DNA of 64,000 nt from Deltaproteobacteria bacterium (GCA_016177845.1 JACOUO010000028.1:1-64000), one strand, 5' to 3'. Shown: positions 1-64,000, numbered from the stretch's first letter. The notes: generated by a model not told the origin, from the letters alone. Made by a program: numbers and translations.

Positions 1-1000
1 GAAGTACTGTAATTCTTTGTCGTATGCGTTGACGGCGAAGTATGGCATGTAGCGCATCCCGTTCCGCCTGACTGATGAGTCACGCCTGACCATGACGGAT
101 ACTTATGGCAGGTCTCGCATGTAGTCGGGTACTTCTTGGTATTGTTCACATGCGTAGTCGGCCTCTTGCTCAAATGACAGCTTGAACAGCCCGTACTTGC
201 CGTTGTGTGCGTATATGTCCATGTCGGGTACTTGTGGCATGTCTCACACGATGTACTGTACTTATTAGTCGTGTGCGTTGTGGGCGAAATATGGCATGTG
301 GCGCATCCCGTTCCGCCTGACTGATGAGTCACGCCTGACCATGACGGATACTTATGGCAGGTCTCGCATGTGGTCGGGTACTTCTTGGTATTGTTCACAT
401 GGGTTGACGGCCTCTTGCTCAAATGACAGCTTGAACAGCCCGTACTTGCCGTTGTGTGCGTATATGTCCATGTAGGGTACTTGTGGCATGTCTCGCACGA
501 AGTACTGTAGTTATTTGTCGTATGCGTTGACGGCGAAGTATGGCATGTGGCACAGCCCGTTCCACCGGACTGATGCGTCACCCCTGACCATGACGGATAC
601 TTATGGCAGGTCTCGCATGTGGTCGGGTACTTCTTGGTGTTGTTCACATGCGTAGTCGGCCTCTTGCTTAAGTGACAGCTCGAGCAGCCGGTCGTAGCCG
701 TATGAGAGTATGTCCATGTCGGGTACTTGTGGCATGTCTCGCATGATGTACTGTAGTTATTTGTCGTATGCGTTGACGGCGAAGTATGGCATGTAGCGCA
801 TCCCGTGCCGCCTGACTGATGAGTCACGCCTGACCATGACGGATACTTATGGCAGGTCTCGCATGTAGTCGGGTATTTTTTAGTATTGTTCACATGCGTT
901 GACGGCCTCTTGCTCAAATGACAGCTTGAGCATCCCGTACTTGCCGTTGTGTGCGTGGATGTCCATGTGGGGTACTTATGGCACGACTCGCAGTTTGTGC
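1..1000 (-). repeat. Coding tandem repeat, 249-bp (83-residue) units with four haems each
   Basis: Four near-identical units run from the left edge to about 993. Equivalent codons recur at about 0, 249, 498, 744 and 993, giving periods of 249, 249, 246 and 249 bp. All units are in frame with the cytochrome on the minus strand, and differences between units are mostly single-base. Each unit encodes four CXXCH motifs spaced by 18, 16, 14 and 15 residues. The high nucleotide identity implies recent duplication and a likely variable copy number. The array continues past the window edge, so its true length cannot be given. Confidence 0.92.
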
Positions 1001-3488
1001 TGTAGCCCTTGGACGAATGCGCTGAAGGAGAACTATGGCATGTAGCGCAGCCTGTTCCGCCTGACTGATGCGTCACACCTGACCATGACGGATACTTATG
1101 GCAGTTTTCGCATGTGGTAGAATATTTTTTGGTATCGTTCACATGCGTAGTCGGCCTCTTAGCCAGATGGCAGCTTGAGCAATTTGATGTAGAGGTGTGC
1201 TTGTTTGAGGCCCATGAAGATGTATTATGGCAGTTCTCGCAGGTGGTCGTATACTGCGATGGGTTGCTTGAGTGCGAAGACGGCCTGTTCTTCATGTGGC
1301 ATGTTGAACAGCCGGTACCCGGATGGTTGAACCTCCATGTCGCAAATGAACCTGTATGGCAATTGCCGCACACACTGCTGTAGCTGCCCGATGAATGATT
1401 GGGAGCTGAAGCGTATGTAACCTGATGGCAGTTGTAGCATACGGTAGATGTATTCCTGAACATCTTGTTCTTATGGCATTCGGCGCACTCTGCAATACGG
1501 TGCTTACCCTCAAGCTGATAGCCTGTATTGCTGCCATGATTAAAGAGAGTGTTCCAGGAATTCTGGTTATGGCACTGGGCGCAGTCCACAGTGCCGAACT
1601 GGTTCATGTGCGGGTCGCTGTGGCACTGGTTGCAATAGCGGTTTATCTTTTCGTATGTGCCCTTTGTCTTATGGCAGGTCTGGCACAGGACATCATTGTG
1701 CACGCCCTTAAGCTCGTAGCCTGTCTTTCTCTTGTGGTCAAACTTCCTCGGCTGCCAGTCAAACTGCGTATGGCAGGCATTGCACTCTTCCTTGAACTTG
1801 CCCTTATGCACATCCTTATGGCAGTCGGCGCACTTCTGCGCGTTTGTCTTATAAGTCTTATTCTTGTGGCACTTATCGCACTTGGTGTCCCTGTGCCTTC
1901 CTACAAGCGGGAACTTGGTCTGCTGGTTATGGTTGAGCGTGCTCTTTTTCCAGTCAAAGGCCGTGTGGCATTTTGAACAGAGGTTGCCAAGCTCCTTTTT
2001 GTGCGTGTCGTCCTTCTCATGGCAATTGAAGCAGGCCGTAGGCACAGGCTTGTATTTGCCGTTGGCGTGGCACTTATCGCAAACCGTCTTTAAGTGCTTG
2101 CCTTCAAGTTTATACGAACTGTACTCAGCCGCGTTATGGTTAAAGAGCGTCTTCTTCCAGTCATTGGTCACATGGCAGGTCTCACAGGTCTTTGCCCCGA
2201 ACTGCTTCTTATGGACATCCTTGTGGCAGTCAGCGCAGAGCTTATAATTAAGCGGCTTATAGCGGCCCTGCTCATGGCATTTCCTGCACTCCACCTTAAG
2301 GTGCTTGCCGTCAAGCCTGTAGCCTTTATAATCAGAGGCGTTATGGTCAAACGATGTCGTCTCCCACGCCTTTGTACTGTGGCATGACTCGCATGTCCTG
2401 TCCGCGAACTGCTTTTTGTGCGGGTCATTATGGCAATCTATGCACGCCTTGTATTTAAGCGGCTTATACTGCCCTTTTACATGGCATTTGCTGCAGTCCA
2501 CCTTGATGTGCTTGCCGTCAAGCTTATACCCCTTGTACTCAGGCGAGTTATGGTCGAACGATGTCGCCTGCCAGCCTTTTGTCGAATGGCATGATTCGCA
2601 GGTCTTGCCCGGGAACTGGTTCTTGTGCGGGTTCTTATGGCAGTCAAAGCAAGCCTTATAATTAAGAGGCTTGTACCGGCCCTGCACATGGCATTTATCG
2701 CAGGCTACCTTGGTATGCTTGCCGTCCAGCTTATACCCTTTATACTCGGGTGATGCGTGGTCAAAGGCATTGGTCTTCCAGCCCGACTCGGTATGGCAAG
2801 CCTCGCACTTCTTATCGGCGAACTGCTTCTTATGCGGGTCCTTATGGCAGTCTATGCAGGCCTTAAAGCTTATGGGCTTGTACTTGCCCCTCTCATGGCA
2901 CTTCTCGCATTTCACCTCATTATGCTTTACCTTGAGCACATAGGAAGAATTGATGTTGTGATTGAACTTCTTTACATCTTTCCAGCCTGTGATGTTGTGG
3001 CAGGCATCGCACTTCTTATCGCCGAACTGCTTCTTATGCGTATCCTGATGGCAGGAGAGGCACTCCTTGGACGCGCCTGTAAATATGCCTTCCTTCTTAT
3101 GGCATTTTATGCAGGCTACCTTAGCGTGCTTGTCCCTGAGTTGATAATCGGTCCTGTCGTGGTCAAACTTATCCTTATCTATGATTATCATCTTGTAGCT
3201 TCTGCCCTTGTGGTCGCCGTGGCATTTTACGCACGCATCCGTATATTTGGCATGAAGCCCCTGCTTGTTCTTTATCTTTTCCGCAAGCTTGTCATGGCAG
3301 TCGAGGCAAAGGCTGTCGGGTACGCCTTTACCAAGACTGTGGCATTTTACGCAGTTTTTTATACCCTCATATTTGGCATGGGATTTAGCGAGATCGCCAG
3401 GACTTATGAGTGAATCAAATCCGTCCTGTGCCAGCGCAATCCCTGAGAACATAAACAGGATAGAGAAAAGCAGCAGTATTTTTTTCAT
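1..3488 (-). CDS. Giant periplasmic multiheme c-type cytochrome (partial, C-terminus beyond left edge)
   Basis: The frame is open from an ATG at 3488-3486 to the left edge without a stop, 1162 codons, so the protein is longer than this. A GAGGTGAT ribosome site precedes the ATG. Residues 1-20 form a signal peptide (MKKILLLFSILFMFSGIALA, then QDG), so it is exported. By eye I count 51 CXXCH haem-binding motifs. Residues about 170-600 are Lys-rich 69-residue repeats with three haems each. From about residue 830 the protein is Ser/Thr-rich and consists of 83-residue repeats with four haems each (CSSCH, CETCH, CATCH, CETCH). Family knowledge: such proteins carry electrons across the periplasm or to extracellular acceptors. 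The membrane b-type cytochrome gene lies 100 bp upstream on the same strand and is the likely quinol-side partner. The acceptor and terminal localisation are unknown. No CX14-15CH-type variant haem site was noticed. Confidence 0.93.
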   Translation of the reverse strand, partial: MKKILLLFSILFMFSGIALAQDGFDSLISPGDLAKSHAKYEGIKNCVKCHSLGKGVPDSLCLDCHDKLAEKIKNKQGLHAKYTDACVKCHGDHKGRSYKMIIIDKDKFDHDRTDYQLRDKHAKVACIKCHKKEGIFTGASKECLSCHQDTHKKQFGDKKCDACHNITGWKDVKKFNHNINSSYVLKVKHNEVKCEKCHERGKYKPISFKACIDCHKDPHKKQFADKKCEACHTESGWKTNAFDHASPEYKGYKLDGKHTKVACDKCHVQGRYKPLNYKACFDCHKNPHKNQFPGKTCESCHSTKGWQATSFDHNSPEYKGYKLDGKHIKVDCSKCHVKGQYKPLKYKACIDCHNDPHKKQFADRTCESCHSTKAWETTSFDHNASDYKGYRLDGKHLKVECRKCHEQGRYKPLNYKLCADCHKDVHKKQFGAKTCETCHVTNDWKKTLFNHNAAEYSSYKLEGKHLKTVCDKCHANGKYKPVPTACFNCHEKDDTHKKELGNLCSKCHTAFDWKKSTLNHNQQTKFPLVGRHRDTKCDKCHKNKTYKTNAQKCADCHKDVHKGKFKEECNACHTQFDWQPRKFDHKRKTGYELKGVHNDVLCQTCHKTKGTYEKINRYCNQCHSDPHMNQFGTVDCAQCHNQNSWNTLFNHGSNTGYQLEGKHRIAECAECHKNKMFRNTSTVCYNCHQVTYASAPNHSSGSYSSVCGNCHTGSFATWRFNHPGTGCSTCHMKNRPSSHSSNPSQYTTTCENCHNTSSWASNKHTSTSNCSSCHLAKRPTTHVNDTKKYSTTCENCHKYPSWSGVTHQSGGTGCATCHSSPSAHSSKGYSTNCESCHKYPTWTSTHTTASTGCSSCHLSKRPSTHVNNTKKYPTTCETCHKYPSWSGVTHQSGGTGCATCHTSPSTHTTNNYSTSCETCHKYPTWTYSHTATTGCSSCHLSKRPTTHVNNTKKYPTTCETCHKYPSWSGVTHQSGGTGCATCHTSPSTHTTNNYSTSCETCHKYPTWTYTHTTASTGCSSCHLSKRPSTHVNNTKKYPTTCETCHKYPSWSGVTHQSGGTGCATCHISPTTHTTNKYSTSCETCHKYPTWTYTHTTASTGCSSCHLSKRPTTHVNNTKKYPTTCETCHKYPSWSGVTHQSGGTGCATCHTSPSTHTTKNYST

Positions 3489-3588
3489 ATCACCTCAATG
3501 AAAATTAGCAGCATTGTGGTTCGTAAAATTTTTAAAATGGTGAGCGGGAGCGGTGCATAGCGCAAGCAGGAAGGGGTCCGTACCTTTT

Positions 3589-4566
3589 CTATATACTGAC
3601 CCTGAAGACATAGTAAACGATAATATGCAAAAACATTATGAGGAACATGACTATCGCAAGCGGCACATGGAGCACATGCCAGTAATGAAGGAGCTTATGC
3701 GATGTCGTTAGAAAGTTCTTGCGCCTTATAAGAGCGGCCTTTCTCTTCAGGAGCGTGATATGCTCATCCCGTATCCTTCTGGAGAGCTGGTAGCGGGTCT
3801 TGAGTATCCTCCTGAGCTTCCAGACCTTGAACCTGTTGATGATGTCGGTCCACATCATCAAACCAAGCGCCTTGAGCGGATGGAGGTCTTTTGACTTTTC
3901 ATCCGCTGTAGTTATTTCAGTTAGGAAATGCGTAATATTCGTATTATTGATAAACCTGCCCAGATCGTTATTAAGCCTCTCGACTATCCCGTCTATCTCC
4001 TTAACCCCAAGCTCCGCGCCGGTGATAGTCCTCGGTATCTGCACATAGATATACCTGCCAAGGATGCCGAAAACCATCGTTGTTATCATGCACCAGAAGC
4101 TTGTCGCTATAAGGCCGTGGAACTTGAAAGTCGTATGGAGGGTTACAAGGAGAGGGCCCATGACACCTAAGAACATATGAGCTGAGAGCCAGTGGCGCAT
4201 TGAGCCGAAACCGCTGAAAAAAGAGACCCTTTTCCTTACGCTGTAGAGCATCATGAATACCATCATGAATGAGCCGAGCCAGCCGAGATCATGCCAGATG
4301 CCCTTGCTGGGCTCGTATATGATGGGGTATGCCTTGAGATAGCCGTAGCTGTGCGCTAAACTAAGTATGCTATACGCTGGCAGGATATCCTGAGTGAAGC
4401 TTTCATATAGCCCTATGCAGACGATGACGAGCGCCGAGATACCTAAAAACCATTCAAACTTAAAATTGCTCTTTACTATGTTTGGTTTTACGGCTTCCTG
4501 AACCTTGAATTCAGCGGCAGCAACTGTTCCCTGTTCCGCCTGAATCGCTACATTCAATTCTGTCAT
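3589..4566 (-). CDS. Membrane b-type cytochrome, probable quinol partner of the multiheme cytochrome
   Basis: This 325-residue protein has about five hydrophobic helices (roughly 38-56, 95-110, 124-146, 151-172 and 297-321). Possible haem-b ligands sit in or beside them: His125, His130, His144 and His150 near helices 3-4, and His290, His294, His297, His300 and His314 around the last helix. A charged cytoplasmic-looking stretch of about 120 residues (175-296) separates helices 4 and 5. The pattern resembles ferric-reductase or cytochrome b561-type haem proteins, but I cannot assign a named family. The start is supported by GGAGGAATAGGTCTG before the ATG. The giant cytochrome c gene follows on the same strand, so the pair probably forms one transcript and one electron path from menaquinol to periplasmic haems. 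That function is inference from context. Confidence 0.75.
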   Translation of the reverse strand: MTELNVAIQAEQGTVAAAEFKVQEAVKPNIVKSNFKFEWFLGISALVIVCIGLYESFTQDILPAYSILSLAHSYGYLKAYPIIYEPSKGIWHDLGWLGSFMMVFMMLYSVRKRVSFFSGFGSMRHWLSAHMFLGVMGPLLVTLHTTFKFHGLIATSFWCMITTMVFGILGRYIYVQIPRTITGAELGVKEIDGIVERLNNDLGRFINNTNITHFLTEITTADEKSKDLHPLKALGLMMWTDIINRFKVWKLRRILKTRYQLSRRIRDEHITLLKRKAALIRRKNFLTTSHKLLHYWHVLHVPLAIVMFLIMFLHIIVYYVFRVSI

Positions 4567-4836
4567 CAGACCTATTCCTCCGCTTAGGTTAATATTGATT
4601 TGTTCCGGAATTCAGACAGAGGAAATCCCGGAAATAGCATTAAAAGTTTCCTTAATATAAAAAAAAAAGAGGAAAATGAATGTAACCTGGATTACAAAGC
4701 TGGATTTTTTTCAGAAAAGAATATTGGAAGCATTGAGATGGAAAAAACTTTTACAAATAAGAAATGAAAGTGTTTGGATTTTTTTAAAAAAAAGATGTAC
4801 TCATCCGGGAGGCAGGGATCTTTGTATTTAAACTGT
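4567..4836. other. Intergenic region upstream of the cytochrome operon
   Basis: A 270-bp AT-rich gap between the kinase stop and the b-type cytochrome start, with an A/T run around 4660-4672. It must hold the cytochrome promoter if the genes are not co-transcribed with the kinase. I see no convincing -35/-10 pair, sigma-54 site or terminator hairpin. Confidence 0.4.
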
Positions 4837-7209
4837 TCAGTTTTGATTGATATCAGTGATTACGCCTTTTATTACGCCAAGGAGGTCCGGTATCTCATAG
4901 GGCTTCTGCAAAAAACGAAAACCCTTTTCTTTAATAAACGGCCACTGGGATTCTATATCCATGTACCCGCTTGCGAATACAACCTTAAGCTCCGGCTTTA
5001 TGGCAAGCAGCTCTTCCATAAGCTCTACCCCGCTATAATCCTTCAGTACAATATCTGAAAATACGAGGTCAAACATGCCACCTTCCCGTTCAAAGATATC
5101 CTTTGCCTCTTTTGCGCTGCCCGCCTCAAAGACATTATATCCGTTCTTCATCAGCACGATTGCTACACTTCTCCTCAGGAGTTTTTCATCCTCGATCAGA
5201 AGTATCCTCTCTTTATCGCCGCGTATATTGGCGGACGGCAAAACTTTTCCGTAAGGCCTCGGCTTTATGGCCTCGCCCGTTGAAGGCAGATAGACGATAA
5301 AAGTGGTGCCCTGCCCAGGCTCGCTTACATAAGTTATCTCACCCTTATGTTCCTTGACTATATTCTGAACAACCGGCAGGCCAAGCCCTATGTTGACACC
5401 TGCCTCTTTAGAAGTGAAAAAAGGCTCGAAAAGGCGGCTGCAGGTCTCCTTGTCCATTCCTGTACCGTTGTCTTCAATAATCAGCCTTACGAATTTTCCC
5501 TTGAGCCCTGATTCATTAAAAGGGTCTTTATCGAATTCCACATTTGAAGTCGTTATACTTATCTCACCGCCTTCAGGCAAGGCATCCGTTGAATTCAGCA
5601 CAAGGTTGATTATCAGGTGCTCGATATTTCCCCGGTCTGCCATGACAGACCGGATATCGGGCGCAAACGATGTCTTTATCGTAATATTTTCCGCTATTAT
5701 GTTGTTAAGCACCTTCAATAGGTCGCCTGCTGCTTCATTTATGTCAAGAGGGGCAAGCCTTGTTGGCTGGTTCCTGCTGAAGATAAGCAACTGACGGGTG
5801 AGATTATTGGCACGGGCAACAGAGGCCTTTATCTGTTCAAAATATTTCTTCAACGCGCCTGAATAATTGGGCTCTTTTTCAGCGAGATTGCTCAGTGACT
5901 TTATCGTAGTCATTATATTGTTGAAATCATGCGCAACACCTCCGGCAAGCTTTCCGACAATCTCATTTTTCTGTGTTTGAAAAAGGTGCGCCTGCATTAA
6001 ATCCTTTTCACCCTCAAGCCGCTTTCTTTCAAGGATATCAGCATTGAGGATCTCGTTGGCGAGCACAAGTTCCGCTGTGCGCGCATGCACCCTTTCCTCC
6101 AGTTCATTCTGCGCCTTTCTCAGGTCTTCCTCTATCTTCTTCCTCTCTGATATCTCATCAAGCAGGTCTTTGTTAAGGTCATTTTCTTTTACGCGGCTGT
6201 ACGCAAGCGTGCAGGCAATGGCAAAAAAGAGAAGGCTTATAAGACTGCCTGCCGCAAGTACAATTACAGGTTTTTTATGCTCTGCAATCTCTGATTTGAA
6301 TGTTGATAAGGGAGTGAAATAAAGGGCCCATACCTTTCCGTTAAAGTAAACATTGATCTTTGAAGAACAAACAGCGCCAAGGCCGCCTCCGGCATAGATA
6401 CCATCGCTGTCATACATCAGCTTATCCCTTTTTAATTCCGTTCCGTCGTAAATTTCAAAATCCATATCAGGCAGGTCCGTGCCAAAAATGCCTTGCATAA
6501 GGTCGTTCATGCGGAAAGGGCTGTAAACAAAACCATCCAGGGCTGCGCGCCTCTCCTGAATGGTATTTATGGGCATATCTTTCCTGTAAATGGGATAGTA
6601 CATCAGGAAGCCCATCTGAACAGCCTCATTGGTCTCCTGCACAAGTTTCACCCTTCGGGTGATAACGACTGAATTCGTGTCCCTCGCCGCCTCCATAGCC
6701 TCTCTGCGCACAGGCTCCGAGAACATATCGTAACCAAATGCCCTAAGATTTCTTTCTTTGAACGGTTCGAGGTAGATGATAGAGGTATAAATACTGCGCT
6801 CGCCTTCAGGCCAGACTTTATAGGCAGGAAATCCTTGAGCGCGGATTTTTTTTACATGGGCGGCTTTTTCCTCAGGCGCAACGACCTTCGAAAAACCTAT
6901 ACCCTGTATTCCGGGATAGGTCGTATCGATCCTGAGATTATCTACATAGGTCTTCCATTCCTCTCTATCCACTTCCTTTGAGGCCGCAAATAACCCTGCG
7001 GCGCCGCGCAGTACCTGTTCGTACGCCAGCATGCGCTGCTGCAGCTCAAGCTTTATTTCAGAGACGCGATGGTCGAAATGCCTGCGGGCATCTTTCTCAG
7101 AATCTATTTTAGAGTGCCTCCATAATAAAAATGTGAGCGAGAATGAAATAATGAGCGTAACCCATGCCATCATCATTGCTCTGGAGAAGGCAAAAGACCT
7201 TAATTTCAT
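4837..7209 (-). CDS. CHASE-domain hybrid sensor histidine kinase
   Basis: A membrane sensor kinase of about 790 residues. The order is a TM helix near the N-terminus, a periplasmic CHASE domain (roughly 75-270, with the YPGIQGIGFSKVV segment typical of the family), a second TM (about 325-345), a coiled coil, a HisKA dimerisation domain with the phosphoacceptor in GGVAHDFNNIMTT, a HATPase domain (N-box LVLNSTDALPEGG and a GLGLPVVQNI loop), and a C-terminal receiver with the acceptor Asp in DLVFSDIVL and Lys in LQKPY. It would autophosphorylate and pass phosphate to its own receiver. No DNA-binding output is attached, and the signal is unknown. A TTG at 7224 is an alternative start five codons upstream; neither start has a clear Shine-Dalgarno. 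The gene lies 270 bp upstream of the cytochrome pair on the same strand, so a regulatory link is possible but unproven. Confidence 0.9.
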   Translation of the reverse strand: MKLRSFAFSRAMMMAWVTLIISFSLTFLLWRHSKIDSEKDARRHFDHRVSEIKLELQQRMLAYEQVLRGAAGLFAASKEVDREEWKTYVDNLRIDTTYPGIQGIGFSKVVAPEEKAAHVKKIRAQGFPAYKVWPEGERSIYTSIIYLEPFKERNLRAFGYDMFSEPVRREAMEAARDTNSVVITRRVKLVQETNEAVQMGFLMYYPIYRKDMPINTIQERRAALDGFVYSPFRMNDLMQGIFGTDLPDMDFEIYDGTELKRDKLMYDSDGIYAGGGLGAVCSSKINVYFNGKVWALYFTPLSTFKSEIAEHKKPVIVLAAGSLISLLFFAIACTLAYSRVKENDLNKDLLDEISERKKIEEDLRKAQNELEERVHARTAELVLANEILNADILERKRLEGEKDLMQAHLFQTQKNEIVGKLAGGVAHDFNNIMTTIKSLSNLAEKEPNYSGALKKYFEQIKASVARANNLTRQLLIFSRNQPTRLAPLDINEAAGDLLKVLNNIIAENITIKTSFAPDIRSVMADRGNIEHLIINLVLNSTDALPEGGEISITTSNVEFDKDPFNESGLKGKFVRLIIEDNGTGMDKETCSRLFEPFFTSKEAGVNIGLGLPVVQNIVKEHKGEITYVSEPGQGTTFIVYLPSTGEAIKPRPYGKVLPSANIRGDKERILLIEDEKLLRRSVAIVLMKNGYNVFEAGSAKEAKDIFEREGGMFDLVFSDIVLKDYSGVELMEELLAIKPELKVVFASGYMDIESQWPFIKEKGFRFLQKPYEIPDLLGVIKGVITDINQN

Positions 7210-7327
7210 GATAGTATCAGCCAATTGTCCATAGTGGTTTTAAAAATAGCTTAATATATCAAAACAGGAATTTAAAAGTAAATAGAATAATTTAGAATCA
7301 TTACAAGTTAAAAGGAGTTAAAAAGTA

Positions 7328-7362
7328 AAAAGGCCGTAATCCTTTCGGATTACGGCCTTTAG
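7328..7362 (-). terminator. Intrinsic terminator of msrA
   Basis: A perfect 13-bp stem, AAGGCCGTAATCC (7331-7343) and GGATTACGGCCTT (7348-7360), closes a TTTC loop. On the minus strand it starts about 20 bases after the msrA stop and is followed by a U-rich tract (complement of 7320-7330). The flanking A and T could also let it work for plus-strand transcripts. Confidence 0.88.
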
Positions 7363-7379
7363 TTACAGGATTCTCCGAT

Positions 7380-7853
7380 TCAGAGATGGCAGCTTGAAAG
7401 CCCCCTCTTCTCCAGATACCTTTGGTGATACTCCTCAGCCCGGTAGAATTCAGATGCCGGGTTAATCTCCGTTACAATGGGAGTTCTATATAAACCTGTT
7501 TTTTCAAGCTCATCTTTCGATCTCTTTGCCGCGGCCTCCTGCTCAGAGGAATGGAAGAAAATAACAGACCTGTACTGATAACCAATATCCGGCCCCTGTC
7601 TGTTAAGCGTAGTCGGGTCATGAATATCCCAGAACACTTTAAGGAGCTCTTCGTAACTTATCCTGTCAGGGTCGTATGTTATCTGAACTGCCTCAGCATG
7701 GCCAGTCTTCCCTGAGCATACATCTTTGTAAGACGGATTTTCGAAATGGCCCCCGGTATAGCCGACCTCAGTAGAAACAACGCCTGATATCTTTCTGAAC
7801 TCCTCTTCCACCCCCCAGAAGCAGCCTGCCGCAAATGTCGCTTTTTCCATCAT
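7380..7853 (-). CDS. msrA: Peptide-methionine (S)-S-oxide reductase MsrA
   Basis: 157 residues, the usual MsrA length. The catalytic cysteine is Cys11 in the family signature [10 protein letters not shown]. Further typical segments are [22 protein letters not shown] and the [13 protein letters not shown] strand. The C-terminus SSCHL carries a Cys that could be a resolving residue, which is inference. The enzyme reduces methionine S-sulfoxide in proteins with thioredoxin as electron donor and repairs oxidative damage in the cytoplasm. It has its own terminator downstream and stands alone between two signalling genes. The second codon is also ATG, so the exact start is uncertain by one residue. 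Confidence 0.96.
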
Positions 7854-7884
7854 GCGCTTGCCTCCTTTCCATAATTACATTTTA

Positions 7885-10371
7885 TCACATCGGAGGAGGC
7901 TGTTTATTGTATTTATTCAGAATGGCAATGAACTCATTTTCCGGCAGTGGTTTGGAGAAGATATAGCCCTGTATCTTATCACAGCCGTGTTTTACAAGGA
8001 AATCAAGCTGTTCCTGCGTTTCTACGCCTTCGGCGACCACTTCCAAATTCATGCTGTGGGCAAGATTGATTATCGCTTTTACTATAAGCTTGTCATCCAT
8101 GTCAGTAGTCAGGTCGGTAATAAAAGACTTATCTATCTTCAACTCGGTTATGGATAGGTTTTTCAGATATGCCAGTGAAGAATACCCTGTGCCGAAATCA
8201 TCGATTGAGAACTTGACCCCATACCTCTTCAAATCCTTGACGACTCTGGCGGCATCAATAAGATTTGCCATCAGTATACTCTCGGTTAGCTCAAGCGTGA
8301 GATATTCCGGTTTCAGGGCGATCTCACCGAGAATGCGTTCTATCTTTTCGGTAAAAACCGTTTCTGCAAACATCCGCCCCGAAACATTTACAGACATTAC
8401 AAGGTCGTTAAAACCAGCCTCGTGAAGTTTCCTGGTCAACGCGCAAGCCGTAAGCAAACCCCATTCGCCTATCTGGATGATAATGCCGGTTTCTTCGGCG
8501 ATAGGTATGAAACTCGCAGGATAAAGCAGACCTAATTCCTTATCCTGCCAGCGTATGAGAGCTTCTGCACCGGTGATCCTGCCTGTCCTTAAATCAAACT
8601 GCGGCTGATAGTAAAGCAGGAATTCCTCTTTTTCAAGCGCGGTGCGAAGCTTATTGCCGATGGTGTGCATCTCGACAGCCTTCTTCGCCATGGTAGGATT
8701 ATACATCTCATAAGTATCCCCTCCCTTGCTCTTGGCGTGGTACATGGCAATATCCGAGTTCTTCAGAAGCGTTATGCTGTCCGTTCCGTCATAAGGATAT
8801 ACCGAGATGCCGATACTTACGGTTATGAAAACATCTTGCCCCATCAGGGAAATCGGTTTCCTGAAAATATCCATAATCTTTTCTACCACCATCGGGATGT
8901 CCTCTGTCCTTGCGATATCCTGCAAAAGCAGTGAAAACTCATCGCCGCCGACGCGCGCTACCGTATCAGTCTCCCTCAATGACTGTCTTATCAGTAAAGC
9001 GATGGTCTTGATTAACTCGTCACCTGCCGAATGGCCGAGACTGTCATTTACAACCTTGAAGCGGTCCACATCAATGAACAGCACTGCCGCTATGATATCT
9101 TTATGCCTGCCCCCTCTTGCGATTATCTGATTAAGACGGTCAGTGAACAGGAGCCTGTTAGGAAGTCCTGTGAGATAATCATGATAGATCATCTCCTTCA
9201 TGGCGCTTTCAATCTTCTTGCGCTCGGTTATCTCCTCATTGAGCTCGACATTTTTATTAAGAAGTTCAGTTGTACGCTCCCTTACCCGAATCTCAAGCTC
9301 GTCATTAGCTTTAACGAGGTTCTCCTGCGCTATTGCCCGCTCCATGTCTACGGTTTCGAGAGAGGAGAGCATCTTGTTGACCTCCACCGCAAGGTCAGTT
9401 ACCTCATCTTTTCCTAAAGCAGCAACCCTTTCCGAAAGATTCCCTGTCTTGCCTATCTCCCTCATGTGCCTGCTTAGATTGGAGAATCTTGACAATACAT
9501 TTTGCTTAAGGAGCAGGAGTATGGCCAGAGCGGAGGTCAAGGCAGCAATCAGCAGATACATGACAAAATAGAAAAGGCTGACCTTGCCCTGTTTGTAAAT
9601 TCCCCTTGGCAGTTCTACCCTGAAGATAAACGCAGGCTTACTGTATAGATCGTTTACCACTCCGTACCCTGCCACAATGTCCTCTGACACCGTGCGTATC
9701 AATATATGGTTCGAAAACTCAGCTTCAGCCCCTTTTTTAAGACCTTTGAAAACAGAGTCATCATAAGGGAGCACGCTCAAGTGTATGTGAGTTGTATCGG
9801 CAAGAGCCTTGACTTCCTTATCGTCCAGATATCTTCCCATTATGAGAGTGCCGCGAGCAGGTCCTTTCCCTTCGCTGGTCATAATCGGGCGCGCGCTTAG
9901 CATCAGGAATCTTCCATTAAAGACAATAATGCCTTCCTGGTTTTTATTCAGGATAGTTTCGGAGCATATAATCGGAATAATATCTTTAGGAAGGGGGACT
10001 TCTTTTATTTTATCGTGCTCAAGCGCCTTCTCATATACGACCGAGCCTGCGTCATTTAAAAAGATTATAAGATTAAGCTTTTGCTTGGCTAATGTTTCGA
10101 TATTAAGGTTGGATTTGATGAATTCCCTGTTCCTGTCTTTGATGAAGAAATATGAATCGTCCCAGGATGCCCAGTCAAGATTCAGGGAACTTAAACTGTC
10201 AATCTCTTCATTAAGCGCGCTGATGGCGCGCTCGACATTGCGGGTTGCGTTCTCCTGCTCAAGTAGTTTAAAACTGCCGAGCAAAACGCTTTGAGAAAGG
10301 AAAAGCAGGACGATTATGAGGCATAAAAAAATCGAGGCAATTGTTAAAAGCAGTTTTGTGCCAAGTTTCAT
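7885..10371 (-). CDS. Membrane CHASE4-HAMP-GGDEF-EAL c-di-GMP protein
   Basis: 828 residues. TM1 is at about 8-30. A periplasmic CHASE4-type sensor follows (the LDWASWDDSYFF segment is characteristic), then TM2 near 265-287, HAMP (about 290-345), a coiled coil, GGDEF (about 395-555) and EAL (about 575-820). The GGDEF site reads ARVGGDEF and is preceded five residues upstream by RETD, matching the product-inhibition I-site RxxD. The EAL part keeps EALIRW, the acidic NVSGRMF and ESILM segments and DDFGTGYSS, so both synthesis and hydrolysis of c-di-GMP are chemically possible; which dominates cannot be read from sequence. The start ATG follows a weak upstream site. It is monocistronic by position, ending 31 bp from msrA. 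Confidence 0.94.
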   Translation of the reverse strand: MKLGTKLLLTIASIFLCLIIVLLFLSQSVLLGSFKLLEQENATRNVERAISALNEEIDSLSSLNLDWASWDDSYFFIKDRNREFIKSNLNIETLAKQKLNLIIFLNDAGSVVYEKALEHDKIKEVPLPKDIIPIICSETILNKNQEGIIVFNGRFLMLSARPIMTSEGKGPARGTLIMGRYLDDKEVKALADTTHIHLSVLPYDDSVFKGLKKGAEAEFSNHILIRTVSEDIVAGYGVVNDLYSKPAFIFRVELPRGIYKQGKVSLFYFVMYLLIAALTSALAILLLLKQNVLSRFSNLSRHMREIGKTGNLSERVAALGKDEVTDLAVEVNKMLSSLETVDMERAIAQENLVKANDELEIRVRERTTELLNKNVELNEEITERKKIESAMKEMIYHDYLTGLPNRLLFTDRLNQIIARGGRHKDIIAAVLFIDVDRFKVVNDSLGHSAGDELIKTIALLIRQSLRETDTVARVGGDEFSLLLQDIARTEDIPMVVEKIMDIFRKPISLMGQDVFITVSIGISVYPYDGTDSITLLKNSDIAMYHAKSKGGDTYEMYNPTMAKKAVEMHTIGNKLRTALEKEEFLLYYQPQFDLRTGRITGAEALIRWQDKELGLLYPASFIPIAEETGIIIQIGEWGLLTACALTRKLHEAGFNDLVMSVNVSGRMFAETVFTEKIERILGEIALKPEYLTLELTESILMANLIDAARVVKDLKRYGVKFSIDDFGTGYSSLAYLKNLSITELKIDKSFITDLTTDMDDKLIVKAIINLAHSMNLEVVAEGVETQEQLDFLVKHGCDKIQGYIFSKPLPENEFIAILNKYNKQPPPM

Positions 10372-10539
10372 ACACCTGACCCTTGCTAACTAAAGCTTCT
10401 GATTAACATCTGTCTTTTTATAAAAATCGGACAGCAGCATTAAAATATCGGATGGAGGCGTACTGTGAGGATGAGGTTAGTTTCTGATACAGCATATCAG
10501 ATTTCAAAGTTTTTGACACTAAAAATAGATTTTTAAAAA

Positions 10540-13092
10540 TCAGCTAAGCTGCTCCTTTTTTTTAAGGCCTCTGACAGGCTGGGCGTTTGCCGGGTCATCA
10601 GGCCAGTAGTGTTTCGGGTAACGCCCTTTCATCTCTTTTTTCACCATCGGGTAGCTCGTCTCCCAAAATCTCGCAAGGTCCTCCGTTACCTGAACAGGCC
10701 TGAGCGCGGGAGAAAGAAGATGCAGCACAAGCGCGACTTTCCCATTTGCAATGGTCGGGGTCGCACTCACGCCTAAAACCTCCTGAAGCCTAACGGCAAG
10801 CACGGGGCGGGTGCCCGTATAATCTATCTGGATGCGTGAGCCGGTTGGAACCGTTATATGCACAGGCGCCAATCTTTCAAGGGTCTGCTGCTGCTCCCAT
10901 GTAAGCAGGCCCATGAGTATAGCCTTCAGATCAAGCCTTTTAAGATGTTCAAGGCGGGTCATTCCGTCAAGCCACGGGGCAAGCCATTCTCCGAGATTAT
11001 CGAGGAGCCACTCATCAGACAGGTTTGGAAATTCCATGCCTGTCTGAGAGCCTATTCTGTTTAAAAAGTTTATCCTTGCCCTCAGGTTCTCGGCGGCCCT
11101 GTCCCACGGCAATACTCCAAGTCCGTTTCTTTTTATTGCGGACAAAACCGCTTCCAGCAGTTTTTCTCTGGACGGGTTTTGAAGCCGGGTTTCAGATAAA
11201 ACAATATTCCAGAGCTTTCGCTGCCTTTTTGCGGAAACGCCGTTCTGTTCCTGATCCCATACAACTGATTCCGACTCGATGAGATTATCCGCGAAATACC
11301 CTTCCAGTTCCGATTGGGCAATGGGCGCGGCAAGAAAGATTCGCGCCTCTTTTTCGGCACCATCAAGGTTTGCAGCAACAATATACTCTTCGGAAGAAAG
11401 GGGCTCGGTCTTAGTGAAATACGCCCCTCTGCCATTTGCGAGCAGGAACCTGCCAAGCACATCTTCCCGCTTTTTGCCTATCCTGTCAGGATACGCAAAC
11501 GCAAGCAGCAGCCCTGTTTTATCAGTATCAATAACAGAGTCCTTAATGGCAAGCTGCTTTTTAACCTGCATTGAAGCGGCTTTTATGCGTTCACATAACG
11601 CCCTGTCAACATCAGGAGATGAGTATTTATTGTGATGCCCTGAAAGCACATCCAGCCTGAGCCTTAAATCAGAGTCCCTGCCTTCACTATTGGATTTGAA
11701 AATATCCCGCTCAGTCAGGAGCGCAGAGAGAAGGCAGGCAAGACTGCCAAGCCCCAGTTCTTTCCCTCTGATAACCATATGCCCAAGGCGCGGATGGAGG
11801 GGAAGCCTTGCCAGTTCCCTTCCATGCTCTGTCGCATTCCCTTCTGAATCAATGGCCCCAAGATACAACAGGGTCTCTCTTGCGTGAGACATCCCGCCTT
11901 CAGGAGGCAGGTCAAGCCATCTGAGGTCTTTAGCCTGTTTCACGCCCCAGAGCGCAAGCTCCAGAGCTAAAGGAGTCAAGTCCGCTTCCATTATTTCAGG
12001 GGAATTCTTATCTCTTAACGCCCTGGTCTCCGGTTCAGCCCATAGGCGAATGCACACCCCGGGCTCAAGCCTTCCGCCCCTGCCGCATCTCTGCTCCGCG
12101 GATGCCTTGGTTACCTTCATAGTCTCAAGCCTGCTCATGCCGGTAGATGGCGAAAAACGGGGAGAGCGCATCAGACCTGTGTCAATGACAACCCTTACGC
12201 CGTCAATTGTAAGGCTTGTCTCAGCAATGGATGTGGCGAGGACGACCTTTCTCCTGCCTGCGGAAGATGGCCTTATTGCCATATCCTGCGTTTCCCTCGG
12301 AAGCTCGCCATAGAGCGGGACTATATCAACATTTTCACGAAGATTTTTTTCTTCCTGAAGTTTTGCTTCGGTGCGCTTTATTTCTCCGCTGCCCGGCAGA
12401 AATACAAGGATACTGCCCGCCTCGCTATTGAGCGAGGCTGATATTGTCTTTACAACCCCTGAGATGAACGCCGGCCCTGTCGGGCCTTCCATGTACCGGG
12501 GCCTCATAACCTCAGGCTGATATCTCACCTCAACAGGAAATGCTCTGCCTGAGCTTTTAATTATCGGGGCTTGCCCCAAAAGCTCAGATACTTTCACGCC
12601 TTCGAGAGTGGCAGACATAACCAGTATCCTTAAATCTTCCCTGAAGACACTCTGCGCCTCAAGAGAAAGGGCAAGCCCGAGGTCAGCGTGGACGCTTCTT
12701 TCATGGAACTCATCGAAGATGATGATGCCAATGCCCTCAAGCGAAGGGTCGCTTTGCAGGAATCTCGTCAGTATGCCTTCGGTAACTACCTCTATCCTGG
12801 TATCGGGTCCTATCCTGCTGTCAAGACGGGTCCTGTAGCCTACAGTCTTTCCGACTTCCTCTCCAAGCAGATCAGCCATCCTTGACGCTGCGGCCCTTGC
12901 CGCAAGCCTCCTCGGTTCCAGCATGATTATGCGTTTGCCTTTAAGCCAGTCTTCTCCAAGCAACGCAAGCGGAACGATTGTGGTCTTTCCCGCGCCTGCC
13001 GGAGCTTCAAGAACTGCATTACGCCCTGACGATAACGCTCTTAATATTTCAGGGATGACTTCTTCGATTGGGAGGTCTGTGTTATACAGCAT
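10540..13092 (-). CDS. hrpB: ATP-dependent RNA helicase HrpB (DEAH/DExH family)
   Basis: 850 residues, close to the usual HrpB length. Walker A is APAGAGKTT at 30-38, the DExH box is DEFH at 127-130, motif III is MSATLEG near 160, and motif VI reads QRCGRGGR. The C-terminal HrpB-specific region ends in the typical GRYPKHYWPDDP segment. It belongs to the family of bacterial DEAH-like RNA helicases; its physiological role is poorly known in most species. It is separated from the chemotaxis genes by 90 bp and from the GGDEF-EAL gene by 168 bp on the same strand. No frameshift or missing motif was seen. Confidence 0.95.
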   Translation of the reverse strand: MLYNTDLPIEEVIPEILRALSSGRNAVLEAPAGAGKTTIVPLALLGEDWLKGKRIIMLEPRRLAARAAASRMADLLGEEVGKTVGYRTRLDSRIGPDTRIEVVTEGILTRFLQSDPSLEGIGIIIFDEFHERSVHADLGLALSLEAQSVFREDLRILVMSATLEGVKVSELLGQAPIIKSSGRAFPVEVRYQPEVMRPRYMEGPTGPAFISGVVKTISASLNSEAGSILVFLPGSGEIKRTEAKLQEEKNLRENVDIVPLYGELPRETQDMAIRPSSAGRRKVVLATSIAETSLTIDGVRVVIDTGLMRSPRFSPSTGMSRLETMKVTKASAEQRCGRGGRLEPGVCIRLWAEPETRALRDKNSPEIMEADLTPLALELALWGVKQAKDLRWLDLPPEGGMSHARETLLYLGAIDSEGNATEHGRELARLPLHPRLGHMVIRGKELGLGSLACLLSALLTERDIFKSNSEGRDSDLRLRLDVLSGHHNKYSSPDVDRALCERIKAASMQVKKQLAIKDSVIDTDKTGLLLAFAYPDRIGKKREDVLGRFLLANGRGAYFTKTEPLSSEEYIVAANLDGAEKEARIFLAAPIAQSELEGYFADNLIESESVVWDQEQNGVSAKRQRKLWNIVLSETRLQNPSREKLLEAVLSAIKRNGLGVLPWDRAAENLRARINFLNRIGSQTGMEFPNLSDEWLLDNLGEWLAPWLDGMTRLEHLKRLDLKAILMGLLTWEQQQTLERLAPVHITVPTGSRIQIDYTGTRPVLAVRLQEVLGVSATPTIANGKVALVLHLLSPALRPVQVTEDLARFWETSYPMVKKEMKGRYPKHYWPDDPANAQPVRGLKKKEQLS

Positions 13093-13182
13093 CTGATAAG
13101 CATAACAAATTCAGAAAGGGAATTGAAGTTCAGGTTGCGGAAAGGGGATTTTTATTAGAGGCAGAACAAAGCGGTTAATCAA

Positions 13183-14271
13183 TTAACCATGCGCTGCGTG
13201 GGCATGGAATGGCAAAGCGCATTTATCAAGCACCTTGGAAGCAATCTTATTTAACGGAACTACAATATCGGCTGCGCCCAGTTTTATGGCTTCTTTCGGC
13301 ATGCCGAATACAATACAGCTCTCTTCGTCCTGAGCTATATTGTAAGAGCCTGCCTCTTTCATCTCAAGCATTCCCTTTGCCCCGTCATCTCCCATGCCTG
13401 TCATTATTACGCCGACTGCATTCATACCGGCATATTTTGCCACTGAGCGAAAAAGCAGGTCAACTGAGGGCCTGTGTCTGGATATCAGCGGGCCATCTTT
13501 TACCTCAACATAGTACCTCGCCCCACTCCTGTTAAGGAGCATGTGCCTGTTGCCCGGAGCTATGAGTGCCCTGCCTCTGATGACAGAGTCATGGTCATGA
13601 GCCTCTTTAACGGTAATTTTACATATGCTGTCAAGATGCTTCGCAAAAGACGCGGTAAACTTCTCAGGCATGTGCTGGACTATTACGATACCCGGAGCAT
13701 CGGGAGGCATTGCCTGAAGGAACGCCCTTATTGCCTCTGTGCCGCCTGTTGACGCGCCGACAGCTATTACCTTATCAGTTGTCTGAAGCATTGCCTGTGA
13801 GAAGGTCTGCTCCGCATGTACCAGTCTTATCAAGTGATTATTAAGTTCAGTACCCGCTTTTTTCAGCTTTGCCACTGCGGCGGCCTTAATTGCGTCACAG
13901 ACAATGACATGAGCCTCTTCAAGGAACTGCTTTGTGCCTTGCTGAGGTTTTTGTATTATCTCCACCGCACCGTATTCAAGAGCTTTAAGGGCAGTAGCAG
14001 AACCGGATTCGGTGAGGCTTGAGATAATAACCGCAGGTATCGGGTGCTGGCTCATCATCTTATGCAGAAAAGTTATCCCGTCCATTCTCGGCATTTCCAC
14101 ATCAAGGGTTATCACATCGGGAATTTCCTCTCTGATTCGATCAGCAGCGATGAAAGGGTCTGAAGCAGTCCCAATGACTTCAAGATGCGGGTCAGCTGAA
14201 ATTATAGCTGCAAGCGTCCTGCGTATGACTGCCGAATCATCTACTATTAAGACTTTTAGCTTTTTTTGCAT
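13183..14271 (-). CDS. cheB: Chemotaxis protein-glutamate methylesterase CheB
   Basis: 362 residues. The N-terminal receiver has [12 protein letters not shown] and the phosphoacceptor Asp57 in [13 protein letters not shown]. The C-terminal methylesterase domain carries the catalytic triad in [12 protein letters not shown] (Ser), VQHMPEKFT (His) and [11 protein letters not shown] (Asp). It demethylates or deamidates receptor glutamates/glutamines when phosphorylated by CheA, giving adaptation together with CheR encoded four genes upstream. It is the last gene of the chemosensory cluster, with a 3-base gap to cheD, so translation of the two is probably coupled. Confidence 0.97.
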
Positions 14272-14274
14272 GGA

Positions 14275-14700
14275 TTACCTGCTTATCTTTTTTACAAATA
14301 CTTCCCCGGACTCGACCATGAACATTATCTTACGCCCGAACTGACCGCCTGTATCGCTGCTGAGCACAGGTATCTTTTCATCTGATAATATGTGACTGGC
14401 AAGTGCGATATTCCTCTCGCCTACATTGAGAAACCCGCTTGCGCTCTCAAGCATCCCTGCCCCGCCAAAGACCTTGGCTATGAGATTCTCTTTTTTGCAT
14501 CCGAAGCCAATCATCCTCTCAATGAGCAAGGGGATTGCAATGTTGCCGTATTTAGGCGTCTGCAGGCCTTCACCGTTCCAGAAGGGCAGGAGATAATGGT
14601 TCATTCCGCCGATTTTCAGGGTGTAGTCCCAAAGGCATACTGAGATGCAGGAGCCAAGCACTGTTGTAATACTATTCTCCCCTGACTTTACAATCAGCAT
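14275..14700 (-). CDS. cheD: Chemoreceptor glutamine deamidase CheD (true start probably upstream)
   Basis: 141 residues from the first ATG. The catalytic Cys lies in VLGSCISVCLWD and the catalytic His in GGMNHYLLP, followed by the family stretch YGNIAIPLLIERM. CheD deamidates receptor glutamines and in many bacteria also modulates CheC-type phosphatases. The ATG at 14700 seems too late: the codons just before it encode KIESLFLHPG, and the LxPG segment is normally part of CheD. Upstream to the previous stop no ATG, GTG or TTG is in frame; an ATT near 14745 sits 8 bases after GAGAGG. So either an unusual start codon is used or the protein is shortened. Confidence 0.93.
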   Translation of the reverse strand: MLIVKSGENSITTVLGSCISVCLWDYTLKIGGMNHYLLPFWNGEGLQTPKYGNIAIPLLIERMIGFGCKKENLIAKVFGGAGMLESASGFLNVGERNIALASHILSDEKIPVLSSDTGGQFGRKIMFMVESGEVFVKKISR

Positions 14701-14753
14701 TCCCGGATGCAGAAAGAGACTTTCAATTTTTTGGGCTGTTGGCTGTAAAATGG

Positions 14754-15656
14754 TCAGAACCTCTCGCTTAAATGTGTATTATCAAAAAAGAAATCAGCTC
14801 CATCCATTGAGAGCGTCTCAATCCCTGCATCAGTCTGTGATTCAGGGATTGTTACGGTAAAGCTTGTTCCCTTGCCTACTACGCTGGAAACAGAAATGAA
14901 ACCCCCTAAGAAATCAAGGAATTCCTTGGTGATGCTTAGCCCAAGGCCATGACCAAGGTGGCTCTTGGAAACCCCTGTGTCAAGCTGCCTGAACCTTTCA
15001 AAAATAACGCCGAAGTGCTCCTCATCTATGCCGACGCCCTGATCAGCAACGGAGAAGTTGAAAAGTCCGTCATTAATCCAGACCTTCACTTCGACAGGTT
15101 TGCCGCTTAAATTATATTCAACGGCATTCGACAAAAGGTTCGCAAGTATCCGCTCAACTTTTTCGGGATCCGTATTGAAAAACTTTTCTTCAGGCTCTTC
15201 AAAATGAATCTTTATTTTAATATCTTTATTTGAGGCTTTATGCCTGAAAGAGTCTGCTGTAGCGCTTACGAGAGATTGCAGGTCCACTTTGGAGACGCTT
15301 AACAAAGCCTCGCCCGATTCAAGCTCCGCTGCCGCGAAGATATTCCTGAGCTGAAAATTGAGGTTGAAAGCTTCCTGAAAAATCGTGCTTACCGCCGACC
15401 TCAGGGTATCGGGCCCGAGTGGCCCGCTTTCCGCCAATACGAGCTCGCACATTGTAAGCACGGATGTAAGCGGATTATTTATTTCGTTCCTTATATTTGA
15501 GAGAAAGTGGCTTTTGACCTGCTCGGATTCAAGAAGCCTGTTATTCAAAAGCTCAAGCTTTTTGGTCATTACTATCAGGTCATGGTATGCCTTTTCCTTT
15601 GCCTGCAGTCTTTTGAAGAGTTCATTTACAAGTTCGTCATCAGAGATGTTTCGCAT
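14754..15656 (-). CDS. Histidine-kinase-like protein lacking the H-box histidine
   Basis: 300 residues, soluble, with no TM. A short N-terminal coiled coil leads into a HisKA-like helix pair and a complete HATPase domain: N-box LLSNAVEYN, G1 DQGVGID, F-box FERFRQ and G2 GHGLGLSI. The H-box that normally reads SHEIRTPL is here RNEINNPL, so the phosphoacceptor His is Asn. The DNA (aggaacgaaata on the coding strand near 15485) supports this reading. It may bind ATP and act as a phosphatase, a trans-kinase or a scaffold rather than autophosphorylate conventionally; this is inference. It sits between cheD and cheR, so it probably serves the chemosensory pathway. Confidence 0.85.
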   Translation of the reverse strand: MRNISDDELVNELFKRLQAKEKAYHDLIVMTKKLELLNNRLLESEQVKSHFLSNIRNEINNPLTSVLTMCELVLAESGPLGPDTLRSAVSTIFQEAFNLNFQLRNIFAAAELESGEALLSVSKVDLQSLVSATADSFRHKASNKDIKIKIHFEEPEEKFFNTDPEKVERILANLLSNAVEYNLSGKPVEVKVWINDGLFNFSVADQGVGIDEEHFGVIFERFRQLDTGVSKSHLGHGLGLSITKEFLDFLGGFISVSSVVGKGTSFTVTIPESQTDAGIETLSMDGADFFFDNTHLSERF

Positions 15657-15688
15657 CAGAGGTTCTCCTTGAAGGTTTAAATTCTGCT

Positions 15689-16531
15689 TTAAATCTTCCT
15701 ATATAATGCCTGCCCCATTTTTATGAAAGGCAGGTCAAACCCGGCAAGCGTTTCCGAGTGTCCGATAAAAAGGAAACTGCCCGGCTTCATGCACCCTGCG
15801 AATTTCCTGAAAAGTTTTTCCTGAGTATATTTGTCAAAGTAGATGATCACATTTCTGCAGAAAACAATGTCCATCGCTTCCGGTTGCCTGAACACTTCAT
15901 CCATGAAGTTGAGCCTCTTGAATTCTACCTTTGACATCAGCTCAGGTGATATTTTGACCAGTGGCCTTTCCTTATCCTTATTCCTTAGAAGGTACTTTCT
16001 CCTCAGGCTAAGGGGTATAGGGGCGACCCTGTCCTCGCCATAAATGCCTCTGGAAGCGCACTCAAGGACCCTTGTCGAGATGTCGGTGCCAAGGATGGAG
16101 TAATCCAAACCCGGCTCCGGGTGCGCTTGCGCGAACTCGTTTAACACAATCGCTATGGTGTAAGGCTCTTCACCTGTTGAACATCCCGCGCTCCAGACCC
16201 TGAGCTGCTCCCTTGTGCCTGCTCCATGCCTGACAAGCTCAGGAAGGACACTCTGGTATAAAACTTCGAAATGATGAGACTCCCTGAAAAAGTCAGTCTT
16301 GTTCGTAGTCACCAGATCGATCATATGCACCAGTTCGTTATCAATCCCTCCCGGGCTAAACAGGTAGTCGCAATAATATCCGAAGGATTTGAGCCCAAGA
16401 AGCCTGAGCCTTTTCTGAAGCCTGGATTCAAGCAGGGTCTTCTTTGCCGGCGGCATCTTGATGCCGAGCTCGGCTTGAATGAAATCCCTGAACTTTCCGA
16501 ATTCATTATCAGTCATTTTTATGGCGTTCAT
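15689..16531 (-). CDS. cheR: Chemotaxis protein methyltransferase CheR
   Basis: 280 residues with the all-helical CheR N-domain (including LLESRLQKRLRLLG and TTNKTDFFRE) and a SAM-binding domain marked by VWSAGCSTGEEPYTIAI and, later, DIVFCRNVIIYFD. It methylates glutamates of the MCPs from S-adenosylmethionine. No TPR extension is present. It begins 11 bp after cheW and ends 32 bp before the degenerate kinase gene. Confidence 0.97.
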   Translation of the reverse strand: MNAIKMTDNEFGKFRDFIQAELGIKMPPAKKTLLESRLQKRLRLLGLKSFGYYCDYLFSPGGIDNELVHMIDLVTTNKTDFFRESHHFEVLYQSVLPELVRHGAGTREQLRVWSAGCSTGEEPYTIAIVLNEFAQAHPEPGLDYSILGTDISTRVLECASRGIYGEDRVAPIPLSLRRKYLLRNKDKERPLVKISPELMSKVEFKRLNFMDEVFRQPEAMDIVFCRNVIIYFDKYTQEKLFRKFAGCMKPGSFLFIGHSETLAGFDLPFIKMGQALYRKI

Positions 16532-16542
16532 TTAAAATCCCT

Positions 16543-17037
16543 TTAGCAGGCTTCTTCCCTGAGGCCGTGGGCTATCGCAAGCTCGTCGCTTGAAAAAATC
16601 TTATCTATTTCAAGAATGATGATGAAGTTATCATCGCGCTTTCCCATGCCTCTTATAAATTCCGTATTAAGCCTTGTGCCGATCCTTGGCGGCGGCTCTA
16701 TCTGTCCGGGCTCCAGCTCTATGACCTCCTGTACGGAATCGGCAAGAGCCCCGAGGATAATCTTTTCACCGTCAAGATTTATCTCAGCGATGATGATGCA
16801 GGTATTTACAGTCTGTTCAGTCTTTGACATTTCAAACTTAAGCCTCATGTCAACTACGGGCACAACACTTCCCCTGAGGTTAATAACTCCCCTCATGAAG
16901 TCCGGGGTGCGGGGGACTTTAGTGATGCTGGTAAAATCCAGCACTTCTCTGACCTGCGATATATCAACTGCAAACACCTCATCCTCAAGCTTGAAAGTGA
17001 GGTACTGCGTGGTTTCGGTAATAGCCGCTACGCTCAT
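16543..17037 (-). CDS. cheW: Chemotaxis coupling protein CheW
   Basis: 164 residues forming a single CheW domain: the YLTFKLEDEVFAVDISQVREVL start, the VPRTPDFMRGVINLRGSVVPV core and the EVIELEPGQIEPPP segment are typical. It bridges MCPs and CheA in the receptor array. A GGGAGG site lies before the ATG. The gene lies 12 bp downstream of an MCP gene and upstream of cheR. Confidence 0.96.
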   Translation of the reverse strand: MSVAAITETTQYLTFKLEDEVFAVDISQVREVLDFTSITKVPRTPDFMRGVINLRGSVVPVVDMRLKFEMSKTEQTVNTCIIIAEINLDGEKIILGALADSVQEVIELEPGQIEPPPRIGTRLNTEFIRGMGKRDDNFIIILEIDKIFSSDELAIAHGLREEAC

Positions 17038-17049
17038 GGAATCCTCCCT

Positions 17050-18741
17050 TTAATATTTTACAAACTCTTCTTCGTCATTGCCCGCGGCATTAAGATCGAT
17101 AAGCGCGCCTCCGTTGGCAACGGCAACAGAAGGCTTCTGCCCGAAGTTCGCGAATTTGACCTTTGCAGATATCTTCTGCTGTTTTGAAGGTGCGGATTTT
17201 ACTACCTTCAGATGCCTTTCGGTTGAGGCGCCCTCAGCAAGCCTGAAGAATGAGATTGTCCTCTGAAGCTGGTCGGCCTGTGATGAAAGCTCTTCAGAAG
17301 TTGACGCAAGCTCTTCAGCGCCTGAGGCATTCTGCTGGATTACCTGATCGAGCTGCTGAAGGGCCTTGTTTATCTGGTCAGCGCCGCTGTTCTGTTCTGA
17401 GCTTGCGGCTGTTATCTCCTGGACAAGTTCTGAGGTCTTCTGAATGTCTGGGACAAGTTTTGCGAGCATGTCACCGGCTTTTTCGGCAATCTCCACGCTT
17501 GTAGAAGAAAGCTGGCTTATCTCACCGGCTGCGGTCTGGCTTCTTTCAGCGAGTTTCCTGACCTCTGAGGCAACTACCGCGAAACCTTTCCCGTGCTCGC
17601 CCGCCCTTGCGGCCTCGATTGCGGCATTAAGCGCAAGGAGGTTTGTCTGTCTTGCGATTTCCTCGATTATTGAAATCTTGCTTGCGATCTCCTTCATGGC
17701 GCTGACAGTCTCTGAAACAGCCTTTCCGCTCTCAAGTGCGTCTGAAGCTGACTTCTGGGCAATCTTTTCTGTCTGCTGCGCGTTATCTGAGTTCTGCTTG
17801 ATATTCGCTGTCATCTGCTCCATGGATGATGAAGTCTCTTCAATGGACGCTGCCTGTTCGGTTGCTCCCTGTGATATCTGCTGGGCGCCCGCGCTAAGCT
17901 CTTGGCTGCCTGAAGCGACATTATCGGATACTGACCTTACATCTGTTACGACCTCTTTTAATTTATCCACCATATTCTTCATAGCGGCGAGGAGCTGGCC
18001 TGTCTCGTCCTTGCCTTTTACTTCGATATCAACGGTAAGGTCGCCTTGGGAAAGTTTATTGGCCACATTCTGGGTAATATTCGCGAGAGGTTTGGCAATC
18101 ACATTTGTAAGGATGAAAACAAAGAACGAGGCGATTGCTATTGCCAGCAATGTTGCCAGGATTACAATATTTCTTGTAAATGTGAAGCTCTTCTCAGCAT
18201 CGTTATACATGACCTTGCCTACCTCGTCCTGAATCTCAATCAGCCTTGTTATCTTCTCGTCAAGCAGCTTGAATTTCGGGGCGGCATCATTCAAGGCATT
18301 GAATTTTGCTTTTTCAGAGTTTCCTTCAAGGGCGAACTTATAGGTATTGAGCCTTGATTCATTATAGTTCTTCCAGGCTGACTTGAATTCATCAAATGTC
18401 TTTTTCTCATCGCCTGTCATTACTGTTGCGCCGTACTTTTCGATAAGGTTTTCTATCTGTTTCTCTTCATCAGCAGCCTTGCTGAAGATATTCTGCTTCT
18501 TTGTCGCATCTGCTTCGTTCATTATCATCAAAGCGCCTATCCTGATGCTTGCGAGGTTATAGCTTACTTTTCCAAGGTCAACGGCAGGCACAAATCTGTC
18601 ATTATAGAACGACTGGATCATATCCTTCATGTTTGTTATACGGTTCAGGCTGAGCGCTCCCAGCATGACCACAAAAACTATCAATACCGAAAAACTTACC
18701 AAAAGCTTTGACCTTGTCTTCAAATCCCTGAAAAAATTCAT
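17050..18741 (-). CDS. Methyl-accepting chemotaxis protein with 4-helix periplasmic sensor
   Basis: 563 residues. TM1 is at about 12-32 and a four-helix-bundle-type ligand domain (4HB_MCP) at about 33-190. TM2 is at about 190-212, followed by HAMP and a long coiled-coil signalling domain whose tip is [36 protein letters not shown]. The C-terminal tail of about 60 residues is basic then acidic, ends EEEFVKY and lacks a clear WxxF CheR-docking pentapeptide. The ligand is unknown. It is the membrane receptor of this cluster, 12 bp from cheW, with a GAGGAAGAAG site before the ATG. Confidence 0.95.
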
Positions 18742-18845
18742 TACTTCTTCCTCCTGAATTAGTTTGCTGTTTTTTTTGCGCTTACCCTCTCATTCCTTTC
18801 CGGCCATGAAAGAAATACTCGGTAAGCGAATTCTCAAATGCCTGC

Positions 18846-21014
18846 TTAACAGGCGATTTTGTCAATTATATTTTCAGCTGACTGCATGAGCCTTGGGATA
18901 TCGAGAATAAGGGCAACTTTTCCATTTCCCATTATCGTTGCGCCCGATATGCCCTTTACATCCCTGTAAACTTTTCCGAGTGATTTTATTACCGTCTGCA
19001 CTTCACCGAAAAGCTCATCGACTACAAAACCTATCTTTTGTCCCGCGTATTGCACAATGATTATGTTCTCAAAACGGGGCAGATTGCCATGCTCGCCAAA
19101 GTAGTCCCTTAGACGGATATACGGAAGCACCTCGCCGCGCAGATTGATGTAGTTCCTCTTTTTTGAAGCCTGCTTATCAGCTTCGGTAAGCTCAACGCAT
19201 TCCATGACCATATCAAGAGGTATTACATACTGAGACTCTCCCACGCCTACCATGAAGCCGTCTATTATCGCCATAGTAAGAGGCAGCCTTATGCGCACGG
19301 TTGCGCCCTTGCCTTCAATGCTTTCCACCTCCACCGTTCCCCTGAGAGCTTCGATATTCTTTTTTACGACATCCATTCCTACTCCGCGCCCTGAGAGCTT
19401 GGTAATCTGATCAGCTGTTGAGAAACCCGGCTCAAATATCAGCCGGAACAATTCTTTATCACTAAGCTGTGCTCCCTGATTTATTAATCCGACCGCAACG
19501 CCCTTCCTGTAAATTTTATCCCTGTTAAGCCCCCTTCCGTCATCTGAGACTTCTATTACAATACTGCCCGCGTCATGATACGCGTTCAGGCGTATCTTTC
19601 CTTTTGCGGATTTGTTGATTTCATTCCTTATCTCTGGCAGCTCTATCCCGTGGTCTGCCGCGTTCCTGACAATGTGCATCAGCGGATCATTTACCTTTTC
19701 AATTACTGTCTTATCCAGTTCCGTTTCTCCGCCGCTTATGACAAGCTCTATATCTTTGCCCGTATCGCGGCTTATATCCCTTATCACGCGGTTAAAACGG
19801 CTGAATGTGTCTCCGATGGGGACCATTCTGAGCTTCATTGTATTTTCACGGATCTCTTCAACCAGCCTTAGCATTATTGAGGCCGACTCAATCAACTGTC
19901 CGTCGCAGAGCCTCTGCGCCTGCTGGTCCATGTTCGCGCTCGATATCACAAGCTCGCCTACAAGATTAACAAGCTGATCCAGCTTGTTTGCGTCTATCCT
20001 GATAGTAGTCGCCTCTTTCGCCTTTGCCCCAAGCACCTGCTTCTGCTTATCGAGGGCAGCCTCTATCAGTTCAGGATAGACCATGCCTTCATTAACGAGT
20101 ATTTCTCCGATAAGGGTTTTGCTGTTGTCATCTTTGCTTCCGCTATTCTGATGCCTGAGCGCCTCTTCCAGTTCAGTCTGAGTAAGGACTCCGCCTTTGA
20201 CCAGTATTTCGCCGAGCAAAGATGTGTCTTCCGGCAGGTTATGCAAAAGCTCCACATATGATTCGACCTTGCTGTACGGCGGCAGTATATGGATGGAGCT
20301 GTCCTCACGCACAAATTCAAATACATCCTCTATTGCCTTCTTCTCAAAATCAGTCTTAAGGTCTATCTCAAAACCAAGATAGCAGGCCTCAGGGTCGAAT
20401 TCCGCGACTGGCGGCATGGAATTGTACAGAGTGGTAATATGTACAAGCTCTCCCATTTTCAAAAGGTAATTTATAAATGATATGGGGTCCATTCCATCTT
20501 TAAGGGTATTGATGCCGAACCTTATTGAAATATGCCACGCATCTGTCCGGGCCCTCTTGCCTGATTCTGTATCTTCAATATCCGAAGGCTCTTCACTGTT
20601 GTCTTCCCTCTGCGTGCAGGCGAGGTACGAATTAAGCCTTTCGATAAGCTCTCGTTCCCGCTCCGCCGTCCTGTCGTCAAGGAAATAGATTTCCGCCGCC
20701 GCAAGCTCTATAAGCGCTGAAGTATGGTCCCTGCATTCAAGCAGAAGCTCAATAATCTCACTGATAACCTTTATCTCGTTCTCACGCATTTTACTGAGAA
20801 GGTTCTCAACGAAATGGGTAAACTTCTCAACAGTCTCTATTCCGAGAACGCCGGAAGAGCCTTTTATGGTATGGGCTGAGCGGAAAAGCGAATTTATCAA
20901 CTCCTGATTCTCAGGCAGTGACTCGAGCTGAAGAAGCGAATTTTCCATCTCCTGCAGCAGCTCTGAGCTTTCTGCTATAAATGTCAGCCGTGCCTGGCTT
21001 AAATCCAAATCCAT
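18846..21014 (-). CDS. cheA: Chemotaxis histidine kinase CheA with tandem MshEN-like motifs
   Basis: 722 residues. HPt (P1) has the phosphoacceptor His48 in FRSAHTIKGSSG. Residues about 158-250 form a region I cannot name. Residues 266-289 and 301-324 are two copies of a motif of the form LGEILVxxGxxxxxxLxxAL, like the MshEN/T2SSE-N repeat. Then come P3 dimerisation, P4 kinase (HIVRNAADHGIE, DDGRGLNRDK, GRGVGMDVVKKNI) and a P5 CheW-like domain. A classical CheY-binding P2 domain was not recognised. It phosphorylates CheY and CheB in response to the MCPs. MshEN domains bind c-di-GMP in other proteins, so a c-di-GMP input is possible but unproven. Confidence 0.95.
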   Translation of the reverse strand: MDLDLSQARLTFIAESSELLQEMENSLLQLESLPENQELINSLFRSAHTIKGSSGVLGIETVEKFTHFVENLLSKMRENEIKVISEIIELLLECRDHTSALIELAAAEIYFLDDRTAERERELIERLNSYLACTQREDNSEEPSDIEDTESGKRARTDAWHISIRFGINTLKDGMDPISFINYLLKMGELVHITTLYNSMPPVAEFDPEACYLGFEIDLKTDFEKKAIEDVFEFVREDSSIHILPPYSKVESYVELLHNLPEDTSLLGEILVKGGVLTQTELEEALRHQNSGSKDDNSKTLIGEILVNEGMVYPELIEAALDKQKQVLGAKAKEATTIRIDANKLDQLVNLVGELVISSANMDQQAQRLCDGQLIESASIMLRLVEEIRENTMKLRMVPIGDTFSRFNRVIRDISRDTGKDIELVISGGETELDKTVIEKVNDPLMHIVRNAADHGIELPEIRNEINKSAKGKIRLNAYHDAGSIVIEVSDDGRGLNRDKIYRKGVAVGLINQGAQLSDKELFRLIFEPGFSTADQITKLSGRGVGMDVVKKNIEALRGTVEVESIEGKGATVRIRLPLTMAIIDGFMVGVGESQYVIPLDMVMECVELTEADKQASKKRNYINLRGEVLPYIRLRDYFGEHGNLPRFENIIIVQYAGQKIGFVVDELFGEVQTVIKSLGKVYRDVKGISGATIMGNGKVALILDIPRLMQSAENIIDKIAC

Positions 21015-21036
21015 ATGATTCCCCTTATCTATTCAG

Positions 21037-21339
21037 TCAATTTTCAGAAATTTCGTTTAAATTCAAAAGCCCTGTGACAGTCTCAACAGCCGCGCTTTTC
21101 GATGTTATCCTGAAGCGTTTTCCCTGAGCCTGTGCCTCACGCCTGAGAAGGATTAAAAGCTGGATGCCTGATGTATCTATTTCAGAGACCTGAGAAAGGT
21201 CAGCATATATTTCCGAACATGGACCAAGCGAGCTTATTATTTTCTCCTTCATTTCCGCGGCTCCGTAAATGGTCATCTCACCTTCAATCCGAAGCAAGCA
21301 GCAGCCGCTCTCTTTCTCTCTTACTATTTCTATATTCAT
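21037..21339 (-). CDS. STAS-domain protein (anti-sigma-factor-antagonist type)
   Basis: 100 residues making one STAS domain. The conserved loop reads EIDTSGIQLLILL, with a Ser in the position phosphorylated in SpoIIAA-like proteins. Such small STAS proteins are common in chemosensory clusters, where they act as phosphorylation-dependent partners, but the partner here is unknown; no SpoIIAB-like kinase gene is nearby unless the His-less kinase at 14754-15656 plays that role. It lies 22 bp upstream of cheA and 18 bp downstream of cheY on the same strand. Confidence 0.88.
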   Translation of the reverse strand: MNIEIVREKESGCCLLRIEGEMTIYGAAEMKEKIISSLGPCSEIYADLSQVSEIDTSGIQLLILLRREAQAQGKRFRITSKSAAVETVTGLLNLNEISEN

Positions 21340-21357
21340 ATTCAGCGCCTTTCCTTA

Positions 21358-21729
21358 TCAGGGTAAAATGAGTTTTGATACGGCTTCCAGCATCTGTTCA
21401 GGTTTAAAGGGCTTGACAACCCATGCCTTTGCGCCTGCGGCTTTGCCTTCCTGTTTTTTTGCCTCCTGTGATTCAGTGGTCAGCATGACAACAGGGGTAA
21501 ATTTATAGTTTGGGTCGGCCTTGAAATTTTTCAGGAAGGTGATGCCGTCCATATTCGGCATGTTCACATCGCAGACTACGAGATTTATCTTTCCTCCCAG
21601 TTTCCCAAGAGCGTCCTTGCCGTCACACGCTTCTATAACATCATATCCGGCTTTTTTAAGGGTTATGTTTACTACCTGTCTTATCGAGGCTGAGTCATCT
21701 ACCACCATTATCGTCTTTGCCATTTTCAT
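21358..21729 (-). CDS. cheY: CheY-type single-domain response regulator
   Basis: 123 residues, one receiver domain. The acidic pocket is VVDDSAS (Asp11, Asp12), the phosphoacceptor is Asp54 in VVCDVNMPNMDG, the switch Thr is in MLTTE, and the Lys is in VVKPF. It is the diffusible phosphate acceptor of CheA. Whether it acts on a flagellar motor, type IV pili or another output cannot be told, because no motility genes are in the window. It is preceded by the second MCP gene at a 21-bp gap. Confidence 0.95.
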   Translation of the reverse strand: MKMAKTIMVVDDSASIRQVVNITLKKAGYDVIEACDGKDALGKLGGKINLVVCDVNMPNMDGITFLKNFKADPNYKFTPVVMLTTESQEAKKQEGKAAGAKAWVVKPFKPEQMLEAVSKLILP

Positions 21730-21750
21730 TTGCCTCCGTCTGCGTAATTT

Positions 21751-23079
21751 TTAAAAGAAAGTAATATCGCTCTGCGCAACTCTTTTGGGGTTCGCCTTCA
21801 TTTTGGGATTGCCTGATATTACTTCAAGGTGTACCTGGCGCTGTTTTTCCATTACATAATGCTTTTTTATACCCTCAAGGCTGAAGTCGTAAATCCTGCA
21901 AGCGTCGCCATCGCAAAGCTCAGGCTCTTTCATGCATTCGCCTATAAGCTTTAAATAATTATCTGCGTCCTCTATTGTCTTCATCACAAGCTCTATCTGC
22001 TGGCGTACTATGTCCTGGAATTGCACATTTGAAAGGAGTTCTACAACCTGCCCTGCAACCTGACCTGAGCCTGAGGCTACCTGCTCAAGTATCTGCTTAT
22101 TGAGGCTGTCGAGCACCCTGTAGCCATCGCCAAGGTTATTGAGCTGGGTTTCAAGATTTACAAGCAGGGAGGATTCCGTATTTGTGTTCTTCTGGTTAAG
22201 TTTAACGGCGAATTTCGTCTCTATGTCATCTGCCATCTGAATCATCGCCTGCCCAATCCTGTTAGCCGCCTGTTCTGACTGGCTTGAGAGCTTTCTTACC
22301 TCGCCTGCTACTATTGCGAAGCCCCTTCCATGCTCGCCTGCCCTTGCGGCCTCTATTGCGGCGTTCAAGGCAAGCAGGTTTGTCTGGTCGCTTATGTCTT
22401 TGAGGAGTTCAACAAGGCTCGCCATTGAGCGGGCTTTCTCGGCGAGTGTAAGGACTATCTCGTAATCTTTTTCAACCTCTGCGGCGCGTTTACCGATATA
22501 AGCGCGTAAATCCGCAATCGTCTTTTCATTTGCTGCTATTGTCTCACCTGACTCAGCGGCAAGTGATTCGCACTCACGGTTAAGCTCTGAGATGGTCTCC
22601 TGCATTCTGTTCATTGAACTGTCTATATCCTGTGCCTGGCTGATGATATGGCTGGCTGCCTCATCTGTCTGTTGAATCACGGCATCAAGATGGCCTTTTG
22701 TAAGCTGATTGAGCTCATGCTGCGAGCCGAAATACTTTTCAAGCTTTTCTTCCCTTGATCTGAAATGCAGTGAATTGTCAGCCAATTCCTTAAGAAGCTC
22801 CTGTTCGTCATCCGCAAGCTTTGAGAGCGGTTCTACCGACCTGGAGGAAGCCATATATATGATTGCCAAACCGAGACAAAGAAAGAGCAGGTTGCCGAGC
22901 GCCATGATAAAACCGTGCGATACAAACGGTTCCAATACTTTTGTGACAGGCCCAGATATTGCTTCAAAGATAACGAAACCCGCCACTAACGCGATCAATC
23001 CAAGTTTTAAATTCTTTTTAAACGATGCCCGGCTGTAAAGCCCGTAAGAATCGAACCTGTTCTGAATCTTTTCACCCAT
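21751..23079 (-). CDS. Methyl-accepting chemotaxis protein without a large periplasmic domain
   Basis: 442 residues. Two hydrophobic segments (about 26-46 and 60-80) are separated by only a short loop, so sensing is probably cytoplasmic or through the membrane. The signalling tip [20 protein letters not shown] is intact. After the coiled coil comes a conserved-looking segment, [17 protein letters not shown], and a tail with Cys in [13 protein letters not shown]. It is the first gene of the chemosensory cluster. A palindrome at 23196-23212 lies about 115 bp upstream and may control it. Confidence 0.93.
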
Positions 23080-23195
23080 CTGATTACAGCTCCTTAAATC
23101 TTATTTGCTGCTGCATATCTCCTTATCGGACTTAAGGATTTCGCCTGAATAGGGATTGATATTGAATTATGAACAATCCAATGGTTTAATTTTTA

Positions 23196-23212
23196 TTAGA
23201 CCTTTGGTCTAA
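23196..23212. promoter_or_regulatory. Perfect palindrome, possible TetR-type operator
   Basis: TTAGACC-TTT-GGTCTAA is a perfect 7-bp inverted repeat with a 3-base spacer, in an AT-rich setting between the divergent cluster-start MCP gene (minus) and the C-S lyase gene (plus). Arms of the TAGACC/GGTCTA type are typical for TetR-family dimers. No TetR gene lies in the window, so the regulator would act from elsewhere. There is no U-tract, which argues against a terminator. Confidence 0.5.
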
Positions 23213-23343
23213 AATTATTCAAACTTTAGGTTGAGCATCCCATAGACAATCAGGTCAATAGTCTGTGCCAACGCCTTTTTCCCATTTGGGTTTAGGCGCT
23301 ATTTATGATAAAAAATCATTATCTATTCTTTTAAGGAGCAGAA

Positions 23344-24519
23344 GTGAAGTACGACTTCGATAAAGTAACTGACAGGACAGGCACCCATTGCGTAAAATGG
23401 GACTACTATGAGATGAGGGATGAAGTAAAGGGCATGATACCGATGTCCATAGCGGATATGGACTTCGAGGCCCCGGATTTTATAATCGACTCAATAGTAC
23501 AAAGGGCCAAACACGGCATCTTCGGCTACACGGTTATTCCTGACAGTTATTATGAATCGCTCATAAAATGGCTTGAGAAGAGATTTCACTGGTCTGTAAA
23601 AAAAGAATGGATAAGGTTTTCTCCCGGCGTAATACCCGCGCTGAACTTTGCGGTACAGGCCTTTACCGAGGCCGGGGACAAGGTAATCATCCAGCCCCCG
23701 GTATATCATCCCTTCAGGTTCTCTATCTCCAATAACGGAAGGGTCGTCCTCAATAACCCTCTCATATGCGAAGGTAATAGCTACCGCATGGATATCGAAG
23801 GATTAAAGAAGGTCATTGATAAGCGCACTAAGATGATAATACTCTCTAACCCGCATAATCCTGTAGGCAGGGTCTGGAGAGAAGATGAGCTTAAGGCCCT
23901 TGGGGAAGTCTGCCTTGAAAATAATATCCTTATCATCTCTGACGAGATACATTCAGACCTTATAATGCCGGGAAGTACCCACATACCTACCGCAAGCCTC
24001 TCAGATGAGCTTGCCGCTATTACCATTACCTGCACTTCCCCAAGTAAGACCTTTAACCTTGCCGAGCTGCATGCAGCCAACATTATAATACCTAATCCTG
24101 AGCTGTATTCGAGGTTTGACCTTACGCTTGCAAAGGCAGGGATAAACAAGCCCAACATCATGGGCATGATTGCAACACAGGCAGCCTACAGCAAGGGAGA
24201 GCAATGGGTAGAAGAGCTCATACCTTACCTTTATGAAAATTTTCTTTTCATGGAGAGTTTTTTTAAAGAGAACCTGCCAGAAGTTAAGGTATCCGGAATG
24301 GAAGGCACCTATCTCGGCTGGCTTGATTTCAGGGCATTCGGCTTATCAAATGCCGAGCTTGAGGAGAGGCTCCTTTCAAAGGCAAGGGTCGCCATGACAC
24401 CAGGGCGCATATTCGGGGCAGAAGGAGAATCTTTTTTCAGAATGAACCTTGCATGCCCAAGGACGATACTTGAGGAGGCATTGAAGCGGATCTGCGGGGC
24501 TATGAAAGAGCTACACTGA
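23344..24519 (+). CDS. patB: PatB/MalY-type PLP-dependent C-S lyase or aminotransferase
   Basis: 391 residues, fold-type I PLP enzyme. Recognisable segments are SIADMDFEAPDFI, FSPGVIPALNFAVQAFTEAG, PPVYHPF, LSNPHNPVGRVW, SDEIHSDLI, the Schiff-base Lys in TSPSKTFNLAEL and the Arg-containing FFRMNLACPR C-terminus. This is the cystathionine beta-lyase/MalY/PatB group, which cleaves C-S bonds of cystathionine or cysteine conjugates. The start is GTG at 23344, supported by AAGGAG eight bases upstream. It is the only metabolic gene in this signalling region and is transcribed away from the chemotaxis cluster. Confidence 0.92.
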   Translation: MKYDFDKVTDRTGTHCVKWDYYEMRDEVKGMIPMSIADMDFEAPDFIIDSIVQRAKHGIFGYTVIPDSYYESLIKWLEKRFHWSVKKEWIRFSPGVIPALNFAVQAFTEAGDKVIIQPPVYHPFRFSISNNGRVVLNNPLICEGNSYRMDIEGLKKVIDKRTKMIILSNPHNPVGRVWREDELKALGEVCLENNILIISDEIHSDLIMPGSTHIPTASLSDELAAITITCTSPSKTFNLAELHAANIIIPNPELYSRFDLTLAKAGINKPNIMGMIATQAAYSKGEQWVEELIPYLYENFLFMESFFKENLPEVKVSGMEGTYLGWLDFRAFGLSNAELEERLLSKARVAMTPGRIFGAEGESFFRMNLACPRTILEEALKRICGAMKELH

Positions 24520-24721
24520 TAAATTCAAAATTTTAATTTCACATTAGCTGTATAAGGGATTTTCAATTTCAACTTCACCTTCCAAGACAATCGCGTGTTC
24601 TTCTTTAGAGGCTTTTCATCCCTTCTTCGGGTTCAGTCCAATTTCTGATTTATTTAAAAAAAACGAAAAACCCTGAAAACTTAATATAAAAGAAGCTTTT
24701 GTCTCCGCTTAACCGAGTGTA
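24520..24721. other. Intergenic region after patB
   Basis: About 200 bp with no open frame of note. A weak hairpin-like stretch occurs around 24600-24640, but no stem with a U-run that would make a convincing terminator. The promoter described next begins at 24722. Confidence 0.3.
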
Positions 24722-24750
24722 TTAAACTTTCAATTGAGATATGATATAAT
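24722..24750 (+). promoter_or_regulatory. Sigma-70-like promoter of the HD-GYP gene
   Basis: TTAAAC at 24722-24727, a 17-base spacer and a perfect TATAAT at 24745-24750 lie 86 bp before the start codon of the PAS-GAF-HD-GYP gene. The -10 is consensus and the -35 matches only partly. Confidence 0.6.
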
Positions 24751-24835
24751 CTTAGCTCTGATTGGGATTGCCATAAGGGGTGAACAATATAGCTGAATTC
24801 TTATAAAATTTCCAATCGAGTTACGGAAATAAAAA

Positions 24836-27019
24836 ATGAATCTAATACTGGTCTTTGTATTTTTCATTTATGGATTGGCCTTGTTCCTCCTTGGGTTCGC
24901 TATATTCCTTTACCCAAAGAAAGACAGCTCATTTAAATTAGTAAACAGCCTGTGGCTGCTCGCCGCGTTCGGGATTTCCCATGGAATAAATGAATGGGTC
25001 GATATGTTTTTGATCCTTAGGAAATCGGAATTCCTTACGCTTATCCGCGCCATTCTCTTACCCGCTTCATTTATGTTCCTTCTCCAATTTGGCGTAAAAA
25101 TCACAATCGAGGACAAGAATAAGTATTTTTTCCTGAAAGCCCTTCCTTTTATTCTATCCATAAGCTGGGTGATGATAACTCTCGCAAACGACCAGCATTT
25201 TTTGATGGGTGATATTTGGGCAAGGTATTTAATCGGCGTTCCCGGAATATTTTTAACATCCTATGCGCTGATACTTAAATTACATGAATTTAAAGAATTA
25301 GAATTTCATGGTGTCAGGACTAATTTGAAGCTCGCAGCTTTCAGTTTTTTATTTTATGGCATTTTTTCGGGTCTGATAGTACCGGAAGCAGGATTTTTCC
25401 CGGCGGCTTTATTCAACTACACAGTTTTTCTCAATACGGTAGGTATCCCCGTTCAGTTTTTTCGCGTCCTTTGCGCCATTGCTGTATCTTATAGCATCAT
25501 TCAAATTCTGGATGTATTTAATTATGAGGCGCAGGCCAGGATTAAAGAATCTGAACAGCTGTTCAGGAATATCTTCGATAGTGCAATGGACGGAATTCTT
25601 CTTGCTGATGAAGAGACTAAACAAATATACACAGGCAACAAAATGAGCTGCCAGATGCTTGGGTACAGCTTAGAGGAGTGCAAAAAGCTGAGCGTTATGG
25701 ACCTGCACCCTAAGGAAGATATCCCTTATGCATTGGAGCAGTTCGAGAGAATGGCCCGCAGAGAGCTTACGCTTGTGAAGAATTTACCCGTGAAACGAAG
25801 GGACGGAAGCGTTTTTTTTGCTGACATCAATACTTCTGTAATAACTCTCTCAGGTAAAAATTACCTGATGGGCATCTTAAGGGATGTCACTGAACGCAAG
25901 GCCGCCGAGGAACAAAACAAGCTCCATCTTGAACAACTTGCCTCTTTGCATTCCATAGACATGGCCATCAGCTCCAGCCATGACATACTGGTCACCTTGG
26001 AGGTCATACTCAGGTATGTGATAGAACAGTTAAAGGTTGACGCAGCAGACATCCTGCTGTATAAACCACATCTCCAAATCCTTCAATACGCTTCGGGTTA
26101 CGGCTTCAGGACCCAAGCCCTTAAGCATACCAATTTAAAAATAGGTGAAAGCCACGCAGGGATGGTGGCCCTTAAAAGAGAGGTAATTCACATAGCGGAC
26201 CTAAGGGAAGATGATGACGGCTTCAAAAGGTCCAGCCAACTGCGGGAAGAAGGTTTCATTTCCTACTACGGCATTCCCCTTATCGGGAAAGGGGAAGTAA
26301 AAGGGGTCATGGAGGTTTTCCACCGCACGAACTTAGACCCTGGGCAGGAATGGCTGAACTTCCTCAATACACTTGCCGGTCAGGCAGCCATTGCAATAGA
26401 CAATGCAATACTTTTCGATGGCCTCCAGCATTCCAATATCGAACTCACTATGGCCTACGATGAAACCATAGAGGGCTGGTCAAGGGCGCTGGATTTGCGG
26501 GACAAGGAAACCGAGGGACACAGTAAACGCGTTACGGAATTGACCCTGAAGATAGCCGGAGCAATCGGTATAAGCGAAGCTGAACAGGCGGAAATACGCC
26601 GCGGGGCCCTGCTGCACGATATAGGCAAGATGGGTATACCGGACAGGATACTCCTTAAACCCGGTCCCCTTGATGAAACAGAGCTGACTATTATGCGCAA
26701 GCACCCGGTATTCGCCTACGAACTGCTTTCAGCAATCAAATTCCTGAAAACGGCGCTCAATATTCCGTATTGCCACCATGAAAAATGGGACGGCAGCGGA
26801 TATCCTCGCGGCTTAACGGGTGAACAAATACCTTTATCGGCAAGGATTTTTGCCCTGGCTGACATATTCGATGCCTTAAGTTCAGACCGTCCTTACCGTC
26901 CGGCATGGTCAAAAGGAAAAGTGCTTGATCACATTCGATCCCTTTCAGGAAATCATCTGGACCCCAAAATAGTCGAGGAGTTCTTCAAAATGGATTGGAA
27001 AACGCTAAGGTGCCAGTAA
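24836..27019 (+). CDS. Membrane PAS-GAF-HD-GYP c-di-GMP phosphodiesterase
   Basis: 727 residues. About seven hydrophobic helices fill residues 1-235. They are followed by a PAS domain (about 240-355, ending in the LMGILRDVTERK PAC segment), a GAF domain (about 375-535) and an HD-GYP domain (about 545-720). The HD-GYP residues are present: LLHDIGKMGIPDRIL (HD), HHEKWDGSGYPRGL (GYP), and DIFDALSSDRPYR. HD-GYP proteins hydrolyse c-di-GMP to pGpG or GMP. The membrane and GAF parts imply sensing of a small ligand or redox/light cue that cannot be named. A sigma-70-type promoter lies upstream; the decayed GGDEF gene follows on the same strand. Confidence 0.93.
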   Translation: MNLILVFVFFIYGLALFLLGFAIFLYPKKDSSFKLVNSLWLLAAFGISHGINEWVDMFLILRKSEFLTLIRAILLPASFMFLLQFGVKITIEDKNKYFFLKALPFILSISWVMITLANDQHFLMGDIWARYLIGVPGIFLTSYALILKLHEFKELEFHGVRTNLKLAAFSFLFYGIFSGLIVPEAGFFPAALFNYTVFLNTVGIPVQFFRVLCAIAVSYSIIQILDVFNYEAQARIKESEQLFRNIFDSAMDGILLADEETKQIYTGNKMSCQMLGYSLEECKKLSVMDLHPKEDIPYALEQFERMARRELTLVKNLPVKRRDGSVFFADINTSVITLSGKNYLMGILRDVTERKAAEEQNKLHLEQLASLHSIDMAISSSHDILVTLEVILRYVIEQLKVDAADILLYKPHLQILQYASGYGFRTQALKHTNLKIGESHAGMVALKREVIHIADLREDDDGFKRSSQLREEGFISYYGIPLIGKGEVKGVMEVFHRTNLDPGQEWLNFLNTLAGQAAIAIDNAILFDGLQHSNIELTMAYDETIEGWSRALDLRDKETEGHSKRVTELTLKIAGAIGISEAEQAEIRRGALLHDIGKMGIPDRILLKPGPLDETELTIMRKHPVFAYELLSAIKFLKTALNIPYCHHEKWDGSGYPRGLTGEQIPLSARIFALADIFDALSSDRPYRPAWSKGKVLDHIRSLSGNHLDPKIVEEFFKMDWKTLRCQ

Positions 27020-27100
27020 GCGGGCGCATATTCAGGCCGGAAGGTAAGGCCCCAACGAGATTCGGGCATTTTTTTTGGATTTATAGTATACTTTCTTTTA

Positions 27101-27193
27101 TTAGCATCTTAGATACCGCACGCTCCCACCAGGAAAATCGCTGACAAATCTGACTTGAGCCTGCACATTTTTTGAAGCGTTTGATTTACCCAT
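27101..27193 (-). CDS. Small open frame of 30 codons, unknown
   Basis: ATG at 27193-27191 is preceded by AAAGGAGAAACC, a good ribosome site, and followed by 30 codons beginning MGKSNASKNVQAQVRFVSD and then TAA at 27103-27101. I recognise no family. It lies antisense in the gap between two plus-strand signalling genes. It may be a real small protein or the remnant 5' end of a lost gene. Confidence 0.3.
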   Translation of the reverse strand: MGKSNASKNVQAQVRFVSDFPGGSVRYLRC

Positions 27194-27261
27194 GGTTTCT
27201 CCTTTGTTCGCTTCTAAAAAGAAATGCAACCGAAGCAGATTGCCATATATCCATGTGAAAT

Positions 27262-28160
27262 ATGACTTTTAAGCTTTCGCATAAACTTACTGCCGGTTTT
27301 TTTAGCCGTAGTAGTTATCATAGGGCTGGCCGGCCTCCTTTTGATCTCAGCAAGTAATTACGCCGTCAGATCAATTATCGGAGAAGGCTCGGAAACGCTC
27401 ACCATAGAGATAGTCAAGTATATTGACCAGCGTTTATATGAAAGGATAGACGACCTCAGCGAATTAGGCAGGAACTCCTTACTGCTCGGTCAACTCTCAA
27501 AATCAAACCGGGACTTTGAAAGGCTACCGGACATTCAGGAATTCATCGACGCGAAAAACAGAGAGTGGGTCTCCGCTCCGACAGGTACCCCTTTCGGCAG
27601 ATACTCACAAATGCCCTCTCCAAAACTCTCAGGGATATCTCGGAATATTACAGCAAAGGCTATGACATGTCGAACTGACATGGCTGGCGACTACTGACCG
27701 GCTGACCAGAGCATATAACAGGGTTAAATTCGAGGAAGTAATTAAAATCGAGATAAGCAGAGCCATGCGATACAAAAGCCCCCTCTCGCTTTCGATCTTG
27801 GACATAGATTATTTCAAGAAGGTCAATGATACATTCGGACATAGCATCGGGGATGAAGTAATGAAGGCTATCGCTGACATAATAAAGGCTAACAACAGGG
27901 ATACAAGTTACCTGTTCAGGTGGGGCGGTGAAGAATTCGTAATAATTGTCACGGAGGCTGATATCGAAGGGGCAAGGATTCATGCGGAACGCCTCAGAAA
28001 GGCAATTGAGGAACACGCATTTGAAAAGGCCGGAACCATTACCGCAAGTTTCGGAGTCGCACAATACATGGAAGGGGACACCCCAGACAGTCTCCTCAAA
28101 AGGGCTGATTCCGCCCTTTACAAAGCAAAGTTCAAAGGTCGCAACCGTGTGGAGGGCTAA
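27262..28160 (+). pseudogene. Decayed membrane sensor diguanylate cyclase (GGDEF) with several frameshifts
   Basis: A start ATG at 27262 gives MTFKLSHK. The hydrophobic segment LLPVFLAVVVIIGLAG then continues in another frame through a periplasmic-sensor-like stretch to about 27600. Homologous-looking sequence then shifts frame (ALSKTLRDISEYYSKGYD, near 27610-27665), and it shifts again into ELTWLATTDRLTRAYNR and an intact GGDEF core. The active-site loop is RWGGEEF and the domain ends at 28160. At least three frame changes are needed to read the whole protein, so it is probably a pseudogene. The catalytic domain alone (from 27765, or in frame from about 27675) remains open and might be made. 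Confidence 0.8.
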
Positions 28161-28210
28161 CCGCAAAACAACTCTTGAAAAAACAAAAAGAAAACATATA
28201 AACTTAAAAA

Positions 28211-28240
28211 AAACCCGTAACCTTTTCAGGTTACGGGTTT
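28211..28240 (-). terminator. Intrinsic terminator after tRNA-Pro
   Basis: AAACCCGTAACC (28211-28222) pairs with GGTTACGGGTTT (28229-28240) around a TTTTCA loop. On the minus strand it begins 9 bases after the tRNA 3' end and is followed by a T-rich run. The plus-strand side also has TTTTAAAA, so it may end the GGDEF remnant transcript too. Confidence 0.85.
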
Positions 28241-28248
28241 TAAAATTC

Positions 28249-28325
<77 letters not shown>

Positions 28326-28369
28326 ATTTGGTAAACTGTATTCGCTGATAAGGCCGAGAGTGTCTGGGG

Positions 28370-28723
28370 TCAGTCAGCCAGTAGTTTTCTGATTGATGTA
28401 AGTTCTTTCTTTATCGACTTCAAAGCGCTCTGGAACTTCTGCTCCGGGAAGTCAAAACCAAGCTGTTTCTGCTTCTCAGCCTGTATTTCCTTTATTCTCT
28501 TCTTCGCGCCCTCAAGCGTGAACTTCTCTTTGTAAAGCAGATTCTTTATCTCAACTATCAGTTCCACATCCCTTTTGCTGTAAACGCGCTGCTTTGTAAG
28601 GGACTTCTTCGGACTGATAATCTTAAACTCAGTCTCCCAGTACCGCAAAATGTAAGGCTTTACTTTTGTGATTTTTGCGACTTCACCAATTTTAAAGTAA
28701 AGCTTATCCGGTATTTCAGTCAT
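28370..28723 (-). CDS. MerR-family transcriptional regulator
   Basis: 117 residues. The N-terminal winged helix shows [20 protein letters not shown] and [16 protein letters not shown], followed by a coiled coil. There is no Cys effector site, so it is not a metal-sensing MerR. A short MerR-like protein next to ihf and pheT is a familiar arrangement in Desulfobacterota and Nitrospirota. The target is unknown. Confidence 0.9.
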
Positions 28724-28834
28724 GTGGGAATCTTTTCCGGTTTATTCTAAGTTCCCTTTAAATTCCGAATTCCGATATTACTACGGGACCTTGCTTTACT
28801 CCAGCTATTTCTTTACTTTTTTGAAAAAAATATT

Positions 28835-29134
28835 TTAAATGGCTGGCTGCTGCTCTGATTCTTTATTAATCGCTTTTTTGAGAAGCTGGCTGGCCTTGAA
28901 GGTCATTACCCTTCTCTCATCGATTGTTATTTCGGTGCCTGTCTGAGGGTTCCTGCCCCTTCTTGCCCTTTTGTCCCTTATTGTGAAGTTACCGAAGCCG
29001 GAGATCTTAACCTTTTCGCCTTTTTCGAGGGTGTTCTTTATTGTTTCGAAAATCTCCTCGATTACAATGCTGACATCCTTCTTTGAGAAACCCACTTTTT
29101 CGAAGACTATCTCTACAATATCCGCCTTGGTCAT
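28835..29134 (-). CDS. ihfA: HU/IHF-family DNA-bending protein, probable IHF alpha
   Basis: 99 residues. The N-terminal helices MTKADIVEIVFEKVGFSKKD, the ISGFGNFTIRDKRARRGRNPQTG beta arm with the DNA-intercalating Pro, and the VMTFKASQLLKKAIN end are typical. Position directly after pheT points to the IHF alpha subunit, as in many bacteria. Distinguishing IHF from HU by sequence alone is uncertain. A GGAGGTTATC site precedes the ATG. Confidence 0.88.
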   Translation of the reverse strand: MTKADIVEIVFEKVGFSKKDVSIVIEEIFETIKNTLEKGEKVKISGFGNFTIRDKRARRGRNPQTGTEITIDERRVMTFKASQLLKKAINKESEQQPAI

Positions 29135-29176
29135 GATAACCTCCTAATAATCTGGAACAGTTGAAGTAGTGCGGTA

Positions 29177-31573
29177 TTACTTGGCTTCTCCCCTGACTTC
29201 CGCGCTATACCTGCCGGTAAGCTCACTCGTTACTTTCGCATGCATTTCGTCCACCTCCTGCGCGGTCAATGTCTTATCCATCGACCTGTAGGTGACCCTC
29301 AAAGCCATGCTGCGTTTGCCGGAAGGTATGTTGCCACCATAGTATACATCAAACAGTTCAACCCTTTCAATAATTTTCGTATCTAATTGTTCGATAGAGT
29401 TGATTATTTTTTTATAGGGTATATTTTCATCGACTATAAAGGCTATGTCCCTGGCAGATTCCGGGAATTTCGGGAGCGCGGAGTATTTTCTCTCAGCCGA
29501 AAGCCCTATCAAAGCGTCCGCCTCTATCTCAAAGATATATGCCGGGCGTTTCAGGTCAAACTGCGGCTTTATGTCAGGATGTGTCTCTCCGAATGAACCA
29601 ATCTTTTTTCCATTGATGACTATAGCCGCTGATTTGCCCGGATGGAAGAGGGTTGGAGCTTCCAGAGGCTCAACATCAAATTTTATCCCAAGCCCCTCAA
29701 AAATCCTCTCCACTACCCCTTTTACATCGAAGAAATCAAGCCCGTCCTTAGGCTGGTTCCATGACTCATTCCAGCGTAGCCCGTACATAAGCCCTGATAT
29801 CATCCATTTCTCATCAGGCAGCTTGCCGCCTGTGTGGATAAAAGCAGGGGCGAACTCATATATCCGCACTTCTTCATTCTTCTTAAGGAGGTTACGCTTA
29901 AGCGTCTCAAGAAGAGTCGGGATGAGGCTGTCCCTCATTACAACCTGCTCCTCCGAGAGCGGATTAAGTATTGTAACGCCGCTTTTGCCTTCAGGCCCTG
30001 TCAACCCAAAAGCATCTCTGGAGATGAAGCTATAGTTTAATATCTCGAAAAATCCGTCATTTACAAGGATTTCCTTAACCTTTTTCTTAATATTCGTATG
30101 CTTGCCGGGCTCCCCTATGATAAGCCTCGCAAGAGGCATTACAGTGGGGATGTTATTATACCCGTAGATGCGAGCCGCCTCTTCCACAAGGTCTGTCTCT
30201 ATCTTTAAATCACCCCTGTATGTGGGCGGCAGAGCGGTTATGACGCCATCACCGGCTATATTAGTTTCAATGCCGAGCCTTTTAAAAATATCCAAAACCT
30301 GTGCTTCTGTAATGTCTATGCCAAGAAGAGCCTGCGCCCTCTTCACCCTGAACTCAATGGGTGACGGCGAAATTTTCTCAGGATAAACTTCAACTATGCC
30401 CTTTGCGATAGACCCGCCCGCAAGCTTTTTAATAAGGCTTACAGCCATATCAAGAGCCTTGATAACGCCGTCTGCATCAACACCCCTTTCAAACCTGTAG
30501 GAAGAGTCTGAAGAGAGGCCTAATTTTTTAGATGTCCTTCTGACGCTTGCAGGCTCAAACCACGCGCTCTCAAGCAGTATGTTCTTTGTTATTTCAGTTA
30601 CTTCGCTACCCTTGCCGCCCATGACGCCGGCAAGCGCAACAGGCCCCGCCTCATCAGCAATTACCAGCATCTGCGTGTCGAGCTTTCTTACCTTGTTATC
30701 AATTGTCTCAATCTCTTCATTTTCAGCAGCAAGCCTTACATCGATTGTCCTGCCTGTTATCTTATCAAGGTCAAAGGCATGGAGAGGCTGTCCTGTCTCA
30801 AGAAGAACAAGATTGGTCACATCCACTACATTATTAATAGACCTGATGCCGTGCGCCTCAAGCCTGCGCTTAATGCCATCAGGAGATGGGCCTATTACCA
30901 CGCCTTCAATAACCCTTGCGCAATATCTGCCGCAGGGCGCATCAGTCTCAATGCTGACCGTTATAAGGTCATCTACAGGCTTATCACCCTCTTCAACAGA
31001 GGTTTCCTTTTCCTTGAACGCTGCCCCTGTTACCGCGCTTATCTCCCTCGCAAGCCCCTTGATGCTTAAAAGGTCTGCCCTGTTAGGAGTAATACCGACC
31101 TCAAGCATGGAGTCTTTCAGTCCAAGGACTTCATTCAAATCCAGCCCGAGGGGTGTATCCTCAGGCAGTATCAATAAGCCTTCAGAGGTATCTTTAAGCC
31201 CAAGCTCGACCTCAGAGCACATCATGCCCTGAGATTCGACGCCTCTGATCTTTGATTTTTTTATCTTGAAATTACCGGGAAGCTCAGCGCCGATTGTGGC
31301 AAGCGCCACCTTGTCTCCGGGCTTCATGTTCTTCGCGCCGCAGACAATAGAGAATGTTTCTTTGTCTGACCTGACCTCGCAGAGCTGGAGCCTGTCCGCA
31401 TTTGGGTGCGGGGCGCAGCTTACGACCTGTGCCGTTATCACTCCGCTCACATTGCCGCCTGCCTCGGCCACTGATTCTACCTCAGCCCCTGACATTGTAA
31501 GAGTGTCAGCAAGCTCCTTTGGAGCCGGCATATTCGTGATGTATTCCTTAAGCCAATTATAGCTGAAAAGCAT
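29177..31573 (-). CDS. pheT: Phenylalanine-tRNA ligase beta subunit
   Basis: 798 residues, standard length. In order: an N-terminal tRNA-binding OB domain (VVSCAPHPNADRLQLCEV), B3/B4 editing domain (GRYCARVI, RRLEAHGIRSINNVVDVTN), B5, the catalytic-like core and a C-terminal ferredoxin-like anticodon-binding domain (KFPESARDIAFIVDE). With PheS it forms the alpha2beta2 enzyme that charges tRNA-Phe and edits Tyr-tRNA. It is 123 bp downstream of pheS and 42 bp upstream of ihf. Confidence 0.97.
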   Translation of the reverse strand: MLFSYNWLKEYITNMPAPKELADTLTMSGAEVESVAEAGGNVSGVITAQVVSCAPHPNADRLQLCEVRSDKETFSIVCGAKNMKPGDKVALATIGAELPGNFKIKKSKIRGVESQGMMCSEVELGLKDTSEGLLILPEDTPLGLDLNEVLGLKDSMLEVGITPNRADLLSIKGLAREISAVTGAAFKEKETSVEEGDKPVDDLITVSIETDAPCGRYCARVIEGVVIGPSPDGIKRRLEAHGIRSINNVVDVTNLVLLETGQPLHAFDLDKITGRTIDVRLAAENEEIETIDNKVRKLDTQMLVIADEAGPVALAGVMGGKGSEVTEITKNILLESAWFEPASVRRTSKKLGLSSDSSYRFERGVDADGVIKALDMAVSLIKKLAGGSIAKGIVEVYPEKISPSPIEFRVKRAQALLGIDITEAQVLDIFKRLGIETNIAGDGVITALPPTYRGDLKIETDLVEEAARIYGYNNIPTVMPLARLIIGEPGKHTNIKKKVKEILVNDGFFEILNYSFISRDAFGLTGPEGKSGVTILNPLSEEQVVMRDSLIPTLLETLKRNLLKKNEEVRIYEFAPAFIHTGGKLPDEKWMISGLMYGLRWNESWNQPKDGLDFFDVKGVVERIFEGLGIKFDVEPLEAPTLFHPGKSAAIVINGKKIGSFGETHPDIKPQFDLKRPAYIFEIEADALIGLSAERKYSALPKFPESARDIAFIVDENIPYKKIINSIEQLDTKIIERVELFDVYYGGNIPSGKRSMALRVTYRSMDKTLTAQEVDEMHAKVTSELTGRYSAEVRGEAK

Positions 31574-31696
31574 TTATAATAACCTATTATATACGAGAAT
31601 TTTTCAATCCGCTCAAAGGGTTACGGCTAAAATATAAAAAAAGCATCAAAAATGAAATTTTAGATTTTTAGTACAGAAACCCTGCAATGGAACAGC

Positions 31697-32713
31697 CTAG
31701 AACTGGCGCAGGAACCTAAGGTCGTTCTCAAAGAAAAGCCTTAAATCGTCGATGCCGAACTTGAGCATGGCAATGCGCTCAATCCCAAGCCCGAAAGCAA
31801 AACCCGTGTATTCTTCCGGGTCGTATTTAACAGCCTTCAGGACCTCAGGGTGTATCATGCCTGCCCCGAGTATCTCAAGCCAGCCGCTTCCCTTGCAGAC
31901 CCTGCAGCCCGAACCTTTACAGATGACGCAACGGATATCGATCTCAGCGCTCGGTTCAGTGAACGGAAAAAAGCTCGGCCTGAACCTGATAGCGGTGTTC
32001 TCGCCAAAGAGGCGATGGAGGAAAAGCGTAAGGATTCCTTTAAGGTTACTGAATGTGACCCCCTTGTCCACCATGAATCCTTCGACCTGGTGAAACATTG
32101 GGGTGTGAGTAATATCAGAGTCCCTGCGGTAGACTGTACCGGGGGCTATGACCCTCAGAGGCGGCTTCCTGTTCTCCATGACCCTTATCTGGACCGGTGA
32201 GGTATGAGTGCGAAGCAGCACCTCGTCATTGATGTAGAAGGTGTCCTGCATATCTCTTGCAGGATGGTTTTTCGGCAGGTTTAAGGCTTCGAAATTATAA
32301 TAATCCAGCTCTACCTCCGGGCCTTCGGCTATATCAAAGCCCAACCCGGAGAATATCTCTTCGATTTGCGCCATAACCTGTGAAACAGGATGCGCCCTGC
32401 CAAGGCTTATAGTCCTGCCGGGCAGAGTTATATCAACCTTCTCCTTGCTAAGCTTCTCGGCCTTTTCTTTGTCCTCGAAGCCTTTAAGGAGTTTCTCGAT
32501 ATCTTCCTCAAGCCTGTTTTTAGCCAGGTTAATGGCCTCGCCTGCGGTCTTCCTCTCTTCAGGAGGAAGACTGCCCAATTCCTTCAGCAAAGAGGCTATC
32601 TCACCTTTTCTTCCAAGGTACTTGGCTTTTACCTGAAGCACGGATTCTTTTGTAGAAGAACCCTCAAGCTCCTTCAAAGCCTCCTGTTGAAGGTTTTCAA
32701 GCCTTTCTCTCAT
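31697..32713 (-). CDS. pheS: Phenylalanine-tRNA ligase alpha subunit
   Basis: 338 residues. The N-terminal coiled coil is followed by the class II catalytic core: motif 2 region [15 protein letters not shown] and motif 3 [20 protein letters not shown]. An unusual but known zinc-ribbon-like insert, [16 protein letters not shown], lies before motif 3. Its ATG overlaps the rplT stop by four bases, so the two are translationally coupled. Confidence 0.97.
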
Positions 32714-33069
32714 GCAGCCAAGCTTGTTTTGGCGATTGATACGACCTTTGTGAATCCTGACGGATCGTTTACAGCCATATCAGCCAGCGATTTCCTGTCA
32801 ATTGTCACATTTGCCCTGAGAAGACCGTTCATGAGACGGCTGTAGGTGATATCATTTGACCTTGCGGCAGCATTTATCCTTGCTATCCAAAGGGTCCTGA
32901 TCTCTCTCTTCTTGGACTTTCTATGTGCATAGGCGTAAGCAAGGGCCCTGTCAACGGCTTCGGTGGCTATGCGATAAAGCTTGCCCCTGCCTGCTCTGAA
33001 GCCTTTAGCGGCTTTAAGTACTTTCTTTCTCTTCTTTTTGGCGTTTAAGCCTCTTTTAACCCTCGGCAT
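32710..33069 (-). CDS. rplT: 50S ribosomal protein L20
   Basis: 119 residues, standard length, beginning [19 protein letters not shown] with the typical [11 protein letters not shown] and [14 protein letters not shown] segments. It binds 23S rRNA early in 50S assembly. Its stop overlaps the pheS start. In other bacteria L20 represses its own operon through an mRNA structure; I see no such leader clearly here. Confidence 0.97.
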
Positions 33070-33190
33070 AGTACTGGTGCTCCTTTCGAATTCAGAAAAA
33101 TAAATTTAAAAATACTACTGCGGAATTTTCAAAATAATCCGACCCTTACGAGAAAATCATAAGAGAGCTTATCTTTAATTCCCGGCTGCC

Positions 33191-33385
33191 TTATCCGTGC
33201 AGCATTTTCTTGATTGAGGCCTCATGGGTCTTTGATATAAGGCCGCTCTGCCTTAAAACCCTCTTCCTTCCGCTTGCCTTGCTGGTAAGGATGTGCCTCA
33301 TACCGGATTTCATTCTCTTTACTTTACCGGTGCCGGTTATCTTAAACCTTTTTGCGGCGCCTTTGTTTGTCTTGATCTTCGGCAT
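33191..33385 (-). CDS. rpmI: 50S ribosomal protein L35
   Basis: 64 residues from [20 protein letters not shown], the canonical N-terminus. An ATG at 33406 would add seven residues (MQKEGDK), but those codons contain the AGGGAG ribosome site, so the start at 33385 is right. It lies between infC and rplT, as in most bacteria. Confidence 0.96.
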
Positions 33386-33420
33386 TTTATCTCCCTCTTT
33401 CTGCATTTACTTTGCTGCTT

Positions 33421-33951
33421 TTAACCTGCCACTACCTTCTGCTGTAGCGGGGCAACCAACATGCTCATGTTCCTGCCTTCAAGTTTCGGCGGCGCTTCGA
33501 TGGTAGCGACATCTTTAAGCTCTTCGGCTACCCTCTTAAGCATTCCCATTCCAAGGTCAGTATGCGTAATCTCACGGCCCTTGAATATGATCGTTACCTT
33601 TACCTTGTTTCCCTCGCTCAGGAACCGCTTAATATTGCGCACCTTGAACTGGAAGTCATGTTCCTCAGTCTTGCCGCGCAGCTTCATCTCTTTTACCTGG
33701 ATGACAGTCTGCTTTTTCTTCGCGTCTTTCGCCTTCTTGCTCGCCTGGTACTTGAATTTCCCATAGTCCATGATGCGGCAAACAGGCGGATTAGCTGTGG
33801 CGGCTATCTCTACAAGGTCAAGCCCGGCGGTCTCAGCGGCGGCCAGCGCATCCCTTGTTGCCATTACTCCGAGCTGGTTTCCGTCCGCATCGATAACGCG
33901 CACCTGCGGCACCCTTATCATCCTATTTATTCTTACGGTATCTTTTGCTAT
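33421..33951 (-). CDS. infC: Translation initiation factor IF-3, probable AUA start codon
   Basis: IF-3 N-domain (RVPQVRVIDADGNQLGVM), Lys-rich linker and C-domain (GREITHTDLGMGMLKRVAEE) are intact. The first ATG (33921) would drop the conserved RIN segment before RVPQV. In frame upstream lie codons for AKDTVRINR, and before them ATA at 33951-33949, eight bases after GGAGGT; the next codons upstream are TTT, GCT and then TGA, so no ATG, GTG or TTG is possible. With ATA the protein has 176 residues. infC is known for rare start codons (AUU in E. coli) that allow IF-3 to repress its own translation. The ATA overlaps the thrS TAG stop as ATAG. Confidence 0.93.
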   Translation of the reverse strand: MAKDTVRINRMIRVPQVRVIDADGNQLGVMATRDALAAAETAGLDLVEIAATANPPVCRIMDYGKFKYQASKKAKDAKKKQTVIQVKEMKLRGKTEEHDFQFKVRNIKRFLSEGNKVKVTIIFKGREITHTDLGMGMLKRVAEELKDVATIEAPPKLEGRNMSMLVAPLQQKVVAG

Positions 33952-35879
33952 AAAAGCTCACCTCCTTGCGGTTTGTTTTCTGCTTTAATACGCTCTATAA
34001 ATTCATCAACAGGCATGGCAGGCAATGTTTCCCCTCCCCTTAGGCGGGGCGCCACCATCCCTTCTTTCTGTTCGTTATCTCCGATTACAAGCTGGTACGG
34101 TATCTTTTTAAGCTGGGCTTCCCTTATTTTAAAGCCAAGCTTTTCATTCCTCTTATCCAGCTCAACCCTCAGTCCCTCTGCCTTGAGCCTCTTAAGTACA
34201 CCCTCGGCATACTCGTCATTCCTCTGCGTTACGGTAAGGAGCACTGCCTGCACAGGTGCAAACCATGTGGGGAAAGCGCCAGCGTAATGCTCAACAAGGC
34301 AGCCGAAGAATCTCTCAAGAGAGCCCATAAGGGCACGGTGTATCATTATCGGACGGCTCTCTGTGCCGTGCTCATCCCGGTAGGTCACATCAAACCTCTC
34401 AGGCAGATTAAAGTCCACCTGAATGGTCGAGCACTGCCAGGATCTTCCGATTATATCTTTTATCTTTATATCTATCTTCGGGCCATAGAATACGCCCTCG
34501 CCCGGGTCAATGCTGTATTTTATCTCCTGTGATTCAAGAGCGCCCTTTAAGGCGGCCTCTGCCTTTGCCCAGTTATCAAGGCTTCCGACATACTTCTCAG
34601 GCCTTGTGCTCAAGTATATGTCAAAATCATTAAATCCAAATGATTTCAATATATAGAAGACAAACCTAAGGACCTTTTTTATCTCTTCCTCAAGCTGGTC
34701 AGGCCTCATGAATATATGGGCATCGTCCTGAGTAAATCCCCTGACCCTTAAAAGGCCATGCAATGCGCCTGACCTTTCATACCTGTACACGGTGCCAAGC
34801 TCCGCGTACCGTATCGGCAGGTCCCTGTAGCTCCTCAAATGGCCCTTGTATATCTGTATATGGAACGGGCAGTTCATCGGCTTTACGATATAGTCCTGCC
34901 CCTCTACATCCATCGGTGAGTAAAGATTATCTCTGTAAAAATCCCAGTGGCCGCTCTTCTTCCACAAATCGAGGAGCGCTACATGGGGGGTATAGATGAT
35001 GCTGTAGTCATGCTTCACATGCTCGGCCTTCCAGAAGTCTTCTATTACCCTTCTGACGGTTGAGCCGTTCGGATGCCAGAGCACAAGCCCTGAGCCGATA
35101 TCTTCACTTGTTGAGAAGAGGTCAAGCTCGCGGCCTAACTTTCTGTGATCCCTTTTCTTTGCCTCTTCAAGCCTGTTAAGGTACTCTGCCAATTCCTCTT
35201 TTGTGAAGAACGATGTCCCATAAATCCTCTGGAGCATCTTGTTCTTCTCATCCCCTCTCCAGTAGGCCCCGGCTGTGCCTGTAAGCTTGAATGCCTTGAC
35301 ATAGCCAGTGGAAGGGATATGAGGCCCTCTGCAGAGGTCAACAAAATCCGATTGTTTATATATACTTACAATATCATCATTAAGTTCGTTTATTATCTCT
35401 GTCTTATAATTCTCACCCATGCCGGAGAAGAGCTCAATGGCGTCCTTCTTTGCGACCTTCTCGCCGACAAAAGGAAAATCTGCCTTTATAATCTCGCGCA
35501 TCCTGGACTCGATTTTCTCCAGGTCTTCGGGGGTAAAAGGCACTTCGGTATCAAAATCATAATAAAAGCCGTCCTCTATGGAGGGGCCTATTGCAAGCTT
35601 TACATTATTATACAGGGCTTTTACAGCCTGCGCCATAACATGAGATGTTGAATGGCGAAGTATATCAAGAGCTTCCCTTGAGTCGACCGTTACAGGCTCT
35701 ACTTTTACAGGGCCTGCTGAATTGTGGAGGGCGCTCCTTAGGTCTTTAAGTTCCCCGTCAACCCTTACGGCAACAGACTTTTTCAGTATCGCCTTATCGT
35801 GGTTCTTGAGGATATCAAAAAAGCTTGTGCCTTCACTATGGTTGTATTCTTCCCCTGACGGGAATATTACTTTTATCAT
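33948..35879 (-). CDS. thrS: Threonine-tRNA ligase
   Basis: 643 residues, standard length. In order: TGS domain, editing domain with the HSTSHVMAQAVKALY zinc/His motif, class II core (motif 2 FRYERSGALHGLLRVRGFTQDD, zinc ligand Cys in MNCPFH) and anticodon-binding domain. The last codons (ending GGELL) also contain the Shine-Dalgarno of infC. It is the first gene of the translation block on the minus strand; tRNA-Val lies 223 bp upstream. No T-box leader was seen upstream. Confidence 0.97.
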   Translation of the reverse strand: MIKVIFPSGEEYNHSEGTSFFDILKNHDKAILKKSVAVRVDGELKDLRSALHNSAGPVKVEPVTVDSREALDILRHSTSHVMAQAVKALYNNVKLAIGPSIEDGFYYDFDTEVPFTPEDLEKIESRMREIIKADFPFVGEKVAKKDAIELFSGMGENYKTEIINELNDDIVSIYKQSDFVDLCRGPHIPSTGYVKAFKLTGTAGAYWRGDEKNKMLQRIYGTSFFTKEELAEYLNRLEEAKKRDHRKLGRELDLFSTSEDIGSGLVLWHPNGSTVRRVIEDFWKAEHVKHDYSIIYTPHVALLDLWKKSGHWDFYRDNLYSPMDVEGQDYIVKPMNCPFHIQIYKGHLRSYRDLPIRYAELGTVYRYERSGALHGLLRVRGFTQDDAHIFMRPDQLEEEIKKVLRFVFYILKSFGFNDFDIYLSTRPEKYVGSLDNWAKAEAALKGALESQEIKYSIDPGEGVFYGPKIDIKIKDIIGRSWQCSTIQVDFNLPERFDVTYRDEHGTESRPIMIHRALMGSLERFFGCLVEHYAGAFPTWFAPVQAVLLTVTQRNDEYAEGVLKRLKAEGLRVELDKRNEKLGFKIREAQLKKIPYQLVIGDNEQKEGMVAPRLRGGETLPAMPVDEFIERIKAENKPQGGELL

Positions 35880-36101
35880 ATTGGAGTTGAACCCGGCCTA
35901 AAACATTAATTTATATTGAAAACTCCGAAGCTTTGCCCAAAATACAAAAATCCGCCGAATAAAACCCTCCCTTTAAAAGAGGCTTTATCCACCGCTGCGT
36001 CAAGACTGCACTGCCTTGCGCTTTAAACAATAAAAGGCACCACCCACCTTATCCCCTCAACCTTCCATCCGGGGTGGAATGATACCCTTTTAGTAATGGA
36101 A
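35880..36101. other. Intergenic region upstream of thrS
   Basis: About 220 bp between thrS and the tRNA-Val 3' end. I looked for a T-box (NGGUGGNA-type box, long stem) and saw none. No terminator with a clear stem and U-run is evident. Confidence 0.3.
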
Positions 36102-36176
36102 TGGTAGGCACGGGCGGTTTCGAACCGCCGACCTCTACAGTGTCAATGTAGCGCTCTACCCCTGAGCTACGCGCCT
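36102..36176 (-). tRNA. tRNA-Val (anticodon GAC)
   Basis: 75 nt with encoded CCA. Acceptor AGGCGCG pairs with CGTGCCT (one G-T pair), the D arm is GCTCAGGGGTAGAGC, the anticodon stem CTACA/TGTAG encloses TTGACAC, giving GAC, and the T arm carries GGTTCGAAACC. It stands between the glycan cluster and thrS on the minus strand. Confidence 0.95.
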
Positions 36177-36362
36177 GTCGCAAAAAAGCATTATAGCAAA
36201 AACAATTTAAAAACAAAAGCCCTCTTTTTGTCCCTTGGGGGCGTTAAGCAGCATTGAATTTTACCATAATAAACAGGTGTGTCAAGGATATTCTTAGGGT
36301 TTGCAAAGGGATTTCAGAAGGCACTTTTGAATGGAAAAATAAGGGGAAATAAGGCCATACTG

Positions 36363-36992
36363 TCAAGGCTCGGCATCCTCGCTGCATATACCCCGGTATC
36401 GCCCTTTTCTCAGCTCATCCAGAAAATTATCATATGTAATTTCATTATGAAATTCAGTAAAACAACTGCCTATCTCCGCAATATTATGCGAATCGCTGCC
36501 GCCTGTTGTGGGCAGTCCGAGCCTGTTCGCCTCAATGAGCGCCTTTGCATTCTCTTCCTTGTTGTTATGCCCGTTATAGGCTTCTATGGCTGAGACGCCC
36601 TGCAGGCCTTCAATGTCTGAACGCAGGAGCGACCACTCCCTGAACGGATGGGGCAGAACTATCACTGCGTTCTTTTCACCCGCGTATTTGATAACTTCAC
36701 GGATGGGTGCCTCAACCCCAAGGGTTATGAAACTGTCATCCTTTATGCCAAAAATAAGGACATGGCCTTCAAGGGAACTGTATTCGACCCCCCTGAATAT
36801 TCTTATCCTGGCATCATATTTATCCTTCAGCGTTTCAAAGGGCTCAGAGGCAAGAAATGAATTATGCTCGGTTACGGCTACCCCGTCAAGCCCTATCTCA
36901 ATTGCCCTTTCCACAAAGCCAATCGGGTCAGAGGTTGAATCAGGACTGAAGAACGAATGGTTATGCATGTCGATCCTGAAGTATTTAGACAT
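36363..36992 (-). CDS. PHP-domain metal-dependent phosphoesterase
   Basis: About 209 residues from MSKYFRIDMHNHSFFS. PHP metal ligands are seen in DMHNHS, VTEHNSF, VLPHPF and GGSDSHN. Family members hydrolyse phosphate esters such as nucleotide or sugar phosphates. A GTG at 37028 would add 12 residues but overlaps the upstream gene, so I prefer 36992. It follows the phosphoribosyltransferase-kinase fusion by seven bases and is the last gene of the glycan cluster. Its substrate is unknown; coupling to a PRPP-linked product of its neighbour is speculation. Confidence 0.85.
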   Translation of the reverse strand: MSKYFRIDMHNHSFFSPDSTSDPIGFVERAIEIGLDGVAVTEHNSFLASEPFETLKDKYDARIRIFRGVEYSSLEGHVLIFGIKDDSFITLGVEAPIREVIKYAGEKNAVIVLPHPFREWSLLRSDIEGLQGVSAIEAYNGHNNKEENAKALIEANRLGLPTTGGSDSHNIAEIGSCFTEFHNEITYDNFLDELRKGRYRGICSEDAEP

Positions 36993-36999
36993 AACCCTA

Positions 37000-38760
37000 T
37001 CAGCCTCTCGCTCTGGCGCGGGCGACACTTGTGTCAGCCGCGAACCTGCTTATCTGCTGTTTAAGGCGGGCTGAATAATCGCCGGACATTGCCCTGAATT
37101 TCCTGCCGTCAAGCGTAGGCTCAAGCTCGTCAGCGGCAAATACGCAATACCCAAGCCTGTAGGCAAGATAAGCCATTGAGTAAAATACTATCCTCCTTCT
37201 TACATCATCACCTGTAACGGCCTGATATTTTGAGATGAGATATTCCTGCTGCATTGGATTTAAGTTGAACTCTGTTATTGCCCCGGCAAGGTCCCAGGCT
37301 ATGTCCTGAGCGCACGGAAAAAACTGGTCTGCATAATGGTCAATGCAGTCCGTCTTTACATATCCGTTATAAGTCAGCAGCCAGTCATTGGGCATCATGT
37401 GCCCGTCAATGGCAACGGCAGGGCTTTCATCCATAATAGAGGCGAACCTGTCCAGAAAGCCGAGCTTATCAGCCCACTCTTCCCCAAGCCCCAGACTGAT
37501 ATTGACCTCCATCATCTCTCTTATATTTTCAAAGCCGGTTTGCCTTTCGACCACGAAATTTGTCCTAAGGAATTTAAGGTACTCTGCCATGAAATCAAGC
37601 ATGAGCGGATTGACTTCATTCCTTGAGATAGGCCTTCCGTTCACAAATTCAGCCAAAAGAAAACCGTTTGACAACCCTACTACAGGCTGTGCGAATCCGG
37701 CCTTTGCCAGAGCCTTTGCCCTTTCAAACTTTTCCCGCCCATAACGGCCATGGCCTATGAACCTGAGCAGCAGTGGCACCTTATTATCGGAGCAGAAGTA
37801 TTTTCTTTTTTCGTGATTAGGATGAACGGCTGGGGAGTCGGATTCATTGGCATAGAAAAACGCTCTCCATCCGCCTGCGGAAATATCCATCAGGCCTGCA
37901 GAAGGAAGATTCTCGGCAAGCCTTCCTGTCTTTATCCAGAGGTCTTCAAAAGATGCCGTGTATTTTGCATGCTTTTTCCATCTTGTCCTCGCCTTTTCGG
38001 ATTTAAAATTATCCCCGTCAGGAGACCAGCTCGGGAATAATATTATCCTTGAGTCGGGTATTCCTGCCAAAGAAAGCCTGTCAGCCATCCCTGTAATAGA
38101 GCTTCCGCTCAGGCCGGGGCCTTCATCGACAACAGCGAACAAGTCAAAACCCGACCTCAGGAGTTCTTTTTCAAATTCCTGCGAGATCTCCACTTTTCGG
38201 TCAAAAGGATGCCCATGCGGCCTCACTGTAAAGGCCTGGACTGCGCACCCGAGGGACTCAAGGGTCGCTGCCACAACCGCGCTTAAGCTTGTACCGATGC
38301 TTCTCAGCCCTATTACCGCGGCTTTTGCGGGCCGCATATCTTTATAGAACTTCTTAGCCGCTTCCATATATGTCTCAGGATAAAGCCCGTAATGGACAAA
38401 ACCCTCCGGTTTTTTTACCTTTATTTCTACAGGAAGCTTCATGACAGATATTTCATCAAGGGCAAACTTAAGGCGTCCGGCCCATGTCTTTACCTCATCA
38501 CTTTTCCGTTCCCATGAAGCCCTGAAAATATGGCCCGCGAAGATGCCTGCGGCCCTGAGATTCTTATTTAACAGGTTCAGATAATCCTTTTCTGGCGAGA
38601 TTGCGTCCTCTATTGCCGACTCAAATTCTCCCCAGTTAATAAGAAGCTCCATCGCGGCCTCATGCGCGCTATTTTCCTCAACTCTGTTCAGATCTGAGAA
38701 AATACGGCTTATGCACTCCTCAGGCGTTGAAGCCTGTTCGTGCTCCCTGTAAACTATCAT
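37000..38760 (-). CDS. Phosphoribosyltransferase fused to an APH/kinase-like domain
   Basis: 586 residues. After about 120 residues of unassigned sequence there is a type I PRTase-like domain: AAVIGLRSIGTSLSAVV and the PRPP-loop-like VVDEGPGLSGSSITG near 218. Residues about 330-530 look like an aminoglycoside-phosphotransferase fold, with FLLAEFVNGRPIS, then DGHMMPNDWLL, then TDCIDHYADQ and QDIAWDLAGA. In that second part the usual HGDxxxxN motif appears as DGHMMPN, so the catalytic Asp is His and activity is doubtful. I do not recognise a characterised protein with this architecture. The start follows AAGGG. Role in the cluster is unknown. Confidence 0.7.
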   Translation of the reverse strand: MIVYREHEQASTPEECISRIFSDLNRVEENSAHEAAMELLINWGEFESAIEDAISPEKDYLNLLNKNLRAAGIFAGHIFRASWERKSDEVKTWAGRLKFALDEISVMKLPVEIKVKKPEGFVHYGLYPETYMEAAKKFYKDMRPAKAAVIGLRSIGTSLSAVVAATLESLGCAVQAFTVRPHGHPFDRKVEISQEFEKELLRSGFDLFAVVDEGPGLSGSSITGMADRLSLAGIPDSRIILFPSWSPDGDNFKSEKARTRWKKHAKYTASFEDLWIKTGRLAENLPSAGLMDISAGGWRAFFYANESDSPAVHPNHEKRKYFCSDNKVPLLLRFIGHGRYGREKFERAKALAKAGFAQPVVGLSNGFLLAEFVNGRPISRNEVNPLMLDFMAEYLKFLRTNFVVERQTGFENIREMMEVNISLGLGEEWADKLGFLDRFASIMDESPAVAIDGHMMPNDWLLTYNGYVKTDCIDHYADQFFPCAQDIAWDLAGAITEFNLNPMQQEYLISKYQAVTGDDVRRRIVFYSMAYLAYRLGYCVFAADELEPTLDGRKFRAMSGDYSARLKQQISRFAADTSVARARARG

Positions 38761-38781
38761 GAATTTTCCCTTCAGGTATTT

Positions 38782-39519
38782 TTACGGTTTTCTCGCGAGA
38801 AAAAAGACCCTGCCGATTCCAAGGTCGTCTTCAAGTCCATAGTCTTTGCGGGCTGAGCGGATTTCAATATCACAAAAGCCTGAGTTCGTAAGCGCTGATA
38901 AAATCTGTTGAGGATCATAACACCGTTGCCTGACATTGCAATCCGCCCTCTTCCACTCCCCTTCAATGAGCCTGAACATGGTCACTTCAGTATGAGCCTC
39001 TCCTGCTTCAAGGTCATAGCCGCCCCTTAAAAAACAGGCATTGTCCCCTTCGACATAAGCCCCGGTCTTATGCCAGGATTGCGTGTACGCCTCTTCCAGC
39101 AGGAGGTCGAAGAAAAAATATCCTCCTGATAAAAGGCTGGTGAATACATTCCCGAATACCTTTTCAACATCGTTTACTTCCGTGATATGATTTATGCTGT
39201 CAAAGGCTGAAACAACCGCGTCAAAGCCGTTCAGCTCAAAGTGCCTTGCGTCGAAAGATAAAAAAGTTCCTTCAGGCACATTTGCCTTTGCGAACCTTAT
39301 CATTTCGCCTGAGCTGTCAATCCCGGTTATTTTGTAACCCTTTTCAGCCAAGGCTTTAGCCAAATGCCCCGTGCCGCAGCAAAGGTCAAGAACTGAGGAG
39401 CCAGGTCTCAGATTTGAAAGCACAAAGGATTCGAATATCCTGAATAGTTGAGAATGGTATTGGCTTCCCCAATACCTGTTATAAAACCAGGCAAGCTGGT
39501 CATATCCCGTATTTTTCAT
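38782..39519 (-). CDS. Class I SAM-dependent methyltransferase
   Basis: 245 residues. The SAM motif I is VLDLCCGTGHLAKALAEKG, motif II ITGIDSSGEMI, and post-motif VVSAFDSINHI. The C-terminal half contains a beta extension typical of small-molecule methyltransferases. It lies 21 bp before the PRTase-kinase gene and 14 bp after the acyltransferase gene. It probably modifies a sugar or nucleotide intermediate of the cluster; the substrate is not readable from sequence. Confidence 0.88.
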   Translation of the reverse strand: MKNTGYDQLAWFYNRYWGSQYHSQLFRIFESFVLSNLRPGSSVLDLCCGTGHLAKALAEKGYKITGIDSSGEMIRFAKANVPEGTFLSFDARHFELNGFDAVVSAFDSINHITEVNDVEKVFGNVFTSLLSGGYFFFDLLLEEAYTQSWHKTGAYVEGDNACFLRGGYDLEAGEAHTEVTMFRLIEGEWKRADCNVRQRCYDPQQILSALTNSGFCDIEIRSARKDYGLEDDLGIGRVFFLARKP

Positions 39520-39533
39520 TTTTCCGCTTTTTA

Positions 39534-40556
39534 CTATCTTTCTATTATTAACCTGTAATTGATTCTGTCAAGCGCGCCCCATACATATTTGTATTTTTCC
39601 TCTCCCCTCAAAAAATCAAACTCTTCAATCCCGCTGTTAATCTCATCTTCGATGACCTTTGCCATCAAAACCCTTCCCGGGCTGAGCTTTAGGAATTCAG
39701 GGTCAAAACCTCCGAGATAAGAATAAAACCTCTTTGATTTAGCAAACCCGTAAACTGCCGCAATATCCCTTCCATCGAGCTTCAGCCTGTAAAGCCTCAG
39801 CATGCCTGCCTCAAGCATGCCCTTTGCGAGTTCGCTGTGAAATGCCTGGATTCTTTTATCGGCCAGCACGCCCTTTTGCCCTTCCATCTCCCATCTTGCG
39901 CGGTGAAGGCGAAAAAGGGCGTCCATGCATTCATTCAGATTATCTCTGCCCGCTTTTTCTATCTTTACCTTTCCCTCTTTTTCGAGTGTCTTTTGGGAGC
40001 GGCGGACCCTTGTTCTATAACCGCTCGGAAGGCTTTTAAGATATTGTTCGAATGTGCCCGGCAGTTTTAAAACTGGGCAAATGCCATGCTTCTCCTTCCT
40101 TTTGCTCAGTCCCGAATCAATGGCAAGCGTAGGAGAACTCTCCTTTATTTCCTGAAGGTCGCACCTGTCCCAGTTTACCGAAGAGGATAAGAGAAAATTA
40201 AATACTATCTCCGTTCCGATAAGCTCTATTCCGGGCTCAAATAGAAAATCAAGGTAATCTGAGATGCCTGTGCCGATAAAAAATATTTCTTTCTTTTTTT
40301 CAGTTTTATTAAACCCTAAATACAGCGGTGCAATGCCCGCAAGCCTTCCCTCAATGCGCACAGTCAGGCACATGAGCCTGCCGTTGCCGAAATGATTCCA
40401 CCACGGAATAAGCCACTGGGGCGACTGAAATGGCGTTGCTGAAGCGCACCTTGAAAAAAGCTCTGTCCATTCATCCCGGATGGATTCAAGTTCATCAACA
40501 GTATCAATCTCCATAATATTCAGAAGGCTCGTTCTTTCCATGATATTCTTTCTCAT
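39534..40556 (-). CDS. GNAT-fold acyltransferase, CelD/FemAB-like
   Basis: About 340 residues with the double-GNAT organisation of the CelD/BcsL or FemAB group: PFQSPQWLIPWWNHFG near the N-terminus, the PSGYRTRVRRSQKTLEKEG linker helix, and AVYGFAKSKRFYSYLGGFDP then EFDFLRGEEKYKYVWG near the end. Such enzymes acylate amino sugars or transfer aminoacyl groups in envelope glycan pathways. The ATG at 40556 lies two bases after the stop of the upstream glycosyltransferase gene (TGAAATG); a further ATG is at 40541. The adjacent PIG-L deacetylase could create the free amine it acylates, which is inference. Confidence 0.82.
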   Translation of the reverse strand: MRKNIMERTSLLNIMEIDTVDELESIRDEWTELFSRCASATPFQSPQWLIPWWNHFGNGRLMCLTVRIEGRLAGIAPLYLGFNKTEKKKEIFFIGTGISDYLDFLFEPGIELIGTEIVFNFLLSSSVNWDRCDLQEIKESSPTLAIDSGLSKRKEKHGICPVLKLPGTFEQYLKSLPSGYRTRVRRSQKTLEKEGKVKIEKAGRDNLNECMDALFRLHRARWEMEGQKGVLADKRIQAFHSELAKGMLEAGMLRLYRLKLDGRDIAAVYGFAKSKRFYSYLGGFDPEFLKLSPGRVLMAKVIEDEINSGIEEFDFLRGEEKYKYVWGALDRINYRLIIER

Positions 40557-40557
40557 T

Positions 40558-41619
40558 TCAACTGAAGAGATACTCGATGTCCCTGCCCTCAATAAGTCTT
40601 GAGTAGGTTTCAAGGTAATTGTTTACCATCACTCTGGAAGAAAACCTTTCTCTTGCGGATTGCCTGCAGGCCTCGGGATCTATCTCTTCGGAGAATTTTA
40701 TTGCGACAGCCATCTCTGCCTGATTGGTAACTAAAAAACCTGTTTTGCCGTCTTCTATGATATTGGTCAGCGCGCCGCTTGGAAATGCAATTACGGGTGT
40801 GCCGCAGGCAAGTGCCTCCATCGCAACCAGTGAACTTGTTTCCGGGGCGAGGCTTGGCACGAGCACACATTTGGCCGCGCTCAGAAGCCTTCTTTTTCTC
40901 TCAAACCCTATAGGGCCTATGAATCTGCAGCACTTTTCATCAAGCCGCGGAACAATCTCTTTGTTAAAATAATTTTCGTGCGTTTCGTAATTAAAGACCC
41001 TGCCAGCAAGAAGCATTGGCACACCGGCCTTGCGCGCGGCCTCAATTGCTATATGAAATCCCTTCTCAGGGCATATCCTTCCCAATGAAATGGCAAAATT
41101 GCGTTTGCTTACATTTGCAGCCAATCTTTCAATCGGCACGCCATTCTCGATATCGTCCAATAATTTCAGCCCCGAGGGATATGTCATCCTCTGGGATTTC
41201 GATACGCAGTGCAGATAGGTCTCAGGCCTTTTCGGATAAAGGGCCTTTTGCGAGTACCATGCAAGAGGCAGATGCAGAGTCGCCAGCACCGGCACACCAT
41301 GAGGCGGAAGATAGCAATCGTAATCAAGCCCGTGCATGTGGATTATGTCTACATCCCATTTTTTAAGCGCCTGATTTATGGCAAACTTATGCTGCTCTCT
41401 TATATGCGCGCGCACTTCGGAGTCAATCGGCCTGTTGACCGAAGGGGTTTCAATCAGCTCCCCTTCCACCTGAGATCCTTCGCAGGCAATCACTATCGAC
41501 TTATGTTTTAGCGCAGTCAATTCCGAGTCAAGAAGCCCGAGGATCTGCTCGGCCCCTCCCGGAGTGTCCGCCCTTACAGGGGCAAGCGGATATGCCACGC
41601 TTAATACGGTAAGGCTCAT
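40558..41619 (-). CDS. Glycosyltransferase family 4
   Basis: 353 residues, GT-B fold. The N-terminal GGAEQILG loop and the C-terminal nucleotide-sugar motif with FAISLGRICPEKGFHIAIEA, then LVPSLAPETSSLVAMEALAC and GTPVIAF, place it in GT4. It transfers a sugar from a nucleotide donor, retaining the anomeric configuration. The start overlaps the stop of the PIG-L gene by four bases. Confidence 0.92.
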   Translation of the reverse strand: MSLTVLSVAYPLAPVRADTPGGAEQILGLLDSELTALKHKSIVIACEGSQVEGELIETPSVNRPIDSEVRAHIREQHKFAINQALKKWDVDIIHMHGLDYDCYLPPHGVPVLATLHLPLAWYSQKALYPKRPETYLHCVSKSQRMTYPSGLKLLDDIENGVPIERLAANVSKRNFAISLGRICPEKGFHIAIEAARKAGVPMLLAGRVFNYETHENYFNKEIVPRLDEKCCRFIGPIGFERKRRLLSAAKCVLVPSLAPETSSLVAMEALACGTPVIAFPSGALTNIIEDGKTGFLVTNQAEMAVAIKFSEEIDPEACRQSARERFSSRVMVNNYLETYSRLIEGRDIEYLFS

Positions 41620-42461
41620 ATCATGCCCTCAATGCCGAGGCTGTGAAGGGCCTCCTGCGAAAGACTGCGCCATCTTTCGCCGGTCATACCCCATTCAAAG
41701 TTCTCGTAGAAAAGCCGGCCCGCATGAGGCGGCATTGTAAAATCATAAAGCGGTGCAGGCCTGAACTTCTCAAATTCAAGCGGGAATACGCCTAAGATCT
41801 TTTGCTGTGTTGAAAAACATTCAACCATCCTGCGCTTTAAAAGCCTCTCTTCTTCTGAAAGCACAACCGATATGCTCTCAGTATTATGAGGAAGGAACTC
41901 CGACACCGCCATCTTTGCCCCTGAAGAGAAATAAGATGTGTATTCAACAAGAAGGGGAGGAACAATGCCTTCAAGCTCAAGGAGCCTGCACGCCGCGTGC
42001 GCCCCGAAAGCTGATGCGTCATGGTCAGGATGCCCCCCTTCGTACGCAAGCGTAAGCACTATTTCAGGCCTTAAGCTCTTTATAATGCCGGCCAGAGTAT
42101 TTGAGAGCGAGACAAGGTCGAATGATGCCTCCTGGTCAACAAGACCTACCTCAATGCATTGCTCCGGCCTGATGTTTACAAGGCCAAGCGCAGAATGAAG
42201 CTCTTTTTTCCTCGCCTGCGCATACCCCTTGCGAGTCTTGAATCCGCAGGAATACGCGTCACTGAGGTTTTTAGGCGCGCCGTCAGTCACATGGACGAAG
42301 GAGGCCTTCTTTATATATTTGAACCTTCCGCCCGCCCCTATAACCTCATCATCGGGGTGCGCGGCTATGATAAGGACGGATGGGTTTGCAGGGTTGACGC
42401 TATGCGTGCAGAAGCGGATGACAAGCTCTGTCATGATGTTTCTGATCTCTAATCTATGCAT
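41616..42461 (-). CDS. PIG-L family N-deacetylase
   Basis: About 281 residues. The zinc-binding signature LIIAAHPDDEVIGAGG and the second His motif GHPDHDASAFGAH are intact. The family removes N-acetyl groups from GlcNAc-containing lipids or glycosides. The ATG at 42461 lies 13 bases after the stop of the upstream glycosidase; the frame is also open further upstream but that would overlap. With the acyltransferase two genes on it suggests that an amino group in the product is deacetylated and re-acylated. Confidence 0.9.
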   Translation of the reverse strand: MHRLEIRNIMTELVIRFCTHSVNPANPSVLIIAAHPDDEVIGAGGRFKYIKKASFVHVTDGAPKNLSDAYSCGFKTRKGYAQARKKELHSALGLVNIRPEQCIEVGLVDQEASFDLVSLSNTLAGIIKSLRPEIVLTLAYEGGHPDHDASAFGAHAACRLLELEGIVPPLLVEYTSYFSSGAKMAVSEFLPHNTESISVVLSEEERLLKRRMVECFSTQQKILGVFPLEFEKFRPAPLYDFTMPPHAGRLFYENFEWGMTGERWRSLSQEALHSLGIEGMI

Positions 42462-42474
42462 TATTATATTGAAC

Positions 42475-43362
42475 CTATTTCGTGTAGCGTTTAACCATCT
42501 TGGCGCAGAATTCAGCAAAGCCTTCAACCCGTTTGGGAGGGCTGGTATGGTGCGGGGCTATGCCCTCTGATTCGGGAGTAAAGCAAAATGTCACGGTAAG
42601 GTCGAAATCCTCAAGCGCCTTCATCTGCCTGTCAAACCATTTTTCAGCATTGGGCCTTGTGCTGTCAGCCCAGCTTATGCCTGTCCTCAAGTGCTTTATG
42701 CCCAGCTTTTTCATTTGCTTTACGGCGTCACCCAGCCTGTGGTCCTCAAAGTGAAACCATTGGCATATCCCAAGCTCAGGAGTAAAATCAGCAAATCTCC
42801 TGAAAGATATTTTAGGGATCCCGTCCTCTTTAATGAGGCCCATATAAAAGTGCCTGTAGTAGGCAGAGCCCTCCGCCTCGCGGTGCCGTGTCGTGGCAGG
42901 CCATGCCTTCGGCAGGTCGTATAGGCTGTACCAATGTATGCGCTCAACTTTGCCGATTAAAAGCTCGGCTGTCTTTTGGAGGCCGAACTCCTGCACCTCT
43001 TCAGCCCCGAAGCTTGATACCCCTGCTTCAGAGACCCACACAGGCAGGTCAGTCACTCTCTCTATCTCTTTTATTTTTTCCGGCCATTCATGTATTGACC
43101 AGTGATTCCAGTCAAGCGGAAACCCATGGACCGCGATAACATCCATGTAGTCAAGCACGCCTTGATCTTTCAGATTGGTAATAAAATTAGGGTCAATGGG
43201 TGAGATGCCGCCGAGAACTCTGAGAGGGGCCGGATTAATTGAAGACACAGCCACTGCGGCTTCCTTCACCATTGCGGAAAAGGTCTTCCATTCAGGGTCA
43301 AGATGAAAATCCCAATGGGACAGGTTGTTCGGCTCGTTCCAAAACATCACCGCTTCAATCAC
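42475..43362 (-). CDS. Glycosidase-like TIM-barrel protein with circularly permuted order
   Basis: 295 residues from a GTG start supported by GGGGGTG. The probable acid/base Glu lies very early, in MFWNEPNNLSHW (about 7-18), and the probable nucleophile in PVWVSEAGVSSFG. After the end of the barrel (KISFRRFADF) a second part begins, LGICQWFHFEDHRLGDAVKQ, then HLRTGISWADS, which matches the first strands of such barrels and aligns with the N-terminus of the domain at 53263-55251. So N-terminal strands sit at the C-terminus. I recall similarly ordered proteins labelled beta-xylosidase in rhizobial clusters, but this needs a search. The substrate is unknown. Confidence 0.78.
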   Translation of the reverse strand: MIEAVMFWNEPNNLSHWDFHLDPEWKTFSAMVKEAAVAVSSINPAPLRVLGGISPIDPNFITNLKDQGVLDYMDVIAVHGFPLDWNHWSIHEWPEKIKEIERVTDLPVWVSEAGVSSFGAEEVQEFGLQKTAELLIGKVERIHWYSLYDLPKAWPATTRHREAEGSAYYRHFYMGLIKEDGIPKISFRRFADFTPELGICQWFHFEDHRLGDAVKQMKKLGIKHLRTGISWADSTRPNAEKWFDRQMKALEDFDLTVTFCFTPESEGIAPHHTSPPKRVEGFAEFCAKMVKRYTK

Positions 43363-43382
43363 TTTTCCGCACCCCCTTTCTG

Positions 43383-44111
43383 CTATATTTTTTTGCAGAT
43401 AAACACTTCCTCTTCGGGATGGCTTAAAATATTGAATCCTGAACTCCTCAACATGGCCTCAGCGCAGGCCCTGTTGGGAAGCCACCAGTTTGTAGGGTCC
43501 CCTGAATAATTATTTTCTATAAAGAACATCCTGGGAAATGATTGTCTTTCAAAAATCTTTTTTTCGTTAAAAGGATAATCATCTTCGATCCCTTCGACTT
43601 CAGGGCTGCCTCTTAAGAGTGACTGGAATACAAGCATGTCATCTGCCGCATGCTCATGTATCAGGTCGAGCGCAAGCAGCGGATATCTGAGATGGTAAAG
43701 CACCCCCATGAACAGCACTATGTCGAAGCGTTCGCCAAGTTCACCAATTTCATATACCGATAATCTTCTGAACTCTATATCGACTCCGATACTCCTGGAT
43801 GCGAAACGGGCCTGTGCCAGATAGTCCTCGTCAAAGTCAATGCCCAATACCCTTTCAGCCCCCCTCTTCTTCATCTCGATAGAGTAGAACCCGCCGTTGC
43901 ATCCGATATCGAGGACTGATTTGCCTGTAAGGTCTTCAGGGATTGCATTTGAAAAAGAGCGCCATTTTATCTTCGGGTAATCTCCGAGGAAATGGTCCGG
44001 CGCAGTCTGAAAGCCTGAAATATTTATATTATGGAACCACGGCCCAAGTTCCTCTATCCGCCTCTGTATCTCATCTCTATCAATTTTTGCCTCAGGCATG
44101 AACTTGCTCAT
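43383..44111 (-). CDS. SAM-dependent methyltransferase, CmoB/DUF1698-like
   Basis: 242 residues. SVLDIGCNGGFYSIEMKKRG is the SAM motif, followed by VLGIDFDEDYLAQARF and FDIVLFMGVLYHLRYPLLAL, all typical of the DUF1698 group that includes tRNA-modifying CmoB. In this context a sugar substrate is more likely than tRNA. From memory it resembles the methyltransferases grouped as TIGR04290, which occur with a B12-binding radical SAM protein like the one at 52002-53282; this needs checking. GGAGAGG precedes an ATG that overlaps the upstream stop (TAATG). Confidence 0.87.
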   Translation of the reverse strand: MSKFMPEAKIDRDEIQRRIEELGPWFHNINISGFQTAPDHFLGDYPKIKWRSFSNAIPEDLTGKSVLDIGCNGGFYSIEMKKRGAERVLGIDFDEDYLAQARFASRSIGVDIEFRRLSVYEIGELGERFDIVLFMGVLYHLRYPLLALDLIHEHAADDMLVFQSLLRGSPEVEGIEDDYPFNEKKIFERQSFPRMFFIENNYSGDPTNWWLPNRACAEAMLRSSGFNILSHPEEEVFICKKI

Positions 44112-44848
44112 TAACCTCTCCTGACCATGTCCTCGCTTAAAAGCCTGATAGCCTCCCTGTAGCCGTGCAGCGTCCCTACATCAACATAAGATTCTCCTGC
44201 TCTTACGCCGACTGCATGGCCGCCTTTTCTGATATATTCATTTACGAGGGTGCCGACATATTCATCAGCCCTGCCCCTCTCAATCCATAATTCATATAAT
44301 TGCCTGAATACAACTCCTGATAATTTAAACGCGCCCCACACCCAATTGGATATGGCCTTTTCGCTTTTGACCTGTATCTCCAGCACACGCCCGGCATCAT
44401 CCTGAACAACAGAATCGAAATATTGCGGGCTGTCAACAGGGAACAGCAGGAATGAAAGCCCCTCAAATCCAAGCGAGCTGAACCCATCCTCAGGGAACCA
44501 GACAGTATCAGGCAGCCCCACCATCACGAACTCATCAGGCCTTACAAGCGAAGCGGCCCTGAATATCGAATCGCAAAGCCCTGAGGGCTGAGGCTGTACA
44601 ACATAGCAGATATCTGCCTTGCCCACCCCGTTGCCGTAATATTCCATGATGTCGGATTTTCCGGGTGATATCACAAAGCATATCTTGGTAGCACCTCCGA
44701 TTATCATCCGTTCAACAAGGTACTCGCTTACGGCCCTGGGCCTTTCCCTTTCGCCGTCCAGACGGCTGCCTACAGGCAAAAGCTCCTTGGAAAAAGCGAG
44801 AGGTTGTATCCGGCTGCCTGCGCCAGCCGCAGGAATAATTCCCCACAT
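44111..44848 (-). CDS. Sugar-1-phosphate nucleotidyltransferase
   Basis: About 245 residues from MWGIIPAAGAGSRIQPLAFS, the nucleotide-binding G-x-G-x-R loop of the RfbA/GalU-type fold, with SKELLPVG next. The ATG at 44848 is supported by AAGGAGGGACTT; the frame is open further upstream but that part overlaps the previous gene. The enzyme makes an NDP-sugar from NTP and a sugar-1-phosphate, supplying the glycosyltransferases of the cluster. Which sugar is not clear. Confidence 0.88.
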   Translation of the reverse strand: MWGIIPAAGAGSRIQPLAFSKELLPVGSRLDGERERPRAVSEYLVERMIIGGATKICFVISPGKSDIMEYYGNGVGKADICYVVQPQPSGLCDSIFRAASLVRPDEFVMVGLPDTVWFPEDGFSSLGFEGLSFLLFPVDSPQYFDSVVQDDAGRVLEIQVKSEKAISNWVWGAFKLSGVVFRQLYELWIERGRADEYVGTLVNEYIRKGGHAVGVRAGESYVDVGTLHGYREAIRLLSEDMVRRG

Positions 44849-44858
44849 AAGTCCCTCC

Positions 44859-45935
44859 TTATGTTTTAACCCCTGCAGCCCTCTCCAGAATATTTTCAAG
44901 CTCGATTGCCCGTTTTTCCGAACTATGTTCTTCAAGCGCCCTTTCACGGGCTGCTCTGGAAAGCCTTCTGCGCTCCGCCTCGGTCATACCAAGCGCATTT
45001 ACAACATCATCTGATGTCCTTACAATAATTATCTCTGAACCGGGTCTGAAAAAATTATCAAGCCCTTCCCAAAAGTCGCTTAGTATCGGAGTGCCGCAGG
45101 CAGCGGCCTCAAAAAGCCGCCCTGAAGGGCAATAACCCATCTCGGCCATTGCGCCGCGAGTGACATTCAATGTAAATAACGATGAACAATAAAAAGACGG
45201 ATGCTCAGGCGGGGGCACATGGTTGAAATAAAAAATGCTTTCAGTCCATGGGAATGTTTGAGGATATAAAGAACCCCCAAGCATAAATCTCCTGTCCGCC
45301 AATCTTCTGGAAGGCTCTATGAAGAGCTCTTTTAATTTCTCTTGCCTGTCCTGGGCGTATGTGCCCAGATACGAAAGATCGCCCCTGTATGCGTCAATGG
45401 GCGCAACAGGCCTGTGTGCGTCAGGGTCAACACTGCCGTAGAGCGGCAATGCCTCCTTTGCGCCGAGCATCTCCTTTAGCTGCGTAAGAATAGCCCCGCC
45501 TGTATAGCTTAATACAAGATCAAAATCCGTCAACCCGTTCTCTGTAATATATGTAAGTTTTTCTCCTGCCCTGAGCAATTTCAGCGTCACCGGCGTATCA
45601 AGGTCATAAAAAGCCTTTAGCCTTGCCCGTGAAGAAAGCATAAGCCTGGTAGCCTCAATCCCGTCAGGACAGTAAGAAGTGATCAGCCCTGCGTCAGCAT
45701 CAGCAAGATGGAGTTCGGCCTTGCCGCTTGCATCATTCCAGTCTTTATAAAGTACCAGCTCAACTCCGCGCATCTCAGTCAAGTCCCTGTGCGCTGCGTA
45801 GTAAGGCACATCTTTTTCAAAAAAAACTATATTATGGCCTCTGTTTACAAAGGCCCTGCAAAGCCCTCTCCAAATGGTCGCGTGCCCGTTGCCCCAGGAA
45901 GAACTGATAGTCAGACCGAATATCACAAGTTTCAT
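44859..45935 (-). CDS. CgeB-like glycosyltransferase 1
   Basis: 358 residues. The N-terminus LTISSSWGNGHATIWRGLCR and the C-terminal half (TLNVTRGAMAEMGYCPSGRL, then FEAAACGTPILSDFWEGLDNFFRPG) are typical of the CgeB/DUF3880 GT-B glycosyltransferases. It is closely related to the protein at 47597-48685: both share SSWGNGHAT, YDIDTPVTL and the LYCSVD/LYGSVD segment. GGAGGCAGAGGCTG precedes the ATG. It follows the stress-gene block on the same strand. Confidence 0.85.
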   Translation of the reverse strand: MKLVIFGLTISSSWGNGHATIWRGLCRAFVNRGHNIVFFEKDVPYYAAHRDLTEMRGVELVLYKDWNDASGKAELHLADADAGLITSYCPDGIEATRLMLSSRARLKAFYDLDTPVTLKLLRAGEKLTYITENGLTDFDLVLSYTGGAILTQLKEMLGAKEALPLYGSVDPDAHRPVAPIDAYRGDLSYLGTYAQDRQEKLKELFIEPSRRLADRRFMLGGSLYPQTFPWTESIFYFNHVPPPEHPSFYCSSLFTLNVTRGAMAEMGYCPSGRLFEAAACGTPILSDFWEGLDNFFRPGSEIIIVRTSDDVVNALGMTEAERRRLSRAARERALEEHSSEKRAIELENILERAAGVKT

Positions 45936-45962
45936 CAGCCTCTGCCTCCGTTTTCAAGCCGC

Positions 45963-45986
45963 AGGCTCCCCTTGAAAGGGGAGCCT
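45963..45986 (-). terminator. Inverted repeat after the stress-gene block, possible terminator
   Basis: AGGCTCCCCTT and AAGGGGAGCCT form an 11-bp stem with a 2-base loop, between the end of the stress gene at 46012 and the CgeB-like gene. On the minus strand no U-run follows, so termination would be weak; on the plus strand TTTAAAA follows. It could mark the edge of the inserted block. Confidence 0.4.
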
Positions 45987-46011
45987 TTAAAACGGCTGAC
46001 AGATAAAACTT

Positions 46012-46617
46012 CTATCTTCTCCTGCCGCCTGTTCCTGTCTTAAGCTCCGTGCCTTCTTTCCCGCGCGATACAGGTTTTTCACTTTCGGCGTAATCTGCCT
46101 TTGCCTCAATCTCAGCAGAGATGTCCTCCGCTCCTGAACGCTCAAGTATAAGCCTTGCCTTCTTTGCCCAATCAGAATTATCCGCATGAACAGACAGGAG
46201 GATTCCGCCTCTTCTCAGACGGCCCTCATACCTCTTTGCCTCGTATTCCGGCACACCCATTCCGATGAGTGAGCCCGCAACTGCGCCCATGGCGCCTCCG
46301 ACTCCAATGCCGGCAAACGCGGCCATTATCGGGCCGGCGGCTATAAAAGGCCCTGCGCCCGGTATGGCAAGAGCGCCTATCCCCGCAAGCCAGCCAAGAG
46401 CCCCGCCTATTACCGCGCCTGAGCCTGCGCCGGCAACAGCTCCTTCAGGGGCTTTTGTGTGCTTCTCATGCGCAAAATCCTTGGATCCTATATTTTCAGC
46501 GAACAGGACAGATATATCCGTATTCCTGAAACCTGCTTCCCTTAAGGAATCAACAGCATCCTCTACATGCTGCCTGTCAGGGTATATTCCAAAAACAGCC
46601 TTATGTTTTCTTTTCAT
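46012..46617 (-). CDS. General-stress-like membrane-associated protein with Gly-rich core
   Basis: 201 residues from [20 protein letters not shown]. The N-terminal part resembles the general stress protein 17M-type fold (alternating beta and helix, [17 protein letters not shown]). It is followed by a Gly/Ala-rich double hydrophobic segment (about 65-130) of the glycine-zipper kind, and a C-terminal domain with [21 protein letters not shown]. Function unknown; relatives are stress-induced. The ATG at 46617 has GGAG eight bases upstream, inside the reading of an earlier ATG at 46635. Confidence 0.78.
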
Positions 46618-46861
46618 GGCATACGCTCCTTTCATCTTCGTTTACCCTGCTTCCAACTTCTATCACCTCGCCCACGAATTCATGGCCGAGGATGTCGCCC
46701 TTCTCCATTGCCGGGATGTATCCGTCATACAGATGAAGGTCAGAGCCGCATATGGCTGTGAGCCTTACCTTGATTATCGCGTCGCGGGGGTTGAGTATCT
46801 GAGGCTCTGGCACATCCGTAACACGGATATCATTTTTTCCGAACCAGCATAATGCCCTCAT
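46601..46861 (-). pseudogene. Truncated zinc-type alcohol dehydrogenase (N-terminus only)
   Basis: 86 codons. The first 74 residues are the N-terminal GroES-like part of a zinc alcohol/formaldehyde dehydrogenase, with the catalytic zinc Cys in [12 protein letters not shown] and [16 protein letters not shown]. Normal proteins have about 380 residues; after VN the frame runs into the ribosome site and start of the next gene ([12 protein letters not shown], stop). The Rossmann domain is gone, so it cannot be active. A GGAGG site before the ATG is kept, so the fragment may still be translated. It is the scar of a deletion. Confidence 0.88.
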
Positions 46862-46877
46862 TGACGCCCTCCTTTCG

Positions 46878-47594
46878 CTAAGCCCCTGAAGCGCGCCCTT
46901 CAGCGGTAGGTATCTCCCCGGTCTCCATTATCTGCTTGAACTTCCTGAGCTCGTCATGTATCTGCCTGAATGTGATAGCATCAAGAAGCCTTATAGCGCC
47001 CTTGCCCGCTCCCGCAAGAGGAGGATAGTATATAAAATGGAGCTTTACCTCAGTGCCTCTGTCTCCGGGGGCCTTCCTGAACATCACGATACCCTCATTG
47101 CGGATATCCGAATCAGGCAAAGATCTCCAGCCGATGAACTCATTCTCCCTTTCATCGGTTATCTCTGCATCCCATTCCAGTTTTATGTTGCCGGGAATCC
47201 TTGCCACCCAATGCGAGAGCTTGTTATCTATCTGCTTGACTGCTTCAAGATGCTCCATAAAATCAGGAAGGTTCTCAAGGTTCCTCCAGAACTTATAGAC
47301 CTCATTCACAGGACGGTTCAATGTTATCGTGTCCTCGAATTCAAGCCCGGTCGCGGCGCGGGAAGTAGTTATGCCAAGCCCCTCATATACCGGACAGTGC
47401 CCGCTCTGGCCTCTGTATACAAGATAACCGCCTGCCGCCGCAAGGGCAGCTCCGCTTAAGTTCTTTTTGCTAAGGCCTCTTACGGCAAGGAATGCACCGC
47501 CCAGCACTGAAAGCCAGCGCTCGGTCCTGCCGACATTGACATGCCTTTTTTCGGTCAATTCCAGTATCTCTTCATATATAGGCATTGGTGACAT
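46878..47594 (-). CDS. SRPBCC-family protein with N-terminal membrane segment
   Basis: 238 residues. The N-terminal part (about 15-65) has a DUF2892-like hydrophobic segment, [20 protein letters not shown]. Residues about 85-225 form an SRPBCC/COQ10-like domain with [20 protein letters not shown] and a C-terminal helix ([20 protein letters not shown]). Such proteins bind hydrophobic ligands and often sit with stress genes. It is 16 bp upstream of the broken dehydrogenase and only two bases from the next CgeB gene, so it looks inserted into the glycan operon. Confidence 0.82.
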
Positions 47595-47596
47595 TG

Positions 47597-48685
47597 TTAT
47601 ACCTCCTCTTTTTTAAGGACCTCCTTCATGTAGCCCTCAAGCTCATCCACGCGATGAGCCGCCGTGTGCCCGGCCAGAATTCTTTTCCTTGCGCGCTCGC
47701 CCACTGCGTCGCGCTCATCCTGCGGGATATCTTTCAGGTAACGCATAGTCTCTTCGGCAGAGGCTGATATCAGTATCTCTTCATTTGGCCTGAAGAACGA
47801 CTCAAGACCGCTCCAAAGGTCGCTGATAATAGGGGTCGCGCAAGCAGCCGCCTCAAAGAGGCGCACGCTCGGCGAATACCCTGCCCTTACCATATCAGCC
47901 CTTGTAATATTAAGGGTAAAACTCAGAGAATTATAAAAATCGCAATGCTCTGACGGGGGCAGGTGCTCTATCCTCTCAACATTTCCGGGCCATTTTATCG
48001 CTTCCGGGTACAAAGGGCCTGCCACCATGAACCTGCCTCTGTCAAGCCTTCTTGCAGGCTCTACCAGAAGCTTATCAAGCGCAGGCTGCCTGTCATCGCT
48101 GTAAGTGCCCAGATACCCGAGGTCCCATTTCTTATCAATCTTTTTTGGATAATAAAATTCAGTGTCAACCGAGCAGTACAGAGGCCGGGCCATTGGTGAC
48201 TTATATTTTTTTTCGATGTATTCGAGTATCGGTCCGCCGGTAAATGAAAGATAGATGTTAAATCGAGGTATAAGATGCTCTGAAATATATTCGGTATCAT
48301 TTCTCTCAAGCTTCGATAATGTAACAGGAGTATCAATATCATAAAATGCTGTAGCGCCTCTTGCGGTATCAAGCGCCCATTGCCCGACTTCAGCCCCTTC
48401 AGGCACATATGAGCCCAACATGACGAAATCCGCTGTGCTGATATCTTCGGTAAACCTGTTTTTAAGGTCTTCAAGGCTCTGGTATAAAGCAGTCTTTCCG
48501 TAAGGAGGTTTCGGCAGGTCACGGTTAGCGCAGTACCACGGCGTATCACGCTCAAGGAACAATACACAGTGCCCTCTTGATGAAAGCTCCCTTATAAGGC
48601 TTCTATAGGTCGTTGCGTGCCCATTGCCCCAGGATGATGTAATGGAGAGGCCGAGAATAACTATTTTAAGAGGAGGTAGACTCAT
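47597..48685 (-). CDS. CgeB-like glycosyltransferase 2
   Basis: 362 residues, GT-B fold with LSITSSWGNGHATTYRSLIR at the N-terminus and TLNITRADMVRAGYSPSVRL, then FEAAACATPIISDLWSGLES in the C-terminal half. It is the closest paralogue of the protein at 44859-45935. The start follows AGGAGCGTTCAG. It is probably cytoplasmic; the donor and acceptor are unknown. Confidence 0.85.
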   Translation of the reverse strand: MSLPPLKIVILGLSITSSWGNGHATTYRSLIRELSSRGHCVLFLERDTPWYCANRDLPKPPYGKTALYQSLEDLKNRFTEDISTADFVMLGSYVPEGAEVGQWALDTARGATAFYDIDTPVTLSKLERNDTEYISEHLIPRFNIYLSFTGGPILEYIEKKYKSPMARPLYCSVDTEFYYPKKIDKKWDLGYLGTYSDDRQPALDKLLVEPARRLDRGRFMVAGPLYPEAIKWPGNVERIEHLPPSEHCDFYNSLSFTLNITRADMVRAGYSPSVRLFEAAACATPIISDLWSGLESFFRPNEEILISASAEETMRYLKDIPQDERDAVGERARKRILAGHTAAHRVDELEGYMKEVLKKEEV

Positions 48686-48705
48686 CTGAACGCTCCTTGA
48701 AAAGT

Positions 48706-49782
48706 TTACCTGATGGCGCGGAGAATCGATTCAAGCTGCCTTGCCCTGTGGGAATATGTATGCTCGGCAAGTATGCGCTTATATGCTGCCGTGCCTATCT
48801 CTTTTGCCCTTTCAGGTGTCAAGCTGCCTAACAGCTCAGCTACTTCATCTCCGCTGTCCGCGACAAGCACTTCTTCTCCGGGTGTTAGGAACATCTCAAT
48901 CCCTTTCCAGCTATCCGTTATAATGCAGGAACCCGCGCCTGCGGCTTCAAATATCCTTGTCGGAGGAGAAAACCCGTATCTTGCCATTGACTCGCGATTC
49001 ACATTCAAAACAGCCTTTGCGCTTGAATTAAATGAATTGTGCTCCCTTGTATAGACATGGCCCAGATATGTGATATTGGGAATGCCGGGCTCGTCCCAGC
49101 CATTGCCGCCAAGCATAAATTCCTGCTCAGGCATTTTTTTTGCCGCCTTGAAGAAAAACTCCCTTATCCTCTCTTCCCTGTCAGGCATCCGGTTTCCGAG
49201 AAAGCCGAGGTCGCACCTGTATCTTGAGTCCTCATCAACAGGGAAATGCGTGGCCGGATCAAGGGCGTTATAAATAGGCACGCAGTCTTTCGCGCCAAGT
49301 TCTTTATAGGCGTCAATGACAGGGTATCCTCCCCCGTAGGTAAGTATCAGATCGTATTTTGGAATAAGCGGCGCAAATGCGTCATCAGGATTATTTTTCA
49401 CACGGTCAAGCGTAGCCGGAGCATCAACATCCCAGAAAATGGAAATCGCATCGTTTTTTTTAATATCGAGTATTGCGGCCTCAAGCCTCTCATCGAAGAC
49501 ACCGACCCCGCTTGCCTTGATAAGTATGTCTGCATCTTTCGCGCTCTTGAGCGCGCTGCCCAGACCATTCTCATCTGCCTTGTAAACATGGACGCGCGCC
49601 CATGAAGGATCAGCAATATCACGGTGCTTCTGCCTGTCATACGCGTCAGGCTCATAGAATGTAACCGAATAGCCAAGGTCATCAAGGCCTTTTATGATGC
49701 CTCTGTAATATGTAGCGGCCCCGTTCCAATATGCCGACACAAGGCTTGACGCAAAAAACGCTATATTATGCCCATGCTTCAT
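48706..49782 (-). CDS. CgeB-like glycosyltransferase 3
   Basis: About 358 residues. It has SLVSAYWNGAATYYRGIIKG at the N-terminus, FWDVDAPATLDRVKNN in the middle, and VLNVNRESMARYGFSPPTRI, then FEAAGAGSCIITDSWKGIE in the C-terminal half. An ATG at 49788 is two codons earlier, but GGGGAG is better placed for the ATG at 49782; either start overlaps the upstream gene. It is the third member of the CgeB-like set. Confidence 0.84.
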   Translation of the reverse strand: MKHGHNIAFFASSLVSAYWNGAATYYRGIIKGLDDLGYSVTFYEPDAYDRQKHRDIADPSWARVHVYKADENGLGSALKSAKDADILIKASGVGVFDERLEAAILDIKKNDAISIFWDVDAPATLDRVKNNPDDAFAPLIPKYDLILTYGGGYPVIDAYKELGAKDCVPIYNALDPATHFPVDEDSRYRCDLGFLGNRMPDREERIREFFFKAAKKMPEQEFMLGGNGWDEPGIPNITYLGHVYTREHNSFNSSAKAVLNVNRESMARYGFSPPTRIFEAAGAGSCIITDSWKGIEMFLTPGEEVLVADSGDEVAELLGSLTPERAKEIGTAAYKRILAEHTYSHRARQLESILRAIR

Positions 49783-50887
49783 TTTCATGCTCCCCGCAGC
49801 CGCCTGTCAGTTCTGAATATATGTTCATCAATTCATTCACCCTGTACTCGCATGTATGCTTTTTTAAGATGGCAGCCCTGCCGTTCGCGGCAAGCTCACG
49901 CCTCATGTCTTTATCACTTGAAAGCGTCTTTAGGTGCATCGTCATCTCCTTACCGTTCCTTGCAAGCAGAAAATCCTTTCCCTTCTCAAACAGATTCTCA
50001 GCGTCTTCCCACGGTGCGCTTACCAGAGGAATGCCGCATGCAAGAGCTTCAAAAACCCTGATTGTCGGTATTCCGGGCAGCGCCTCTACATAAGGCCGCC
50101 TTGGAACATGGACAGTCATCTTATATCCCGCGAACACATGAGGCACGGCATAATTCGGCAGCCATCCGCCGTAGTCTATCCCAGCATCATCGAGTGCGCA
50201 GAGCGCGTCCTCAGGATATCTCACTCCATGCATCCGCGCCTTAAGCCCAAGCTCCTTAACAGGTGAGAGCAGAAATTCATTAAGCTCAAGCGTCCTCTCG
50301 TCATCGCCCCAGTTGCCTATCCAGACAAGGTCCCCTGCATCGGTCTCATGCCTCGGGTAGAATATCTTTGTATCCGCTGCCTCGTGCCATGTCCAAGCCC
50401 TTGCCGCCCACCCGCGTTTTAAATAAATATCTTTTATCACTTCACCGAACGCCAGCACACCGTCATAATCAGAAAGGTCATATAAAGCCATGCTCTCAGG
50501 CTCCGTAACGGAACGGTGGTGCGTGTCATGGAAGAGCAGCCTGAAACCGGCTGACCTTCTTCTGACTTCTCCGATACGGCGCACAAGGTCATGCTCATTC
50601 CATTCATGGACTATCACAAGGTCTGCGCCTTCAAGCGCCATATCAATATCAAAATCCTTCAGGTCGTAATGCCTGCTCTCAAGCCAAGGATATAGTTTAA
50701 GGAGCTGCCTGATAGGTTCATGCCCGTGCGCCTGCAAAAGATTTCGCCTGCTCCATGAATCAGCAGGTTCATAGACAACTACTTTATGCCCCCTGCTCAA
50801 AAGCTCAGTAACAACACCTCTTAAAAAATGTGCATTCCCATGATTCCAGTCTGAGATAAGGGAATGATAGAACATCACGATGCGCAA
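49766..50887 (-). CDS. CgeB-like glycosyltransferase 4
   Basis: 373 residues from a TTG at 50887 that has GGAGGTG six bases upstream; a GTG four codons later is the alternative. It begins RIVMFYHSLISDWNHGNAHF and ends with VHVPRRPYVEALPGIPTIRV, then FEALACGIPLVSAPWEDAEN. It is more distant from the other three CgeB-like proteins. Its frame overlaps the stop of the upstream GT4 gene by 13 bases and the start of the downstream gene. Confidence 0.83.
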   Translation of the reverse strand: MRIVMFYHSLISDWNHGNAHFLRGVVTELLSRGHKVVVYEPADSWSRRNLLQAHGHEPIRQLLKLYPWLESRHYDLKDFDIDMALEGADLVIVHEWNEHDLVRRIGEVRRRSAGFRLLFHDTHHRSVTEPESMALYDLSDYDGVLAFGEVIKDIYLKRGWAARAWTWHEAADTKIFYPRHETDAGDLVWIGNWGDDERTLELNEFLLSPVKELGLKARMHGVRYPEDALCALDDAGIDYGGWLPNYAVPHVFAGYKMTVHVPRRPYVEALPGIPTIRVFEALACGIPLVSAPWEDAENLFEKGKDFLLARNGKEMTMHLKTLSSDKDMRRELAANGRAAILKKHTCEYRVNELMNIYSELTGGCGEHENEAWA

Positions 50888-52005
50888 TTAAGCACCTCCG
50901 TATTTACATTCAATTTATTCGGAAAAAGTTTTTTATATGCCTCAAGGTAGCCCTGCGCCATGCGTGCCGGAGAATATGACAGCGCCCTTGAATATGCTTT
51001 TTCAGAATATTCTCTTCTCATCTCAGGCGACTCAATCAAGCTCTCGATTGCCTTTTTAAGGCCCCTGATATCATCAGGCTCAATAAAGATGGCCGCATCG
51101 TCCCAAATCTCGCGAAGGCTCGGTATGTTGCCAAGAACAAGCGCGCAGCCTGAGAGACCTGCCTCAAGCGCAGACAGCCCAAAAGGCTCATAAAACGCAG
51201 GTAAGCAATAAATGGAAGCCCGTGAAAGCCATTCAGCCATTTCCTTTGATGAGAGTCTCCCGAGGCTTCTGATATGATTGAGAGAAATATTTTCTTTGCC
51301 AAGGGTTTCATTGCCTGCGGCATAAACAGGCCAGCTTAAAGATGGCGCAATCCTGTGCAGTGCGCCTATGTTTTTTGCCTCATCCCAAAGCCGTCCGGCA
51401 GTAAAAATAAAATTCTCCTTTTTTCCGATTTTAAAATTCTCAGGTTTCCTGCCGTTCGCGATTACAATCCCCTCGGTTTCTGTCTCATAATTCCTGTAAA
51501 TGGAATCGAGCATGGTCTTTGTAGGGGCGATAATAAGCTCTGCAGAGTTAAGCCCAAGAGTGACTTCCTGCCGGTAGCGGTTCCACCTGGAAGGCGCGGG
51601 AGTCCTCTTCACCGCATCCCACCATGAGATGACGCAGGAGTGGGCAACGACAAGCGCAGGGGCTTTCCACGGAAGTTTCGCATGGGCATAGCCGTTGAGA
51701 TGAATAATATCGGGGCAAACAATCTCTTCGAGCTTAAGCAGGCTCTCACCGGCCTTTTCCACATCCTCCCAAGGCTCTTCCATCCATTCGAGCTTAAACG
51801 GGCTCTCATAGACCGTAAGGTTTGAGACCTGCTTTGCCTCTTTCTTCTGTGAGTCGGTAAGGAGCGCGCCCATTGCCGCAAGCACTACTTCTATGCCGAA
51901 CTCACCCAAGGCTTTACTGAGCTCAAGGCAGTAAGTCCATACGCCCCCGACTGAATCCCCGGTCATCAATATGCGTTTGACAGGCTGCGAATTATTTTTT
52001 GTCAT
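50875..52005 (-). CDS. Glycosyltransferase family 4
   Basis: 376 residues. TGDSVGGVWTYCLELSKALG is the N-terminal GT4 loop, and NFIFTAGRLWDEAKNIGALH, then SIYCLPAFYEPFGLSALEAG is the donor-binding part with the E-x7-E type pair. The ATG overlaps the stop of the radical SAM gene (ATGA). It is probably a retaining sugar transferase acting on the same glycan. Confidence 0.92.
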   Translation of the reverse strand: MTKNNSQPVKRILMTGDSVGGVWTYCLELSKALGEFGIEVVLAAMGALLTDSQKKEAKQVSNLTVYESPFKLEWMEEPWEDVEKAGESLLKLEEIVCPDIIHLNGYAHAKLPWKAPALVVAHSCVISWWDAVKRTPAPSRWNRYRQEVTLGLNSAELIIAPTKTMLDSIYRNYETETEGIVIANGRKPENFKIGKKENFIFTAGRLWDEAKNIGALHRIAPSLSWPVYAAGNETLGKENISLNHIRSLGRLSSKEMAEWLSRASIYCLPAFYEPFGLSALEAGLSGCALVLGNIPSLREIWDDAAIFIEPDDIRGLKKAIESLIESPEMRREYSEKAYSRALSYSPARMAQGYLEAYKKLFPNKLNVNTEVLNCAS

Positions 52006-53282
52006 TTTATGAGCTCAAGTTCATTTAACGGTATCGGTCTTTCGTCCTGTATGTCACTGAAGCTTCTGTTGATTTTAAGATAATATTCATGAGCCCTTTC
52101 CCAGGCTTTTTCATCGGGCCTTCCCCACCTCTTTTCATATTCGGCGGAGCCGGGGTATGGGAATAACGGCACAGGCTTATTCGCCCAAAGGCCGTGCAGG
52201 ATGAGCTGCTGTCTCCATCTCTCAATGGCCTCAGGGCTGTCAACATGCGAATCAAGAAGCGTTGCCTGCACGAACGGAATTGTCTTCTTTGCGTGCTTTA
52301 AAAGAGAGACCAGCTCATCGGTACTGATATTGCACTTCTTATTAAGTATTGATCTGCCCAACTCGCTTATGCTCTCTATCCCGCACTCTACAGAGACACA
52401 GCCTGCCTTTCCCAACAGTTCAATAAGCTCATGTGTCCATATGTCAATCCTGGTCTGAATGCCAAATTTGAAATCCCTTTTTTCAAATTCCTGCAATAGC
52501 GTCTTATCCGGCATAAATATCTCATCTATGAAATAAATATACTCAACGCCTTGCTCCAATAAAAGGTCCAGCTCCTGAACAACGATTGCATGCGGGCGTT
52601 TCCTGAACGCGTTCCTGAAATCATTTTTAGCACAGAAGGTGCACGAATAGGGGCACCCTCTTGAAGTTTCCATTTCAGCCCCAAGGCCGTTGAGTTCATC
52701 TCCAAACCTGTGGTGCTGGTGAGTATGCCTCTTTATCATCTCATCAGGCCACTTAAGCGCCGGGAGGCTCTCCATATCAGTGGTTCCCTGCCTCAGGTTG
52801 ACTTTTACCAGGCCTTCCGCAAGATAGGCTATGGAAGGCGCTTCGCTTAGGCCGCCTCTTCCAAGCACAGGCAATATTGACTCAGGCTCTCCGATAACGA
52901 CAATATCAGCCCCGAGTTTTTTAAGTATATGTTCAGGTGTCGTTGACCCATGCGGCCCTATTACTACAAGCTTTCCGCCCAACCCTTCAAGGTCTTTTAT
53001 AAGCTCAAGCGGGACCTTGACCTCAGGAGGTGGGCACCTCCAGAACAGATAGCTCGGTGCGGTTGTAATGACTTTAAAATCAGGGTTAAAATCTGATATC
53101 CTTCGCCGTATATCTTCGTTTGAAAGCCCTTCAAGCTGGGCATCAATGATTATCGCTTCATGCCCTGCCCTTTCGAGAAGGGATTTGGAATACCCAAGCT
53201 CAAGTGGCAGGTGCGGCTCCCTGCAGCCGAAATAAACGCTGCCGCCAAACGACCAGCCCGGATTAATCAGCGCATATTTCAT
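52002..53282 (-). CDS. B12-binding domain radical SAM protein
   Basis: 426 residues. The N-terminal half (about 1-150) is a Rossmann-like cobalamin-binding domain without a DxHxxG motif (ALINPGWSFGG, KLVVIGPHGSTTPEHILKKL). The C-terminal half is a radical SAM domain with CX3CX2C in RGCPYSCTFCAKND and YIYFIDEIFMPD downstream. Such enzymes methylate unactivated carbons or rearrange C-C bonds. In a sugar cluster a C-methylation or ring contraction is plausible, but this is inference. I recall related proteins (TIGR04295 type) linked to oligosaccharide clusters. It overlaps both neighbours (20 bp and 4 bp). Confidence 0.9.
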   Translation of the reverse strand: MKYALINPGWSFGGSVYFGCREPHLPLELGYSKSLLERAGHEAIIIDAQLEGLSNEDIRRRISDFNPDFKVITTAPSYLFWRCPPPEVKVPLELIKDLEGLGGKLVVIGPHGSTTPEHILKKLGADIVVIGEPESILPVLGRGGLSEAPSIAYLAEGLVKVNLRQGTTDMESLPALKWPDEMIKRHTHQHHRFGDELNGLGAEMETSRGCPYSCTFCAKNDFRNAFRKRPHAIVVQELDLLLEQGVEYIYFIDEIFMPDKTLLQEFEKRDFKFGIQTRIDIWTHELIELLGKAGCVSVECGIESISELGRSILNKKCNISTDELVSLLKHAKKTIPFVQATLLDSHVDSPEAIERWRQQLILHGLWANKPVPLFPYPGSAEYEKRWGRPDEKAWERAHEYYLKINRSFSDIQDERPIPLNELELIK

Positions 53283-55251
53283 GTTGCTCCTCTTGGGTCA
53301 GATGCAGTACAGGGCTAAAGCCTTTTGACATCATAAGCCAGACATAAAGCCTTTTGATGCCTTCCCGCGCGCTTACGGACGGGCTCCAGCCTGTGGCTGC
53401 CTTAAACTTCGAAGAGTTCGAGACATAGTATTTCTGGTCCCCGGTACGTTTATCGTTAAAATCGATTTTGGGCCTCTCGCCGCCAAGCTCTCCAAGGAGA
53501 TCTATAAGCTCAAGCAGACTTGAAGTATTTGATGGCCCGCCCCCTATATTAAAAGCCTGTCCTTTAATTTTATTTATATTGTCTCTGGCGAGGATAAAAG
53601 CATTTACCAGATCGTCGATGTATAAAAGATCGCGCACCTGCAGTCCGTCACCATAAATTGTAATAGCCTCCTCTTCAATTGCCTTTGTAAGAAAGTAAGC
53701 TACCCAGCCCTGGTCTTCGTTCCCGAATTGATGCGGCCCGTAGATACAGCTCATCCTGAAAACGACTGCAGGCAAGCCGAAGTTACGCGCATAATCAATC
53801 ACATACTGGTCTGCCGCACCCTTTGAACAGCCGTACGGGCTGTGGAAGTCCAACGGAAATTCCTCATTTATTCCCCGCTCCGAGATAAGCGCGTCCCCCG
53901 GCATATACCGCTGTCCTTGATTGATAAAGTTCATATTTTCAAGGCTGCCGTAGACCTTATTGGTGGATGTGAATATCAGCGGAGGAGGATTGTCCATTGA
54001 GCGGAGAACTTCAAGCAGGGTCAATGTGCCCTTTGCATTTACATTGAAGTCATGAAAGGGATTTACAAGGCTTTTAGTGACTGCAACCTGCGCCGCGAAA
54101 TGATAGACTTGTCCCGCACAGCTTATTGATTCCCTGAGCCGTTTCGAATCGCACACATCAGCCACACATACCCTTACTGAATTTCCGTACTCTTCAACAA
54201 GCCAATGAAGATTTTTCTCCACACCCGGCCTTGACAGGTTGTCGTAAATAATAACCGGAGTGCCTGAATCAAGGAGCCTCTTGGCAAGATTGGTTCCGAT
54301 AAATCCCGCGCCTCCGATTATAAGGGCAGGACGCTTTGAGCTGTCCTCATCGCAAAGCGGATAATTTTGGAAGGAATAAGCCTTTCTTACTGCGCCTACC
54401 CCGCCGCCTTCGAGCAGGCGGAATAAAAGCTTCTCTGTCCCATCTGTTTTCTTAAGCCCAAGCTTTGAGCTATTTTCATTTTCCGGCTTATCCCCGTCAT
54501 AAAGAGAGCTCCAATAGAGCCTCTCTACAGGGGTATCAATTGCCGAGATGAACTCCTTTATCTGACCAAACTCGTCATAACCTCCCGTATTATAACCGGC
54601 TCCTGTTATCCAGACCGCTTTAGGAGTGACAGAAAATAATTCTTTTATAATGCCATACGCTTGATTCCAGTCCGTGTCATTATTGAAATCATGTATGCTG
54701 AATAACCCGATTACATCTACTCCTCCCAAGGCCCCGCTGTCGTTAAATGCCTTGAGCTGCTTGGGATTACCGGTGAAGGAAAGCACTGTTTTTTTCCCAA
54801 GGCTCCTGGCAAGCTCTGAGCCTTGAGCCATCATAGATGAAAAAATACCAAAATCACGGTCAAGCCTGCTGTCCCAATTAAGGTGATTTTCTGGGTTTGC
54901 CCAAAGCTCCAGATAATTAAAACTGCTGCCGTGCCTCTCGATCAATTTTTTAATAAAATTTAAATAGGGCTCTGTGTCACTCGGAGGCGATGAGCTTTTC
55001 GGCTCTATTCCAAATTGCTCCGGGGTAGACAGAATAACAGGAAGAAGACCAAATTCACCGGCAAGGCGCGGTATCAGCCAGTCGTACCATTCTTCTCCCT
55101 TTGGGGTAATATACTCAGCCCATGAGATCTCAAGCCTTAGCTCATGTACGCCAAGCGCCTTGATATCCGATATGGCTTGTTCCACGCGCTTGGGGTCGCC
55201 TATGGCGAAAGCCTCATTGATGCCTATTCGCGGCTGTATCGTTCCATTCAT
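53263..55251 (-). CDS. Pseudo-glycosidase domain fused to an NAD-dependent epimerase
   Basis: 662 residues. Residues 1-290 are a TIM-barrel like the permuted glycosidase at 42475 but in normal order: IGINEAFAIGDPKRVEQAIS first, then LELWANPENHLNWDS, and VWITGAGYNTGG. The positions of the two catalytic Glu of that relative read Asn and Gly here, so the domain is probably non-catalytic. Residues about 305-650 form a short-chain epimerase/dehydratase with IGGAGFIGTNLAKRL, the YxxxK motif YGCSKG and VVFRMSCIYGPHQFG, near the CDP-paratose/tyvelose epimerase group. It overlaps its upstream neighbour by four bases. The fusion suggests that the barrel guides or binds the glycan. Confidence 0.88.
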   Translation of the reverse strand: MNGTIQPRIGINEAFAIGDPKRVEQAISDIKALGVHELRLEISWAEYITPKGEEWYDWLIPRLAGEFGLLPVILSTPEQFGIEPKSSSPPSDTEPYLNFIKKLIERHGSSFNYLELWANPENHLNWDSRLDRDFGIFSSMMAQGSELARSLGKKTVLSFTGNPKQLKAFNDSGALGGVDVIGLFSIHDFNNDTDWNQAYGIIKELFSVTPKAVWITGAGYNTGGYDEFGQIKEFISAIDTPVERLYWSSLYDGDKPENENSSKLGLKKTDGTEKLLFRLLEGGGVGAVRKAYSFQNYPLCDEDSSKRPALIIGGAGFIGTNLAKRLLDSGTPVIIYDNLSRPGVEKNLHWLVEEYGNSVRVCVADVCDSKRLRESISCAGQVYHFAAQVAVTKSLVNPFHDFNVNAKGTLTLLEVLRSMDNPPPLIFTSTNKVYGSLENMNFINQGQRYMPGDALISERGINEEFPLDFHSPYGCSKGAADQYVIDYARNFGLPAVVFRMSCIYGPHQFGNEDQGWVAYFLTKAIEEEAITIYGDGLQVRDLLYIDDLVNAFILARDNINKIKGQAFNIGGGPSNTSSLLELIDLLGELGGERPKIDFNDKRTGDQKYYVSNSSKFKAATGWSPSVSAREGIKRLYVWLMMSKGFSPVLHLTQEEQHEICAD

Positions 55252-56363
55252 ATTGTAAGCCCCCGTCCTTCGAGTTCTGCTCTTGCCTCGGCAACCCTGT
55301 CAAAGGCGTCTTTTCCCTCAAGCCATTTGCTCAACTCACGAAGGCCTTCTTCGAGCGTGACCTCGGGTTCGTACTTGAGTATTTTCCTTGCAAGCCCGAT
55401 ATCTGCAAAACAGTGGCGGATATCACCCATCCTGTATTTGCCGCTCACCTCTGGCCTTATATCTTTTCCAAATACAAAAGCCATCTTCTCAGCTACTTCC
55501 ATAATGGAATAAGGCATGCCGCTGCCGATGTTAAATACCTTATCAACTGCCTCAGGCACTGTAAGGGCAAGCAGGCACGCGTTTGCGACATCATAGACGC
55601 TTACAAAATCCCTCTTCTGGTTTCCATCCTCATATATCATGGGCGCTTTATCATTTAAGAGCCTCGCCCCGAATATCGCAAGCACTCCGGTGTACGGGTT
55701 TGAGAATGCCTGCCTTGTGCCAAAGACATTAAAAAATCTGAGCGCTACTGTTGGTATGCCGTAGGCGCGTCCTATCATAAGGCATGCTCTCTCCTGATCG
55801 TATTTAGTCAGAGCATATACAGATGAAAGGGACGGAGTCTTTGTCTCAGGAGTGGGTATCGGGTTTAAGGGCTCGCCATTTTCATCGAGAGCCTCCCACT
55901 GAGCGCACCTGAGCTGTTCAAGGCTTCTTGAAGCCTTGCTATGGACCTTCCCGTCTGTCGAATAATACAGCCCCTCGCCGTAGATGCTCATGCTTGAGGC
56001 AACGACAAGCCTTTCGATATTCCTTTTTGACAATGCCTCAAGCAGCACCGCAGTACCCCTTGAGTTTATGTCAACATACTTTTCTATTTCATACATGCTC
56101 TGCCCCACGCCTACGGCTGAGGCAAAATGATATACAGCGTCTATTCCGTCAAGAGCCTTTTCAACGATATCTCTATCCCTTACATCACCGAGAACAAGCT
56201 CGACCTCAGGATTCAAATAATCCGGCCTAGAGGCATCAGGCCCGTGCACCTGCTCAGAAAGATTGTCAAGTGCGCGAACGCTGCAGCCTTCTTTAATAAG
56301 CGCGTCGGCAAGATGCGAACCTATGAACCCCGCTCCTCCGGTAATTAAAATATGCTTGCTCAC
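55248..56363 (-). CDS. NAD-dependent sugar epimerase, dTDP-L-rhamnose 4-epimerase-like
   Basis: 371 residues from a GTG at 56363, giving SKHILITGGAGFIGSHLADA; GAGGAGG six bases upstream fixes this start, although the frame is open further upstream. The Rossmann GxxGxxG motif, the SSMSIYGEG and YALTKYDQE (YxxxK) motifs and RFFNVFGTRQA are all present. It resembles the WbiB-type rhamnose 4-epimerases. It is the first gene of the cluster on the minus strand, so the main promoter should lie upstream of it. Confidence 0.88.
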   Translation of the reverse strand: MSKHILITGGAGFIGSHLADALIKEGCSVRALDNLSEQVHGPDASRPDYLNPEVELVLGDVRDRDIVEKALDGIDAVYHFASAVGVGQSMYEIEKYVDINSRGTAVLLEALSKRNIERLVVASSMSIYGEGLYYSTDGKVHSKASRSLEQLRCAQWEALDENGEPLNPIPTPETKTPSLSSVYALTKYDQERACLMIGRAYGIPTVALRFFNVFGTRQAFSNPYTGVLAIFGARLLNDKAPMIYEDGNQKRDFVSVYDVANACLLALTVPEAVDKVFNIGSGMPYSIMEVAEKMAFVFGKDIRPEVSGKYRMGDIRHCFADIGLARKILKYEPEVTLEEGLRELSKWLEGKDAFDRVAEARAELEGRGLTI

Positions 56364-56767
56364 TATCGCCTCCTCGATTGAGGCTGTTCTCTCCTCCGGC
56401 AAAAGCCTTCCCAGCCGTTTTTAACGGTTTTAAAAAAACAATTATTCGGCACAGATTCCGGCGGGGCTGGGAACTTCTTCTGCCGATGACTTTTTGGAGC
56501 AGGGAGAGTCAGCGCAACGGTTTACGACAGTATTTTAAGAGTCAGAGATCTATTCTGGATTACGACAACAAAACTATGTACCCCTTTTCTAAACTTATAT
56601 CAGGATTTAAGTTTGTCAAGAGAACCCAGACCTTTGAAAATCACCTTTTTTCATGCTGTTGCGCTCAGTTCAGGCCCTGACTATACAAGACCTTAGATGC
56701 TGTTATAATTGATTAGTAAAAGAGAGTGAATACCATGAACAGGTTTAAAAAAGGTCGGCAGCCTTGA
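56364..56767. other. Upstream region of the glycan cluster
   Basis: About 400 bp without a real gene. A perfect TTGACA lies on the minus strand at 56619-56614, but the nearest -10-like hexamer (TATAAG, 56599-56594) is only 14 bases away, so I do not call a promoter. A CCGTT/AACGG inverted repeat lies near 56415-56428. Confidence 0.3.
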
Positions 56768-56917
56768 GATAGAAGAAGATATCAATTATCACGGGATTTT
56801 TACACGGAAGCGGGACGAATGCTGCAAGGCTTAGAGCGGCTTGATCAGATAAAATACGCAATACTCGAAAAGGACGGAGGCATAACGATAGTGCCTAAAG
56901 ATAAGTTCAGGCATTGA
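56768..56917 (+). pseudogene. Remnant of a YetF/DUF421-like gene (C-terminal end only)
   Basis: A 49-codon open stretch between stop codons has no start of its own at the beginning. It ends [20 protein letters not shown] and VPKDKFRH, which resembles the conserved C-terminus of DUF421/YetF proteins (a strand ending in I-x-V-I/V-P). The upstream part of the gene is absent or scrambled in other frames. A short ATG start inside (GRMLQG) could still give about 30 residues. Confidence 0.5.
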
Positions 56918-57069
56918 ACTGAAGTATATAGCCGGACAAAAGAGCCCGCTGAACCCGAATTTCAGTTTTTTTAAAAATATGCTGATAAATCAAAACATTG
57001 GCTTGAGAAAAGGGTTCGATTCCATGTATAATATTAGGGTAAATTCTACATGGAAATGCAGTACAGAAG

Positions 57070-57804
57070 TTGGCCTATTTAAGGATCATGACATATAATG
57101 TCCACAGCTGTATTGGCTGGGACGGGCATCTCTCGACTTTCAGGATTGCGGATGTAATCGCTCAGTATGAGCCGGATATAGTAGCCCTGCAGGAAATTGA
57201 CGCGGGACGGGCCCGCACAGGGTTTATACATCAGGCGGAAAAAATAGCGGAACATCTCAACATGGATTTCCATTTTCATCCGTCCATTGAAATCAAAGAA
57301 GAGCAATACGGAAACGCGATTTTAAGCCGGTATCCGCTCCGTCTTATTCAGGCAGGCGCTCTGCCCACATATAAAAGATGGCGCACACGGGAACAAAGGG
57401 GCGCTATCTGGGCATCTATTGAGTTCACCGGTAAAGAAGTCCACATTATAAATACCCATCTCGGGCTGCACTGGCGTGAGCGCATAGCACAGGCAGAAGC
57501 GCTGCTAAGCTCAGAGTGGGCTTCGCATACAGCATGCTGTTCCCCACTAATCATCTGCGGTGATTTCAATGCCTTGCCTATTACCTCAGCTTACCGCAGG
57601 TTTCGCAGAAAATTCAAGGATGCCCAGCTTTCCCTTGACGGCACAAAGCCCTGCAAGACATATCCAAGCCGCTATCCGATAGCCCGTATCGACCACATCT
57701 TCACAAGCCAGGAAATTGAGATTGAAAGCGTCCATGTGCCCAATACCGGGCTGGCGCGAATTGCCTCTGACCACCTGCCGCTTATTGCCGAAATAAAAAT
57801 TTAG
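57070..57804 (+). CDS. Endonuclease/exonuclease/phosphatase (EEP) family protein
   Basis: 244 residues. The EEP catalytic segments are RIMTYNVHSCIG, VALQEID (metal-binding Glu), IINTHLGLHW, ICGDFNALP and SDHLPLIAEI. The start is a TTG at 57070; an in-frame stop lies before it, and the only later ATG (57088) would cut into the first strand. It is 18 bp upstream of a phospholipase D-like gene, a common pairing with lipid metabolism. Its substrate could be a lipid or nucleic acid phosphodiester. Confidence 0.9.
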   Translation: MAYLRIMTYNVHSCIGWDGHLSTFRIADVIAQYEPDIVALQEIDAGRARTGFIHQAEKIAEHLNMDFHFHPSIEIKEEQYGNAILSRYPLRLIQAGALPTYKRWRTREQRGAIWASIEFTGKEVHIINTHLGLHWRERIAQAEALLSSEWASHTACCSPLIICGDFNALPITSAYRRFRRKFKDAQLSLDGTKPCKTYPSRYPIARIDHIFTSQEIEIESVHVPNTGLARIASDHLPLIAEIKI

Positions 57805-57822
57805 AAATAACCTCTTACCCTC

Positions 57823-59385
57823 ATGAGGTGCCGGATGTTTGGACGAATTCTCAAACCCGGCCGTAACTGCCGGGATATTTCAGAGATAAATAAGGCCGGA
57901 CTTCTCGTCGACGGCCACGATTATTACAGGGCTTTCTATCATGCTGCCCTGAAGGCGCAGAGCCATATCTTCATCTCAGGCTGGCAATTCGACAGCCAGG
58001 TCACGCTTCTTCGCGGAGACAATCTTAGTGAAGCAAAAGGTGAAATCCGATTTCTCAGTTTTTTGAACCAGCTTTGCGCGCGCAACCCAAAACTCAAGAT
58101 ATACATACTCGCGTGGGATTTCAGCATAATCTTTTTCCTTGAGAGGGAATGGATGCAGGAATGGGTATTTAACTGGTCCTCCGGCGACAGGCTCTTTTTC
58201 CGCTTTGATAACAGGCACCCGATTGGCGCAAGCCAGCACCAGAAGTTTGTTGTGATAGACGGGGCATTGGCCTTCCTCGGAGGGCTTGATATCTGCGCAG
58301 GCAGATGGGATGAAAGAAGCCATATGCCCCGTAATCCTGACAGGGTAAACCCTGACGGATTAGCCTATGAGCCGTATCATGATGTGCAATCTTACCTTAC
58401 CGGCCCGATTGTAGCCGAGCTTACTGAGACATTCAAAGAGAGATGGCGAAACTGCACAGGAGAGGAACTCAAGCCGCCGCCCCCGCTTGAAGGAGATTAT
58501 ATCCTTGAGAATATCGGCATCCCGATAAGTGCCAAAAAGGCGGCACTGAGCAGGACTCAGGCCTCCTCGCTTGTTCCTCTTCAAAATTCCATCTCGGAGA
58601 TAAGAAACCTCTATGTTGACGCGATACATAAAGCAAAACATCTCATCTACATTGAAAACCAGTACTTCAGCTCATATGCCATATACAGGGCGCTTGCCTA
58701 CAGAATGGAGAACAGGACAAAGCCAAAACTGGAAATCATTATTATTTTACCGAAGCGGCCGCACGGCTTTCTTGAGGAAATTTCACTCGGGGTGCCTCAG
58801 ACAAAAATGCTGGAGTCTTTGATGGAAATAGCAAGACGCACAGGCAACAAGCTCGGTGTGTACTATCCGGCGGGTTCTCTTGAGGACGGGAGCGAAATTC
58901 CGGTCTATATCCATTCAAAGGTCATGTTAATAGATGATAAGTTCCTTACGATGGGGTCAGCCAATACGACAAACAGGTCCCTTGGGCTCGACTCGGAGCT
59001 CAATGTCTCCTGGGAAGCGCCTTTGAGGACTAACTTCAGGATGATAAGGTCTCTCAGGAGATTAAGGGCAGACCTTCTTTCCGAACATACAGGGATAAAG
59101 GACGAAGAAGGATTAAAGCAGCTTGAAGCAAAAGAAGGGATTGTCGAATTCCTCAACAGGAAAGCGAACAATCCCTTCTACAGGCATAGATTGCATGACT
59201 TCGGGCCGTCTTACAATGCTGAACTGCTTAGCTCCTTAAAGCTTGACAACCTTATTCTCGACCCGGAAAAACCGATAATCGAAGAGAACCTCTTTGAAAT
59301 ACTCTCACCTTCCAGCTCCCTTTTCGTAACGGGCATTACAATACTCAAGAAGTGGTTCATGAGTAAAAACAGCGGATATCTCTAA
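57823..59385 (+). CDS. Phospholipase D / cardiolipin synthase-like protein
   Basis: 520 residues. Two HKD motifs are present: [18 protein letters not shown] and [19 protein letters not shown]. The protein lacks an obvious N-terminal TM pair, unlike ClsA, so it may be a soluble or peripheral PLD. The second ATG (57835) has GAGGTG five bases upstream and may be the true start. It meets cysN tail to tail, the two stops overlapping by a few bases. Confidence 0.93.
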
Positions 59386-60605
59386 ATTATAATGCCGCCT
59401 GCAACAGGGTGTCCCGCGTGCTCAAGGACAAACCTGCCAAGCTCAGGGATTTCGGAGAATTTATCTACGGCAACAGGTTTTTCAAGCTTTATCTGAACCT
59501 CGGCAATTTCAGCCGGCTTTATGATAGTCGAGTCCTTCTCAACAATCTCAACCGAGGCCGGGTCAAATCTCCTGTGTATCTTTTCGATTTTGCCGTTTAC
59601 TTCCTGCGTGGCGCATTTGAACTTAACCGGTATGCCAAGCCTGTACTCGCTGTCAATAAGCCAGAAGATGTTTGCCTGAATGGTATCAGTCACAGTGGAA
59701 GCGGCGCAGTCCTCAAGGATATCCCCTCTTGAGAGGCCGCCATCTTCTTCTACAACCAAGCCTACGCAATCACCTGTGGCGGCTTCGGTCAAACCGTCCT
59801 CCATGAATTTCTTTATTTCAACTATTTTAGATTTCCTGTTCTGCGGAAGTATGAAGATGTCCTGGCCTTTCCTGAGTACGCCTGCCTCTATCCTGCCTAC
59901 GGCAACCTTGGTGCCTTCAATCTCATACACGTCCTGAACTGGGAACCTCAGGCCCTTCTCCTCGATTACAAGAGAGTTGAAGCTGTCGAGAGCGCTTAAG
60001 ACTGTCGGGCCGTCGTACCATGAAAGCTTCTCTGTCCTTGAAGCTACATTCTCTCCCTTGCTAGCTGAGATGGGGATTACAAAAGCCGGGGTAATGCCCA
60101 AACCTTCAAGCACTTTGATGATCTCGTCTTTGACCTTTGTGAATGTCTGCTCGGAATAATCCACAAGGTCCATCTTGTTGGCTATTACCGCAACCTGCTT
60201 TATTCCAAGGAGGCTTAAGATATGGCAGTGCCTTAATGTCTGCTCCTGCACTCCTCTGCTTACATCTACAAGCATAAGCGCGGCCTCCGCCTGTGAGGTG
60301 CCGCTTATCATGTTCTTAAGAAATTCCTTGTGGCCGGGCGCGTCTATGATGACATACCTTCTCTTTTCGGTCTTGAAGAATGTATGTGCGATGTCGATTG
60401 TGATGCCCTTTTCCCTCTCCTCTTCAAGGTTGTCCATTATATAGGCGAACTCAAGCTCCTTGCCCAGCGCCTCCGATGTCCTTTTTATCTCCTCAAGCTT
60501 CTCAGGAGGAAGGGAGCCCGTATCATAAAAAAGCCTTCCTACGAGGGTTGACTTACCATGGTCAACATGGCCGACAATAACTATATGTAGTGATCTCTCT
60601 TCCAT
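59382..60605 (-). CDS. cysN: Sulfate adenylyltransferase subunit 1 (GTPase) CysN
   Basis: 407 residues from [24 protein letters not shown] upstream supports this start, though the frame is open further. G1 [10 protein letters not shown]2/G3 GITIDIAHT and DAPGHKEF, and G4 NKMD are all present, followed by two beta-barrel domains. The protein is shorter than E. coli CysN (about 475) and has no fused APS kinase (CysC). With CysD it makes APS from sulfate and ATP, driven by GTP hydrolysis. cysD is 10 bp upstream. Confidence 0.94.
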
Positions 60606-60615
60606 GGTCGTCTCC

Positions 60616-61419
60616 TTACATGTATCCGAGTGAACGGAGTTTCTGCATCGTGTATGCGTCTTCCTTGTCCTGTGCCCTGCCGGCGCGCTCTGCAGTATTT
60701 GTGTGCTCAAGCTCGTAGATTATCTCATCCACGCTTGAGGCCTGCGACTCTATCGGAGAGCAGCATGGCACGCATCCGATAGACCTGAACCTCTTGGCGT
60801 TCCTGCTGAAGTAAAGCTCTGAAAGCGGCATGTTCTCACGCTTGATATACTTCCATATGTCAAGCTCGGTCATGTGGAGTATCGGGTGTACCCTGAAGTG
60901 GTTATCCTCTTCAGCAGTGGACTTGTACTGGTCCCAGAGTTCCGCAGGCTGGTCTTCATAGTTCCATTTAAAATTCTCATCCCTTGGCGAAAAGACCCTC
61001 TCCTTTGCCCGTATGCCGTGTTCATCTCTCCTGATGCCTAATAGAAGTGCCTTGAAGCCGTACCTGTTGATGGTCTGCTTAAGGGCGTTCGTCTTAAGTT
61101 CATTACAGCAGTCAAGCTTCGCGCCTTTTGTTGGGCCCATCCCTGCCTCTATCTCGCTTTCGTTCTTGCCGATTATGAGGTCAAGGTCCCACTTCTTTGC
61201 GTACTCGTCCCTGAACTTGTACATCTCAGGGAATTTATAAGAGGTATCTATGTGTATTACGGGAAAAGGAATTTTTCCGTAAAACGCCTTTCTGCAAAGC
61301 CAGAGGAGGGTTGTGGAGTCCTTACCCACAGACCACAGCACAGCTATGTTTCTGAATTTCGCGTATGCCTCCCGTATTATGAATATGCTCTTGTTCTCAA
61401 GTATGGTCAGATGGTCCAT
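60616..61419 (-). CDS. cysD: Sulfate adenylyltransferase subunit 2 CysD
   Basis: 267 residues of the PP-loop ATP pyrophosphatase superfamily. The PP-loop reads [14 protein letters not shown] (usually SGGKDS), followed by [35 protein letters not shown] and the C-terminal [14 protein letters not shown] that marks CysD. It catalyses ATP sulfurylase chemistry with CysN. No cysC or cysH is in the window, so the fate of APS (assimilation, or sulfation of a product) is open. Confidence 0.95.
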
Positions 61420-61420
61420 T

Positions 61421-62764
61421 TCAGCCTCCGATTAGGTGAGCGAGTATAATATCAGCCAGATTCTCTATGTGAAGCCTCTCAGACGGGGCAGCCGCTGCAG
61501 GCATTATGCAGTGCGCGTCATGCCTTGTGTGCATGCCTCTGAAATGGCTTGTGCCGAATACATCCTGCTTTTTCAGATTTCCTTTAAGGTCAAATCCGTC
61601 ATGAGCGATACAGACAAGGTCAGGAGCCTTATCAGTTGCCCTGCCCTTATAAAGCGCGTCTTTCCCATAGACAGCCTTTATTACAGGCCTTCCGTTATAT
61701 GTTATATTCTCAAGGCCTTTCTTGAGGCCTTCTATCACCTGTCTTTTGTCATTGTCGCTTACAGACCCCAGCGGATATCTGCCCTCGACATTTATGTATA
61801 TCCTTGACGGGTCCATTGCAAAGGCCTTTGAGCCTGAATCTATCTGCTCAAAGAACTCGCGTGACGGATTGAGATTTAAATACCCATTCTCCTTAAGCCA
61901 GGTATTGAGATAGACTTCCTTTTCAATTACGGTGAATCCGTGGTCAGACATTGTCATGAAAAGACCCGCGCCTGAGGTTATCTCCATAAATCTGTCAAAA
62001 AGCCTGCCGACGACTTCATCCATTTTTCTGTAAAAAGAAACGAATGTCTCATGATACCTGTGGCTGCCATCGAGAGCCGCGTCAAAGAAGAAGTGATGGA
62101 GCCTGTCTGTCTCGGTTATTACGCCGATAAACAGCTCCCATGACTCGTTATTTAAAAAATGCTCATAAGCCTCTGCCCTCTTTTCAAGCGCAAGAAAAGC
62201 TTCCCTGAAAAAACCCTCAGGGTCTGTTGCAGCCCTGTTTGCGTCAACATCAGGGATGTAGCCCATTGACTTAAGATAATCATACGCGCTCTCAGGATAT
62301 GTCCCCTTCTTCAAATCAGGGCAGACAAAGCCTGCGGTAAGGATACCGTTTAAAGGCATTGCGGGGAATGTCTGCGGGATATTAAGCACAATTGACCTAA
62401 GCGTTTTATCTACCTTGCCCCTGTACCTGTCAAAGAGAGTCGAGCCTTTCTCAGATTTGCCGCCTGTTATGTCCCATATGGAAGGGGCCTGCACATCCAT
62501 GAAATTCGGAAAGGACATCTTGTATGTGCCGTACTTAAGTTCCATAAATCCGTAGATGCCGTGCTCGCCCGGATTTACCCCTGTCATAAATGAAGTCCAT
62601 GAGGTTGAGGACACATCAGGGATGGACGCATCCATCTGCGCCAGATTAAAACCGCTCCCAAGTATCCTCTTGAAGTTAGGCAGATAGCCTCTCTCCATAT
62701 ATTCGGAAAGCAGGGTGTATGGAGCCCCGTCAATTCCAATCACAAGTGTTTTCGGTGTACTCAT
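61421..62764 (-). CDS. Alkaline phosphatase superfamily (type I phosphodiesterase) protein
   Basis: 447 residues. VIGIDGAPYTLLSEY with the metal Asp, the nucleophile region DVSSTSWTSFMTGVNPGEHG, and MSDHGFTVIEKEVYLNTWLKENGY are typical of the nucleotide pyrophosphatase/phosphodiesterase branch. No signal peptide is seen. It ends one base before cysD on the same strand, so it is co-transcribed with the sulfate-activation genes; a role in handling an adenylylated or sulfated product is possible but inferred. Confidence 0.88.
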   Translation of the reverse strand: MSTPKTLVIGIDGAPYTLLSEYMERGYLPNFKRILGSGFNLAQMDASIPDVSSTSWTSFMTGVNPGEHGIYGFMELKYGTYKMSFPNFMDVQAPSIWDITGGKSEKGSTLFDRYRGKVDKTLRSIVLNIPQTFPAMPLNGILTAGFVCPDLKKGTYPESAYDYLKSMGYIPDVDANRAATDPEGFFREAFLALEKRAEAYEHFLNNESWELFIGVITETDRLHHFFFDAALDGSHRYHETFVSFYRKMDEVVGRLFDRFMEITSGAGLFMTMSDHGFTVIEKEVYLNTWLKENGYLNLNPSREFFEQIDSGSKAFAMDPSRIYINVEGRYPLGSVSDNDKRQVIEGLKKGLENITYNGRPVIKAVYGKDALYKGRATDKAPDLVCIAHDGFDLKGNLKKQDVFGTSHFRGMHTRHDAHCIMPAAAAPSERLHIENLADIILAHLIGG

Positions 62765-62773
62765 CTCGTTTGA

Positions 62774-64000
62774 TCAATTCTCCTTTTCAACTCTGCATAA
62801 AAGCCCTCTCAACTGGTATGAGCCGAAAGCGCTGTCATAGGGCGGCGCGTTATTAGTAAGCACATTAGCGTTTGATTCAAAGACTCCGTAATCAGGCCCC
62901 TGCCTTTCAGGGAACCACCAGCCATGTTCAACGCTCACCACATCAGGGTGAATATCTTCAGTGACTATGGCCTTCATCCTTATCGAGCCTCTTGGGGTGG
63001 ATATCTTGACCCAATCGTTGTTTTCGATATTATTCTTAAGGGCGGTCTTCGGGTGCAGCTCCACGCCTGGGTCAGGCCTCAATTTTCTCAAGGACTCTAC
63101 CTGCCTGTGTTCGCTATGGAAGAACTCTGCCCTTCTGCTGCCTGTGATAAGTATGTTCGGAAATTCCTTTGCCAAATCAGGCGCAGAGATTGGGCTTTCA
63201 GGCGGTTCCTTAAATGAAGGAAGGGTATCATACCCAAGCCTCTGAAGGGACTTGCAGAGGAGCTCGACCTTTCTCGAAGGCGTCCTGAACCCCTGCACCT
63301 CATATCTTCTGTATTCATGCTCAGGATAAATGAAGCCCTTTTCCTTAAGCGTCTTATAATCAATGCCCAGAGGCTCAAGCTGTGCGTTCATCACATCTTC
63401 AAGGCTCTCTTCGCTTCCGGGCAGATTAAGCCTTTTTGAAAGCTCGTTGATTATCCATTCGTCCTGCCTGCACTCGCCCCTCTGCGTTATCTTATTTTGC
63501 GCCATGACCATATTCTCAACAACAAGGGGATAACCTATGACCTGCTCAGTCTCTGTCCAGAAAGCCGCAGGCAGTACATAATCCGCAATGGCGGCGGTCG
63601 GCGTCATAAAAAGGTCTGTGACGACAAGAAGCTCGAGTGCTTTAAGGCTCTCATATACCTCTTTTGAATTGGCAACGGTTGTCAGAGGATTATTCCCGAA
63701 TATCAAGAGCGCCCTTATTTTATACGGGTCGCCCGTCCTCATTGCCTTGAATAATGCAGGTATGTGGGCTGAAGGCATAAATGCCCGCCAGCCGCCAAGA
63801 AGCTTGAACTCATCTCCGCCAAGGCGTTTTTTCCCCATGCCTTCGGGCAGCTTATCCTTTAGCGTAGGATAGCTTTTTATTACATTCATCCCGATGATAT
63901 CTCCGCCCGGGATGTCAATATTTCCTGTTATGGCCCTCAATATAGCAAGGGCCCTTACGGTCTGAAGCGAGTTATGGTTCTGCTCAATGCCAAGCCCCCA
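62774..64000 (-). CDS. Molybdopterin oxidoreductase, DMSO-reductase family (partial, N-terminus beyond right edge)
   Basis: The frame is open to the right edge, so only the C-terminal 408 residues are seen. Family marks are GIEQNHNSLQTVRALAIL, then AITGNIDIPGGD, LLIFGNNPLTTVANSKEVYE, VVTDLFMTPTAAIADYVLPA and the C-terminal molybdopterin-binding barrel with GWWFPERQGP and NNAPPYDSAFGSYQL. This group includes polysulfide/thiosulfate and related reductases; the substrate cannot be set without the N-terminal half. It is nine bases upstream of the phosphatase-superfamily gene. Confidence 0.92.
   Translation of the reverse strand, partial: WGLGIEQNHNSLQTVRALAILRAITGNIDIPGGDIIGMNVIKSYPTLKDKLPEGMGKKRLGGDEFKLLGGWRAFMPSAHIPALFKAMRTGDPYKIRALLIFGNNPLTTVANSKEVYESLKALELLVVTDLFMTPTAAIADYVLPAAFWTETEQVIGYPLVVENMVMAQNKITQRGECRQDEWIINELSKRLNLPGSEESLEDVMNAQLEPLGIDYKTLKEKGFIYPEHEYRRYEVQGFRTPSRKVELLCKSLQRLGYDTLPSFKEPPESPISAPDLAKEFPNILITGSRRAEFFHSEHRQVESLRKLRPDPGVELHPKTALKNNIENNDWVKISTPRGSIRMKAIVTEDIHPDVVSVEHGWWFPERQGPDYGVFESNANVLTNNAPPYDSAFGSYQLRGLLCRVEKEN

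Follow-up and report, generated by a model that had tools for sequence, protein, structure and literature searches.

The window, a stretch of 64,000 nucleotides, corresponds to contig C9 of a 3.0 Mb deltaproteobacterial genome (30 contigs) from base 1, and its left edge is the contig end. Running into this edge is the gene of a giant multihaem cytochrome c (3-3488, minus strand), preceded by the genes of a 325-residue inner-membrane protein (IMP; 3589-4566, minus strand) and, directly upstream of this IMP-cytochrome operon, of a CHASE-domain hybrid histidine kinase (4837-7224, minus strand). The cytochrome frame is open from its ATG for 1162 codons to the window edge and contains exactly 51 CXXCH motifs, compared with a mean of 0.8 and a maximum of 5 after shuffling of its residues. 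Frame length and motif count of the original prediction were both reproduced. The overall haem density amounts to one haem per 22.8 residues.

The haem sites are arranged in two types of repeats. After an initial CXXCH spacing of 15/25/40, the N-terminal part displays a repeated spacing of 17/17/35 (69 residues, three haems), and the C-terminal part a repeated spacing of 19/20/23/21 (83 residues, four haems). In blocks of 60 residues, Lys makes up about 12-22% of residues 1-600 and 3-8% beyond, with Ser and Thr together rising from ~ 10% to 32-45%, the latter in the 83-residue repeats; spacing and composition thus agree with the Lys-rich 69-residue and Ser/Thr-rich 83-residue repeats originally proposed. 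Both arrays were also detected in the DNA by Tandem Repeats Finder, with periods of 249 and 207 nt. Read from the sequence, residues 1 to ~ 21 form a signal peptide (MKKILLLFSILFMFSGIALAQ; 3426-3488, minus strand), the sole one in the protein. It is followed by the Lys-rich three-haem repeats at residues 29-492 (2013-3404, minus strand; 20 CXXCH), one extra three-haem repeat at residues 493-562 (1803-2012, minus strand), which could be assigned to either part, and the region of residues 563-1162 (3-1802, minus strand), which continues on another contig, C18. Within the latter, tandem four-haem Ser/Thr-rich units occupy residues 793-1162 (3-1112, minus strand), starting at residues 793, 876, 958, 1041 and 1124.

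The end of contig C9 falls inside this repeat array. Contig C18 opens with a frame of the same family (L011:1-1044, plus strand), which encodes 347 residues with 16 CXXCH motifs and then terminates in a stop codon. The last 131 nt of C9 are exactly those of C18 52-182; C18 1-51 shows five mismatches to the adjoining C9 bases and is identical to another repeat unit. As a direct 182-nt merge of the two contigs is doubtful, we give the haem number as a range. The direct merge would yield 65 haems in ~ 1449 residues, addition of one partial unit 69 haems in ~ 1532 residues, and whole 83-residue units, contributing four haems each, may be absent from the join. Extending the search to the left of the window, as originally proposed, therefore places the stop on C18 and brings the total to 65-69 haems or more; across the contig gap, we infer about 65-70 haems or more for the full-length protein. 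The genome holds exactly two IMP genes and two porin genes, with one set on contig C24 and the other split between C9 and C18, which leaves C9 and C18 as the only possible partners.

A contig end within near-identical repeats (92% DNA identity), together with the imperfect overlap of C9 and C18, would be in line with an assembly artefact, in which two cytochrome genes or collapsed repeats were misjoined and the giant protein does not exist. Several observations argue against this explanation, which we consider highly improbable. Besides the sole possible pairing of C9 and C18, contig C24 carries an intact paralogous operon, encoding a 351-residue IMP, a 1025-residue cytochrome with 44 CXXCH motifs and a 419-residue porin. 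Independent public assemblies contain 12 further complete operons, in which the IMP gene is followed by a single cytochrome gene (35-66 haems, 914-1576 residues) and by a porin gene of ~ 410 codons; homologues with the same two-part organization, and with them the proposal of one protein combining both kinds of repeats, are thereby well documented. Moreover, adjacent C-terminal units, identical by up to 95% in protein and 92% in DNA, differ mainly at third codon positions (e.g., 2/1/16 and 1/1/7), as expected for a protein under selection rather than for a frameshifted or junk repeat. Judging from the genomic sequences, the giant cytochrome is real, and can be attributed neither to a frameshift nor to an erroneous joining of two genes during assembly. 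IMP and porin genes lie on different contigs in at least four relatives as well (G001, G007, G025, G026), indicating that the repeat gene regularly breaks assemblies, and such giant proteins are probably undercounted for this reason.

The surroundings of the paralogous operon display further features. The kinase upstream of it is 46% identical over 387 residues to the CHASE kinase of the window; a joint duplication of kinase and operon is therefore possible, and the kinase may regulate the operon. Beside the C24 operon (L012:12384-18805) lie a 1684-residue secreted protein with SdrD_B, choice-of-anchor Q and NosD-like stretches, and a protein resembling a multicopper oxidase by eye; both are possible extracellular partners.

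The origin of the two-part structure becomes clearer upon comparison with operons of Bacteroidota, Ignavibacteriota, Calditrichota and related genomes, which hold the same gene set but two cytochrome genes. The first of these split cytochromes has 17-23 haems (exactly 20 in 32 of 40), whereas the second is Lys-poor and Ser/Thr-rich, with 10-55 haems. Profile comparison of the 20-haem family (39 sequences) with the N-terminal part of the fused proteins gives an hhalign probability of 100 (E 4e-118). The separate 20-haem cytochrome aligns end to end with residues 29-492 of the giant cytochrome, which hold exactly 20 CXXCH motifs, although the end point at residue 492 is partly set by the length of that cytochrome. 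Residues 563-1162 align with the N-terminus and the repeats of the variable Ser/Thr-rich cytochrome. For the second cytochromes, residue 563, one three-haem repeat further on, is the most frequent start of the N-terminus (24 of the aligned sequences), in a register that is softened by the repeats, with some placed at residue 498. Along the giant cytochrome, the best-matching class changes from the first to the second cytochrome at residue ~ 600. Separate second cytochromes have their own signal peptide, but the fused proteins have none at this position.

These comparisons indicate that the giant cytochrome is a fusion of two cytochromes encoded separately in other bacteria. In a tree of 75 IMPs, all fused operons fall into one 30-member clade (support 100/100, stem 1.35). 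IMP position 166 is Phe in 17 of 17 fused operons and Ser in 33 of 33 split operons, the helix-4 motif reading FGXXG in all of the former and SGXXG in all of the latter. A single fusion event would be the simplest reading, the tree being unrooted and a split in the reverse direction possible. We found no description of a fusion of these two cytochromes in the open-access literature, our coverage of which is incomplete. Related arrangements occur in other genomes: in the same lineage, L089 and L103 have only a 21-haem, 678-residue cytochrome, possibly the N-terminal part alone, and the flavoprotein FX described below, with no porin recognized. In the same order, L064, L065 and L066 have a related IMP, a 21-haem cytochrome and a second cytochrome with 19-29 haems. 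The second cytochrome of L064 also bears SPOR domains, and its neighbors are a Fer4/Pyr_redox flavoprotein and a protein with ankyrin repeats; no porin was recognized there.

The IMP is a putative di-haem b transmembrane electron carrier. It displays five family-averaged hydropathy maxima (41-57, 94-110, 127-143, 152-168 and 305-321), and two WX3HX13H motifs (W126/H130/H144 and W296/H300/H314) lie in helices 3 and 5. Among 76 relatives, 74-76 keep the His residues and 61 the first Trp; in the window, the helix-4 motif is FGXXG. The ferric reductase/NADPH oxidase membrane domain (PF01794) scores 12 bits against the IMP, below its gathering score of 28, and the HX13H geometry is common to both. 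Systems of that type likewise combine two HX13H pairs and two b haems with a cytosolic flavin partner; here, in contrast, electrons would pass to a cytochrome c chain. Three Nitrospinota MAGs (L072, L074, L075) encode an IMP 60-62% identical to that of the window with no adjacent multihaem cytochrome gene, and their contigs continue.

Across the contig gap, the 418-residue porin (L011:1048-2304, on C18) begins a few bases past the cytochrome stop. A structure model of the family, made from the homologue L094, has 22 strands (pLDDT 84) and matches TonB-receptor barrels without the plug (Z 17-21 over some 340-366 aligned residues). The two kinds of operon, fused and split, have homologous porins (profile comparison 99.8%, E 3e-30). 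Pfam and NCBIfam hold no known function for the barrel, a search of PDB sequences with the porin profile gave no useful match, and Foldseek of the model returned generic outer-membrane porins and ushers, with no cytochrome-conduit barrel among the matches listed, which does not argue against such a role. Convergent with the porin on C18 is the gene of a 433-residue flavoprotein, FX, with an N-terminal hydrophobic stretch, Fer4 and FAD/NAD(P)H (Pyr_redox) domains and two [4Fe-4S] sites. An FX homologue is found with 11 of the 12 complete fused operons and, among the split ones, with 30 of 33, 22 of these directly behind the IMP; FX is absent beside the intact C24 paralogue and beside L069, and is thus not essential to every copy of the operon. 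Distant IMP homologues on Variovorax, Methylophaga and Bradyrhizobium plasmids adjoin FAD/NAD-binding and Fer2 proteins or a fragment. FX and these plasmid contexts support, but do not prove, a ferric-reductase-like feed of a conduit by NAD(P)H. Elsewhere on C18 (L011:13241-14271), a protein resembling an outer-membrane beta-barrel is followed by a tandem pair of small, related secreted cytochromes (139 and 141 residues).

This gene set closely resembles PCC3, described by He et al. 2017 (PMC5566968) as a porin, an extracellular and a periplasmic cytochrome, and an inner-membrane protein of ~ 300 residues. There, the extracellular cytochrome has a median of 34 and up to 85 haems and is rich in Thr, Ser, Ala and Gly, and the periplasmic one has a median of 21 haems. 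The inner-membrane protein has five helices, an SGXXG motif and two WX3HX13H motifs, and the motif site in helices 3 and 5 recurs in PCC4. For Gallionellaceae (PMC10734462), the haem numbers given are 21, 24 or 27 for the periplasmic PCC3 cytochrome and 10-35 for its extracellular counterpart. PCC3 and the fused operon share a barrel porin, a ~ 21-haem-type and a Ser/Thr-rich variable cytochrome, and a five-helix IMP with WX3HX13H. They differ in that PCC3 has two cytochrome genes where the fused operon has one polypeptide matching both, in the helix-4 motif (SGXXG against FGXXG), in the barrel (~ 410 residues and 22 predicted strands here, up to 42 predicted strands in PCC3 porins), and in the flavin/Fe-S gene adjoining the fused operon, which the available part of the PCC3 description does not mention. 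The fused operon departs from PCC3 in two of its defining features, the separate cytochromes and the SGXXG motif, and is therefore a PCC3-like variant and not a PCC3 member. The split operons (L095-L146, L147) fit the PCC3 description closely, with a homologous IMP carrying SGXXG, FX, a 20-haem and a variable cytochrome, each with a signal peptide, and a porin of ~ 540 residues with ~ 150 extra N-terminal ones. Kinship to proteobacterial PCC3 is judged here from published descriptions, with sequence comparison limited to the distant plasmid IMP homologues, which lie outside PCC3 clusters.

Taken together, the locus probably encodes a PCC3-like trans-envelope conduit whose periplasmic and extracellular cytochromes have become one fused polypeptide of ~ 1450-1530 or more residues. 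Membrane-anchored FX might take electrons from NAD(P)H, or the quinol pool might supply them, alone or in addition. The IMP would carry them over the inner membrane via two b haems, for which its HX13H pairs would provide the ligands, and they would then enter the Lys-rich 20-haem part, spanning the periplasm. The cytochrome chain would pass through the plugless 22-strand barrel, with the Ser/Thr-rich four-haem repeats extending outside to meet minerals, humics or partner cells. We infer the haem loading, the periplasmic location of the N-terminal part, the passage through the barrel, the external location of the Ser/Thr-rich part and the electron source alike. A long electron wire, as originally suggested, is the best reading of a cytochrome encoded between a di-haem b IMP and an outer-membrane barrel; a linear shape is only presumed, and full-length AlphaFold2 prediction of the window cytochrome gave a pLDDT of 39 and a pTM of 0.26, a level at which we draw no structural claim. 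A search of PDB sequences with the giant cytochrome revealed nothing beyond weak similarity to tetrahaem cytochromes c3 and CctA. Against the conduit, passage of a fully haemylated C-terminal half through the barrel is left without explanation. A high Ser/Thr content is already familiar from the extracellular cytochromes of PCC3, and thus lends no support to glycosylation or flexibility of the giant cytochrome. In its Ser/Thr-rich part, haematite-binding [ST]P[ST] motifs number 6 against 5.7 expected by shuffling, and in its relatives they occur at, near or below chance; we therefore rejected them as a feature of the protein.

The giant cytochrome could instead be a wholly periplasmic charge reservoir, with the adjoining barrel an unrelated substrate porin. 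Proteins of this kind have been suggested to store electrons (PMC7399161, PMC10734462), and storage would fit the many haems, at ~ 23 residues each, as well as a barrel with no function assigned by Pfam or NCBIfam. However, in each of the 12 complete fused operons the cytochrome gene is immediately followed by that of the barrel, which is plugless and homologous to the split-operon barrels, and the C-terminal part matches a class of cytochromes for which an extracellular location is predicted in PCC3 (PMC5566968). Pure storage is therefore unlikely. On the basis of models alone, a ~ 21-haem PCC3 protein has been suggested to bridge the periplasm (PMC10734462); an extended chain of 65-70 haems would accordingly be expected to exceed the periplasm and to have to exit or fold back.

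Under the conduit reading, the direction of flow can be considered separately, with outward flow slightly favored over uptake. Electrons taken from Fe(II), minerals or cathodes could instead move inward, either to a nitrate reductase or cbb3 oxidase or, against the gradient, to NAD(P)+. PCC3 is known from Fe(II)-oxidizing bacteria (PMC5566968), and the genome contains ccoN (734 bits) and narG (1125 bits), both above cut-off. On the other hand, a RuBisCO large subunit was not found in the genome above cut-off, giving no sign of a Calvin cycle, and the NAD(P)H-type partners fit electron donation better than uptake; we regard an inward conduit as rather unlikely. The probably uncultured host may respire oxygen and nitrate, given the cbb3 oxidase and narG and the lack of genomic matches above cut-off to dsrA and RuBisCO. 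A weak narG-like match (C9:64154-64384) also lies in a 705-residue frame just right of the window.

Whether electrons cross the periplasm by diffusing carriers or over a fixed bridge is a debated question. A natural fusion fixes the 1:1 ratio, the order and the contact of both cytochromes, so that a single protein would suffice to test the bridge model. Only tentatively do we suggest a single covalent chain of ~ 70 haems that would receive electrons from NAD(P)H, by way of a flavin/Fe-S protein and a di-haem b protein of NOX-like type, and run unbroken from the inner membrane through the 22-strand barrel to the outside. If true, one molecule would form the complete wire across the envelope, and electrons would not have to hop between proteins once past the inner membrane.

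Among other known systems, the Burkholderiales conduit with 24- and 49-haem cytochromes (PMC7399161) is similar in its two large dense cytochromes before a porin and in a haem number of the larger cytochrome that varies between close relatives, but its cytochromes are not fused and its porin is described as OmbB-like. MtrCAB, MtoAB and PioAB work alike, with a cytochrome chain through an outer-membrane barrel, but employ decahaem cytochromes; the MtrA/DmsE-type family was rejected (TIGR03508, 36.9 bits against a cut-off of 192.2). The OetABI conduit, considered as a match, is a different system. The original statement that the haem count lies far above most is true, but a record is ruled out by published proteins with 85 haems (Agromonas oligotrophica PCC3; PMC5566968) and 86 haems (Desulfuromonas acetexigens; PMC12133095). 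These are likewise single-chain arrays, and the descriptions do not present them as fusions of periplasmic and extracellular PCC3 cytochromes. Among the split operons, that of Emticicia oligotrophica DSM 17448 (L147) provides a cultured isolate with a two-gene conduit, located on plasmid pEMTOL02 beside a CcsA-type cytochrome c biogenesis gene; the plasmid location is a sign of mobility.
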